From positions 1 to 46,154 of the forward strand of contig OMZM01000012.1 in the NCBI GenBank assembly GCA_900315545.1: a stretch of DNA of 46,154 nt. The letters are read 5' to 3'. Every line of letters starts with the position of its first letter. Position 1 is the first letter of the stretch. This DNA is from an uncultured Prevotella sp. (GTDB taxonomy: Bacteria > Bacteroidota > Bacteroidia > Bacteroidales > Bacteroidaceae). The notes under the pieces were generated by a model. It was not told where the DNA came from and did not search any database. It was given only the letters and a program-made list of their open reading frames with translations. A program made the position numbers and the translations under genes. Below are positions 1-46,154 of this stretch, in pieces.

Positions 1-130
1 TTTGGTATGTATTGCCTGATGAGTTTGTTTGTGTTTTCGATGTTCCCTTTCTGCCATGATGAATATGAATCAGTGAAGTAGATAGTGACTCCCAGTTTCC
101 GCGTTGTTATTACAACGTCAGAACACAAAT

Positions 131-202
131 GGTCGATTCATCTAATGGTTAGGATACAAGATTCTCAATCTTGGCATAGGGGGTCGATTCCCCTATCGAC
201 TA
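131..202 (+). tRNA. tRNA-Glu (anticodon CTC)
   Basis: The cloverleaf can be folded by hand. Acceptor arm GGTCGAT (131-137) pairs with ATCGACT (195-201), with a G-U first pair. The D-arm region contains TAATGGTTAGGA. The anticodon stem CAAGA/TCTTG encloses loop TTCTCAA, so the anticodon is CTC, which reads GAG. T-stem AGGGG/CCCCT closes a 7-base loop. Discriminator A202 follows and CCA is not encoded. The T-loop begins with G rather than T, which is a small oddity. Isotype assignment rests on the anticodon. Confidence 0.93.
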
Positions 203-206
203 CAAA

Positions 207-249
207 AACGCTCTGTAAGCAAGTAGCTTACAAAGCGTTTTCTTTTTTT
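207..249 (+). terminator. Intrinsic terminator after tRNA-Glu
   Basis: The stem is AACGCT-ct-GTAAGC, loop AAGTA, then GCTTAC-aa-AGCGTT, followed by a T-rich run (TTTTCTTTTTTT). It sits 5 bases past the tRNA 3' end and should stop tRNA transcription. It also faces the converging minus-strand gene remnant at 280. Confidence 0.85.
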
Positions 250-279
250 ACATATTACGAAAAAATTCCTTTTGAAAAA

Positions 280-765
280 TTACATCTTGTTCCTTAAAGC
301 TTTTATAATATTGTTTGTATTTAAGCATACCCCAACTTTATTCATGTGGTAGCCTGTGTCAAATGAACAGCTGTCATCAAAGGCATTTGAGGCTGGTTCA
401 ACAATAAAAGGATGGTGTATTTTATCGAGTGCTTTACTGATATTTTTATCATATGAGGCTTTAAATTGGGACATGCTACAAGGTGGCGGCATCATATATA
501 CCTTTGCACCTGCATGTTCATATTTATCAATTACTTGGCTTAGCCACATGATAAAACTTTCATTAATGCTTTTACCACCTGCTTTCTGGGGGATTTCGAT
601 ATGTTTTGATGGATATTTTAAATGTGACACTTCATCCCCGTATTCATTAAAACCACTCTTTGCATATTCGAATGTCATTCCTGACGGCTTCTTATCAAAA
701 CTTTTTGTGATAAGAAAATACGCAAGACGGGTTAGATTTGCTTTACACACATCTTTTATTCCTAA
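280..765 (-). pseudogene. 3' half of an SGNH/AlgX-like gene interrupted by the IS1595-family element
   Basis: This is an open frame of 161 codons with no convincing start of its own; the first usable initiator is a GTG at 750. It ends in a motif FDTGYHMNKVG that looks like the C-terminal D-x-x-H block of SGNH hydrolase-like proteins. The matching 5' half lies at 3262-3708 on the same strand. Deleting 766-3261 (IS plus one target copy) joins ...WENIF to LGIKDVCKANL exactly in frame and gives a 310-residue protein. The neighbour upstream is an AlgI-like MBOAT acyltransferase. Such SGNH partners usually act in the periplasm in acyl transfer to polysaccharides, so that role is inferred. As it stands, the fragment is probably not translated. 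Confidence 0.85.
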
Positions 766-773
766 AAAAATTT
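766..773. repeat. Left target-site duplication of the IS1595-family element
   Basis: The 8 bases AAAAATTT directly abut the left inverted repeat. They match AAAAATAT at 3262-3269 in 7 of 8 positions. An 8-bp duplication is the size known for IS1595-family transposition. The single mismatch implies some age. Confidence 0.75.
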
Positions 774-799
774 GGGAACTATATACCTGTTGTCCCCGA
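774..799 (+). repeat. Left terminal inverted repeat (IRL) of the IS
   Basis: These 26 bases start GGGAACTATATACCTG and end TTGTCCCCGA. They are the exact reverse complement of 3236-3261. The match stops right after CCCCGA on the inner side (TTATT here, AAGTA in the other copy), so the repeat length is well defined. Confidence 0.9.
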
Positions 800-807
800 T
801 TATTATT

Positions 808-1173
808 TTAGTTAATATTCACTAAAGCCTCATGAACAGCCTCTTGAATGAGTTTCATAAGGCTTTCTTTTGATTTATTTTCGTACATTGTATTGTATAG
901 GTGGTTACTTTTGAAATCCCAATTCACATCCAAGATATATACAACATACAAACCTTTCTCTTTGTCAAAATACACATTGAAAAACAACTCGCCAATACCT
1001 TCATCATACATATTGGTGTCAAAACCTATGCAGTTATCATAAATGATATAACTGCTCATATCTGCAAGGTTTCCCAACCTTTGAATAAACAACAAAAGAT
1101 TACCTATCCAAAAACCAACTTGTGTTACCCTTTCAGAAGTACCCCTCAAATCACGTGTATTCTCATTTAACAC
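808..1173 (-). CDS. IS passenger gene: hypothetical protein, possibly frameshifted near its N-terminus
   Basis: This is an unrecognised protein of about 121 residues, read from a GTG at 1173. It is mixed alpha/beta in character, with a central acidic and aromatic stretch (GELFFNVYFDKEKGLY) and a C-terminal helix. No known domain is identified. The reading frame continues upstream of GTG to a TAA, encoding RFVNEVERVLNENT without a start codon. That stretch resembles RIVKESVKRVLREST near the N-terminus of the other passenger at 1563. An ATG at 1217 in the adjacent frame begins MKCITPK and would reach this frame by a -1 shift near 1197. The original gene may therefore have started at 1217 and lost one base. 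It lies downstream of the small gene at 1248-1418 on the same strand and 8 bases inside IRL. Confidence 0.55.
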   Translation of the reverse strand: MLNENTRDLRGTSERVTQVGFWIGNLLLFIQRLGNLADMSSYIIYDNCIGFDTNMYDEGIGELFFNVYFDKEKGLYVVYILDVNWDFKSNHLYNTMYENKSKESLMKLIQEAVHEALVNIN

Positions 1174-1247
1174 CCTCTCAACTTCATTTACAAACCTTTA
1201 GGCGTAATACACTTCATATCTAATATTAATTACAATGGACTGTTGCA

Positions 1248-1418
1248 TTATCTATATTTGTTTATAACTTCTAATAATTCTTGGGTGTTTATAGCACCTT
1301 GTGAACGAAGATATTCCTCCACGTTACTCATTACAATCGGTTTAATACCGTTTGGCAGCATTCCCTCTCTCAAGAAATACTCCACGTTTTCGTCAATAAC
1401 TTGTTTTTCCTTTTTCAT
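1248..1418 (-). CDS. IS passenger gene: small hypothetical protein (56 aa)
   Basis: The protein runs from MKKEKQVIDENVEYF to ELLEVINKYR and no family is recognised. The ATG at 1418 was preferred over in-frame upstream starts because AGGA lies about 14 bases upstream, and because a Bacteroidota-like -7 box (TATATTTG, complement of 1459-1466) would place the transcript start too close to the ATG at 1451. It is short, charged and mostly helical in composition, with a Leu/Ile-rich C-terminus. It is followed by the 121-residue passenger on the same strand. Whether the pair acts together (for example as a toxin-antitoxin pair) cannot be told from sequence. Confidence 0.5.
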   Translation of the reverse strand: MKKEKQVIDENVEYFLREGMLPNGIKPIVMSNVEEYLRSQGAINTQELLEVINKYR

Positions 1419-1458
1419 ATGCTTGTTGCTTGTTCCTAATATAATTATCATTTCAACG

Positions 1459-1466
1459 CAAATATA
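1459..1466 (-). promoter_or_regulatory. Candidate -7 box (TATATTTG) for leftward passenger genes
   Basis: On the minus strand TATATTTG fits the Bacteroidota TAnnTTTG consensus exactly. It lies about 40 bases upstream of the chosen ATG at 1418. No good TTTG -33 box was found at 19-base spacing, so this is only a candidate. Confidence 0.4.
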
Positions 1467-1562
1467 ATGCAAATATCTCAAATAACCAATATCCCAACAA
1501 GTTTTTTCTCTCTTGTCGTGATATTTATATTGTAAAGAATAAACTAATAATCAGAAAGTAAT

Positions 1563-1958
1563 ATGAAACAAATAATTAAACTTAGAGAATCTGACCTACA
1601 TAGAATTGTGAAGGAGTCAGTAAAAAGAGTGCTGAGAGAAAGCACATACCCAAGAATACGTATTAATGAATCTTTTGAAGATGGTCTTGATACAATTGAA
1701 TGGCTTTCACAATATGTCAATGATGGTGATGTGTTTACCGCCGGTAGAACTGAAGATGGCACAGTACTTAAAGTAAAATTTGACTATATTGAAATGGCAC
1801 TTCAAGATGGAGATGTAGATGAGATATCAATAGAGTTTAGCAACGGCTATATTGAAGATAATCCGATTGGTTTTATAAAGAAAATACGTCATTTTATGAG
1901 TAATGGTAATAATTTCGAAAGTGCTCTTCGTAAATGTATATATGCAGACAGCAGATAA
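1563..1958 (+). CDS. IS passenger gene: acidic hypothetical protein with an ESDLHRIVKESVKRVL N-terminal motif
   Basis: This 131-residue protein begins MKQIIKLRESDLHRIVKESV. Residues 1-30 form a basic amphipathic segment. From about residue 38 the protein turns acidic (SFEDGLDTIEWL, LQDGDVDEISIEF). No enzyme domain is recognised. From memory, similar short N-terminal segments occur on otherwise unrelated small proteins of gut Bacteroidales and their phages; this is a recollection, not a search result. It is transcribed towards the transposase gene and separated from it by a hairpin terminator (2073-2099). The ATG at 1563 follows an A-rich leader (AATCAGAAAGTAAT). Confidence 0.65.
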   Translation: MKQIIKLRESDLHRIVKESVKRVLRESTYPRIRINESFEDGLDTIEWLSQYVNDGDVFTAGRTEDGTVLKVKFDYIEMALQDGDVDEISIEFSNGYIEDNPIGFIKKIRHFMSNGNNFESALRKCIYADSR

Positions 1959-2072
1959 AAAGGTACATAGATGAAAATGTCACATATCATTGTGGCAGAA
2001 CTTAAGATGATTACTATTAAGACGCAATCAGACCATTTACGAACAAGTCAAATGGACTTCTCGAACATATGG

Positions 2073-2099
2073 GCGAATCTTTCTGATTCGCTCTTTTTA
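2073..2099 (+). terminator. Terminator between passenger gene and transposase (convergent)
   Basis: Stem GCGAATC (2073-2079), loop TTTCT, stem GATTCGC (2085-2091), then CTTTTT. The U-run follows on the plus strand, so it terminates the 1563-1958 transcript. It touches the transposase stop codon at 2097. Confidence 0.75.
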
Positions 2100-3101
2100 T
2101 GCACAGTGGGTGCTCTTCCAAAGGTTATAGTACATCAAACGGTACTCACGAAAATGTTCAATGCTGACAATACTTGAAAGACTAAGAACGTCGGTGTAGT
2201 CAAAGGACTTTGCAGCCTTCCTGAACATGTCCTCAAAACGCTGTGAGGCGTTCCACTTGCGGGTGTTCCAACGGTACACCTGCTCGTCTATGTAACGCTG
2301 TACATAGTCCTTGCTCACACAATGGTAAGTGCTGAAGATAACACGCTTAAAGTGTGCCCAAAAGCCCTCAATTCCGTTGGTGTGGATGTCATTGGCACGG
2401 ACGTATTCCCTTTGGGAATGATTAACGAACAAGTGCTCATAGCCGTTCTCAGACAACTTGTGATAGATGTTTGCCTCGTCAGTGTAGGTGGTTGCACCGT
2501 TCTCAACGAACTGTGACACGATTGGCATAAGGGTTGCGCCCTGTGTATTGTCCACCTTCATAGCGACAATGTTTCCATTACGCTGTATCATACCGAAGAT
2601 AGGTGTCTTTGTCTTGGTAGAACGACCCTGTGTTCCCTCAGTCTTCTTGCTTTCGTGCTTGTTTGCCTCACGACCACCAAGGTACATCTCGTCCATCTCC
2701 ACCTCACCTTTGAGGGAAACGGAATCGTTCTGACCATAAAGGCTGCGAATCTTATGCAGAATGAACCAAGCGGTCTTCTGACATACCTCACAGTCACGCA
2801 TAATCTGCAATGAGGAAACACCCTTCTTGTGGGAAGAGATAAGATACATGGCAATGAACCACTTCTGAAGTGGTAACTTGGTGTTCTGAAAGATTGTACC
2901 TGTGGTACAAGAGAAGTTATGCTTGCAGTGGTTGCAGCGATAACGTCCGTCAGCACGTCTCACACAATGGTGTTTGCCACAATGGGGGCAAACCACATCA
3001 TCACCCCAACGAACCTCCGCAAGTGTCTGCTTGCAAGTGTCCTCGTTGTTGAAGTGGTTGATGACTGCGATAACCGATTTGAACTGTGTGAAATCTATCA
3101 T
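2097..3101 (-). CDS. IS1595-family transposase (ISXO2-like, DDE fold)
   Basis: This 334-residue transposase mobilises the surrounding element. A zinc-ribbon is seen at about residues 38-62 (CPHC...CNHC). It is followed by a helix-turn-helix region (SSLQIMRDCEVCQKTAWFIL) and the ISXO2-like catalytic domain. That domain has an acidic residue in GEVEMDEMYLGG (about 131-142), a second in TYTDEANIYHKL, and the C-terminal HTNGIEGFWAHFKR block. Length fits the family (about 300-340). The frame is intact, so the element may still be active. The start codon lies next to one arm of a 12-bp inverted repeat (3109-3120), which may allow autoregulation. It is transcribed in the same direction as the disrupted host gene. 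Confidence 0.95.
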   Translation of the reverse strand: MIDFTQFKSVIAVINHFNNEDTCKQTLAEVRWGDDVVCPHCGKHHCVRRADGRYRCNHCKHNFSCTTGTIFQNTKLPLQKWFIAMYLISSHKKGVSSLQIMRDCEVCQKTAWFILHKIRSLYGQNDSVSLKGEVEMDEMYLGGREANKHESKKTEGTQGRSTKTKTPIFGMIQRNGNIVAMKVDNTQGATLMPIVSQFVENGATTYTDEANIYHKLSENGYEHLFVNHSQREYVRANDIHTNGIEGFWAHFKRVIFSTYHCVSKDYVQRYIDEQVYRWNTRKWNASQRFEDMFRKAAKSFDYTDVLSLSSIVSIEHFREYRLMYYNLWKSTHCA

Positions 3102-3108
3102 AATTTTT

Positions 3109-3180
3109 CCCGTTTTACTGTGTTATTATTCCTTTGTCATAAAGGTATTGCAAAGGTACGTAATTTTCCAGTAAAACGGG
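3109..3180 (-). promoter_or_regulatory. Transposase upstream region with 12-bp inverted repeat and -7 box
   Basis: CCCGTTTTACTG (3109-3120) is exactly repeated in inverse as CAGTAAAACGGG (3169-3180), and partial similarity extends further outward. On the minus strand TACCTTTG (complement of 3151-3158) fits the TAnnTTTG -7 box. The two arms therefore bracket the likely promoter and reach the transposase start. This could be a dimeric operator, or an RNA hairpin masking the ribosome site. Confidence 0.55.
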
Positions 3181-3199
3181 AAATTATTAAGTTAAGGAT

Positions 3200-3228
3200 G
3201 TCTAGACAAATGCTAAAGTTTGCTAGAC
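3200..3228. repeat. Subterminal imperfect palindrome of the IS right end
   Basis: GTCTAG-a-CAAA (3200-3210) and TTTG-CTAGAC (3219-3228) form an imperfect dyad around TGCTAAAG. It lies only 7 bases inside the right inverted repeat, as a subterminal transposase-binding or hairpin site might. No counterpart was seen at the left end. Confidence 0.5.
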
Positions 3229-3235
3229 GCTACTT

Positions 3236-3261
3236 TCGGGGACAACAGGTATATAGTTCCC
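3236..3261 (-). repeat. Right terminal inverted repeat (IRR) of the IS
   Basis: Exact 26-base reverse complement of 774-799. Its outermost GGG directly follows the Phe codon of the interrupted host gene. The host frame reads on through the repeat (GNYIPVVPE) to a stop at 3223. Confidence 0.9.
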
Positions 3262-3269
3262 AAAAATAT
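3262..3269. repeat. Right target-site duplication of the IS1595-family element
   Basis: AAAAATAT abuts IRR and matches the left copy (766-773) in 7 of 8 bases. On the minus strand it encodes the end of ...ENIF in the host gene. Confidence 0.75.
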
Positions 3270-3708
3270 TTTCCCACTGATATATATTTAAGTTATGAGT
3301 TTTTCTCCAACCTGTTGATATCATAAATGGCAGAAAAGCCTCTGGTCCTCCATTTCCGCCACTGAAATAGTTTTCATATTCCATTTGTATAGCAACTATA
3401 TCGCCTTTTTTAATATACTCAAGGCAGTCTTCTAAGGGATACCTGATACCCAGACCTGCATGTAACCCAAAATTAACAACGTTTATGTTTAGTGAGTCTT
3501 TTATCCTTTTCGAATCCGTTCCGAAAGCAACACCACTCCCACCTATAATGATTACTCTTGGTTGAGCAACACTTTCCAGCAAATGGATCTTACAACGATA
3601 TTCACTAAAATATGAATTATTATCTTTGGGCATCGCAAATATTAAAATCATGACAACTACAATAAACAACACGATTAGCGATAATGCTTTTATTATAAAT
3701 TTGTTCAT
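3262..3708 (-). pseudogene. 5' half of an SGNH/AlgX-like gene interrupted by the IS1595-family element
   Basis: 149 host codons precede the IS. A single N-terminal membrane segment or signal anchor (ALSLIVLFIVVVMILIFAMP, residues 8-27) is followed by VIIIGGSGVAFGTDSKRI, which has the small-residue block I layout of SGNH hydrolases with a candidate nucleophile Ser in GGSG. Translation would run 12 codons into the IS and stop at 3223, giving a truncated 161-residue protein without the C-terminal D/H block. The ATG at 3708 is 5 bases after the MBOAT stop, so the two formed one operon. Pairing of an MBOAT protein with a membrane-anchored SGNH protein is typical of O-acetylation systems of the AlgI/AlgJ/AlgX type. 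Substrate here is unknown. Confidence 0.85.
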
Positions 3709-3713
3709 ATTTA

Positions 3714-5180
3714 TTAAAATTGGAAATAGATAAATTCTGACTGTGAATCTGAAGAAATAATTATAAGTATCATCAAGACAATATATAAAATATATCTGAA
3801 TACAATATATCGAGTGACAATTGTTTTCCCAGAAAATTGAAATGCGTGCTGCTTCCCTCTTTTAACCCACTCTACTATTATCATAATTACTATACTTGGT
3901 ATAATCCGTGTGAAATTTAGTCCCTTAAGTGATATTATGCATCCAGACACATCAAACAACGATGCACTAAATATAGATGAAAGAAAACTTAACGCTTCTG
4001 TCATTGATTGCGAACGAAATATTATCCAACCAACTACTACAAGGGAGAATGTCAATAGCATCTGGGAGAATTCACGAAAATTTGGCAATATTCTTCCATA
4101 TGCCACAACATTATTATATTTACTATTTATTCCCAAAAAATTGTAAACGACAAGTAATGTTCCATGATACAGCCCCCAACAGACGAACGTCCAGTTTGCG
4201 CCATGCCACAAGCCACTGATAATCCAGACTATGTAAATATTCCTAATAAGTGTCAATTTACTGCATCGATTACCTCCCAATGGAATATAAATATAATCTC
4301 GAAACCATGTTGTCAATGACATATGCCAACGTCGCCAAAATTCCGGGATACTGCGAGAAAAGTATGGATTGTCAAAATTACGCATTAAATTGAAGCCAAA
4401 TAGGCGGGCACATCCTATTGCAATATCAGAATAGCCTGAAAAATCGCAATATATCTGTATTGTAAATAACACCGCCCCAACCAACAATGTCAATCCTGAT
4501 TCATTTGTATATGTTGCCCATATATGATTGACCGCAATTGCACAATTATCCGCAACCACCACTTTTTTAAAGAATCCCCACAACATCTGCCTACAACCAT
4601 CTACTGCCTTTCCATAGTCAAATTGACGGTTACGCTGAAATTGAGGAAGAAGGTTGGTTGCCCTTTCTATGGGTCCTGCAACCAACTGAGGGAAAAAACT
4701 TATATAGGCAAAGAACTCAATAATGTCGTGCGTCGCTGGTAATTTCTTCTGATATACGTCAATAGTGTAACTAAGAGCCTGAAACGTATAAAAACTGATG
4801 CCAACGGGAAGGATGATCTGCATCGTTACCCAATCCAATTTCCATCCGATAGCACTGAGTAATACATCCAGACTCTCCACAAAGAAATTGTAATATTTGA
4901 ACACTCCTAATATTCCAAGATTCAAGGCGATATTTAATCCACTAATAACTTGCTGCCACCGACGACGCCCATCATAATGTTCTGTAAGTAATCCGCTACC
5001 ATAGCTACATAACGAGGTAAACGCTATTAGAAACAAAAAACGCCAATCCCACCAGCCATAAAACACGTAGCTCGCTACAACAACTAACAGATTTTGCCAA
5101 CGGAGACTACGGAAAACAAACCAATAGAGCAAGAACACTATCGGCAAGAACAACAAAAACTCAAAAGAATTAAAAAGCAT
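3714..5180 (-). CDS. MBOAT family O-acyltransferase (AlgI-like)
   Basis: This polytopic membrane protein of 488 residues probably passes acyl groups across the inner membrane for O-acylation of an exopolysaccharide or other envelope polymer. The AlgI-type motif FWRRWHMSLTTWFRDYIYIP is at residues 281-300. The invariant active-site His is H326 in SGLWHGANW. About ten hydrophobic segments are visible. I start at MLFNSFEFLLFLP (5180), the usual N-terminus for the family. An in-frame ATG 33 bases upstream would add 11 charged residues unlike homologues. The partner SGNH gene starts 5 bases downstream but is IS-disrupted, so the pathway may be inactive. The locus is more AT-rich than the neighbouring nqr genes, which hints at an accessory origin. 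A structured leader lies upstream (5262-5597). Confidence 0.92.
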   Translation of the reverse strand: MLFNSFEFLLFLPIVFLLYWFVFRSLRWQNLLVVVASYVFYGWWDWRFLFLIAFTSLCSYGSGLLTEHYDGRRRWQQVISGLNIALNLGILGVFKYYNFFVESLDVLLSAIGWKLDWVTMQIILPVGISFYTFQALSYTIDVYQKKLPATHDIIEFFAYISFFPQLVAGPIERATNLLPQFQRNRQFDYGKAVDGCRQMLWGFFKKVVVADNCAIAVNHIWATYTNESGLTLLVGAVLFTIQIYCDFSGYSDIAIGCARLFGFNLMRNFDNPYFSRSIPEFWRRWHMSLTTWFRDYIYIPLGGNRCSKLTLIRNIYIVWIISGLWHGANWTFVCWGLYHGTLLVVYNFLGINSKYNNVVAYGRILPNFREFSQMLLTFSLVVVGWIIFRSQSMTEALSFLSSIFSASLFDVSGCIISLKGLNFTRIIPSIVIMIIVEWVKRGKQHAFQFSGKTIVTRYIVFRYILYIVLMILIIISSDSQSEFIYFQF

Positions 5181-5261
5181 ACAAACTTTTCCGTCTTTTT
5201 TCTTTGCGCCCAATGAATACCCAGAACGGACGAAATAAACAAATCAAATCAAAACTACAAA

Positions 5262-5499
5262 AGAAAAGCGGGGTATCTGGCTTCTGCCTGTTCGCCGTTT
5301 GAGGCCTACCACAGCCCTAGAATGTGAACGAGACAGAGTGATACCCACGCCGTTGGTATATATAGTACACCCCTAAAGGTGTGCGTGATGGCATGGTTAG
5401 CCATCGGCACACCAAATGGGAGAGGTATATACCTACCCGCAGCACCAACCTCTGCTATGTTATTGACATTCTATTTTGATTGTGGTAGTTTCAAAACGG
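5262..5499 (-). ncRNA. Structured leader or small RNA upstream of the MBOAT gene (second module)
   Basis: Several pairings are visible on the minus strand. A long hairpin pairs GGTGTGC and GATGGC with GCCATC and GCACACC (5378-5413). Stem TATATACC/GGTATATA pairs 5426-5433 with 5355-5362. A flanking stem pairs CAGAG (5450-5454 region) with CTCTG (5334-5338). A last stem pairs GCGTGGGTATC (5340-5350) with GATACCCCGC (5268-5277) and is followed by TTTTCTTTT, as in a terminator. The last stem overlaps the bulge of the CAGAG/CTCTG stem, so the pairings form a pseudoknot or exclude each other. The 3' end lies about 80 bases before the MBOAT ATG. I recognise no named family; an attenuator, riboswitch or free ncRNA (even 6S-like) are all possible. 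Confidence 0.5.
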
Positions 5500-5597
5500 C
5501 CAAAAAACAAAGCGTCAGCGACGCATTCCAAAATGTAGTGCTCCCTCCCTTTTACCGCTCCAACCTATTCTTACAAGGTGGCTCGGCGTGAGTTAGC
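5500..5597 (-). ncRNA. Predicted ~98-nt small transcript or leader, first module
   Basis: The transcript would start just downstream of the TAACTTTG -7 box and end in the hairpin GCGTC-gct-GACGC followed by TTTGTTTTTT (minus strand, 5524 to 5500). Inside are a hairpin ACCT...AGGT and a G-rich stretch (GGTTGGAGCGG, then GGGAGGG) that could form a two-tier G-quadruplex. There is no plausible ORF. The family is not recognised. It may be the first half of a tandem leader continuing into the second module. Confidence 0.45.
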
Positions 5598-5602
5598 GGG
5601 TG

Positions 5603-5610
5603 CAAAGTTA
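5603..5610 (-). promoter_or_regulatory. -7 box (TAACTTTG) for the MBOAT leader/ncRNA
   Basis: TAACTTTG on the minus strand matches the Bacteroidota consensus TAnnTTTG exactly. The -33 position is not a clear TTTG. Transcription would start near 5597, about 420 bases before the MBOAT start codon. Confidence 0.55.
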
Positions 5611-5692
5611 ATAAAAATCTTAGAAAGATTATAATAATGTAATTATATTGTTTCTAATTAATATAATAGTGTTGGCTTCGGATACAAGCAGA

Positions 5693-5724
5693 AGTCCCGA
5701 ACATTCAAGCGAATGTTCGGGACT
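5693..5724 (-). terminator. Terminator hairpin after rpmA
   Basis: A perfect 14-bp stem, AGTCCCGAACATTC against GAATGTTCGGGACT, has a 4-base loop and lies 29 bases past the rpmA stop. The minus-strand tail is only moderately T-rich; the plus-strand tail (CTGTGTTTGTTT) is more so. It probably ends rplU-rpmA transcription and may work both ways. Confidence 0.7.
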
Positions 5725-5752
5725 CTGTGTTTGTTTGGAATAGAATTTTTAT

Positions 5753-6022
5753 TTATGCTTCTGCCTCAACTTCTGGTATTATTGAGACAATGCTCTTATT
5801 GTGTCGTCCTTTGCGGAAGTTTACAATACCATCTGTCAGAGCGTATAACGTATCGTCTTTGCCAATACCTACGTTCCTGCCAGGATTGTGCTTTGTACCA
5901 CGTTGACGAACAATAATGTTTCCTGCGATGGCACGCTGTCCACCCCAGATTTTAACACCAAGTCTTTGTGAAGCTGATTCGCGTCCGTTCTTAGAACTAC
6001 CTACACCTTTTTTATGTGCCAT
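5753..6022 (-). CDS. rpmA: 50S ribosomal protein L27
   Basis: L27 (89 residues) lies at the peptidyl-transferase side of the 50S subunit. The N-terminus [24 protein letters not shown] is the family signature. The body has [29 protein letters not shown]. The N-terminus begins directly at Ala-His-Lys with no cleavable extension of the Firmicutes type. It is the second gene of the rplU-rpmA operon, 16 bases after rplU, and ends before a strong hairpin at 5693-5724. Length and motif leave no real alternative. Confidence 0.98.
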
Positions 6023-6038
6023 AATTGTTCCTCCTTTT

Positions 6039-6356
6039 TTAACCGATTATTGATTTTACTTCAATCTGTGTGAACTGTGCGCGATGTCCGTTCTTCTTGC
6101 GATAGTCCTTGCGGCGCTTCATCTTGAAGACAATCACTTTGTCGCCCTTAACTAATGGGTTAATAACTTCACACGTTACTTTTGCACCTTCTACGGTAGG
6201 TGCACCAACCGTTACTGCTCCTTCGTTGTCTACGAGAAGCACTTTCTCAAACTCAACAGTCTGTCCTTCTTCCACGTCTTTCATGTGGTGAACAAAGATT
6301 TTCTTTCCCTGTTCTACTTTAAACTGTTGGCCCTGAATTTCTACAATTGCGTACAT
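6039..6356 (-). CDS. rplU: 50S ribosomal protein L21
   Basis: L21 (105 residues) binds 23S rRNA in the large subunit. It starts [19 protein letters not shown], the conserved N-terminus. The body has [22 protein letters not shown], and the basic tail [20 protein letters not shown] is also typical. The ATG at 6356 was chosen because it begins the conserved domain; the frame is open 39 codons further upstream but that part is the 5' leader. A near-perfect Bacteroidota promoter lies at 6444-6474, leaving a leader of about 85 bases that could hold an autoregulatory site. Confidence 0.97.
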
Positions 6357-6443
6357 TTTTTTTATTGTAAAAAGGGTTATTTCCCTTAGGCGCCTGACAT
6401 CGTGTCTGGTCTTAACCGAGCCTAATGAGGATAAAATCGGCTG

Positions 6444-6474
6444 CAAAGATACGAATTTTGATATTAATAACAAA
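6444..6474 (-). promoter_or_regulatory. Promoter of rplU-rpmA
   Basis: On the minus strand a -33 box TTTG (complement of 6471-6474), a spacer of exactly 19 bases and a -7 box TATCTTTG (complement of 6444-6451) match the Bacteroidota primary-sigma consensus. The -33 box lies one base from the nqrF terminator hairpin. Confidence 0.85.
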
Positions 6475-6475
6475 C

Positions 6476-6531
6476 AAAAAGAATAAAAAATGCTTGTAAG
6501 GGTGTTGATTTTTGCATTTTTTATTCTTTTT
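6476..6531 (-). terminator. Terminator of the nqr operon (bidirectional hairpin)
   Basis: An 18-bp AT-rich stem, AAAAAGAATAAAAAATGC against GCATTTTTTATTCTTTTT, has a 20-base loop with T-runs on both sides. It lies 20 bases after the nqrF stop codon and directly abuts the rplU promoter, insulating it from nqr read-through. Confidence 0.85.
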
Positions 6532-6550
6532 GTCTTGTTTATTTGTGCTT

Positions 6551-7819
6551 TTATCCGAAGTTGTCGAACATAATTGACTCTGGTTCAACACCAAGAGAAT
6601 CAAGCATGTCCTGTACAGCTTTTGACATCGGACCAGGTCCGCACATGTAGTATTCTATGTCTTCTGGTGCTTCGTGGTCTTTTAGATATGTTTCGTACAT
6701 GACTTGATGAACAAATCCTGCTGTATATTTCACGCCTGCCTTGTCTGCTTCCGGATCTGGTCGGTCGAGCGCAAGGTGGAAGTGGAAGTTTGGAAATTCT
6801 TTCTCCAATTCAAGGAAGTCTTCAACGAAGAAAGCCTCTACAAGTGCTCTTGCACCATAGAAATAGTGCATCTCACGGTCGCGGCACTGTAGCGTTCTTG
6901 TCATGTGCATTATCTGTGCACGTAAAGGCGCCATGCCGGCACCACCGCCTACCCATATCATTTCTTTCTTTGAGTCGAAGATAGGGTGGAAGTCGCCGTA
7001 TGGTCCGCTCATTATTACTTTGTCGCCTGGCTTGCGAGAGAAGATATAGCTTGAAGCGATACCTGTCGGAACATCTTGGAAACCTACTTCTGGACGTGGC
7101 TTGAATGGTGTTGTCGCAATACGTACTGTCAAAGTTATGCGGTCGCCTTCTGCAGGATAGTTTGCCATAGAGTAGGCGCGTATTGTATCTTCCGGATTGT
7201 GTGCCTTCAGTGAGAATATGTTGAAGTTTTCCCATGAAGGCAGATAGTCTGCTCCGATATCGTTTTTATCGAAATCCTTGTCGTAGTCGATGCAGTCGTA
7301 TGCAGGTATCTTTATCTGTGCATAGCTTCCTGGAATGAAGTCCATGTGCTCGCCAGGAGGCAGTGCTACGATAAATTCCTTTATGAACGAAGAAACGTTC
7401 TTGTTGGATATAACGGTACATTCCCATTCCTTCACGCCCATAACGCTTTCCGGAACTTTAATTTTCATGTCGCCTTTTACCTTGCATTGGCATCCAAGTC
7501 GCCAGTTGTCTTTTATTTCCTTACGTGTGAAGTGTGGTTTTTCTGAGTCCAGAATCTCGCCTCCTCCGTCAAGTACCTGTACCTTGCATTGTCCGCACGA
7601 TGCTTTTCCGCCACATGCCGACGGCAGGAATATTCCATTTTCGTTGAGTGTTGTCATCAGCGACGAGCCTTGCGCCACAGATATAGTCTTGTCGCCATTT
7701 ATCTCTATATTTACGTTTCCGCTCGGCGACAGGTATTTCTTTGCTATCAGCAGTATGACTACAAGCAATAGAATAATCGTCAGGAATACACCTATACTAT
7801 ATAGAATGAATTGTATCAT
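6551..7819 (-). CDS. nqrF: Na+-translocating NADH:quinone reductase subunit F
   Basis: NqrF (422 residues) is the NADH-oxidising entry subunit of Na+-NQR. An N-terminal membrane helix (residues 1-28) anchors it. A plant-type [2Fe-2S] ferredoxin domain has the cysteine pattern [14 protein letters not shown] ... LGCQC (about 68-113). A ferredoxin-reductase module has the FAD motif RAYSMANYP and the NADH-binding region [15 protein letters not shown]. The C-terminus [18 protein letters not shown] is typical. It is the last gene of nqrABCDEF, 36 bases after nqrE, and is followed by a strong terminator. All expected cofactor ligands are present and the length is normal (about 407-425). Confidence 0.98.
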
Positions 7820-7855
7820 CGTTGATTTTATTCTTTATGTTAAATGTGTTTATAA

Positions 7856-8482
7856 TTATATTTTCAGTCCGCTGAAGCACATCATTGCCATAGCCATCAG
7901 TCCAACGGTTATAAACGTTATACCGAGTCCTTGCAGTGGCTTTGGCACGTCGCTGTATTGCATCTTCTCCCTTATTGCTCCCATTGACACAATGGCTAAT
8001 GTCCAACCGATACCGCTGCCTATGGCGTAGACTACGGCATCGAGTATGCTGCCAATGTATTGGCTGTTTGCCGGGTCGAGGTTGATGCGCTGCTGCATGA
8101 AGAGCGATGCTCCCATAATGGCGCAGTTAACGGCAATGAGTGGCAGGAATATTCCCAGTGCAGCATAGAGCGACGGCGAATAGCGTTCAACTGTCATTTC
8201 CACGAGTTGTACAATACCTGCTATTACGGCGATGAAGAGTATGAAACTGAGATAGGAGAAGTCAACACCTTCTATCAGGCAGTTTGGTCCCAACACTTTC
8301 GTTTGCAGAATGTAGTCAACCGGCACGGTAACGAGCAGCACGAATGTTACTGCCATTCCCAGTCCGAGCGATGTCTTTACGTTTTTTGATACGGCAAGAT
8401 ATGAGCACATTCCGAGAAAGAATGCAAATATCATGTTGTCGACAAATATCGAGCGAAAGAATAAACTTATCAAGTGTTCCAT
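7856..8482 (-). CDS. nqrE: Na+-translocating NADH:quinone reductase subunit E
   Basis: NqrE (208 residues) is an integral membrane subunit with six predicted helices, inverted in topology with respect to NqrD. Cys26 (GMCSYLAVS) and Cys120 ([10 protein letters not shown]) correspond to the ligands of the intramembrane [2Fe-2S] cluster shared with NqrD. The characteristic acidic loop [13 protein letters not shown] follows helix three. It starts 3 bases after the nqrD stop codon, so translation is probably coupled. The sequence shows nothing unusual. Confidence 0.98.
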
Positions 8483-8485
8483 AAT

Positions 8486-9109
8486 TTATTTCTCCTTATA
8501 AAAATAAGCACGATGTACCCAGATGACGCATCCGAGCAATATAAGTGCCATTGCCGGCATTGTCATCATTCCGTTGTCCATATATCCGAAGTCGTAGAAT
8601 GCTGAAGGAATTATCTTGAATCCCAGCAGTGTGCCGCGTCCAAGCAGTTCGCGTATGCCGCCCACGATGACCAGTATCATAGCGTATCCCAGTCCGTTGC
8701 TTATACCGTCGATAAGGCTCGGTATAGGCTTGTTCATCATGGCAAACGCCTCGAGTCGTCCCATCAGTATACAGTTGGTAATGATGAGTCCTACATATAC
8801 CGACAGCTGTACGCTCACGTCATAGGCAAATGCCTTTAGTATCTGGCTCACTATCGTTACGAGTGCCGCAACTACAACCAGCTGTACGATGATTCGTATG
8901 CGGTTTGGTATTGTCTTGCGAATTATTGATATGATTACGTTAGAGAAGGCTGTGATGACCGTAACGGCAAGTCCCATTACAATGGCAGGCTTCAGCTGCG
9001 ACGTAACGGCAAGTGCCGAGCAGATGCCCAGTACCTGTATGAGTATCGGGTGGTCGATGTTCAGTGGATTAAGAAATGCCTCCTTGTTTTGTTTACTTAA
9101 TAAAGCCAT
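8486..9109 (-). CDS. nqrD: Na+-translocating NADH:quinone reductase subunit D
   Basis: NqrD (207 residues) is a membrane subunit related to RnfE and NqrE. Cys30 (VLGICSALAV) and Cys113 (IITNCILMGR) are the expected partners of the NqrE cysteines in the intramembrane iron-sulfur centre. Six hydrophobic segments are visible. The conserved GRLEAFAMMNKPIPSLIDG loop is intact. It lies 3 bases after nqrC and 3 bases before nqrE, which is tight operon packing. Confidence 0.98.
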   Translation of the reverse strand: MALLSKQNKEAFLNPLNIDHPILIQVLGICSALAVTSQLKPAIVMGLAVTVITAFSNVIISIIRKTIPNRIRIIVQLVVVAALVTIVSQILKAFAYDVSVQLSVYVGLIITNCILMGRLEAFAMMNKPIPSLIDGISNGLGYAMILVIVGGIRELLGRGTLLGFKIIPSAFYDFGYMDNGMMTMPAMALILLGCVIWVHRAYFYKEK

Positions 9110-9112
9110 AGA

Positions 9113-9853
9113 TTATTTCTCCTCCTTTTGTTTATTGTCAGTTAGAAATTTAGCGTATGGTTGCAGTCCGTCTTGCAGCATCAGCGACACTCCGTCTGAC
9201 GTGAGCGTTGCTCCTGTAATGGCATCCACCTCGCTATCTTTATTTTCAACTTTCTTCTTTACGGCAAGTATCACTTTGCTTCCGTCCTCTGAGAATATTG
9301 TTTTCCCCTTGAACAGTTGCTGCCATGCAGTGTTGTCCTTTATCTCTGCACCGAGACCGGCTGTCTCGCTGTCGTGATTGAAGTATGCTCCGTACACTGT
9401 GTTGCCGTCTGAATTGATAGAGATATAGCCTCTTATGGCTCCCCAGAGTCCCATGCCGTAGACTGGAACGACATATTTCGTCTCTCCGTCTATAGTACAA
9501 GTATATATAGCGAGTCGTCCCTCTTTTGCGTCAGAACTGTTGAGCTTAAATCCGGCAGACTCTCCGCCTTTTTCACCTTTTGTAGTAATGTTTCCGTCCT
9601 TATCGATGATGTCGTCGGACAACACTACGTCAGTATAGCGCTGTTTTGCCTCTTCGTCAGAGATGTCTCTGATGTTCAGTGCATAGAGTATCTGCTTCTT
9701 GGCATCGAGAGCCACGTTCTCGTTCTGGCGTTTCTCCAGTCCTTTCGACACGAAAGCCAAGAGAAAGGCAACGATAATGACTATGATGACGGAGTATATT
9801 ATCGTGTATGAATTGGAATTGGTGTTCAATCCTTTTTTCTTTTCGTTCTCCAT
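9113..9853 (-). CDS. nqrC: Na+-translocating NADH:quinone reductase subunit C
   Basis: NqrC (246 residues) has one N-terminal membrane helix (about residues 19-36) and a periplasmic FMN-binding domain. The covalent flavin site is Thr216 in AITGATLTSDGV, the S/TGAT flavinylation motif recognised by ApbE-type transferase. No apbE is seen in this window, so that enzyme must be encoded elsewhere. GAEIKDNTAWQQLFKGK is a typical NqrC/RnfG block. It lies 13 bases after nqrB. Confidence 0.97.
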   Translation of the reverse strand: MENEKKKGLNTNSNSYTIIYSVIIVIIVAFLLAFVSKGLEKRQNENVALDAKKQILYALNIRDISDEEAKQRYTDVVLSDDIIDKDGNITTKGEKGGESAGFKLNSSDAKEGRLAIYTCTIDGETKYVVPVYGMGLWGAIRGYISINSDGNTVYGAYFNHDSETAGLGAEIKDNTAWQQLFKGKTIFSEDGSKVILAVKKKVENKDSEVDAITGATLTSDGVSLMLQDGLQPYAKFLTDNKQKEEK

Positions 9854-9866
9854 AGGGTGTAATCTT

Positions 9867-11030
9867 TTAGTTGTTCTTTTTTACACGTTTCATGCGTTTT
9901 GATATGTTCTGCTGTACTACGCAGTAGTCAATCAGTGGTGCAAACATATTCATGAGCAGTATTGCGAGCATCATACCTTCCGGATAGCCAGGATTGAGTT
10001 CGCGTATGATGATAGCCATCATGCCGATAAGCAGTCCGTAAATCCATTTTCCTGTTTCCGTGCGTGCCGATGTTACAGGGTCGGTAGCCATGAATACGGC
10101 TCCGAATGCAAATCCGCCCATTATCAGGTGCTGCCAGAACGGAACGGCATTGTCTGATATGTGCTGGAATACAAGTGCTGTTGCAGCGCCACCGGCAAAC
10201 ACGCTGAGCATGGTTTTCCACGATGCTATTCCTGTCAGCAGCAGTATGGCTGCACCGATGGCTATTGCTATTATGCTCGTTTCGCCTATTGAGCCAGGAA
10301 TAAATCCTGTTATCATGTCGCTGACAGAGTAGGTTATGTCGGTGTTAGCACCTAATTCTCCAAGTGGCGTGGCTGCCGTGAATGTGTCGGGCAGCTGGTT
10401 GCCGAAGCCCAAGATGGTGTCTTGTGCCACCCAAACCTTATCGCCGCTCATTATCTGCGGGTATGAGAAGAACAGGAATGCGCGTGCCACGAGTGCCACG
10501 TTGAATATGTTCATGCCCGTTCCGCCAAATATTTCTTTTGCAAAGATGACCGAGAAGGCGCATGCTATGGCAAGCATCCATAGCGGGCAGTTTACCGGGA
10601 TTATAAGCGGTATGATGATGCCGGAAACGAGATAGCCTTCCTGTATTTCTTCGTTTTTCCACTGTGCCCATGCAAACTCAATGCCCAAGCCGACAATGTA
10701 GCTTACTATTATTTTTGGCAATACGGCAAGGAAACCGAAGAATAAGATGTCGAAGAAAGTCGCATCGGCAAGTTTTCCTGCCGACAGATAGTTCTGATAG
10801 CCAACGTTATACATGCCGAACAGCAGGGCAGGCATAAGCGTTATGACAACCACACTCATTATTCTTTTCGAGTCGATGGCATCATGTATGTGTACGCCGG
10901 TTTTCGAAGTGCTGTTTGGAACATACAGGAATGTTTCCATGCCTTCGAAGAAACTCTTGAACGGATGCAGGTTGCCGCCTTCCTCAAAGTGTGGTTTTAT
11001 TTTGTTAAGATAATTTCTCAGATTACTCAT
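9867..11030 (-). CDS. nqrB: Na+-translocating NADH:quinone reductase subunit B
   Basis: NqrB (387 residues) is the main membrane subunit. It carries covalent FMN and riboflavin and forms part of the Na+ and quinone path. The flavinylation threonine is Thr221 in DTFTAATPLGELG, matching the SGATPL-like motif of the family with two changed residues before the Thr. About ten hydrophobic segments are present. The N-terminal cytoplasmic stretch includes HPFKSFFEGMETFLYVP. It lies 38 bases after nqrA, the largest gap between the first genes of the operon. Length is slightly below the 400-415 common in proteobacteria. Confidence 0.97.
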   Translation of the reverse strand: MSNLRNYLNKIKPHFEEGGNLHPFKSFFEGMETFLYVPNSTSKTGVHIHDAIDSKRIMSVVVITLMPALLFGMYNVGYQNYLSAGKLADATFFDILFFGFLAVLPKIIVSYIVGLGIEFAWAQWKNEEIQEGYLVSGIIIPLIIPVNCPLWMLAIACAFSVIFAKEIFGGTGMNIFNVALVARAFLFFSYPQIMSGDKVWVAQDTILGFGNQLPDTFTAATPLGELGANTDITYSVSDMITGFIPGSIGETSIIAIAIGAAILLLTGIASWKTMLSVFAGGAATALVFQHISDNAVPFWQHLIMGGFAFGAVFMATDPVTSARTETGKWIYGLLIGMMAIIIRELNPGYPEGMMLAILLMNMFAPLIDYCVVQQNISKRMKRVKKNN

Positions 11031-11068
11031 AGTTCTTTTTATAGTTGTTACTGATGGTGTATGACCTT

Positions 11069-12421
11069 TTATGCGTTTTCTTTTCTGAGCATATTAAGTC
11101 CTTGTCTTACAATATGTTGCAGTTCGAGCTTAGAGCTGTCTGTAAACTCTGCAACGGCAAAGTCTTCCGGTGCGACCTCGTAGATGCCAAGCTGTTCCAT
11201 CTTGTCGATGTCTTCAGCAATGATTGCCTTTATGAGATATTCCGGATAGATGTCCATCGGGATGACGCGGTCGTATTCTCCGCTCATTATCATGTGTCGC
11301 TCGCCGCCCTTTATTCGTGCATCGAGATTGTAGCTTTTCTTTGGCATCAGCCAGCTGAAGTAGCTGCGGTTGGCAGAGTATTGCTTTGTTCTCGGCATGA
11401 TCCAGCCGAAAAGTTCGTCGTTGTCGTCGCCTTCCGGTATTGCCGTTATCTCTGAAGCGTGTGGCAGCAGATAGCCTTCTGTTGTCGATTTCCTGCCTGT
11501 CAGCGGGTTGCCGTTTATGATGCGGACATGTCTGTCGTCATTCTTGACGTTGCCGGCAAGTATCGATTTCATTGATTGTCCTACCGTTACTTCCATGTAT
11601 CCAGTCTTCTTCATGCTGCTTCCGGCAAGGCTTATAGTCTTCCTGAGGTCTACTTTTCCTGTTAGGAACAGTCTTCCGAAGAATATCACAGCCGTCGGGT
11701 CTACTGTCCAGACTGTCTCGCCCTTGTTGACGGGGCTGATGTGGTTTATCTGTACGCTGACGTTGCCTGCCGGGCATGGTCCGTCGAACACGGTAACTGT
11801 TGCATCCTTAGCATTTGTCAGTGCTGCAGATGTTGCTTTTTTGCCTATGCCGAGATAGACTTCTGCTATCTTCGACAATGCCGTGATGCCTGCCTGGAAT
11901 GCTTCCTCATTGCCTTTCAGTTCCACCTCGAAGTCGGTTGCCAGCGGCATGTCCCTCAGTGCGCTGATGAAAATGGCTTTCGGGTCGCAGTCGGGAGTGG
12001 TCGTAACTGCGTATGGCAGCTGTGTTATGTACCCGAACAGTCCTGCTTCGATGAGTCTGTTCTTGATTGTCTCTCGGTCGGAGGTTTTCACGTCTGTTGT
12101 CGGAAACTCCTTGTAGACCTGTTGCTTGTCAGCTTCTACCAAGACGTGCATTACTTTTCTTCTCTCGCCGCGCAGCACTTCCTTCACTGTGCCGCTTACG
12201 GGAGATGCAAATCCTACGTCGGGATGCTTCTTGTCAACGAATAGAAAATCGCCGGCTTTCACCTTGTCGCCTTCTTTTACAGCCACTTTCGGCGTTATTC
12301 CCTCAAATCCGTCGGGAACGAGGGCAAACAAACCGTCGTCGGTGGGCTTGAGGCTCACGTCCTCTGGTCTGCCTTGAAGGTTGATGTTTAAGCCTTTGCG
12401 TAACTTAATTGTGTTTGCCAT
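11069..12421 (-). CDS. nqrA: Na+-translocating NADH:quinone reductase subunit A
   Basis: NqrA (450 residues) is the cytoplasmic, cofactor-free subunit of Na+-NQR and the first gene of the operon. It starts MANTIKLRKGLNINLQGRPE, the typical NqrA N-terminus, followed by a barrel-sandwich-like domain (VKEGDKVKAGDFLFVDKKHPDVGFASPVSG). The C-terminal block MPMDIYPEYLIKAIIAEDIDKMEQLGIYEVAPEDFA is in fact written ...VIPMDIYPEYL and is also conserved. Upstream lies a TACTTTTG -7 box with a TTTC -33 element at 19-base spacing. The gene diverges from the DUF4375-smpB operon across a region holding a copy of the 450-bp repeat. Confidence 0.98.
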   Translation of the reverse strand: MANTIKLRKGLNINLQGRPEDVSLKPTDDGLFALVPDGFEGITPKVAVKEGDKVKAGDFLFVDKKHPDVGFASPVSGTVKEVLRGERRKVMHVLVEADKQQVYKEFPTTDVKTSDRETIKNRLIEAGLFGYITQLPYAVTTTPDCDPKAIFISALRDMPLATDFEVELKGNEEAFQAGITALSKIAEVYLGIGKKATSAALTNAKDATVTVFDGPCPAGNVSVQINHISPVNKGETVWTVDPTAVIFFGRLFLTGKVDLRKTISLAGSSMKKTGYMEVTVGQSMKSILAGNVKNDDRHVRIINGNPLTGRKSTTEGYLLPHASEITAIPEGDDNDELFGWIMPRTKQYSANRSYFSWLMPKKSYNLDARIKGGERHMIMSGEYDRVIPMDIYPEYLIKAIIAEDIDKMEQLGIYEVAPEDFAVAEFTDSSKLELQHIVRQGLNMLRKENA

Positions 12422-12473
12422 GACTTTTTATAATTACATGTATTTATTTCATAACATACTGATAACAGTGCTG

Positions 12474-12504
12474 CAAAAGTACATATTTTTTAGCATATTT
12501 GAAA
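12474..12504 (-). promoter_or_regulatory. Promoter of the nqr operon
   Basis: Minus strand: TTTC at the -33 position (complement of 12501-12504), 19-base spacer, and TACTTTTG -7 box (complement of 12474-12481). It lies about 50 bases before the nqrA ATG. Confidence 0.7.
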
Positions 12505-12626
12505 GTTTTTTCATTGTTTTCTATATATAATGTGTGTTTATAAGCAATTTATTTGTCTTTTCAGCACGATTTTCCATTCTTACGGAGTTGATTTTTTGAG
12601 TAACAGTCCCAGTTTTTTCCAACGCA

Positions 12627-13075
12627 CAGCAAAAAGTGTGCCAAACTCGCACGAATTTTCTTTCGACCTGAAAAAGTATGAAAATTTTTGACAGAGAAAA
12701 ATCGTTCAAATAGAAACGGAACAACACCTGGAATTGCAAATTTGTGTTAATTTTCAAACCGTCGATAACTGTTAAAATTGTCAAAGAGTACCTTTGGCGT
12801 GCCTGTATCGCCATTTTTACCATGCAAAACATTGTGCCCGACACCCTCATACACTATGTTTTACATCCTCAAACAGTGTGTTTGACATTCTCAAACATAC
12901 TCTTTGACAATTTTAACACATGAGTTTTATTCATAAATGCCTTGTGTTTGATATTAACAGCTTGACAATCAGAAGATTATGGATGAAAGCGAATTTTTGG
13001 CGTATTTTGCCTCTTTGATTTTCAAAACGACTTTCGAGGGCACTCACGCGACACTAAAAGAGCCAAAATTGATTA
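12627..13075 (+). repeat. Composite intergenic repeat, copy A (22-bp-phased palindrome array)
   Basis: The block is 449 bases. It aligns along its whole length with 33691-34140 (450 bases) and in reverse with 45783-46154. Landmarks in order: CAGCAAAAA; GAAAAAGTATGAAAA then TTTTTGACAGAGAAAAA; a 147-bp core (12771-12917) bounded by inverted repeats GTTAAAATTGTCAAAGAGTA and TACTCTTTGACAATTTTAAC; GCTGACAATCAG-like; TTTCGAGGGCACTCACGCGA; and the end CAAAATTGATTA. In the core, CAnACA...TGTTT units recur at 12848, 12870, 12892 and 12914, exactly 22 bases apart. It fills most of the 790-base gap between nqrA and the DUF4375 gene. Nothing else is seen there apart from the two promoters. Confidence 0.85.
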
Positions 13076-13184
13076 GCATAAATTTTGAGAACATGACAGT
13101 ACGTGCTCTATTATACATATTAATAAAACTGCAATTTTATTGTATGTTTTTCCTTTTATAGTAATTTATTTGGAAAAAAATATC

Positions 13185-13192
13185 TACTTTTG
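13185..13192 (+). promoter_or_regulatory. -7 box (TACTTTTG) upstream of the DUF4375-smpB operon
   Basis: TACTTTTG matches TAnnTTTG and lies 18 bases before the ATG at 13211. No TTTG lies at 19-base spacing, so the promoter is probable but not complete. Confidence 0.55.
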
Positions 13193-13210
13193 CAGCAAAA
13201 ATAGTAAACC

Positions 13211-13723
13211 ATGATTGAAATAACGGTTGACGATTCCCGTCTGCGACAGGCTGCCGGCGAAGGTATGGATGCCTTTGTCGACGTGTTTGCCGATGCCATA
13301 AACAACGCTATCGGCGGCGAACTGACGGCAGAAACAATGGCTCAGCTCAACGCAGACCAGATAACCCTGCTGGCGTACAAGGCTTTGCAAAGCGAGGTCA
13401 TGGACGGCGGATTCATACAACTCATACACAACGGCTACGGAGGATTTATCTTCCGCAATCCATTTGCCAAGATGATGCGCATCTGGGGACTGCCGAAACT
13501 TGCCTCGCTGATAAACAAGGCTCACAAGGCTTACGGCAAATATCGCGAGGAGATAGAGCGCGAATGCAGCGACGAAGAGTTTATGACTCTGTTTGAAAAG
13601 TACCCTGTCTTCGACAACCTCGATGATACATTCGTTGAAAATGAAGAACAGTGGACAAGCGATGTTGCCCGATACATAGATGAGCACATAGACAATTTTG
13701 TTAGAATCAGAACAGATGAATAA
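13211..13723 (+). CDS. DUF4375 (DMP19-like) domain protein
   Basis: This 170-residue soluble acidic protein has no signal peptide. The central segment [32 protein letters not shown] (residues about 56-86) is the hallmark of DUF4375. The C-terminal part has acidic repeats ([23 protein letters not shown]). Biochemical function is unknown for the family. It opens the operon with smpB: its stop codon lies inside the smpB start region (8-base overlap), suggesting translational coupling. Co-regulation with ribosome rescue is suggested by position only. Confidence 0.8.
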
Positions 13724-14195
13724 GGAACAGCAAGAGCTAAGAAAGAAAAGCCCTGTACAGATAAAAAACAAAAAAGCATCGTTTGAATACTTTTTTGTTG
13801 ACACCTACACCGCAGGTATTGTACTGACCGGAACCGAGATAAAGTCGATAAGGTTGGGAAAAGCCTCGCTGGTGGACGCATACTGCTATATCATAAACGG
13901 CGAGATATGGATGAAAGGCATGAACATATCGCCTTATTTCTATGGTTCATACAACAATCATGAGTCGAAACGCGAGCGCAAACTGTTGCTCAACAAGCGC
14001 GAGATACGCAAACTGCATGAGGCTACGAAGCAGGTGGGCTTCACGATTGTGCCGATACTCGTGTTCATCGACCAGAATGGCAGGGCTAAGGTTGACATAG
14101 CACTGGCTAAGGGAAAGAAAATGTTTGACAAGCGTCAGACAATGAAAGAAAAGGAAGACAAACGGGAAATGGACCGTGCAAGAAAACACTATTAA
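13716..14195 (+). CDS. smpB: SsrA-binding protein SmpB
   Basis: SmpB (159 residues) binds tmRNA and brings it to stalled ribosomes in trans-translation. Core motifs are [33 protein letters not shown] (about 28-60) and the basic [15 protein letters not shown] region. The C-terminal tail [26 protein letters not shown] becomes helical in the ribosomal A site. The ATG at 13716, which overlaps the DUF4375 stop, was preferred over an ATG six codons upstream because [13 protein letters not shown] leads directly into the domain. tmRNA itself was not found in this window. Confidence 0.97.
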
Positions 14196-14230
14196 TATAA
14201 TAGGTATAGAAAAGGAGTGAATTTATCGTA

Positions 14231-15088
14231 ATGAGAAAAAAGAAAAACTGGCGCATAATACCCGGACAACCGCTGACGGAGTTCGACAAAAAGATAATGT
14301 ACTGGGAAAACAAAGGCAAGGAAGTGCCGACGCGCGAACTGATAAAGACACCGGAACAGATAGAGGGAATACGTCGCAGCGGACTCGTGAACACCGAAGT
14401 GCTCGACACCGTTGAACGCGAAATACACGCAGGCATGAGCACGCTGGAAATAGACGAGATATGCAACGAAGTATGCAAGAAGCATGGAGCCGTTCCGGCA
14501 TGTCTCAACTACGAGGGATTTCCAAAGTCTGTATGCACAAGCATAAACGAAGTGGTGTGTCATGGAATACCTAAGGCTGAAGACATACTCGAGGAAGGCG
14601 ACATCGTAAACGTAGACTTCACGACAATACTCGACGGATATTTCGCCGACGCCTCAAGAATGTTCATCATAGGCAAGACCACGCCGGAAAAGGAACAGCT
14701 CGTGAAAGTGGCAAAGGAATGTCTGTATGTCGGAGCGGAAGCCGCCAAGCCTTTCGGATTTGTAGGCGACATAGGACACGCGATAGAAAAGCATGCAAAG
14801 AAATACCACTATGGCGTAGTGCGCGACCTGTGCGGACACGGGGTGGGGCTGAAGTTCCATGAAGAGCCCGATGTCGTCCACTTCGGAAAGAAAGGCACGG
14901 GAATGATGCTCGTACCCGGTATGGTGTTTACGATAGAGCCAATGATAAACATGGGAACATACGAAGTGTTTATCGACGCCGACGACCCATACGGATGGGA
15001 AGTAATATCAGCCGACGAACTGCCGAGCGCACAGTGGGAACATACATTCCTTATGACTGAACACGGAGTAGAAATACTTACACACTGA
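14231..15088 (+). CDS. map: Methionine aminopeptidase, type I
   Basis: MetAP (285 residues) removes the initiator Met from nascent proteins. The two-metal site residues are visible: Asp pair in VNVDFTTILDGYFADASRMF, His in GHGVGLKFHEEPDV, Glu in MVFTIEPMI and Glu in QWEHTFLMTEHG. Compared with the approximately 250-residue core form, it has an N-terminal extension of about 40 residues (MRKKKNWRIIPGQPL...) that may help ribosome binding. AAGGAGTG lies upstream of the ATG and is an unusually good Shine-Dalgarno for this genome. Its TGA overlaps the tsaD ATG by one base. Confidence 0.97.
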   Translation: MRKKKNWRIIPGQPLTEFDKKIMYWENKGKEVPTRELIKTPEQIEGIRRSGLVNTEVLDTVEREIHAGMSTLEIDEICNEVCKKHGAVPACLNYEGFPKSVCTSINEVVCHGIPKAEDILEEGDIVNVDFTTILDGYFADASRMFIIGKTTPEKEQLVKVAKECLYVGAEAAKPFGFVGDIGHAIEKHAKKYHYGVVRDLCGHGVGLKFHEEPDVVHFGKKGTGMMLVPGMVFTIEPMINMGTYEVFIDADDPYGWEVISADELPSAQWEHTFLMTEHGVEILTH

Positions 15089-16125
15089 TGGAAATGCAAG
15101 ACAAGGATATATATATACTCGGCATAGAAAGCAGTTGCGACGATACATCCGCAGCAGTATTGCGGAATGACGTGCTGCTGAGCAACGTTACGGCATCGCA
15201 GTCTGTACACGAAGCCTACGGGGGAGTAGTGCCGGAACTGGCATCGAGGGCACATCAGCAGAATATTGTGCCGGTTGTTGATCAGGCACTGAAGCAGGCA
15301 GGAGTGGAAAGGGAACAACTGTCAGCAATAGCCTTTACGCGCGGTCCTGGACTGATGGGCTCGCTGCTTGTGGGAGTGAGCTTTGCCAAAGGTATGGCAC
15401 GCTCGCTTGGAATACCGCTTATAGATGTAAATCACCTGCAGGGGCACCTCATGGCTCATTTCATAAAGGAGGAAGGCGCGGAGGCAAACAACCCGCCACT
15501 GCCGTTCCTCTGTCTGCTGGTCAGCGGAGGCAACTCGCAGATAGTTAAGGTAAACGCATACAACGACATGGAAGTGTTGGGACAGACCATTGACGACGCT
15601 GCTGGCGAGGCAATAGACAAGTGCTCGAAAGTGATGGGACTGGGATATCCAGGCGGACCAATTATCGACAAACTGGCGCGCAAGGGCAATCCTGAAGCGT
15701 TTAAATTCTCAGAACCGCATATACCAGGGCTGGACTACAGCTTCAGCGGACTGAAGACCTCTTTCCTGTACAGCTTGCGCAAATGGATAGAAACTGACCC
15801 TGATTTCATCGAACATCACAAGGAAGACCTGGCAGCAAGTCTGGAAAAGACAATAGTAGACATACTGATGAAGAAATTGCACAGGGCTGCAAAGGAAACA
15901 AAGATAAAGCATGTTGCCGTAGCGGGAGGTGTTTCGGCAAACACTGGACTGCGCAATGCCTTCAGCGACTACGCAAGGCGCTACGGATGGAACATATACA
16001 TTCCGAAGTTTGGCTACACCACTGATAATGCTGCAATGATAGGAATAACGGGATACTACAAGTATCTTGACAAGGATTTCTGCAGCATAGACAAGCCTGC
16101 ATTCTCAAAGGTAACATTTAAATAG
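15088..16125 (+). CDS. tsaD: tRNA N6-adenosine threonylcarbamoyltransferase
   Basis: TsaD (345 residues) transfers the threonylcarbamoyl group to A37 of ANN-decoding tRNAs together with TsaB and TsaE, which are not in this window. Visible motifs: GIESSCDDTSAAVL (12-25); metal ligands H116 and H120 in NHLQGHLMAH; the nucleotide-binding SGGNSQI; GLGYPGGPIIDKLA; and Asp near residue 313 in YTTDNAAMIG. The start overlaps the map stop by one base (TGATG), so translation is coupled. A second in-frame ATG lies two codons inside; the first is used here. Confidence 0.98.
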   Translation: MEMQDKDIYILGIESSCDDTSAAVLRNDVLLSNVTASQSVHEAYGGVVPELASRAHQQNIVPVVDQALKQAGVEREQLSAIAFTRGPGLMGSLLVGVSFAKGMARSLGIPLIDVNHLQGHLMAHFIKEEGAEANNPPLPFLCLLVSGGNSQIVKVNAYNDMEVLGQTIDDAAGEAIDKCSKVMGLGYPGGPIIDKLARKGNPEAFKFSEPHIPGLDYSFSGLKTSFLYSLRKWIETDPDFIEHHKEDLAASLEKTIVDILMKKLHRAAKETKIKHVAVAGGVSANTGLRNAFSDYARRYGWNIYIPKFGYTTDNAAMIGITGYYKYLDKDFCSIDKPAFSKVTFK

Positions 16126-16150
16126 ACAATAATTTAAATACATATTGACA

Positions 16151-16654
16151 ATGAAATTAGAAGACAATGTACGCAGTCGCGAGTTGCAGCAGTATCTGTA
16201 CGAATCGGGACAGACCATAGGCACTGCGGAAAGTTGCACAGGTGGAAAAATATCGGAAGCAATAATAGGTGTGCCGGGCGCATCTACGTATTTCAAGGGA
16301 GGAATAGTTGCCTACACCGAAGAAATAAAGGAAACATTGCTTTTCGTAGACCCGAAACTTATAGAAGAAAAGAATGTCGTAAGCGAGGAAGTGGCTGTGG
16401 AAATGGTCAAAGGAGCAATAAAAACACTTGGAGTAGACTATGCAATCGCTTCAACAGGCGTTGCAGGTCCGGCAGGAGGAACACCGGAAATACCGGTAGG
16501 CACAATTTGGCTCGCATGCGGCAACAAAGATGAAGTTGTAACGCTGAAACTCGACGAAGACAACGGCAGGGACATAAATATTGGTATTGCTACGAGCAAA
16601 GCTCTGCAACTGGCAGTCGACTTCGTTTCAAAACATATAGAAAAGGCAGAATAA
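16151..16654 (+). CDS. pncC: CinA C-terminal domain protein (nicotinamide-nucleotide amidase)
   Basis: This protein of about 167 residues consists only of the CinA C-terminal amidase domain. The family deamidates NMN to nicotinate mononucleotide in NAD recycling. Motifs: TIGTAESCTGGKISEAI (residues about 22-38) and ASTGVAGPAGGTPEIPVGTIWLA (about 97-119). The N-terminal CinA MoaB-like domain is absent, as in stand-alone PncC. ATG at 16151 is chosen; a TTG two codons earlier is less likely. It is 25 bases after tsaD and ends the operon. An AT-rich hairpin (AATATTT/AAATATT) follows but its terminator role is weakly supported. Confidence 0.9.
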   Translation: MKLEDNVRSRELQQYLYESGQTIGTAESCTGGKISEAIIGVPGASTYFKGGIVAYTEEIKETLLFVDPKLIEEKNVVSEEVAVEMVKGAIKTLGVDYAIASTGVAGPAGGTPEIPVGTIWLACGNKDEVVTLKLDEDNGRDINIGIATSKALQLAVDFVSKHIEKAE

Positions 16655-16696
16655 AAACAAAAAAATGCTTAAATAGCAATATTTTTCAAGAAATAT

Positions 16697-16727
16697 TTTG
16701 CAGGTTTAAGAAAAGTTTGTAATTTTG
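16697..16727 (+). promoter_or_regulatory. Promoter of rpmB-rpmG-DUF4295
   Basis: -33 box TTTG (16697-16700), exactly 19 bases of spacer, and -7 box TAATTTTG (16720-16727). This is a full Bacteroidota consensus promoter about 50 bases upstream of rpmB. Confidence 0.87.
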
Positions 16728-16779
16728 CACCCTGTTTGGAATAGGTATAATAAATCGAAAAACAAAAAGTTAGATAGAA

Positions 16780-17043
16780 ATGTCGAAAATTTGTCAAATT
16801 ACGGGAAAAAAAGCGCAGGTAGGCAATAATGTTTCTCACTCAAAACATCGCACAAAGCGCACATTTGATGTGAACTTGTTTAAAAAGAAGTTCTATTATG
16901 TAGAAGAAGCATGCTGGATTAGCCTGAAGATTAGTGCTGCCGGACTGCGTACCATAAACAGGTTAGGTCTTGATGCTGCCCTGAAACAGGCTGTGGCAAA
17001 AGGCTATGTTGACTGGAAAGACATTAAAGTGATAGGAGAATAA
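16780..17043 (+). CDS. rpmB: 50S ribosomal protein L28
   Basis: L28 (87 residues) begins [27 protein letters not shown], the conserved family N-terminus. [32 protein letters not shown] follows. The single Cys of the N-terminal CxxTGK motif remains but the paired zinc cysteines of the C+ form are absent, so this is probably a C- type. It is the first gene of the rpmB-rpmG-DUF4295 unit and has its own strong promoter. Confidence 0.97.
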
Positions 17044-17048
17044 AGCAC

Positions 17049-17240
17049 ATGGCATCAAAGAAAGCTAAAGGCAACAGAGTTCAGGTAATACTTGAATGTA
17101 CAGAAATTAAGAATAGCGGAATGCCTGGAACAAGTCGCTATGTTACAACAAAGAATCGTAAGAATACTCCAGAACGTATGGAGTTGATGAAGTATAACCC
17201 AATCCTGAAGAAGATGACTCTTCACAAGGAGATAAAATAA
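17049..17240 (+). CDS. rpmG: 50S ribosomal protein L33
   Basis: L33 (63 residues) starts [19 protein letters not shown] and contains [35 protein letters not shown]. Only one cysteine (ECTE) is present and the CxxC pairs of zinc-binding L33 are missing, so it is a zinc-independent form, which can matter under zinc limitation. It is 5 bases after rpmB. Confidence 0.97.
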
Positions 17241-17252
17241 TAATTAAGTAAT

Positions 17253-17411
17253 ATGGCAAAGAAAACCGTCGCTACCCTCCACGAAGGCTCAAAGGATGGT
17301 CGCGCATATACAAAGGTTATCAAAATGGTAAAAAGCCCTAAGACAGGTGCTTATATCTTTGACGAGCAGATGGTTCCAAATGAAGCTGTAAAAGATTTCT
17401 TTAAGAACTAA
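17253..17411 (+). CDS. DUF4295 family small protein
   Basis: This 52-residue basic protein, MAKKTVATLHEGSKDG...VKDFFKN, belongs to DUF4295, a Bacteroidota family almost always found right after L28 and L33 genes. It has 10 lysines. The position suggests an accessory ribosomal protein, but function is not established. It starts 12 bases after rpmG (AAGTAAT then ATG) and is followed by a strong terminator. Confidence 0.9.
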   Translation: MAKKTVATLHEGSKDGRAYTKVIKMVKSPKTGAYIFDEQMVPNEAVKDFFKN

Positions 17412-17432
17412 GAAATATATTCATAATATTAG

Positions 17433-17478
17433 GGAAATAGGATGCATAAGCAAAATGCATCCTATTTCCTTTTTGTTT
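17433..17478 (+). terminator. Terminator of rpmB-rpmG-DUF4295
   Basis: A perfect 15-bp stem, GGAAATAGGATGCAT against ATGCATCCTATTTCC, has a 7-base loop followed by TTTTTGTTTG. It lies 21 bases after the DUF4295 stop. Confidence 0.92.
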
Positions 17479-17541
17479 GTATGCGAAAGTTTATTTTAAT
17501 AACTAATAATCGTTAAAAGGACATTTGTTTTTCGTCTAAAC

Positions 17542-17572
17542 TTTTTTTATTCATGTTTTTTTATTACTTTTG
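17542..17572 (+). promoter_or_regulatory. Promoter of gyrA
   Basis: -7 box TACTTTTG (17565-17572) with a TTTT element at the -33 position and a 19-base spacer. It lies about 100 bases upstream of the gyrA ATG. The long leader contains nothing else that I recognise. Confidence 0.65.
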
Positions 17573-17673
17573 TACACTAATTTGTACGGTTAAAAACGCT
17601 TAGAACGAAAATAAATAGCCTTTACGGAGTTTTTTACAACTTTGTTGATGGCTGATAAAATAAATTAAACATC

Positions 17674-20289
17674 ATGGATGAAATTAATACATTTGATCAA
17701 GACAGAATAATAAAAATCAATGTAGAGGAAGAAATGAAATCCTCATACATTGACTATTCGATGTCTGTAATAGTAGCGCGTGCACTACCTGATGTACGCG
17801 ACGGATTTAAGCCTGTACATCGCCGTATATTGTACGGTATGGCTGGTATTGGAAATACAAGTGATAAGCCATACAAGAAATGTGCACGCGTCGTAGGTGA
17901 GGTTCTGGGTAAGTTCCATCCTCACGGCGACTCATCTGTATATGGTGCGTTAGTTCGTATGGCGCAGGATTGGAATATGCGCTATACTCTTGTAGACGGA
18001 CAAGGAAACTTCGGTAGCGTGGACGGCGACTCACCTGCTGCTATGCGTTATACCGAGTGTAGACTGTCTAAATTGGGCGAGCATATCATGGACGACCTCG
18101 AAAAGGATACGGTAGATATGCAAAATAACTTCGATGATACGCAGACAGAACCAACGGTTATGCCTACAAAGATACCGAATTTGCTCGTGAATGGAGGAAA
18201 CGGTATAGCGGTAGGTATGGCGACAAATATTCCCACACACAATCTCGGAGAAGTTATTGACGGTTGTTGTGCCTTTATTGACAATCCGGAAATAGATATT
18301 GATACTTTGATGCAATATATTCCTGCGCCAGATTTTCCTACAGGCGCAACAATATATGGTATTCAAGGAGTTAAAGATGCATATGAAACAGGTCGTGGAC
18401 GTATCGTTATCAGGGCTAAGGCTGAGATTGAAACAGGTGAAAGTCATGACAAGATTGTCGTTACGGAAATACCTTACGGTGTCAATAAGCAGCAACTTAT
18501 AGAATATATAGCCGATCTTGTAAAGGAAGGCAAGATTGATGGAGTGTCTAATGTAAACGACGAAAGCGACCGTCACGGTATGCGAATAGTTGTAGATGTT
18601 AAACGCGATGCAAATGCCAACGTACTGCTGAACAAGTTGTTTAAGATGACGGCATTGCAGAGTTCGTTCTCTGTAAACTGTATCGCACTTGTTAAGGGAC
18701 GTCCACGTTTGCTTTCACTGAAAGAATGTGTCAAGTATTTCGTAGAACACCGTCATGACGTAACAATACGCCGTACACAGTTTGAACTGAAAAAAGCACA
18801 GGAGCGTGCACACATCCTTGAAGGTTTGATAATTGCGTGCGACAATATCGATGAGGTTGTTCACATAATACGTTCCTCAAAGACACCATCTGATGCGCAG
18901 AGAAATCTTGAAAAGCGATTTGAATTAGATGAATTGCAGTCTAAGGCAATCGTTGACATGAGATTGTCGCAGTTGACAGGCTTGCGTGTAGAACAGCTGC
19001 ACGCCGAGTATGATGACTTGCAGAAAACGATAGCATATTTGGAGTCAATCCTCAATGATCCAGAACTCTGTAAGAAAGTGATGAAGGAAGAGTTGCTTGA
19101 GGTAAAGGATAAATATGGAGACGAAAGGAAAACACGTATTAAACCAGATGAACACGAATTTAATGCTGAAGATTTCTATCCGAATGACCCTGTAGTAATA
19201 ACGGTTAGTCATCTTGGCTACATAAAACGTACTCCTCTAAGCGAATTCCGTGAACAGGCACGTGGTGGAGTAGGTGCTAAAGGCGCAAAGACACGCGACC
19301 AAGACTTTACTGAATATATTTATCCGGCAACAATGCACCAGACAATGCTTTTCTTTACAAAGAAAGGCCGTTGTTATTGGCTGAAATGTTACGAAATACC
19401 GGAAGGCGACAAGAACTTCAAGGGTAGAGCAATACAAAATATGCTGAATATAGCTCCAGATGATTCCATCAATGCTCTGTTGCGCCTGCGTGGACTTAAT
19501 GATGAGGAGTTTGTGCGCTCACATTATGTGGTGTTTGCAACAAAACGAGGAATTGTAAAGAAGACATGTCTTGAGTCGTATAGTCGTCCGAGAACAAATG
19601 GTGTCATTGCCATAAATATAACGGAAGGCGATGAGGTTGTAGACGTAAGACTGACAAATGGCAAGAATGAACTTATCATTGCAAACAGAAATGGTAGAGC
19701 TGTACGTTTCGACGAAACAGCAGTCCGCACAATGGGTCGAGTTGCAACAGGTGTGAGAGGTATGCGACTTGACGAAGGCGATGATGAAGTAGTTGGAATG
19801 GTAGTTGCCGGAAATACAGAAAACGAAACGATAATGGTTGTCAGCGAGAATGGATATGGCAAACGCTCTCAGGTGGAAGATTATCGTAAGACCAATCGTG
19901 GAGGTAAGGGTGTCAAGACATTGCAGATAACAGAGAAGACAGGACGTCTCGTTGCTATCAAGAATGTTACTGACAGCAATGACCTGATGATTATAAACAA
20001 GAGTGGTATCGCCATCCGATTGGCATTGAGTGAATGTCGTGTCATGGGACGTGCTACACAGGGAGTAAGGCTTATAAACCTGCAAAAGAAGAACGACGTA
20101 ATAGCCAGTGTGTGCAAGGTAATGAGCTCGGAACTGGAAGCAACGGTTGAAGAAGAAAGCCGCAATCAGTGGAAGCAAAGAAATGAAACTGCTGAGAACG
20201 ACATGACTACGGGCGAACAGGCAGGAACCAATGACGACAATGCCTTTACTCCAATGGTAGACTTTGAAGAAGAAAACAATAATGAATAA
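17674..20289 (+). CDS. gyrA: DNA gyrase subunit A
   Basis: GyrA (871 residues) is the DNA cleavage-religation subunit of gyrase. The breakage-reunion domain starts at about residue 20. The catalytic Tyr is Y126 in PAAMRYTECR. In the quinolone region FHPHGDSSVYGALVRMAQ, Ser87 (E. coli Ser83 position) is unmutated, while the E. coli Asp87 position is Gly91, as I would expect for Bacteroidota. The C-terminal beta-pinwheel holds a GyrA-box-like KTNRGGKG (canonical QRRGGKG) at about residue 747, supporting GyrA rather than ParC. An acidic tail of about 50 residues (TTGEQAGTNDDNAF...DFEEENNNE) ends the protein. It leads into the TPR gene with a 19-base gap. Confidence 0.95.
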   Translation: MDEINTFDQDRIIKINVEEEMKSSYIDYSMSVIVARALPDVRDGFKPVHRRILYGMAGIGNTSDKPYKKCARVVGEVLGKFHPHGDSSVYGALVRMAQDWNMRYTLVDGQGNFGSVDGDSPAAMRYTECRLSKLGEHIMDDLEKDTVDMQNNFDDTQTEPTVMPTKIPNLLVNGGNGIAVGMATNIPTHNLGEVIDGCCAFIDNPEIDIDTLMQYIPAPDFPTGATIYGIQGVKDAYETGRGRIVIRAKAEIETGESHDKIVVTEIPYGVNKQQLIEYIADLVKEGKIDGVSNVNDESDRHGMRIVVDVKRDANANVLLNKLFKMTALQSSFSVNCIALVKGRPRLLSLKECVKYFVEHRHDVTIRRTQFELKKAQERAHILEGLIIACDNIDEVVHIIRSSKTPSDAQRNLEKRFELDELQSKAIVDMRLSQLTGLRVEQLHAEYDDLQKTIAYLESILNDPELCKKVMKEELLEVKDKYGDERKTRIKPDEHEFNAEDFYPNDPVVITVSHLGYIKRTPLSEFREQARGGVGAKGAKTRDQDFTEYIYPATMHQTMLFFTKKGRCYWLKCYEIPEGDKNFKGRAIQNMLNIAPDDSINALLRLRGLNDEEFVRSHYVVFATKRGIVKKTCLESYSRPRTNGVIAINITEGDEVVDVRLTNGKNELIIANRNGRAVRFDETAVRTMGRVATGVRGMRLDEGDDEVVGMVVAGNTENETIMVVSENGYGKRSQVEDYRKTNRGGKGVKTLQITEKTGRLVAIKNVTDSNDLMIINKSGIAIRLALSECRVMGRATQGVRLINLQKKNDVIASVCKVMSSELEATVEEESRNQWKQRNETAENDMTTGEQAGTNDDNAFTPMVDFEEENNNE

Positions 20290-20308
20290 ACCTTTAAGAA
20301 CACAGAAT

Positions 20309-21520
20309 ATGAAAAAAATCATGATGTTGGCTTTGATGGTAGTAGCTACCACAACAGCCTTTGCTCAGGAAGATGTTGTTAAGCAGATTATGAAGTTGAA
20401 AGACTACAATGAAGCTGAGGCAGCCCTGAAAGCAAATTTAAACACAATGAACTCTGAAGAGAAAGCACAATGCTACAACAAGTTAGTAACCCTTTCTTTG
20501 GATGCTGTTAACAAAGAAGTACAGTCTGAAACACCTTCAGATGAATTCTTTGTGGCTCTCTACAATGCTTTTGAAAATGCGCAGATTTGTGAACAATTCG
20601 ACCAGCAGCCTAACTCAAAAGGAAAAGTTAAGCCACGTTTCCACAATAACAACCGTGATAGACTGTTCCCATTGCGTTGGCAGTTGATAAACGGAGGTAT
20701 CAATGGACAGAAAAACAATAATAACGAACAGGCTCTGAAATATTTTGGTACATACGTTATCACAGGTATTGGTCAGCTTTGCCCATTGTTTGCTGAGGTT
20801 GACAATTCAGCAGATACTAACATAACCAATATGTCGTACTGGGCAGGATACCACGCATACCTTGCGGGTGATTATGAGTCTGCAAACATGTTTTCGGAAA
20901 TTGCGCTTCAGGACCCGGAACTTGGAAAGGAAGCACTCCTCGTGAAACTTGCAGTAGCGGAAAAGACTCTGAAAACACGTCAGGACTCAATCGCATACTG
21001 TGAAAATCTTGAGAAGATATATGAGTCAGACAAAACAAACGATTTAGTTTTCGGTACATTGGCTGGTTTTTATACTGCCCTTGACATGCAGGACAAGCAG
21101 AGTGTTCTGTTTGAAGATAAGCTGAAGACAGATCCAAATAACTTTACTGTATGGGTAAATCGTGGTGAAACAGCTGAACGTGCAGAAAATCTTGATGAAG
21201 CAGTTGAGTGCTACAAAAAAGCACTTATAACTCAGCCGAACAATGCAGCAGTATTGCGTCAGGTTGGTATATGCCTGTATAATCGTGCTGCAGGTGCAGA
21301 AGATAAGGCTGCAAGTAAGACCGGACGTGCGCCAAAGGCTGCTTTGGAACAGATTATGCCAGTTTACGAGGAGTCTCGCGGCTATCTTGAAAAGGCAAAA
21401 TCTATTGACCCTGAACAGAAAGAGGTTAAATGGGGTTATGCTCTGTACCGTTGCTACTATCGCCTGTATGGTATGGATGATGAGCGTACAAAGCAAGCTG
21501 AAATCGATTCAAAGAAATAA
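20309..21520 (+). CDS. Exported TPR-repeat protein, first of three paralogues
   Basis: This protein of about 403 residues has a clear Sec signal peptide, MKKIMMLALMVVATTTAFAQ, so I start at 20309 rather than at the two in-frame ATGs that overlap gyrA. Several TPR-like units are visible, best in NFTVWVNRGETAERAENLDEAVECYKKALITQPNNAAVLRQVGICLYNRA (about residues 290-340). It is predicted to be periplasmic. It shares a block near residue 100 (CEQFDQQPNSKGKVKPRF) with the next gene (LLCDSFDTKPDQRGTVKPQY), showing a common ancestor. Function is unknown; probably a scaffold in the envelope. It follows gyrA by 19 bases and ends before a terminator. Confidence 0.85.
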   Translation: MKKIMMLALMVVATTTAFAQEDVVKQIMKLKDYNEAEAALKANLNTMNSEEKAQCYNKLVTLSLDAVNKEVQSETPSDEFFVALYNAFENAQICEQFDQQPNSKGKVKPRFHNNNRDRLFPLRWQLINGGINGQKNNNNEQALKYFGTYVITGIGQLCPLFAEVDNSADTNITNMSYWAGYHAYLAGDYESANMFSEIALQDPELGKEALLVKLAVAEKTLKTRQDSIAYCENLEKIYESDKTNDLVFGTLAGFYTALDMQDKQSVLFEDKLKTDPNNFTVWVNRGETAERAENLDEAVECYKKALITQPNNAAVLRQVGICLYNRAAGAEDKAASKTGRAPKAALEQIMPVYEESRGYLEKAKSIDPEQKEVKWGYALYRCYYRLYGMDDERTKQAEIDSKK

Positions 21521-21540
21521 TTATTCTTAATTAATATAAT

Positions 21541-21588
21541 ATGTGAAGTTTGATTGTATATCAATCAGCTTCACATATTTTAGTTTTT
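21541..21588 (+). terminator. Terminator after first TPR gene
   Basis: Stem ATGTGAAG-tt-TGATTG, loop TATAT, stem CAATCA-g-CTTCACAT, then ATTTTAGTTTTT. It lies 20 bases past the stop codon and probably ends the gyrA-TPR transcript, at least in part. Confidence 0.82.
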
Positions 21589-21607
21589 ATACATCATATA
21601 GTCTGTT

Positions 21608-22741
21608 ATGAAGAATTTTTTATTTGTTATTTCCCTTACTGTTTCATTATTCCTGACGGGATCTTCGACTGTGTATTCTCAAGTAAACACGGACGCAAAA
21701 CGAATTGCAAAACAGTATAACAAGCAGTTGGAAACGATTTTTAATGACTTTGTGCAGACTAACGACAGTTTAATGATGTACAATTTGGTTGTCGAGGCAG
21801 TCAAGGTTGGCTTGTTGTGTGATAGCTTCGATACAAAACCAGACCAGCGGGGAACTGTAAAACCACAATATCGAGATAAGAATAAAACGGTATTGAAAGT
21901 AATGAGAAAGCTGATGGTTGATGCAGGACTCTACCTATATAGACACAATCAGAAATCAAAGGCGTTAGAAGTTTTTGAACTTTATCTAAGCAGTGTAGAT
22001 AAACCGTTGTTTGCCCTGACACCTTATGAAAAAGATAACTATATACCTGATGCGGTTTATTATGCTGCACTGATAGCGTATCAGTTGGGGGATATGGATA
22101 AGGCAAACAAGTATCTTGACACTCTCATCGACAATAATGACTATGCACGTCGGGCAGCCGAGTTGAAACTGCTGTGCATGAAGAAAGAGATGACAACGCA
22201 TGAAGACTCACTGAAATATTGCAAAGTATTGACGGCAATGTATGGGCATGACAAAGATAACGACCAATATTTTGCAATGTTGCTGGAGTATTACTCGCAT
22301 CCATCGAGAAACCCGCAGTATGTTGATTTCCTTAAAAGTGAAATAAAAGCACCCAAACAACGAATAGAAACATTTATCCTATATGGCGACGAATGTATGA
22401 AGCAGCGTCAATGGGATGATGCAATAGCATCATACAGTGAGGTGATGTCAAGAGACAGTGTCAGATTTGCTGTTCCTGTGAACTATAATTTGGGAATATG
22501 CTATAATGCAAAAGCCATTGAGGCAAAAGACTCGCTGACGGACAATCGTGGAAATATTAATAGAAAAGGTAAAGAGATAGTCCGTGAACTGTTCGGAAAG
22601 TCGGTCGTTTACTTGGAAAAGGTGCGCATATTGGACCCAGAAAGGAAGAAAGTGGACTGGGCAAAACCGTTATATCAGGCTTACTATGCTTTGTCGAAGA
22701 AGAAAAAGGCAGAAGAACTGAAGCCTCTTATTGATAAATAA
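21608..22741 (+). CDS. Exported TPR-repeat protein, second paralogue
   Basis: This 377-residue protein has signal peptide MKNFLFVISLTVSLFLTGSS...YSQ. It contains the shared block FDTKPDQRGTVKPQYRDKN (about residues 77-95) and TPR-like helices, for example DECMKQRQWDDAIASYSEVMSRDSVRFAVPVNYNLGICYNAKA. The C-terminal region VYLEKVRILDPERKKVDWAKPLYQAYYALSKKKKAEEL corresponds to YLEKAKSIDPEQKEVKWGYALYRCYYRLYG in the first paralogue. It is separated from the first by a terminator, and the third follows after 12 bases. Role unknown. Confidence 0.85.
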   Translation: MKNFLFVISLTVSLFLTGSSTVYSQVNTDAKRIAKQYNKQLETIFNDFVQTNDSLMMYNLVVEAVKVGLLCDSFDTKPDQRGTVKPQYRDKNKTVLKVMRKLMVDAGLYLYRHNQKSKALEVFELYLSSVDKPLFALTPYEKDNYIPDAVYYAALIAYQLGDMDKANKYLDTLIDNNDYARRAAELKLLCMKKEMTTHEDSLKYCKVLTAMYGHDKDNDQYFAMLLEYYSHPSRNPQYVDFLKSEIKAPKQRIETFILYGDECMKQRQWDDAIASYSEVMSRDSVRFAVPVNYNLGICYNAKAIEAKDSLTDNRGNINRKGKEIVRELFGKSVVYLEKVRILDPERKKVDWAKPLYQAYYALSKKKKAEELKPLIDK

Positions 22742-22753
22742 CAATATACGATT

Positions 22754-23941
22754 ATGTTTAGATTCTTAAGGATTGTATTTTTAATACTGTGTTCGGCGTT
22801 TCTCGTTTTGCCGCCTTCTGTGGCTCAGAAGAAGATTGTTCTGCAAGCCAAACAATACATAAAGTCGGGAAAAGACTTTGACAAGGCGGAAAGGCTTATG
22901 CTGGAGTTGCTCAGCGACAGCAATTCCTTAGACAATCAGATAAAATACAGACTTATTCTTATCGATGCCTTGCGCGCTCAGTATGAGCAGGGAAACGAAC
23001 GCCTGTATCTGAAACAAAAGTATGATACGGCGGCATTGTTTGTTACAACAAAGAAAATCTTTGACAATTTCAATGTTGTTGACTCTATTGCGATGAATTT
23101 AAACATGAAACACCGATACAAGGAGAAGAATATAAATTTCTTGCTGAAGCTGCTGCCTAATTTATACAACGGCGGTTCCTATTATGTAACAAAGAACAAG
23201 TTTGCAGAGGCATTCGGTTTCTATAGTCAGTTTATAGATACGTCGGAAGAGCCATTATTCTATAATAAAGATAATGAAGGAAAGGTTCACAGGGCTGCAT
23301 CGATGGCAGTGTATTGCGGCTATAAGATAAACGATTTCGATAAACTTATGGAATACAAATCGCTTGCTCTGAAGGATACATCTCAGTTGGCATTTGTATA
23401 TCAGTATATGGCGGAAGGGTATAAGCAGATTGGCGACACATTAAACTATATTGACATCATAAAAAAGGGATTTGATGAATTTACTTCATTTCCGTTCTTT
23501 TTCCCACGACTGATAGAGTATTATAACGGTTTGGAACGCTATGACGAATCACTCAAATATATCAACAAGGCATTAGCCTGCGACAGTACAAATGTTGTCT
23601 ATCGTTTTGCGAAAAGCACGGTTATGCTTAATACGGGACGATACGATGAATGCATAAAACTCAGCCAAGACCTAATTGCGGAGAGCGATACTCTGGCGGA
23701 GGCATACTACAATCTGGGTGTGTCATACTATAACCAGGCAATAGAACTTGATAAGGTTTACCAGCGTTCGACCAAGAACAAGAAACGAATAAGGGAGTTA
23801 TACGAAATGAGTCGTCCGAGCATTGAGCGTTTCAGGCTCCTGGCGCCTGACCAGAAAGACAAATGGATGCCGCTACTGTACACAATTTACCTCAATCTCA
23901 ACATGGGAAAAGAATTTGACGAAATAAACAGAATAAGATAA
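22754..23941 (+). CDS. Exported TPR-repeat protein, third paralogue
   Basis: This 395-residue protein has signal peptide MFRFLRIVFLILCSAFLVLPPSVAQ. It contains clear TPR-like units, such as GLERYDESLKYINKALACDSTNVVYRFAKSTVMLNTGRYDECIKLSQDLIAESDTLAEAYYNLGVSYYNQA in consecutive helices. The end RPSIERFRLLAPDQKDKWMPLLYTIYLNLNMG matches the end of the other two paralogues in layout. It lacks the strong KPQY/KPRF block but has MKHRYKEKNINFLLKLLPNL at the same place. It is 12 bases after the second paralogue, in one operon. Probably periplasmic; function unknown. Confidence 0.83.
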   Translation: MFRFLRIVFLILCSAFLVLPPSVAQKKIVLQAKQYIKSGKDFDKAERLMLELLSDSNSLDNQIKYRLILIDALRAQYEQGNERLYLKQKYDTAALFVTTKKIFDNFNVVDSIAMNLNMKHRYKEKNINFLLKLLPNLYNGGSYYVTKNKFAEAFGFYSQFIDTSEEPLFYNKDNEGKVHRAASMAVYCGYKINDFDKLMEYKSLALKDTSQLAFVYQYMAEGYKQIGDTLNYIDIIKKGFDEFTSFPFFFPRLIEYYNGLERYDESLKYINKALACDSTNVVYRFAKSTVMLNTGRYDECIKLSQDLIAESDTLAEAYYNLGVSYYNQAIELDKVYQRSTKNKKRIRELYEMSRPSIERFRLLAPDQKDKWMPLLYTIYLNLNMGKEFDEINRIR

Positions 23942-24056
23942 TGTGCCTGCGGAATGATGCCGGCAAAGTGGATGGGACATGATGGATACAGCATGATTGC
24001 TTTGTGGATAAAATTACGGAGTGAAAATCATTTTACAAACCACCTCTGTAATCGGT

Positions 24057-24166
24057 TTACAAGTGCTCTGTCATAACGTTACAGACTATCTGTCACAGCG
24101 TTACGGAGTATCTGTCACAAAATTACAAGTAATTTGTAATAATCTTGCAGATAATTATCCACAAGA
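24057..24166. repeat. 22-bp-period degenerate tandem array (copy D)
   Basis: The motif TTAC recurs at 24057, 24079, 24101 and 24123, and TTGC at 24145, each exactly 22 bases on. Units read TTACAGACTATCTGTCACAG, TTACGGAGTATCTGTCACAA and TTACAAGTAATTTGTAATAA. The half-dyad ACAnnnTATCTGT resembles ACACTATGTTT of the other repeat cores. Two irregular units precede at 24014 and 24033. This fills the 324-base gap between the third TPR gene and the helicase gene, and no other feature is seen there. Confidence 0.72.
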
Positions 24167-24265
24167 AAGAATATATACAGCCATCGGTAAACGATATACA
24201 GTCAGCACGTAAAGCATTGTGATTTAAGAAGTTAACATACAATATATAAAAAAGCATAACGAGAC

Positions 24266-25588
24266 ATGATAGACATTGAGAATATAAAAACCAAACTGCA
24301 CATAGAGCAACTTAGCCGAATGCAGAAAGACTCTGTAGATGCAATTTTGCATTCAAGAAAAGACGTCATTATACTTTCGCCTACAGGAAGCGGAAAGACA
24401 TTGGCATACCTGTTGCCAATCATACAACTGATAAATACGGAAACAGATGCTCTTCAGGTCGTTGTCATCGTGCCGGGACGTGAACTGGCATTGCAGTCGT
24501 CGACGGTCTTGCAAGACATGAAATGCGGCGTGCGCTCACTGAGCCTATATGGAGGCAGGCCGGCAATGGAGGAACACAGGCAGATAAAGAAGGTAAATCC
24601 ACATATCGTATTTGCAACACCAGGCAGACTAAACGACCATATAGACAAGAACAATATATCGGTAAAGGCTATAAAATATGTAGTCCTGGACGAGTTCGAC
24701 AAGTGTCTGGAAATGGGCTTTCAGAATGAAATGAACCGACTGTTTGCACGCCTGAAATATATTCAGCGCCGCATCTTGTTGTCTGCAACACGCTCGGAAC
24801 AGATACCAGACTTTGTCAATATGTCGCAATCAGTCGTTGTTGACTACTCGAAAAACGAGGAGCAAGTGCCTGAGCGTATTTCCCTGAATGTAGTAAAAAG
24901 CGACGAAAAAGACAAACTTCCATGCCTTGTTAATCTGCTGCGCTCATTTGGCAGTGGCAGCACAATAGTTTTCCTAAACTTCAGGGACAGTGTTGAGCGA
25001 GTGGCATTAGGACTGCTGGAAGCAGGCTTCATCGTGAGTCGCTTTCACGGAGGCATGTCGCAGCCAGACAGAGAGATGTCGCTGTTTTTGTTCTCAAACG
25101 GTTCGACGAATATATTGGTATCTACCGACTTGGGCTCTCGTGGTCTTGATATACCGGAAGTAGACAATATCGTTCACTATCACCTGCCTGTGAACGAAGA
25201 AGCATACATCCATAGGGTGGGGCGTTCCGCTCGCTGGGCAGCCAAAGGCAACAGTTTCATTATACTAAACGGCGAAGAGCATCTGCCCGAATACTTGGAA
25301 AGTGCCCCCGACGAATATGTCCTGCCGCAGAATCTGCCGACAGCCATACTTCCCAAAATGACAACAGTATATATAGGAAAGGGAAAGAAAGACAAGGTAA
25401 GCAAGGGAGACATAGTCGGTTTTCTCTGCAAGAAGGGGGGCATGCCTTTGGACATGATAGGCAAGATAGAAGTCAGGGAGCGATATGCATACGTCGCAGT
25501 AAACAGAAAAAAGGTAGCCGACATGCTGAGGAAAATACAGAACGAGAAGATAAAAGGAATGAAAACAGTTGTCGAATTATTAAAGTAA
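24266..25588 (+). CDS. DEAD-box RNA helicase, DbpA-like
   Basis: This 440-residue ATP-dependent RNA helicase is probably involved in ribosome assembly. Motif I is SPTGSGKT (K44). PGRELALQ and ATPGRL follow. Motif II is DEFD (142-145) instead of DEAD. Motif III is SAT (173-175). Motifs V and VI are VSTDLGSRGLDIPEV and HRVGRSAR. The C-terminal about 80 residues (AILPKMTTVYIGKGKKDKVSKGDIVGFLCKKGGM...) look like the DbpA RNA-binding domain that targets hairpin 92 of 23S rRNA. ATG at 24266 follows a region with a 22-bp tandem array. It stands alone between intergenic gaps on both sides. Confidence 0.9.
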   Translation: MIDIENIKTKLHIEQLSRMQKDSVDAILHSRKDVIILSPTGSGKTLAYLLPIIQLINTETDALQVVVIVPGRELALQSSTVLQDMKCGVRSLSLYGGRPAMEEHRQIKKVNPHIVFATPGRLNDHIDKNNISVKAIKYVVLDEFDKCLEMGFQNEMNRLFARLKYIQRRILLSATRSEQIPDFVNMSQSVVVDYSKNEEQVPERISLNVVKSDEKDKLPCLVNLLRSFGSGSTIVFLNFRDSVERVALGLLEAGFIVSRFHGGMSQPDREMSLFLFSNGSTNILVSTDLGSRGLDIPEVDNIVHYHLPVNEEAYIHRVGRSARWAAKGNSFIILNGEEHLPEYLESAPDEYVLPQNLPTAILPKMTTVYIGKGKKDKVSKGDIVGFLCKKGGMPLDMIGKIEVRERYAYVAVNRKKVADMLRKIQNEKIKGMKTVVELLK

Positions 25589-25664
25589 AAACTGACATTT
25601 TGTAAGGCAAAAGATTAAGTTTTAACACTTTTGGAAATAATTGGGTAAATTGTTGGCTAAATAT

Positions 25665-25695
25665 TTTGCCATAATAAAAATAAAATGTAACTTCG
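25665..25695 (+). promoter_or_regulatory. Promoter of serC
   Basis: -33 TTTG (25665-25668), 19-base spacer, -7 TAACTTCG (25688-25695; one mismatch to TAnnTTTG). It lies about 55 bases upstream of the serC ATG. Confidence 0.7.
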
Positions 25696-25750
25696 CCTGC
25701 AATTAAATAAAAAGAAAATAATAACTATAATCTTAAATTTTTATATCAAA

Positions 25751-26815
25751 ATGAAGTACAATTTCACAGCAGGACCTTGCATGCTTAACCGCACGGTCAT
25801 TGAAAACACAGCAAAAGCGATTTTAGATTTTAACGGCATGGGTTTGTCACTGGCAGAAATCAGCCACCGTTCAAAAGACTTCCAGGCAGTTATCGACGAG
25901 GCAGAAGCACTGGTAAAAGAAATCCTTGAAGTACCAGAAGGATATTCAGTTCTCTTCCTTGGCGGTGGTGCATCACTGGAATTCTGCATGATTCCTTACA
26001 ACTTCCTCATCAAGAAGGCTGCTTACCTTAACACAGGTGTTTGGGCTAAGAAAGCAATGAAAGAGGCTAAGCTGTTTGGTGAAGTAGTAGAAGTAGCTTC
26101 TTCAGCAGATGCTAACTACACATTCATCCCAAAAGATTGGACATGCCCAACAGATGTTGACTATCTGCACATCACAACAAACAACACTATCTATGGTACA
26201 GAAATCCGCAAAGACCTTGATGTTCCTGTACGCATGATAGCAGATATGTCTTCAGATATCTTCAGCCGTCCTGTTGACGTTTCTAAGTACGATGCAATCT
26301 ATGCAGGTGCACAGAAGAACCTTTCAATGGCAGGTGTAACTGTCGTTATCGTTAAGAACGACGTACTTGGTCGCGCCCCACGTGAAATTCCTACAATGCT
26401 CGACTACCGCACACACGTAGACAAGGGCTCAATGTTCAACACACCTCCAGTAGTTCCTATCTACTGCGCAATGGAAAACCTCCGTTGGATCAAGTCTATG
26501 GGTGGCCTGAAGGCTATGGACGAACTGGCAAAGCGTCGTGCTGAAATCGTTTACAGCGAAATCGACCGCAACAAGCTGTTCCGTGGCACAGTTAAGGAAG
26601 AAGACCGTTCGCTCATGAACATCTGCTTCGTAATGAACGACGAATACGCAGAACTCGAAAAGCCATTCTTCGACTTCGCAACTGAACGTGGCATGGTTGG
26701 TATTAAGGGACACCGTTCAGTTGGTGGCTTCCGCGCAAGTACATACAACGCCATGACAATAGAAGGCTGCGAGGCTCTCGTTAAGTGCATGAAGGACTTC
26801 GAAGCACAACATTAA
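25751..26815 (+). CDS. serC: Phosphoserine aminotransferase
   Basis: SerC (354 residues) converts 3-phosphohydroxypyruvate and glutamate to phosphoserine and 2-oxoglutarate, and also serves pyridoxal phosphate synthesis in some bacteria. The N-terminus [16 protein letters not shown] and [14 protein letters not shown] are family signatures. The PLP Schiff-base lysine is K189 in [12 protein letters not shown]. The C-terminal [16 protein letters not shown] binds the substrate phosphate. Codon use is strongly biased (GAA, AAG, TAC, CGC), as in highly expressed genes. It is followed by a hairpin and then serA, 80 bases on. Confidence 0.98.
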
Positions 26816-26824
26816 TAAGATAAT

Positions 26825-26864
26825 GTCCATTGAGTATCATACATTATACTCAATGGACTTTTCG
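26825..26864 (+). terminator. Hairpin (terminator or attenuator) between serC and serA
   Basis: A perfect 13-bp stem, GTCCATTGAGTAT (26825-26837) against ATACTCAATGGAC (26846-26858), is followed by TTTTCGTTT. No promoter consensus is evident between it and serA. It may act as a partial terminator that sets the serC to serA ratio. Confidence 0.72.
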
Positions 26865-26895
26865 TTTAATCCATTAATATTTCTATATAATTAAA

Positions 26896-27813
26896 ATGAA
26901 AGTTTTAGTTGCAACAGAAAAGCCTTTCGCAGCAGTTGCTATCGAAGGCATTAGAAAAGAAGTAGAAGGAGCAGGACACGAGCTTGTACTCCTCGAGAAA
27001 TATACAGAAAAAGCACAGCTTCTTGATGCAGTTAAAGATGCTGACGCAATGATTATACGTTCTGACAAGGTTGACGCTGAAGTCCTGGACGCTGCAAAGC
27101 AGTTGAAGATAGTTGTTCGCGCAGGTGCAGGCTACGACAATATTGATCTTGCAGCAGCAACAGCTCACAAGGTGGTAGCAGAGAACACACCTGGACAGAA
27201 CTCAAACGCAGTGGCAGAACTTGTTTTCGGTCTGCTCGTTTATGCAGTACGTAACTTCTTCAACGGTAAGGCAGGTACGGAAATTATGGGTAAGAAACTC
27301 GGTATCCTTGCATTTGGTAACGTTGGACGCAATGTTGCCCGCATAGCAAAAGGCTTTGGCATGGATGTATATGCTTACGATGCATTCTGCCCGGCAAGCG
27401 CAATAGAAGAGGCAGGTGTACATGCAGTTGCTAACCAGGATGAACTGTTCAAGACTTGCGACGTTGTTTCACTTCACATCCCAGCAACACCTGAGACAAA
27501 GGAAAGCATCAATTATGCTACTGTTGGTCAGATGAAGAAGGGTGGTATCCTCGTAAATACAGCACGTAAGGAAGTTATCAACGAGACGGAACTCATTAAG
27601 CTCATGACAGAACGCGAAGACCTGAAGTTTGTTACAGACATCAAGCCAGATGCTGATGCAGACTTTGCTAAGTTCGAGGGACGTTACTTCAGCACACCTA
27701 AGAAGATGGGCGCTCAGACAGCTGAGGCTAATATCAACGCAGGTATTGCTGCAGCAAAACAGATTAACGCATTCTTCGCTGACGGATGCACTAAGTTCCA
27801 AGTTAACAAGTAA
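26896..27813 (+). CDS. serA: D-3-phosphoglycerate dehydrogenase (short form, atypical active site)
   Basis: This 305-residue D-2-hydroxyacid dehydrogenase placed between serC and a DUF1015 gene presumably catalyses the first step of serine synthesis. The NAD fold shows LGILAFGNVGRNVARIAKGFGMDVYAYD (135-162), and the substrate Arg is R224 in NTARKEVINE. The family's catalytic His normally sits in TPHIGAST; here residues 267-275 read TPKKMGAQT, with Lys and one extra residue. The usual acidic partner in the DVFEEEP segment is also replaced (VTDIKPDADADF). There is no ACT regulatory domain. Bias towards preferred codons suggests high expression. Confidence 0.88.
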   Translation: MKVLVATEKPFAAVAIEGIRKEVEGAGHELVLLEKYTEKAQLLDAVKDADAMIIRSDKVDAEVLDAAKQLKIVVRAGAGYDNIDLAAATAHKVVAENTPGQNSNAVAELVFGLLVYAVRNFFNGKAGTEIMGKKLGILAFGNVGRNVARIAKGFGMDVYAYDAFCPASAIEEAGVHAVANQDELFKTCDVVSLHIPATPETKESINYATVGQMKKGGILVNTARKEVINETELIKLMTEREDLKFVTDIKPDADADFAKFEGRYFSTPKKMGAQTAEANINAGIAAAKQINAFFADGCTKFQVNK

Positions 27814-27824
27814 AAATAAACAAC

Positions 27825-29072
27825 ATGGCAATTGTAAAACCATTTCGTGGCATTCGTCCACCGAAAGATTTAGTAGAAAAAGTAGAGAGTCGTCCTTACG
27901 ACGTGCTCGATTCAGAAGAAGCACGCGCTGAGGCAGGTGATAATCCGATGAGTCTTTATCGTATCATCAAGCCGGAGATAAACTTTGAGCCAGGTACTTC
28001 TGAGTACGACCCACGTGTTTATGAAAAGGCTGCTGAGAACTTCCAGATGTTCCAGGACAAAGGCTGGTTGAAGCAGGATGACAAGGAACAGTACTATATC
28101 TACGCTCAGACAATGAATGGCAAGACACAGTACGGTCTTGTTGTTGGTGCTTATGTTGAAGACTATATGACAGGTGTCATCAAGAAGCATGAGCTTACAC
28201 GTCGCGATAAGGAAGAAGACCGCATGAAGCACGTTCGTGTTAACAATGCTAACATTGAGCCTGTATTCTTCGCATATCCAGACAACAGCGTTCTCAATGA
28301 CCTTATCATGCGTTATGCAGCAACAGAGCCAGAGTACGACTTCATTGCTCCTATCGACGGATTCGGACATAAACTGTGGATTATCTCTGACGATAACGAC
28401 ATCAAGACTGTAACAGAAGAGTTCAAGAAGATGCCAGCTCTGTATATTGCAGACGGACACCACCGTTCTGCAGCAGCAGCTCTTGTCGGTGCAGAGAAGG
28501 CTAAGCAGAATCCAAACCATAAGGGTGATGAGGAATACAACTACTTCATGGCTGTATGTTTCCAGGCTTCTCAGCTTACTATTCTTGACTACAACCGCGT
28601 TGTTAAAGACCTTAATGGTCTGACAAGTGAACAGTTCCTCGATGCTCTCCGCAAGAACTTCACAGTTGAAGACATGGGTACAGGCATCTATAAGCCTGCA
28701 AAACTCCATGAGTTCTCACTCTATCTTGACGAGCATTGGTACCGCCTCGAAGCAAAAGAAGGAACTTACGACAACAACGACCCAATCGGTGTACTTGACG
28801 TAGACATATCTTCACGCCTCATCCTTGATGAGATTCTGAAGATTGGCGATCTCCGTTCAAGCAATCGTATCGACTTTGTTGGTGGTCTTCGTGGTCTGGA
28901 GGAACTCAAGCGTCGCGTAGACAATGGTGAGATGCGTGCAGCTTTGGCACTCTATCCTGTTTCTATGCAGCAGATTATGGACATTGCTGACAGTGGCAAA
29001 ATCATGCCTCCAAAGGCAACATGGTTTGAGCCGAAACTCCGCAGTGGACTGATAATACATAAACTTTCATAA
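27825..29072 (+). CDS. DUF1015 family protein
   Basis: This 415-residue cytosolic protein has the DUF1015 hallmarks: MAIVKPFRGIRPPKDLVEKVESRPYDVL at the start, ELTRRDKEEDRMKHVRVNNANIEPVFF (about 125-151), and YIADGHHRSAAAALVGAEKA (about 207-226). It is 11 bases downstream of serA and shares its biased codon use, so it belongs to the serine operon. Biochemical role is not established; the operon context and conserved histidines fit an accessory enzyme of serine metabolism, for example a serine kinase-like activity. That last point is inference. Confidence 0.92.
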   Translation: MAIVKPFRGIRPPKDLVEKVESRPYDVLDSEEARAEAGDNPMSLYRIIKPEINFEPGTSEYDPRVYEKAAENFQMFQDKGWLKQDDKEQYYIYAQTMNGKTQYGLVVGAYVEDYMTGVIKKHELTRRDKEEDRMKHVRVNNANIEPVFFAYPDNSVLNDLIMRYAATEPEYDFIAPIDGFGHKLWIISDDNDIKTVTEEFKKMPALYIADGHHRSAAAALVGAEKAKQNPNHKGDEEYNYFMAVCFQASQLTILDYNRVVKDLNGLTSEQFLDALRKNFTVEDMGTGIYKPAKLHEFSLYLDEHWYRLEAKEGTYDNNDPIGVLDVDISSRLILDEILKIGDLRSSNRIDFVGGLRGLEELKRRVDNGEMRAALALYPVSMQQIMDIADSGKIMPPKATWFEPKLRSGLIIHKLS

Positions 29073-29109
29073 GTTTATATATATAAGATGTGTATGTAGT
29101 TTTTATTAC

Positions 29110-29694
29110 ATGAAAGATACATATCTTACAATTAGTGATAGAATAGGCGAGGGATACTACTCTGAAAAGCGTAGTAAGTTTCTCGCCTTTTCTCATCATG
29201 TAGAAACTGTAGACCAAATTAAGTCGATACTATCAGAATACAGAAAGAAATACTATGATGCGCGGCATGTTTGCTATGCCTATGTTCTGGGCAACGACAG
29301 AGCCGATTTCCGTTCTAACGATGACGGTGAGCCGAGTTCGACGGCTGGCAAACCCATTTTAGGACAGATAAACTCAAAAGAACTTACCAATATTCTCATA
29401 ATCGTAGTTCGCTATTATGGTGGTGTTAATCTTGGTACAAGTGGACTAATAACTGCCTATCGTGAGGCTGCGGCAGATGCTATTTCCAATTCTGAGATAA
29501 TAGAGAAACTCGTAGAAGAAACTATAAGTTACTCCTTTACATATCCGATGATGAACGACGTTATGCGCATAGTCAAGGATATGTCCCCTCGCATAGTCAG
29601 CCAGACATTCGACAACACCTGTGAAATAACTCTCGCAATAAGGAAGTCGGAGGCTGATGAATTGCGAAACCGACTTGCCAAACTGTCATTTTAG
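29110..29694 (+). CDS. YigZ family protein (UPF0029/IMPACT)
   Basis: This 194-residue protein has an N-terminal IMPACT-type fold with the motif YYDARHVCYAYVLGNDRADFRSNDDGEPSSTAGKPIL (residues about 47-84). ILIIVVRYYGGVNLGTSGLITAYREAAADAI follows, which is diagnostic of YigZ. Family members bind nucleic acids or translation factors; the molecular role in bacteria is unclear. It lies 37 bases after DUF1015 on the same strand and may be co-transcribed, though codon use is less biased than in the serine genes. Confidence 0.93.
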   Translation: MKDTYLTISDRIGEGYYSEKRSKFLAFSHHVETVDQIKSILSEYRKKYYDARHVCYAYVLGNDRADFRSNDDGEPSSTAGKPILGQINSKELTNILIIVVRYYGGVNLGTSGLITAYREAAADAISNSEIIEKLVEETISYSFTYPMMNDVMRIVKDMSPRIVSQTFDNTCEITLAIRKSEADELRNRLAKLSF

Positions 29695-29738
29695 AATATC
29701 TTTTTGCAGGATAAACAATATTGTTTCCTATAAATAAT

Positions 29739-29767
29739 TTTGTTTTAAAATAATATTTGTATCTTTG
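29739..29767 (+). promoter_or_regulatory. Promoter of serS
   Basis: -7 box TATCTTTG (29760-29767) with TTTG at 29739-29742, spacer 17 bases (slightly short). It lies about 40 bases upstream of the serS ATG. Confidence 0.68.
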
Positions 29768-29807
29768 CATGTTATTTCAGAGATATAAATAAAAACTCAT
29801 ATACATT

Positions 29808-31094
29808 ATGTTGACACTGAAGCTTATAAATGAAGAAACCGAAAGAGTAATAAAAGGTTTAGAGAAAAAGCATTTCAATGGTGCCCGCGAGGCTATTCAG
29901 CAAGTGCAGCAGACCGACAGGCTTCGCAGAACCGTGCAGCAGGAACTTGACAAAACCAAACAGGAAGCAAAGAAGTTGGCTTCTGAAATTGGTATGCTCA
30001 TGAAGAATGGCAAGCGTGAGGAGGCAGAAGCAATAAAGCTGCAGGTGGCTTCGCTGAAGCAGAAAGACAAGGAACTGCAAGAACAAATGACGCAGGCTGA
30101 GAATGAGCTGACCATGCAGCTTTGTGCCATTCCTAATATACCAAACGACGACGTACCGGAAGGCAAGGATGCATCCGACAATGTAGTGGTAAAGGAAGGC
30201 GGAGTCAAGCCATCGCTTCCAGAAGATGCACTGTGCCATTGGGACTTATGCAAGAAGTTTAATCTCATTGACTTTGATCTCGGTGTCAAGATAACTGGAG
30301 CCGGTTTCCCTGTATATATAGGCAAGATGGCTCGTTTACAGCGTGCACTCGAGACATTCTTCCTTGAGGAAGCACGTAAGAGCGGCTATCTGGAGGTGCA
30401 GCCACCATTCGTTGTCAACCAGGCGTCAGGCTATGGTACGGGACAGCTACCAGACAAAGAGGGACAGATGTATCATGCAACTGCTGACGACCTTTATCTT
30501 ATACCAACGGCAGAAGTGCCAGTTACAAACATTTTCCGTGATGTCATCATCGAAGAAAAAGACCTGCCAATCAAGCGTTGTGCATACTCGGCATGCTTCC
30601 GTCGCGAAGCAGGTAGCTATGGCAAGGATGTTCGCGGACTAAACCGTCTGCATCAGTTTGACAAGGTAGAAATAGTTCGCATAGACACGCCACAGCATTC
30701 TTACGAATCGCTGAACGAGATGCTGCAGCATGTAGAAGGTTTGTTGCAGAAACTGGAGTTGCCATATCACATACTGAAACTCTGTGGTGGTGATATGAGC
30801 TTTACTTCTGCGATATGCTACGACTTTGAAGTGTGGAGTGCAGCACAGCAGCGCTGGCTCGAAGTAAGTTCTGTTTCCAATTTCGAGAGTTATCAGGCAA
30901 ACCGCCTGAAGTGCCGCTATCGCAATGCAGACAAGAAGATTGAACTGTGCCATACGCTAAATGGCTCCGCACTTGCACTGCCTCGTATCGTGGCTGCCAT
31001 CATCGAAAACAACCAGACACCTGAAGGCATCAGAGTACCGAGATGTCTTGTGCCATATTGCGGATTTGAAATGCTCGACGACAACAACTTCTAA
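29808..31094 (+). CDS. serS: Seryl-tRNA synthetase
   Basis: SerS (428 residues) charges tRNA-Ser. Residues about 28-110 are a long antiparallel coiled coil rich in Glu, Lys and Gln that grips the variable arm of tRNA-Ser. The class II catalytic core shows motif 2 FRREAGSYGKDVRGLNRLHQFDKVEIV (about 264-290) and motif 3 NGSALALPRIVAAIIENNQ (about 386-404). TAEVPVTN is the Ser-binding TxE. Length is normal. It is followed by a DUF486 gene after 3 bases, so the two share a transcript. Confidence 0.98.
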   Translation: MLTLKLINEETERVIKGLEKKHFNGAREAIQQVQQTDRLRRTVQQELDKTKQEAKKLASEIGMLMKNGKREEAEAIKLQVASLKQKDKELQEQMTQAENELTMQLCAIPNIPNDDVPEGKDASDNVVVKEGGVKPSLPEDALCHWDLCKKFNLIDFDLGVKITGAGFPVYIGKMARLQRALETFFLEEARKSGYLEVQPPFVVNQASGYGTGQLPDKEGQMYHATADDLYLIPTAEVPVTNIFRDVIIEEKDLPIKRCAYSACFRREAGSYGKDVRGLNRLHQFDKVEIVRIDTPQHSYESLNEMLQHVEGLLQKLELPYHILKLCGGDMSFTSAICYDFEVWSAAQQRWLEVSSVSNFESYQANRLKCRYRNADKKIELCHTLNGSALALPRIVAAIIENNQTPEGIRVPRCLVPYCGFEMLDDNNF

Positions 31095-31097
31095 ACG

Positions 31098-31466
31098 ATG
31101 TCGAGTATATACACAATATTGCTGCTCATACTAAGCAACGTTTTCATGACGTTTGCCTGGTATGGGCATCTTCGTTTGCAGCAGACGGGTGTAAGCAGCA
31201 ACTGGCCGCTTCTCTACGTTATTCTTTTCTCGTGGGCAATAGCATTTTTCGAATATTGTTGCCAGGTTCCTGCCAATCGCATAGGCTTTGAAGGAAATGG
31301 CGGACCGTACTCACTGGTACAGTTAAAAGTCATTCAGGAAGCCGTGTCGCTTTGTGTTTTTGTCGTAGTGGCACGCCTGATTTTCACCAATCAGTCCTTG
31401 CAGTGGAATCATCTGCTTGCCTTTGTTTTCATCGTTGCAGCCGTTTATTTGGTGTTTATGAAATAG
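31098..31466 (+). CDS. DMT-superfamily small membrane protein (DUF486)
   Basis: This 122-residue protein has four predicted membrane helices (about 5-18, 37-55, 75-98, 102-121). It carries the DUF486 signature FMTFAWYGHLR and YCCQVPANRIGFEGNGGPYSLVQLKVIQE. DUF486 proteins belong to the drug/metabolite transporter superfamily; substrate is unknown. It starts 3 bases after serS, suggesting read-through expression from the serS promoter. Confidence 0.9.
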   Translation: MSSIYTILLLILSNVFMTFAWYGHLRLQQTGVSSNWPLLYVILFSWAIAFFEYCCQVPANRIGFEGNGGPYSLVQLKVIQEAVSLCVFVVVARLIFTNQSLQWNHLLAFVFIVAAVYLVFMK

Positions 31467-31481
31467 ATTTTTGCGTAAATA

Positions 31482-31539
31482 TTTGTTACTTTCAAATATA
31501 AACATTATTTTTGCACATGTAATGTATGTTGTGCAAAAA
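31482..31539 (+). promoter_or_regulatory. tetR promoter with overlapping palindromic operator
   Basis: -33 TTTG (31482-31485), 20-base spacer, -7 TATTTTTG (31506-31513). A perfect 10-bp inverted repeat, TTTTTGCACA (31508-31517) and TGTGCAAAAA (31530-31539) with a 12-base spacer, overlaps the -7 box and the likely start site. This is the usual place for an operator used in TetR autorepression. Confidence 0.65.
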
Positions 31540-31563
31540 CTAAAATAATGGGAGAAAATATTT

Positions 31564-32157
31564 ATGTCTATCTCTAAAACAAGGCAGAAATTGGTCGATG
31601 TTGCTCGTCAACTCTTTGCGAAGACGGGTTTCGAGAATACGACTATGAATGATATTGCCACCGCTTCAGGCAAGGGACGACGCACTCTTTACACCTATTT
31701 TAATAATAAGGAGGAAATCTTCTATGCCGTTATCGAGGGCGAGTTGGAGCGTCTTTCCGACAAACTGGAGGAAGTGGCGGAGAAGAAGATGCGTCCGCAG
31801 GACAAGATAATTGAGCTTATATACACTCATCTGAGCATGATAAAGGAGACGGTGGTTAGGAATGGAAACCTGCGTGCCGAGTTTTTCAGAAACATCTGGA
31901 TGGTGGAGCGAGTCAGAAAGCAGTTCGACGAAGACGAGCTGGAGCTTTTCCGCAAGGTCTATGCTGACGGTAAGGCTGACGGAGAGTTTGAGATAGACGA
32001 CATAGAGCTTGTTGCCGACATAACGCATTATTGTATAAAAGGACTTGAAGTGCCATATATTTATGGTCGTCTTGGTCATGGACTGACTGAGGAAACGAGC
32101 CGTCCGCTTGTTACTAAGGTCGTCTACGGCGCGTTAGGCAAGGGTCGAGGACACTGA
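31564..32157 (+). CDS. TetR/AcrR family transcriptional regulator
   Basis: This 197-residue regulator has an N-terminal helix-turn-helix GFENTTMNDIATASGKGRRTLYTYFNNKEEIFYAVI (residues about 19-54), the typical TetR DNA-binding module. The C-terminal helical domain has no recognisable ligand class. It lies 39 bases upstream of fabG on the same strand, so it may control fatty-acid synthesis (as FabR or FasR-type regulators do); that is inference from position. A perfect palindrome overlaps its own promoter. An ATG 16 bases upstream is out of frame and soon stops. Confidence 0.93.
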   Translation: MSISKTRQKLVDVARQLFAKTGFENTTMNDIATASGKGRRTLYTYFNNKEEIFYAVIEGELERLSDKLEEVAEKKMRPQDKIIELIYTHLSMIKETVVRNGNLRAEFFRNIWMVERVRKQFDEDELELFRKVYADGKADGEFEIDDIELVADITHYCIKGLEVPYIYGRLGHGLTEETSRPLVTKVVYGALGKGRGH

Positions 32158-32196
32158 AAATAATAGAAAAAGTATAACAAAATAAATTATATCAAT

Positions 32197-32943
32197 ATGA
32201 AATTATTAGAAGGAAAGACTGCTCTGATTACCGGAGCAGCGCGTGGAATAGGCAAGGCTATTGCCTTGAAGTTTGCACAGGAAGGTGCTAATGTGGCTTT
32301 TACAGACCTCGTAATCGATGAGGCTGGCAAGGCAACTGAAACAGAAATAGCTGCGTTTGGCGTTAAGGCAAAGGGCTATGCCAGCAATGCCGCCGACTTT
32401 GCAGAGACAGAAAAGGTTGTCAACCAGGTGAAGGAGGATTTTGGAAGCATCGACATTCTTGTAAACAATGCCGGCATTACGAAAGACGGACTCATGATGC
32501 GCATGACTGAAGCACAGTGGGATGCTGTCATAGCAGTAAACCTGAAGTCTGCGTTCAACTTCATACATGCCTGCACACCGATAATGATGCGCCAGCGCAG
32601 CGGCTCTATCATCAACATGTCGTCGGTAGTCGGTGTTCACGGCAATGCCGGACAGAGCAACTACGCAGCATCTAAGGCTGGCTTGATAGCACTGGCAAAG
32701 AGCATAGGGCAGGAGATAGGCAGTCGTGGTGTGCGTGCAAATGCCATTGCGCCTGGATTTATCGACACAGCCATGACACAGGCTCTGCCAGACGACATAC
32801 GCAAGGAATGGATTGAGAAGATTCCTCTCCGTCGTGGCGGTACGGTAGAAGACATTGCCAATGTTGCGACGTTCCTCGCTTCCGACATGTCGTCTTACGT
32901 TACAGGACAGGTCATCCAGGTTGATGGTGGTATGAATATGTAA
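32197..32943 (+). CDS. fabG: 3-oxoacyl-[acyl-carrier-protein] reductase
   Basis: FabG (248 residues) reduces beta-ketoacyl-ACP with NADPH in fatty-acid elongation. It is a classical short-chain dehydrogenase: TGAARGIGKAIA (12-23) nucleotide motif, NNAG (90-93), and catalytic Ser142/143, Tyr156 and Lys160 in MSSVVGVHGNAGQSNYAASK. The C-terminus ASDMSSYVTGQVIQVDGGMNM is the FabG signature. Its place after a TetR regulator and before rluA suggests a small operon. Confidence 0.95.
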   Translation: MKLLEGKTALITGAARGIGKAIALKFAQEGANVAFTDLVIDEAGKATETEIAAFGVKAKGYASNAADFAETEKVVNQVKEDFGSIDILVNNAGITKDGLMMRMTEAQWDAVIAVNLKSAFNFIHACTPIMMRQRSGSIINMSSVVGVHGNAGQSNYAASKAGLIALAKSIGQEIGSRGVRANAIAPGFIDTAMTQALPDDIRKEWIEKIPLRRGGTVEDIANVATFLASDMSSYVTGQVIQVDGGMNM

Positions 32944-32996
32944 TTGCATATCAACGTATTACGATAATTCGTTAATGCTGTATATATCTTTAAGCT

Positions 32997-33662
32997 ATGC
33001 AAGTAGTCTACGAAGATAATCACATTATTATAGTATCTAAACAGAGTGGAGAAATCGTTCAGGGCGACAAGACTGGCGATACTCCACTCTTGGATATTGT
33101 AAAACAATATATCAAGGAGAAATACCATAAGCCGGGCAATGTATTTCTCGGACTTGTACATCGTTTAGACCGCCCCGTTGCCGGTCTTGTTGTCTTTGCC
33201 CGGACATCTAAGGCTCTGACGCGTCTGAACGACATGTTCCGTAATGGCGAGGTGCATAAGACTTATTGGGCTATCACGCAGGCACCTCCTGCCGACACGG
33301 AGGGCGAAATAGACAGTTGGCTTGTACGCAATGAGCGTCAGAACAAGAGCTATTCCTATCCTAATGAGCGCAACGGAGCTAAGCATGCCATACTGCGCTA
33401 CCGACAGATAGGCAGGTCTGACCGATACACGTTGCTCGAAGTCAATCTGCTGACAGGCAGACACCATCAGATACGCTGCCAGTTGGCATCGATAGGATGC
33501 CCTATAAAAGGCGACCTGAAGTATGGAGCACGTCGCAGCAACCCCGATGGCAGCATCTCGCTGTTGGCTCGCCGAGTGAGTTTCATACACCCCGTAAGCC
33601 ATGAGCAGATAGACGTGGAGGCACCGTTGCCTGCCGACCGTCTGTGGCAGTCGTTTAAGTAA
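32997..33662 (+). CDS. RluA-family pseudouridine synthase
   Basis: This 221-residue enzyme isomerises uridine to pseudouridine in rRNA or tRNA. The catalytic Asp is D58 in GLVHRLDRPVAGLVVFART. RHHQIRCQLASIGCPIKGDLKYG is the second family block. It lacks the N-terminal S4 domain of RluC/RluD, so it is a compact RluA- or TruC-like form; the target base cannot be told. It is 53 bases after fabG. Confidence 0.94.
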   Translation: MQVVYEDNHIIIVSKQSGEIVQGDKTGDTPLLDIVKQYIKEKYHKPGNVFLGLVHRLDRPVAGLVVFARTSKALTRLNDMFRNGEVHKTYWAITQAPPADTEGEIDSWLVRNERQNKSYSYPNERNGAKHAILRYRQIGRSDRYTLLEVNLLTGRHHQIRCQLASIGCPIKGDLKYGARRSNPDGSISLLARRVSFIHPVSHEQIDVEAPLPADRLWQSFK

Positions 33663-33690
33663 TGCTCATGAAGCAGACGGAAAGCAATCA

Positions 33691-34140
33691 CAGCAAAAAC
33701 CGTGCCAAACTCTACAAATTTTTCTTGCGAGCCGAAAAAGTATGAAAAATTTTGACAGAGAAAAAGTCTCCAAATAGAATTTTTATAGCCCATAGAATTG
33801 CAAAAATCTGTTAAATTTAATTCCAAATATAATTGTTAAAATTGTCAAAGAGTATCTTTGATGCGTCTATTTCGCCGATTTAGGCTCACTAAACATAATG
33901 TCTGAATGCCCCAAACACTATGTTTGGCATCCTCAAAGAGTGTGTTTGACAATCTCAAACATGCTCTTTGACAATTTTAACATATATAATTAGTGCACAT
34001 AAGGCATATATTATGAGGTAACAAGCTGACAATCAGGTGATTGCAAATGAATGCGAATTTTGGGCGTTTTTTGCTCCTTTGATTTCTGAAACGGGTTTCG
34101 AGGGCACTCACGCGACAGTAAACGACCCCAAAATTGATTA
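33691..34140 (+). repeat. Composite intergenic repeat, copy B (22-bp-phased palindrome array)
   Basis: This 450-base block is collinear with 12627-13075. The core at 33835-33981 (147 bp) is bounded by GTTAAAATTGTCAAAGAGTA and its near-inverse (TGCTCTTTGACAATTTTAAC). Inside, TAAACA (33890), CAAACA (33912), CAAAGA (33934), CAAACA (33956) and TAACAT (33978) follow one another at exactly 22 bases. Each of the middle units reads CAAACAnnnTGTTTG-like. The right part has TTTCGAGGGCACTCACGCGAC, one base longer than allowed to quote as a single block, ending at ACCCCAAAATTGATTA. It fills the 680-base gap between rluA and tamB; the remaining 200 bases hold only a weak promoter. Confidence 0.87.
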
Positions 34141-34268
34141 TAGTTTTTTGATGCAGAATACAGAGAATTGTCATGGAAAAGTATGCCTGAAAATGCTAAA
34201 GAATTACGATAGGAACTTTTGTGTTTTAATTATATTGTCTTAAAATCGTCCACGTTTTGCCATATTTC

Positions 34269-34300
34269 TTTGGTTGTTCAATTTTTTTTTGCTTATTTTG
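34269..34300 (+). promoter_or_regulatory. Weak candidate promoter of the tamB-tamA-tamB block
   Basis: TTTG (34269-34272), 20-base spacer, then TTATTTTG (34293-34300), which misses the consensus at the second base of TAnnTTTG. It lies about 45 bases upstream of the tamB ATG. No better match is seen there. Confidence 0.4.
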
Positions 34301-34343
34301 CAAAGTTAAGCGAGACGCATGTTCTCACGCATAGATAAGTCTG

Positions 34344-37300
34344 ATGAAGAAAATATTGAAATGGCTTGGCATCGTATTGCTGTCGCCAATTATTATATTC
34401 TTGTTGCTTTCCGTGCTGCTCTATCTGCCTCCGGTGCAGAACTGGGCTGCGCAGAAAGTGTGCGACTATGCTTCTGAGAACACCGACTGCGACGTTAGTG
34501 TGGGCAGGGTCAGACTGCGTTTCCCATTAGACTTGACGATAGAAGATTTCAAACTGAAGGAACGCTCAACCGAAAAGGCTGACCCTTTGGAGCTGCAGTG
34601 TGAGAAGTTTGACGTAGACATACAGCTTTTGCCGCTTTTCCGGAAACAGGTGGAGATAGACAACCTGCGTTTCCACAAGGCAAAACTGAACAGCAACGGA
34701 CTGATAGCCGAAGCACGCGTGAAGGGAGACATAGACGAACTGAAACTGGAGAGTCATGGCATAAACCTGAAGGAGGAATTATTGCGGCTCGACATGGCGC
34801 ACATTAAGGATGCAAACCTCGACATCGCCCTGACCGACAGTGTTTCGACAGACACGACGAAGACAGAAAACAAGTGGAAAATACTTGCTGAAAAGATAAA
34901 TATAGACAATACAAAGATTACTCTCCGTACGCCTGGCGACACGCTGCAGGTGGATGCAGAGCTCGGAAAACTGCGTGCCACAGGCGGAAACATAGACTTG
35001 GGAAAGGAAGAATACAGGCTCGGCAACGTTGCACTGGCAGAGAGTTCGCTGAGCTACAACAATAAATATGAGAAGCCGGTAGCCGGTTTCGATGCTAACC
35101 ACATAAGCCTTGACAAACTGGAATTAGACATCGATTCCGTCAGTTATATTGGCTCGCACCTCGACCTGTCGCTGAAGAAATGCAGTTTCAGGGAGAAAAG
35201 CGGAATACAACTCGACAATCTGAGTGGAAACGTAAGGCTTGATTCTACTAAGGTATGCGTGCCCAACTTGTCGCTGAAGACACCCGATTCGCGCATAGAT
35301 GCTAATCTTGACCTCGACCTGAATACTTTTGACAGCAAGAATCCTGGCAAGATGAATGCAACGCTTGATGCCTCGATAGGCAAGCAGGACATAATGCGAT
35401 TTCTTGGCGACATGCCTGCTGATTTCCGGCGCCAGTGGCCAAACCATCCGCTGACGGTCAGCGGAACAGTGGCTGGCAACATGCAGCGTGTGAGCCTGAG
35501 CGGACTGAACATCAACTTGCCTACGGCGATACATGCAAACGCTACTGGATGGATAGAAAATCCTACCAACAGTAATAAACTGAAAGCCGACATAAAGCTG
35601 CGCGGAACGACAGGCAACATGAACTTCGTTACGTCGCTGCTCGACAAAGACACGCGTAAGAACATAAACATACCAAACAATATAGGTATAGACGGACGTT
35701 TTAAGGCAAACGGCTCACGCTATTCTGCCAACTTCGAGGCGCGTGAGGGTGGAGGAAAACTGACGGCTGACGTAGACATTGAGACAAAATCCATGACATA
35801 TCATGCCGATGTGAAAGCAAACAATTTCCCTGTCAACCATTTCGTAAAGGGCGTAAATCTCAGTCCGTTCACGGGAACGGTAAAGGCAGACGGAACAGGC
35901 ACCGACATAATGTCGCCTAAAACAAGGCTCACGGCAACGGCAAAGATAGACAAGCTGACATTCGACGGCTACGACCTTTCAGGCATGAAAGCAAATGCAA
36001 CGGTAAACAACGGCAAGGCAGTAGCAAGCATAGACAGCCGAAACCCACTTTTCAATGGTAAGATAGACTTGCATGCGCTGACAAACAGCAAGATGATGAA
36101 TGCTACAATAGTAGGCGACATAAGTCAGCTCGACCTGTACAAAATGCGCCTTGTAGATTCGCCGATAAACACGTCGGGGTGCGTTCATGTTGATATTTCA
36201 ACCGACTTAAACAACTATTATAAGCTGCAAGGATATGTAAGTGATTTGCAGGTAGTTACAAGTGATAATAAATATCGTTCTGATGACTTTGTCATAGACC
36301 TGCTGACAAATAGAGATACGACGCATGTTTCGCTTAACAGCAGCGATCTGAAGCTGAAAGTCGACGGCAAGGGTGGGTATAAACGACTGCTTAGCCAGAC
36401 GGAAAAGCTCGTCGACGAGATAAAACGCCAGTATAAAGACCGACGCATAGACCAGCCGGCACTGAAACAACGACTGCCAGACGTCAGCCTTTACCTTGAT
36501 GCAGGCAATGACAACTTCATTGTGGAAATGCTTAACAGCAAAGGATATAACTACAAGAAAGTATTTGCAGACATACAGTCGTCAAGACAGACAGGACTCA
36601 ATGGTAATGTGTATGTTGACTCACTGTGCATTGACAGTGTGCGTATAGATAAGGTTAAGCTGAATCTCAAGACAGAGAACGACGTCTTCGCATATAATGC
36701 CCAGATACAAAACAATAAGGACAATCCACAGTATGTATTCAACGCACTTATAGACGGAACATTGTCGGAGACGGGCAGCGACATTCGCGCGAGAGTATTC
36801 GACAAGAACGATGACTTGGGTGTAGACTTGGGACTGGCTGCCGTAATGGAGGAAAGTGGTATGCGCATAAGGTTGTCTGACACGCAGCCCATATTGGGAT
36901 ACAAGCAGTTTACAGCCAACGACGATAACTATATTTACCTGTCGGACGACAAGCGGCTTTCTGCACGCTTGCAGTTACAATCGGAAGACGGCATGGGTGT
37001 GCAGCTGTATACCGATGACTCAAACACTAATGCACTGCAAGACCTGACATTGTCGCTCCACCATTTCGACCTGCAACCGATAACCTCATCGCTGCCGTAT
37101 CTGCCACGCATGACCGGTATTCTCAACGGCGACTATCATATAATTCAGACAACAGACGAGCTGAGCGTGTCAACGGCTATGAACATAGACAACATGACTT
37201 ATGAAAACTGTCCTATGGGTAACATTGGAACAGAGTTTGTCTATATGCCGAAGGAAAACGGAGAGCACCACATAGACGGTATCTTGATGCGCGACGACGA

Positions 37301-38990
37301 TGAAGTGGCAACCATAAAAGGAAACTACAATGCCAAGACCGAAATGATAGATGCCGACCTGAAACTAAACCGCATACCGCTCGAGCTTGTAAATGGTTTC
37401 ATACCAGACCAGATATTCGGACTACGTGGCTTTGGAGATGGTCAGCTGACCATGAAGGGTAAACTATCGAAACCTGATGTTAACGGAGAAATATACTTGG
37501 ACGAAAGCTACATATTCTCGCAGCCTTATGGTGTCGAGATGCGCTTTGCCAACGACCCTGTTCGCATAGTAGGTTCGCATTTGTTGTTCGAGAACTTCGA
37601 GATGTTTGCCTATAATGACGAATCGCTAAATATTTCCGGCTCTTTCGACTTCTCCAATCTTGACAAGATGTATCTCGACGTAAGGATGCGTGCGCAGAAT
37701 TTCCAACTGATAAATGCAAAGGAAAACGCACGTTCAGAAACCTATGGCAAGGCATTTGTCAACTTCTTTGGAATGATGAAAGGACGACTGGATAATCTGC
37801 AAATGCGCGGAAGACTCGATGTTCTGGGCTCTACCGACATGACATATATACTGCGCGATGCACCTCTTACTACGGATAACCGACTGAACGAGCTCGTAAC
37901 CTTTGTTAATTTCTCAGATAGTACAAAGGTACAGGTAAACCGTCCGCCTATAAACGGTGTCAGTATGGACCTGTCAATAGGAATAGATGAAAATGCACAT
38001 ATAAAGTGCGACCTCAATGCAGACCATTCAAACTATATCGACCTTGTGGGTGGTGGCGATTTGAGAATGCAGTATAATGTTGTAGACAATCTGCGACTGA
38101 CAGGCAAATATACCCTTGCCAACGGCGAGATGAAGTATTCGTTGCCAATAATTCCGCTGAAAACATTCACCATTCAGGATGGCAGTTATCTCGAGTTTTT
38201 AGGCGATGCCATGAACCCGCGACTGAACATAACGGCAACAGAACGCATAAAGGCAACGGTAGGAGGCGATGGTGGAGTCTCGCGCTCGGTAGACTTCAAC
38301 TGTGGAGTGGTAATAACCAAGACTCTGAAAGACATGGGATTGGAGTTTATTGTAGATGCTCCGGAAGACCTTGCCATAAGCAATGAACTCAATACGATGT
38401 CGAAAGAAGACAGGGGCAAGGTAGCCGTAACGATGCTGACGACAGGAATGTATCTCGCCGACGGCAATACAAGTGGATTTACAATGAATGGCGCATTGAG
38501 CTCGTTCCTGCAAAATGAGATAAACAACCTGACTGGCTCTGCACTCAGAACACTCGATCTGAGCATAGGAGTAGACAATGCTACGGACGCAACAGGAAAC
38601 CTGCATACTGACTATTCGTTCAAGTTTGCAAAACGTTTCTGGAACAATCGATTACGAATATCAGTAGGTGGAAAGGTGTCTACAGGTCCGGATGTAGCAG
38701 GACAGAACCAGTCGTTCTTCGACAATGTAACATTTGAATATCGTCTTAACGAGAATGCCAACAAATATCTGAAACTGTTTTACGATAGAAATTCATATGA
38801 CTGGATAGAAGGTAATGTCGGCGAATACGGTGCTGGTTTCCTTTGGAGACGTAAACTCCAGCACTTCCGTGATATATTCAGATTCAAGAATGACAGACAG
38901 CGTATTCCGTTTAAACCTGTAAAACGAGACTCGCTCAGCAATGGCAGGAGTTCAGACACTCTAAACGTTAATAACAATAGCAGGAAATGA
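34344..38990 (+). CDS. Translocation and assembly module protein TamB (first copy)
   Basis: This very large protein (1548 residues) has one N-terminal membrane anchor (ILKWLGIVLLSPIIIFLLLSVLLYL, residues 3-27). A long beta-rich periplasmic body follows, made of many short Asp/Asn/Lys-rich strands as expected for a TamB/AsmA-type beta-taco groove. The C-terminal DUF490 region runs from about 1000 to 1530 and includes GSYLEFLGDAMNPRLNITATERI and FLQNEINNLTGSALRTLDLSIGVDN. TamB-like proteins bridge inner and outer membrane and work with TamA in outer-membrane biogenesis or lipid transport. Its TGA overlaps the tamA ATG by 4 bases (ATGA), so expression is coupled. Confidence 0.92.
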   Translation: MKKILKWLGIVLLSPIIIFLLLSVLLYLPPVQNWAAQKVCDYASENTDCDVSVGRVRLRFPLDLTIEDFKLKERSTEKADPLELQCEKFDVDIQLLPLFRKQVEIDNLRFHKAKLNSNGLIAEARVKGDIDELKLESHGINLKEELLRLDMAHIKDANLDIALTDSVSTDTTKTENKWKILAEKINIDNTKITLRTPGDTLQVDAELGKLRATGGNIDLGKEEYRLGNVALAESSLSYNNKYEKPVAGFDANHISLDKLELDIDSVSYIGSHLDLSLKKCSFREKSGIQLDNLSGNVRLDSTKVCVPNLSLKTPDSRIDANLDLDLNTFDSKNPGKMNATLDASIGKQDIMRFLGDMPADFRRQWPNHPLTVSGTVAGNMQRVSLSGLNINLPTAIHANATGWIENPTNSNKLKADIKLRGTTGNMNFVTSLLDKDTRKNINIPNNIGIDGRFKANGSRYSANFEAREGGGKLTADVDIETKSMTYHADVKANNFPVNHFVKGVNLSPFTGTVKADGTGTDIMSPKTRLTATAKIDKLTFDGYDLSGMKANATVNNGKAVASIDSRNPLFNGKIDLHALTNSKMMNATIVGDISQLDLYKMRLVDSPINTSGCVHVDISTDLNNYYKLQGYVSDLQVVTSDNKYRSDDFVIDLLTNRDTTHVSLNSSDLKLKVDGKGGYKRLLSQTEKLVDEIKRQYKDRRIDQPALKQRLPDVSLYLDAGNDNFIVEMLNSKGYNYKKVFADIQSSRQTGLNGNVYVDSLCIDSVRIDKVKLNLKTENDVFAYNAQIQNNKDNPQYVFNALIDGTLSETGSDIRARVFDKNDDLGVDLGLAAVMEESGMRIRLSDTQPILGYKQFTANDDNYIYLSDDKRLSARLQLQSEDGMGVQLYTDDSNTNALQDLTLSLHHFDLQPITSSLPYLPRMTGILNGDYHIIQTTDELSVSTAMNIDNMTYENCPMGNIGTEFVYMPKENGEHHIDGILMRDDDEVATIKGNYNAKTEMIDADLKLNRIPLELVNGFIPDQIFGLRGFGDGQLTMKGKLSKPDVNGEIYLDESYIFSQPYGVEMRFANDPVRIVGSHLLFENFEMFAYNDESLNISGSFDFSNLDKMYLDVRMRAQNFQLINAKENARSETYGKAFVNFFGMMKGRLDNLQMRGRLDVLGSTDMTYILRDAPLTTDNRLNELVTFVNFSDSTKVQVNRPPINGVSMDLSIGIDENAHIKCDLNADHSNYIDLVGGGDLRMQYNVVDNLRLTGKYTLANGEMKYSLPIIPLKTFTIQDGSYLEFLGDAMNPRLNITATERIKATVGGDGGVSRSVDFNCGVVITKTLKDMGLEFIVDAPEDLAISNELNTMSKEDRGKVAVTMLTTGMYLADGNTSGFTMNGALSSFLQNEINNLTGSALRTLDLSIGVDNATDATGNLHTDYSFKFAKRFWNNRLRISVGGKVSTGPDVAGQNQSFFDNVTFEYRLNENANKYLKLFYDRNSYDWIEGNVGEYGAGFLWRRKLQHFRDIFRFKNDRQRIPFKPVKRDSLSNGRSSDTLNVNNNSRK

Positions 38991-41287
38991 AAACAATAAA
39001 AGCACTCATATTATCACTTACAATCGCTCTTTTCTACGCATGTTCTACCACGAGTGGAGTTCCTGACAATGATAAATTATATATAGGAATAGACAAAATA
39101 AAATATTCCGAAAGACAGAATGATGAGCATACGTTGCTGACAAAGGAAGAAGTTGACGCAGCATTGGCTTGTGAGCCAAACGGAGCACTGTTCGGTAGTT
39201 CGTCATACAGAACTCCATTTCCTTATGCACTATGGATTTGGAATGCTTTTTCAAAGAAAGACACTAAGTTTTCCAAGTGGATGACAAAGTCATTTGGCAA
39301 GGCTCCCGTGCTGATGAGTTGGGTAAATCCAGAACTGCGTTCGTCAGTCGCACAGTCGGTTCTTTACTCTCATGGCTTTTTTGACGGGAAAGTTACCCAT
39401 GAAATAATAGACACAAGTAATCCCAAAAAGGCTAAGATAAAATATAATGTTGAACTTGGAGACTTGTTTCTTATAGATACACTTGAGTATATCAACTTCC
39501 CGCAAGAAGCAATGCGCCTTATAGACAGCACATACAGCGAACGCAAGATAAAGTCGGGCGATGCGTTTGACGTTTCCACACTCGACGAGGAACGTCAGCG
39601 CGTAACATCGTTGATGCGTAGCAACGGATATTATTATTATCAGTCTGGCTATGCGTCATATTTGGCTGACACTATTGCAAAACCAAAACACGTTCAACTG
39701 AAGTTACAACTGGCAGACTCTCTACCAGAGAGAGCGTTGCACAAATGGTATATTGGTAAGTTGGACGTCAACATACGACGCTCCTTTATGGAAAAACTTA
39801 ACGACTCGGTAAAGCGTCGTCGTTTCACTATCCACTTTAATGGATCACGTCCTCCAGTTCGTGCGAGAGTTATAATGAAAGACGTTAAGTTGCGTACAAA
39901 GCAGCCATATAGCTATGACAAGTATGTTGAATCGGCAAATAAATTGTCGGCAAACGGTTTGTTTTCTATGGTTGATTTCAAGTTCACACCACGAGACAGC
40001 TCAGAACTCTGTGATACGCTTGACCTTATGCTGACATGTGTGTTAGATAAACCTTATGATTTCTATGTAGAGGCAGATGTTAAGGGTAAGACAAACGGCT
40101 ATATAGGTCCTGGTCTTACGCTTGGTCTGACAAAGCGAAATGCCTTTCGTGGCGGTGAGAAACTTGACTTCAACCTGTATGGAAACTATGAATGGCAGAC
40201 AGGACATGACATAGAAGGAAGCTCTACAGGTGTCAACTCTTATGAATATGGTGCGTCAGTTGCGATAGATTTTCCTCGTCTGTTTATTCCACGCATACGA
40301 AGATACCGATTCTTTACAACGCCATCAACAATAGTTAAAGGCTCTATGAACATTGTCAACAGAGCAAAGTATTTCCGCAGACACGTCATTTCGGGTGAAT
40401 TTACGTATAATTTCCAGACGTCTGCCACGTCTAAACATTCTTTCAGTCCTTTGGTTTTAGAATATGACTATATGAACAAGATGACTGATAAGTTCAGAGA
40501 AATACTTGAACAGAGTCCTTATCTAAAAGTTGCTATGATGGATGTTCTTATTCCAAAGATGCGCTATACGTATAGCTATTCAAGTCCGCAGAGATATAGA
40601 AACCCAATATATTGGGAAACAACCATCAGCGAATCGGCAAATATTACGTCGGCTGTTGGTGCGCTGTTTGGTAACAAATGGAATGAAAAGGACAAGAAGA
40701 TATTTAAAAATCCATACGCTCAATACATCAAAATTGAGTCTGACTTGCGTAAGACGTGGACATTGTCTGAACATTCGCAGGTCGTCGGACACTTAAACGC
40801 AGGTATTGTGTACAGCTTCGGTAATTCAGAGAGTGTTCCGTATATTGAACAGTTTTATGTGGGAGGTGCCAATTCCATTCGAGCTTTCAATGTCCGCACT
40901 ATTGGTCCTGGTGGTTTTGTAAACCAGAATCGCCGATTCTCATACATGGATCAGACTGGCGATGTGAAGTTTGTTGCCAATTTGGAGTATAGAACGCGAC
41001 TGTTTGGCAATCTCAACGGAGCAGTTTTCATAGACATGGGTAATGTTTGGACCGTTCACAAGGATGATTTCCGCAACGATACACAGCTGAAATTCTCAAA
41101 GGTCTTTGACCAGTTGGCTATTGGTACAGGCGTTGGTTTGCGCTATGACCTTGACTATTTCGTGTTGCGACTGGACTGGGGATTTGGTCTACATCTGCCT
41201 TACGACACTGGCAAGTCTGGTTTCTACAACATACCTTCGTTCCGAGACGGACAGAGTATACATCTTGCAATAGGTTATCCATTCTAA
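38987..41287 (+). CDS. BamA/TamA family outer-membrane protein
   Basis: This 766-residue outer-membrane assembly protein of the Omp85 superfamily has an N-terminal signal with a lipobox-like FYAC (Cys19) followed by STTSGVPDNDKLYIGIDKIKY. A lipoprotein-type start like this is typical of Bacteroidota TamA. POTRA-like segments occupy about residues 30-360. The C-terminal 16-strand barrel includes VGGANSIRAFNVRTIGPG (about 625-642, the VRGF-like signature loop region) and ends SFRDGQSIHLAIGYPF with a terminal Phe. It lies between two TamB genes and overlaps the first by 4 bases, which supports a Tam-type complex. Confidence 0.92.
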   Translation: MKTIKALILSLTIALFYACSTTSGVPDNDKLYIGIDKIKYSERQNDEHTLLTKEEVDAALACEPNGALFGSSSYRTPFPYALWIWNAFSKKDTKFSKWMTKSFGKAPVLMSWVNPELRSSVAQSVLYSHGFFDGKVTHEIIDTSNPKKAKIKYNVELGDLFLIDTLEYINFPQEAMRLIDSTYSERKIKSGDAFDVSTLDEERQRVTSLMRSNGYYYYQSGYASYLADTIAKPKHVQLKLQLADSLPERALHKWYIGKLDVNIRRSFMEKLNDSVKRRRFTIHFNGSRPPVRARVIMKDVKLRTKQPYSYDKYVESANKLSANGLFSMVDFKFTPRDSSELCDTLDLMLTCVLDKPYDFYVEADVKGKTNGYIGPGLTLGLTKRNAFRGGEKLDFNLYGNYEWQTGHDIEGSSTGVNSYEYGASVAIDFPRLFIPRIRRYRFFTTPSTIVKGSMNIVNRAKYFRRHVISGEFTYNFQTSATSKHSFSPLVLEYDYMNKMTDKFREILEQSPYLKVAMMDVLIPKMRYTYSYSSPQRYRNPIYWETTISESANITSAVGALFGNKWNEKDKKIFKNPYAQYIKIESDLRKTWTLSEHSQVVGHLNAGIVYSFGNSESVPYIEQFYVGGANSIRAFNVRTIGPGGFVNQNRRFSYMDQTGDVKFVANLEYRTRLFGNLNGAVFIDMGNVWTVHKDDFRNDTQLKFSKVFDQLAIGTGVGLRYDLDYFVLRLDWGFGLHLPYDTGKSGFYNIPSFRDGQSIHLAIGYPF

Positions 41288-41327
41288 AACGCAATAAGTC
41301 ATAAAAGTAGTAAAACACATAATACGT

Positions 41328-44300
41328 TTGATTTTATGGACCGTTCTTGGTCTGTATCTGTCAATTATACTGTTGGGAAGTATTCCGGCAGTACAGCGAT
41401 ATATGGGTAACACTGCTGCTTCGCTTATTTCCGACAAGTTAGGTACGCGAGTAGAAGTAGGCTCTGTCAGTTATGGACTGCTCAACAGGTTTGTCGTCGA
41501 CGATTTGTCAATATACGACAAATCGGGTTTGGAGATGCTGAAAGTATCGCGTGCCTCAGCAAAACTTAGTATCAGGGAATTGTTGCGAGGCAATATTGTC
41601 ATCACGTCGTCGCAGCTTTTTGGCGCCAATGCCAAGCTGTATAAGGCAGACGTGCAGTCTATGCCTAACTATCAGTTTGTTATAGACTCCTTGAAAAGCG
41701 ACAGCGACAAATCTTCCGAATTGCATCTTGCCATCCATTCTCTAATCGTTAGGAATGGGGAAGTTAGCTACGACGTAACGAACGTGCCGGAAACCAAAGG
41801 CATATTAAATCCTTCTCACCTTCATATATCAAACCTCAGTTCTCACATTGTCTTAAAGAATCTGACAGACAAGGCGTTCGACATAAAGGTAAAGCGATTG
41901 TCGTTTAGCGAGAAGTCGTCACTCGACGTGCGCTCATTGATATTCCGCCTGAAGGTAGATGACGACAAGTATGTTATAAAGGATTTCACGTTTGAACTCC
42001 CGTCAACAAAACTTCATACAGACAGTATTTGTATTGATGCAGGCAAGCAGTTTATGTATGCCGCAAAGTTAGACAAATCGTATATAAACTTGACTGACTT
42101 AAAGTGTTTGGACAAGTCTCTCGACATAAACAAACATTTCTCCCTGTCGTGCAATATAGACGGTGATAAAGACAGGTGCAACATTCAGAGGATGTTGCTG
42201 GGTACGTTTGATAAAGGATTGCTGTTTGACGGCGACATAAGGCTATACAACATGCAGAATTCTGCTGACTGGATGGTTCATGTCAGAAAGTTCTTTGCAG
42301 ACACGCCGACGCACCAACTGTTTGTCAATAAGCTGATAAAGGACAGAGAAACGTCAGAAATGCTTTCAAGACTCGGAAACATAATATTTGTTGGCGATAT
42401 AAACAGCAGGGACAAAACATACACGGCAAAAGGTGAATTAACTACTGGTACGGGCAAAATCAGTCTTGACCTGTCTGCTGTCAACGATGTTCTGAATGCC
42501 AATATATCTACACCCGATTTAAATCTCGAAACGCTGTTGGGCAACAATCGACTGGGCACTGTTGCCGGCACTGTCAGCATAAGAAGCAAGGGGTTGCTGC
42601 GCAATGCCGTCAGTTCACATGTTGTCGGCAAAGCAGATGTCAAGCATGTTTATTATAACGGCTCCAGGTATCAGAACATTTCTTTTGACGGTGCATACCA
42701 TGACCGAATATTCGACGGTACACTGAGCATGGACGACCCTAACAATGGTGTTGCTAAACTGAAAGGCTATTTTAACTGGCACAAAAGAGTGCCTGAAAAC
42801 AAGTTTACTGCATCGCTGCAAGGCGTTGATTTATCAAGGTTTAGTCTTTCAGACATGCTAAGCGAAGGCGTCGTAAGTTGCACTGTTGACGCCAATACCG
42901 TAGGCAGCAATATGGATGATTTGTCTGGTTTTGTAAATGTAAATAATTTCGTTCTGAAAAACGGCAAAAACACTTTCTCCTTCGATAGCCTGCGTTTCAA
43001 TGCCACACACGACAACAAGCTGCACAACATCAGTCTTACCAGCGATTTTGCTGCCGTAGACGTAAGCGGCGAGTTCAACTATCGTACTATCGTCAACAGT
43101 CTCAAACGTCTTGTCATCAACAAGATACCGACACTGTCGAAGTTTACCAACGTTTCATCGCCCATTAACAACCGTCTGTCTATGCATGCTGTAATACGAA
43201 ATGCAGATTTTCTCAAACTGCTGCACGACAAGGACATCGTTCTCGAAACACCTGTATATATAGAAGGTATGCTCGACGACACTCGCAATGCCGTGAACAT
43301 GACGTTCAATGCCGACAAGTTCTCTTATGACGGTACGAGATACGAGAATGCCGTCGTCAACATGAAGACCTCTGCCGACACACTCTATGTTGACGGCACG
43401 ATAGACAAACTGTCTGCTGACGATACGCGAATGAACCTGGATGTCAGGACTAAAGCCATCGACGACAGACTGCTTACTGATGTCGTTTTTTCAAACAATA
43501 CCCTGCATCCTTTTGGTGGAGAGTTGTCGTTTGCCACTGACTTCATCAAGTCGCTGACTGGCGGGCAGCCAACTGTTGCCACGACGATAAATCCGTCGGA
43601 AGTACACTTCGACAACATATCATATAACGTTGAACCGTCGGAAATAGTTTACAGTAATGGCAAGTTGCTGATAGACCATTTTGCCATTGAGAACAACAAT
43701 CAGCACATCTTCATATCGGGCATGGCGACGAAGCACAGTGAAGATACCGTGAAAGTAGACCTGCAAAACATAAACGTAGACTACATATCCTCTCTGCTCA
43801 ATGTCAACGGTGTTGAGTTCAGTGGCATTGCCTCTGGCAAGGTGTCGGCTACGTCGGTATTGTCGTCGCCACAGGTTGAGGCTGGCATACAGGTCGACAG
43901 TTTTCGTTTTGTCAATGGCAGGTTGGGCACGATGTATGCCGATGCGTTGTGGAGCAAGGCTAAGAACAGCATCGACATAAAGGCAGTATGCGACGACGGA
44001 CCGTTGGCAAAGACCAATGTCGACGGTTATGTATCGCTCGAAAACAGCTATCTCGACCTCGACATAGAGACTCATAACACGCGCATAGAGTTTCTCGAAC
44101 ACTACATCGGCAGTTTCATGGACAACATCGAGGCACGTGCCGAAGGAAAGATAAAGGTGTTCGGACCGCTTAGCAATGTGAACATAGAGGGTAGGGTGGT
44201 AGCCGACGGCGATGTCGAGGTTAAACCTTTGTCTACGAAATACACCCTCAGAAACGATACCGTCAGTTTCTATCCAAACCGAATAGTGTTCAGTCAGGAC

Positions 44301-45743
44301 ACTGTCTACGACGTCAACAACAAGCCTGCTGTTGTCAATGGGGCTGTGATGCACAACTACTTAAAGAATTTCAGGTACGACATTAACGTCGATGCCAACG
44401 ACGTTCTTGCTTTCAACAAGAACAGTTTTGGCGACGACACCTTCCGTGGCACCGTATTTGCAACAGGCAACTGCCATGTAGTAGGCGGCAGCGGAGAGAC
44501 CGAAATCGACATTGTTGCCACGCCGGAGAAAGGCAGCGTAATAGAATACAACGTAGGCGGAACGTCGTCGGTTGGCACGCAGTCGTTCATACAATGGCAC
44601 GACAAGAAAACGAAAAACAGCGTTAAGGAAAAGACCGTTGCCGACGACAGCGACAATTCCATTGCCACATTCCTGAAAGAAATGCCGTCAAACCTCTACA
44701 TGAACTTCCTCATAGATGCCAATCCTAACCTTACGCTGCGACTGCTGATGAACGAAGACAACGGCGACTATATCGACCTGCACGGTCGCGGAGTCATACA
44801 GGCAAACTATTTCAACAAGGGAGCGTTCGAGATGTTCGGCAACTATCTCGTAGAGAGCGGCATCTACAAGATGACAATACAGAATGTCTTGAAGAAAGAG
44901 TTTCAGTTCTACGAGGGCAGCAGCATCGTTTTCGGAGGCAATCCATACTATGCCGCACTCGACCTCAGGGCTATGTATCCGATAAACGGAGTGAGCCTTT
45001 CCGACCTGAACATAGGCAATTCTTTCTCATCCAACAATGTCCGTGTCAACTGTCTGATGAATATAGGCGGTACGCCGATGTCGCCCAACGTAGATTTCGA
45101 TTTCGAAATGCCTACAGCCAGCGCCAATGCCGAGCAGATGGTGCGCTCGCTCATAAACAGCGAGGAGGAACTCAATCAGCAAGTCATCTACCTGCTTACC
45201 ATCGGACGCTTCTACAGTCAGGGTGCCAACAACGCTTCGCAGGACGGCACATCGCCAAGCCAGACGAGCCTTGCCATGCAGAGTCTGCTCAGCGGAACGC
45301 TGTCACAGCAGCTCAACAGCATGCTTTCTTCAGTGCTGAACGTCAGCAACTGGAATTTCGGAGCCAATATATCGACAGGCAACGAGGGCTGGAACAATGC
45401 TGAGTATGAGGGACTTCTGTCGGGCAGACTGCTTAACAACCGACTGCTCATCAACGGTCAGTTTGGCTATCGGGACAATCCGAATGCCACATCGTTTATC
45501 GGCGATTTCGACATACGCTATCTGCTGTTTCCTAACGGCAACCTCGCGCTGAAGGTTTACAACCAGTCTAACGACCGCTATTTCACGCGAAACAGCCTAA
45601 ACACACAGGGCATCGGCATCATCATGAAGAAGGATTTTAGTGGACTGCGCGACCTTTTCAACATAAAAAAGAACGGCAAGAAAACCAAAAAACAGTCGTC
45701 AGAACCTGCCGACAGCACCTCGAAAATCCAACCGGAACAATAG
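41328..45743 (+). CDS. TamB-like protein (second copy), DUF490 C-terminus
   Basis: This protein of about 1471 residues has an N-terminal membrane anchor (LILWTVLGLYLSIILLGSI) and a long beta-rich body. A DUF490-type C-terminal region includes VIEYNVGGTSSV, SGIYKMTIQNVLKKEFQFYEGSSIVFGGNPYYAALDLRAMY and VIYLLTIGRFY (about 1060-1290). A Lys-rich tail ends it. The frame has no ATG near its start. TTG at 41328 is used here, but an ATA at 41301 would give the more natural N-terminus KVVKHIIRLILW after the initiator. It is about 40 bases after tamA and shows only distant resemblance to the first TamB, so it is not a recent duplicate. A tail of about 400 non-coding bases follows, holding a repeat copy. 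Confidence 0.9.
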   Translation: MILWTVLGLYLSIILLGSIPAVQRYMGNTAASLISDKLGTRVEVGSVSYGLLNRFVVDDLSIYDKSGLEMLKVSRASAKLSIRELLRGNIVITSSQLFGANAKLYKADVQSMPNYQFVIDSLKSDSDKSSELHLAIHSLIVRNGEVSYDVTNVPETKGILNPSHLHISNLSSHIVLKNLTDKAFDIKVKRLSFSEKSSLDVRSLIFRLKVDDDKYVIKDFTFELPSTKLHTDSICIDAGKQFMYAAKLDKSYINLTDLKCLDKSLDINKHFSLSCNIDGDKDRCNIQRMLLGTFDKGLLFDGDIRLYNMQNSADWMVHVRKFFADTPTHQLFVNKLIKDRETSEMLSRLGNIIFVGDINSRDKTYTAKGELTTGTGKISLDLSAVNDVLNANISTPDLNLETLLGNNRLGTVAGTVSIRSKGLLRNAVSSHVVGKADVKHVYYNGSRYQNISFDGAYHDRIFDGTLSMDDPNNGVAKLKGYFNWHKRVPENKFTASLQGVDLSRFSLSDMLSEGVVSCTVDANTVGSNMDDLSGFVNVNNFVLKNGKNTFSFDSLRFNATHDNKLHNISLTSDFAAVDVSGEFNYRTIVNSLKRLVINKIPTLSKFTNVSSPINNRLSMHAVIRNADFLKLLHDKDIVLETPVYIEGMLDDTRNAVNMTFNADKFSYDGTRYENAVVNMKTSADTLYVDGTIDKLSADDTRMNLDVRTKAIDDRLLTDVVFSNNTLHPFGGELSFATDFIKSLTGGQPTVATTINPSEVHFDNISYNVEPSEIVYSNGKLLIDHFAIENNNQHIFISGMATKHSEDTVKVDLQNINVDYISSLLNVNGVEFSGIASGKVSATSVLSSPQVEAGIQVDSFRFVNGRLGTMYADALWSKAKNSIDIKAVCDDGPLAKTNVDGYVSLENSYLDLDIETHNTRIEFLEHYIGSFMDNIEARAEGKIKVFGPLSNVNIEGRVVADGDVEVKPLSTKYTLRNDTVSFYPNRIVFSQDTVYDVNNKPAVVNGAVMHNYLKNFRYDINVDANDVLAFNKNSFGDDTFRGTVFATGNCHVVGGSGETEIDIVATPEKGSVIEYNVGGTSSVGTQSFIQWHDKKTKNSVKEKTVADDSDNSIATFLKEMPSNLYMNFLIDANPNLTLRLLMNEDNGDYIDLHGRGVIQANYFNKGAFEMFGNYLVESGIYKMTIQNVLKKEFQFYEGSSIVFGGNPYYAALDLRAMYPINGVSLSDLNIGNSFSSNNVRVNCLMNIGGTPMSPNVDFDFEMPTASANAEQMVRSLINSEEELNQQVIYLLTIGRFYSQGANNASQDGTSPSQTSLAMQSLLSGTLSQQLNSMLSSVLNVSNWNFGANISTGNEGWNNAEYEGLLSGRLLNNRLLINGQFGYRDNPNATSFIGDFDIRYLLFPNGNLALKVYNQSNDRYFTRNSLNTQGIGIIMKKDFSGLRDLFNIKKNGKKTKKQSSEPADSTSKIQPEQ

Positions 45744-45782
45744 AATAATTGTTTCAGGCACCATTTTGCAGAATAAAAACAC

Positions 45783-46154
45783 TAATCAATTTTTGCCCGT
45801 TTACCCTCGCGAGAATGCCCGCGAAAGTCGTTTCCGAAATCTGAGGGGCAAAAATCGCCCGTATTTCGCGTTTTGCTGTAATCGTCTGACAGTCAGTTTG
45901 TTATCTTGAAATATGTTGAATTTATGCAAGAAACAGATATGTTAAAATTGTCAAAGAGTATGTTTGACATTGTCAAACACACTGTTTGAGGATGCCAAAC
46001 ATAGTGTTTGGGACTCTCAGACACAAAGTTTCGCAAGCCAAAATACGCAAATAAGCGCCTCAAACATACTCTTTGACAATTTTAACACTTATCGCCGACC
46101 TCAGAATTAACACAATTTTGCACTTTCAGAGGCTATTCCGCATCTATTTGGAGA
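45783..46154 (-). repeat. Composite intergenic repeat, copy C (reverse, cut by window end)
   Basis: Read on the minus strand it matches copies A and B: TCTCCAAATAGA at the window edge, core 45941-46086 (146 bp) bounded by the same 20-bp inverted repeat (here both arms perfect), then TTTCGCGGGCATTCTCGCGA, and CAAAAATTGATTAG at the end. The units with CAAACA...TGTTTG recur at 22-base spacing. It fills the 411-base stretch after the second TamB gene. Part of the repeat lies outside the window. Confidence 0.85.

Follow-up and report, generated by a model that had tools for sequence, protein, structure and literature searches.

Helically phased arrays of short dyads lie between the genes of an uncultured Prevotella species at even distances along the parts of its chromosome that we examined. 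The reading that we consider best, with a confidence just short of even, is that they are protein-binding arrays serving as evenly spaced chromosome-organising sites. Established for the arrays are the 22-bp phase, the dyads, the intergenic position, the even spacing, species-specific sequence dialects, mosaic copies, and conserved arms that show no pairing covariation. The preliminary description of the whole 46,154-nucleotide stretch analysed here (the window) had reported a core of about 147 bp in three copies. That observation is confirmed as real and is part of a larger pattern, with three further features: a sharp-ended unit of about 460 bp around the core, a fourth array with another core class, and the even spacing.

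The core, the 460-bp unit and a second core class

The window contains the following features:

33688-34149, + strand: copy B of the dispersed element, about 460 bp, covering positions 5-465 of 470 in an nhmmer model built from 32 copies
33834-33982, + strand: core of copy B, 149 bp, TGTTAAAATTG...CAATTTTAACA, read from the sequence, with the arms as its most conserved part
33834-33861, + strand: left arm of the core inverted repeat, 28 bp, from sequence and column diversity
33955-33982, - strand: right arm, 28 bp, with one mismatch inside the 20-bp part
33883-33983, + strand: phased dyad array of the CAAACA/TGTTTG class, self-identity 32/44 at period 22, with no peak at periods 20, 21, 23 and 24
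12623-13079, + strand: copy A of the element, core 12770-12918, period-22 peak of 34/44 at 12822
45773-46153, - strand: copy C, truncated by the contig end, core 45940-46087, period-22 peak of 33/44
24047-24149, + strand: fourth array, of the second core class, with TTACA/TGTAA dyads and without the 460-bp flanks, period-22 peak of 32/44

Read directly, the bounding inverted repeats run from GTTAAAATTGTCAAAGAGTA at 33835 to its inverse ending at 33981, where copy B has one mismatch (TGCTCTTTG in place of TACTCTTTG), and the lengths of 147, 147 and 146 bp given earlier for the three cores are correct. The 22-base steps reported for copy B also hold, with half-sites TAAACA at 33890, CAAACA at 33912, CAAAGA at 33934, CAAACA at 33956 and a weak TAACAT at 33978. 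The claim that each unit is itself a near-palindrome stands for the clean dyad CAAACACTATGTTTG at 33912; the remaining dyads are imperfect. The core ends are TGT...ACA. Across the window, where the periods tried were 22 plus 20, 21, 23 and 24, all four self-identity peaks at 27/44 or above are at period 22. The A/T autocorrelation of the arrays in the window genome (G000) is 0.30 at lag 10, 0.20-0.25 at lag 12 and negative (-0.26) at lag 11, as A/T steps alternate between 10 and 12 bp.

A 21-base arm pattern (one N, up to three mismatches) matches the window six times, compared with 0.01 times on average in shuffles, and the whole genome 140+137 times, compared with 0+4 for the reversed pattern. 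Together with the 60+75 matches of a right-end pattern, these counts indicate about 135-140 copies of the element in G000, a 2.29-Mb draft of 56 contigs, 92% complete, in which the window lies on contig C24. We analysed 129 copies, drawn from the arm-pattern matches, the right-end-pattern matches and 40 scored similarity matches; because they were taken among the matches listed, well-conserved copies are over-represented. The loci examined cover 241 of the 277 arm-pattern matches and 121 of the 135 right-end matches. In 95 aligned full-length copies, similarity drops sharply at both ends of a 460-bp unit, and mean column diversity, about 0.7 outside the unit, falls to 0.27-0.28 within its flanks and to 0.05 within the arms. 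Since similarity continues for about 140-160 bp past the arms, these are not the ends of the unit.

Terminal branches make up 82-83% of the length of the trees, and changes on them amount to 1.4-1.6 per arm column, compared with 7.9-8.6 per flank column. These figures are for the 89 of 94 copies that are independent of the arm pattern, on which the constraint test was repeated and came out the same. Private substitutions are absent from the left arm, number seven in 21 columns of the right arm and run at 0.31-0.38 per column in the flanks, so that the right arm per column is not below the left flank and is near the right one. A second allele is present in at least 15 of 94 copies at 164 of 451 columns (75 of the 164 being transversions). 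Linkage between columns decays with distance, r2 being 0.25 at 1-3 bp and 0.02-0.03 past 25 bp, and the four-gamete fraction is at least 0.96 past 3 bp; the copies are either short-tract mosaics or saturated. One aberrant copy, C34_46943, was excluded from the private-substitution, constraint and mosaic tests and included in the covariation test.

Eight copies have the outer flanks of the element but a TTACA/TGTAA core, likewise in 22-bp phase. Six further arrays of this second class stand alone, lacking the flanks (C17 22557, 38720, 140911 and 164136; C18 51054; window 24047-24149), and all six are intergenic. The window array lies between a gene ending at 23941 and a co-directional gene starting at 24266, and matches the class profile with an E value of 1.7e-23, the array itself being included in that profile; those at C17 22557, 140911 and 164136 match at 3e-14 or better a profile built without them.

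Spacing along the chromosome

The four arrays of the window are 11.2, 9.8 and 12.0 kb apart, figures that depend on counting in the second-class array at 24047-24149. Over 426 kb of C17, C18 and the window, both classes together give 35 arrays and, with C17:83381, C18:185088 and a fragment at 146485 on C17 omitted, 32 centre-to-centre gaps, all of at least 6.03 kb, with a mean of 12.1 kb and a coefficient of variation (CV) of 0.40. Twenty-eight gaps fall within 6-16 kb and four exceed 16 kb, the largest being 29 kb. Random placement at transcription-unit boundaries gave a CV of 0.90+-0.14, with none of 50,000 placements as even as observed, and on average 12.5 gaps shorter than 6 kb (minimum 3), against an observed count of zero.

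None of the six standalone second-class arrays comes closer than 6.03 kb to a 460-bp copy (P=0.0013): four fall where neighbouring 460-bp copies are 18-39 kb apart, a fifth where they are 15.6 kb apart, and the sixth lies past the last copy on C17. Two unrelated core classes thus obey one common spacing. The 129 element copies alone give 84 within-contig gaps (end to start), with a mean of 14.1 kb and a CV of 0.59; two of these are shorter than 5.7 kb, one where a fragment lies next to a full copy and one of 3.5 kb near an irregular copy on C19. C17:83381 and C18:185088 are intergenic period-22 arrays of other sequence that violate the 6-kb exclusion; when they were added, before three of the second-class arrays were known, three gaps were shorter than 6 kb and the CV was 0.45.

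Arrays in other species of the genus

Among 399 genomes of the genus, with the best two candidates per genome considered, a full-length copy of the element was found in G000 only. Genome G005 has a 166-bp left part and three further genomes have matches of 34-61 bp. The G005 fragment (C7, L040, 9858-10023) reaches as far as the left arm and gives way to unrelated DNA, after which an IS3-type integrase-like region can be seen by eye.

A two-unit lattice pattern occurs in 47 of 200 genus genomes, with 362 matches in G000, 107 in G187, 53 in G144 and 40 in G212. The reversed control has none in most genus genomes, 29 in G118 and 23 in G203; its 5 to 29 matches in G118, G203, G120, G129, G172 and G006 may represent another 22-bp dialect (AAACT...GTTT). 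An exact three-unit lattice identified 28 stretches in named genomes, 24 of them titled Prevotella or Prevotellaceae (ten from a single genome, UBA3288) and the remainder Bacteroidales, Odoribacter, Jeotgalibacillus and Treponema.

In a 400-kb stretch of G187, the arrays consist of AAACATATATGTTT and CAAAGTTnAACTTTG dyads and are intergenic in 22 of 22 cases tested. Fourteen of 20 gaps are within 5.5-10.5 kb, against 18% expected (0 of 20,000), and none is below 5.5 kb (P=0.001); the test used 21 of the 24 listed places, dropping 288464 (a single dyad), 467040 (unphased) and 494514 (the second half of an apparently insertion-split array), and left out the third-dialect arrays of the same stretch. 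A generic CAAA/TTTG lattice finds 10-13 clusters in this stretch and the species-specific dyads 24 places; by self-identity alone, period 22 is not outstanding there, with 8 peaks against up to 6 elsewhere. In the split array (G187:C1 490839 and 494514, L208), the two halves appear by eye to be separated by roughly 3.6 kb of inserted DNA whose ends are inverse near CCCAAGTTTAAC. Thirteen G000 genes next to the element have a match in the G187 stretch; three of these are array-adjacent there, and about two would be expected by chance if up to 44 of 297 G187 genes are array-adjacent, which makes conservation of array positions unconvincing.

Genome G144 has at least 49 array places, and its spacing looks even: the smallest of 24 gaps among the matches listed is 16.97 kb, with rows of one array merged by hand and C3:55269, of different sequence, omitted. 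We also scanned blindly 200 kb of one long contig each from G016 and G146, which had 0 and 1 lattice matches beforehand. With periods from 16 to 32 tried at 30/44 self-identity, all nine arrays detected in G016 have period 22; G146 has 16 arrays of that period and 0-1 of any other. Their units are unrelated in sequence (TAACTTGACGCAAGTTA and CAAAAGCTAAG), and a two-unit G146 pattern, allowing two mismatches, occurs in one of 120 genus genomes, G146 lying outside the 120. The A/T autocorrelation at lag 11 is 0.34 in G016 and 0.25 in G146, against a null of about -0.03+-0.05. With peaks less than 1 kb apart merged, spacing is even in G016 (13 arrays, CV 0.41, P=0.0008 versus uniform placement) and not significantly so in G146 (20 arrays, CV 0.75, P=0.16), where the smallest gap, 2.1 kb, is nevertheless above chance (P=0.013). 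By test, spacing is even in two of three other species (G187 and G016, not G146).

Loci of gyrA and related genes from other Bacteroidales families (30 loci, 24 genomes, 147 kb) contain no period-22 array at 29/44, and those of the genus (30 loci, 164 kb) contain three, against up to two at other periods, a contrast that is small and proves little alone. A palindromic flank motif like TGTAAtc..TGA...TCA....GTTACA seems, by eye, to be shared near G000, G187 and G144 arrays.

Proposed role and alternative readings

The preliminary description proposed a cooperative binding array or nucleoid organiser, to be doubted if genome-wide copies lost the 22-bp phase or the dyads. Both are kept among the copies, and the phase is kept also in the other core class and in other species. 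A fixed 22-bp lattice, dyads and A/T phasing of about one turn, retained despite the change of letters, suggest a conserved geometry that would place proteins on one face of bent or wrapped DNA, and even spacing common to two sequence classes suggests a shared chromosomal role. Together these favour chromosome-organising arrays, a role that the even spacing also fits, and the earlier proposal is partly supported. Against an organising role, the 460-bp unit has abrupt ends that resemble those of an insertion, and array positions are not clearly conserved between species.

We suggest that the arrays form an intergenic nucleoprotein class, probably genus-wide, each array setting its half-sites two helical turns (22 bp) apart over about 100-150 bp, with an A/T-rich step every 10-12 bp. 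A DNA-binding protein would line its dimers up along one face, or a single wrapping protein would cover it, and the array DNA would be bent or wrapped. Set between transcription units once per 10-12 kb, the arrays might act as evenly placed organising points, with candidate roles as supercoil-domain boundaries, gyrase or condensin stations, or nucleation sites for nucleoid proteins; gyrase is one candidate binder. Sequence exchange may keep the species dialect uniform among copies, and the dialect probably co-evolves with the binder. More specifically, we tentatively propose, as a plausible possibility, that the arrays act as a Prevotella ruler. Phased, dyad-rich arrays about every 10 kb would bind or wrap a candidate protein and set domains, with geometry conserved in the genus, letters replaced between species and at least two dialects sharing one spacing per genome. 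The observations suggest an undescribed mode of chromosome organisation.

Several known systems share some of these features. Like the REP/BIME sequences of E. coli (BIME-2), mosaics of 20-40-bp intergenic palindromes, the arrays are dispersed, intergenic, palindromic and mosaic; unlike them, they have an exact 22-bp lattice, a unit of about 460 bp, a minimum spacing of about 6 kb and unrelated classes with one geometry. They also differ from RAYT-linked REP sequences, as a search for the Y1 transposase family (PF01797) gave no match in G000, a 92% complete draft, with 5 of 14 control genomes positive. A passage on BIME-2 reports enrichment in gyrase cleavage sites and a 130-bp gyrase motif with 10.75-bp periodic composition (PMC6379681), which the core of about 149 bp with its 10-12-bp A/T phasing resembles. 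For CdbA of Myxococcus xanthus, the passage concerned describes more than 500 chromosomal sites with an intergenic excess, each a direct repeat with four-bp separation, together with DNA bending and a small effect on transcription (PMC7156744); both systems have many intergenic sites, here in the form of evenly spaced phased arrays of about 100 bp. CRISPR arrays were ruled out by eye, as the units abut each 22 bp, with at most about 5-7 variable bases and no spacers of CRISPR length. We found no description of such arrays in the open-access literature, most subscription journals and all bioRxiv preprints being outside the search, and the source passages on BIME-2 and gyrase, BOX, BrickBuilt, P. 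gingivalis repeats, Mu immunity, CdbA and a REP survey mention no evenly spaced 22-bp arrays or dialects. On this literature and on the features that set the arrays apart from known families, they would appear to be categorically new.

The main alternative, which we consider unlikely although serious, is a MITE- or BOX-like mobile repeat, non-autonomous and mobilised in trans, with its copies spaced by target immunity and the 22-bp sites bound by the transposase. Transposase sites of Mu and Tn7 are 22 bp long, and Mu- and Tn7-like ends have their sites at the element termini and a 5-bp target duplication. The present lattice agrees in site length; it differs in that target duplication is lacking, the arms lie off the unit ends and two classes avoid each other. 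For Mu, exclusion over kilobases is also alike, and gives the hard-core spacing a precedent, cis-immunity being described in a passage on it as most intense around 5 kb and weakening out to 25 kb (PMC7350765). A mobile repeat would further agree with the discrete, sharp-ended unit, the lack of clear positional conservation between species, the TGT...ACA core ends, and private substitutions that are roughly uniform across the unit, the left arm excepted. The element is also MITE-like in being non-coding and dispersed in many copies, as none of the 129 lies inside a called gene (called with a codon-usage script written for this analysis).

Other properties speak against a mobile repeat. The outer ends, CTCCnGCAAAAA... 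and ...AAAATTGATTA, are not inverse by eye, the inverted arms being internal to the unit, and we detected no target-site duplication over 16 x 22 offsets and lengths of 2-10 in up to 94 copies; the best excess, 2 of 93 against 0.1 expected, is unremarkable given about 3,000 trials. A MITE bearing both of these features was accordingly set aside. Identity above 95% to another copy occurs in none of the 125 testable copies (those of the 129 for which a partner could be compared across more than 250 bp); the median nearest-neighbour identity is 86% and the best 94%. Ten copies adjoin contig ends (on C2, C5, C8 twice, C14, C17, C18, C22, C24 and C50), so identical copies could hide in assembly breaks, and nearly identical ones may be absent from an assembly broken inside the element. 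Plasmid and phage collections gave no match to the element, and a single viral-contig match was discarded for want of a profile match. The failure to find a Y1 transposase in G000 and the constraint on the arms in terminal branches also speak against mobility, and the spacing shared by the second core class is not easily explained by it.

Two further repeat families share some features with the arrays. BOX of Streptococcus pneumoniae is likewise a modular non-coding repeat, with a variable number of inner modules; in the passage describing it, BOX, RUP and SPRITE are often clustered and inserted into each other (PMC3049150), unlike the present arrays, which exclude one another. The BrickBuilt MITE of Porphyromonas gingivalis is, like the element, an intergenic Bacteroidales sequence holding short repeats, given in its source passage as 23-nt tandem repeats between a leader and a tail, with 19 copies in ATCC 33277 and terminal inverted repeats that the authors compare with ISPg elements (PMC4596501). 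The element differs in having about 137 copies, 22-bp dyads and no outer inverted repeats.

An RNA with several hairpins had been raised as the alternative to a binding array. We regard a structured RNA, or a terminator or mRNA-stability element, with a transcribed core, a long stem and inner hairpins, as improbable. This reading draws on strong folding of the core relative to shuffles (z -7.6 to -9.6 in four folds), on a slight covariation excess at two inner dyads (3 versus 0.5 and 2 versus 0.1 cells), and on some other-species arrays that, by eye, come after terminator-like sequences. The covariation check across copies, proposed earlier for the dyads, otherwise failed to find any: over the 28 arm pairs, the paired fraction is 0.936 against 0.937 when shuffled and double-change cells number 4 against 4.0, and at arm position 9 T and A vary independently on the two sides (61 TA, 20 AA, 11 TT, 3 AT). 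Arms that do not covary as base pairs make an RNA stem unlikely. Rfam gave nothing above the gathering score in the window except a tRNA, its seven sub-threshold matches at 33650-34200 being all far under their gathering scores. Between tandem genes the element has no orientation bias (22 copies with and 27 against the genes); a count of 13 versus 3 in a first small set, made by hand on crude gene calls, became 26 versus 28 and 22 versus 27 in the full set, and the preference was dropped. An RNA would also leave the even spacing unaccounted for, and this reading is disfavoured.

We think it equally doubtful that the arrays are operators of a global transcription regulator at promoters. Their dyads and intergenic location would suit such sites, and of the 112 copies with called genes on both sides 39 lie between divergent genes, against 35 of 354 background pairs. 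Convergent pairs, however, are enriched too (24 of 112 versus 34 of 354), the other copies lying between tandem genes (49, versus 285 in the background). A regulon predicts neither a 6-kb minimum nor one site per roughly 12 kb regardless of genes, and the second-class arrays share the spacing. Least probable of all are tags for DNA uptake or recombination, maintained in species dialects by transformation-driven exchange: species-specific dialects, of the kind that the uptake sequences of Neisseria and Pasteurellaceae also have, even spacing and mosaic copies would fit, but known uptake sequences are far shorter and commoner than these arrays.

If the arrays do set chromosome domains, they would be a bacterial case of evenly positioned, sequence-encoded architecture sites with fast-changing letters and fixed geometry, recognisable in a major genus of gut and rumen without data other than sequence. 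What sets bacterial domain size, and how a whole set of sites changes its letters jointly, would then become testable questions. If they are mobile instead, target immunity would have left a striking imprint on a chromosome. The arrays could also be put to practical use as species tags for metagenome binning and for detecting transferred DNA. A 116-kb stretch of G187 in which the usual arrays were not found contains period-22 arrays of a third dialect, with TACATGTCGACATGTA dyads (G187:C1 513726-525582; L209, L210), and these may mark DNA acquired from another species.
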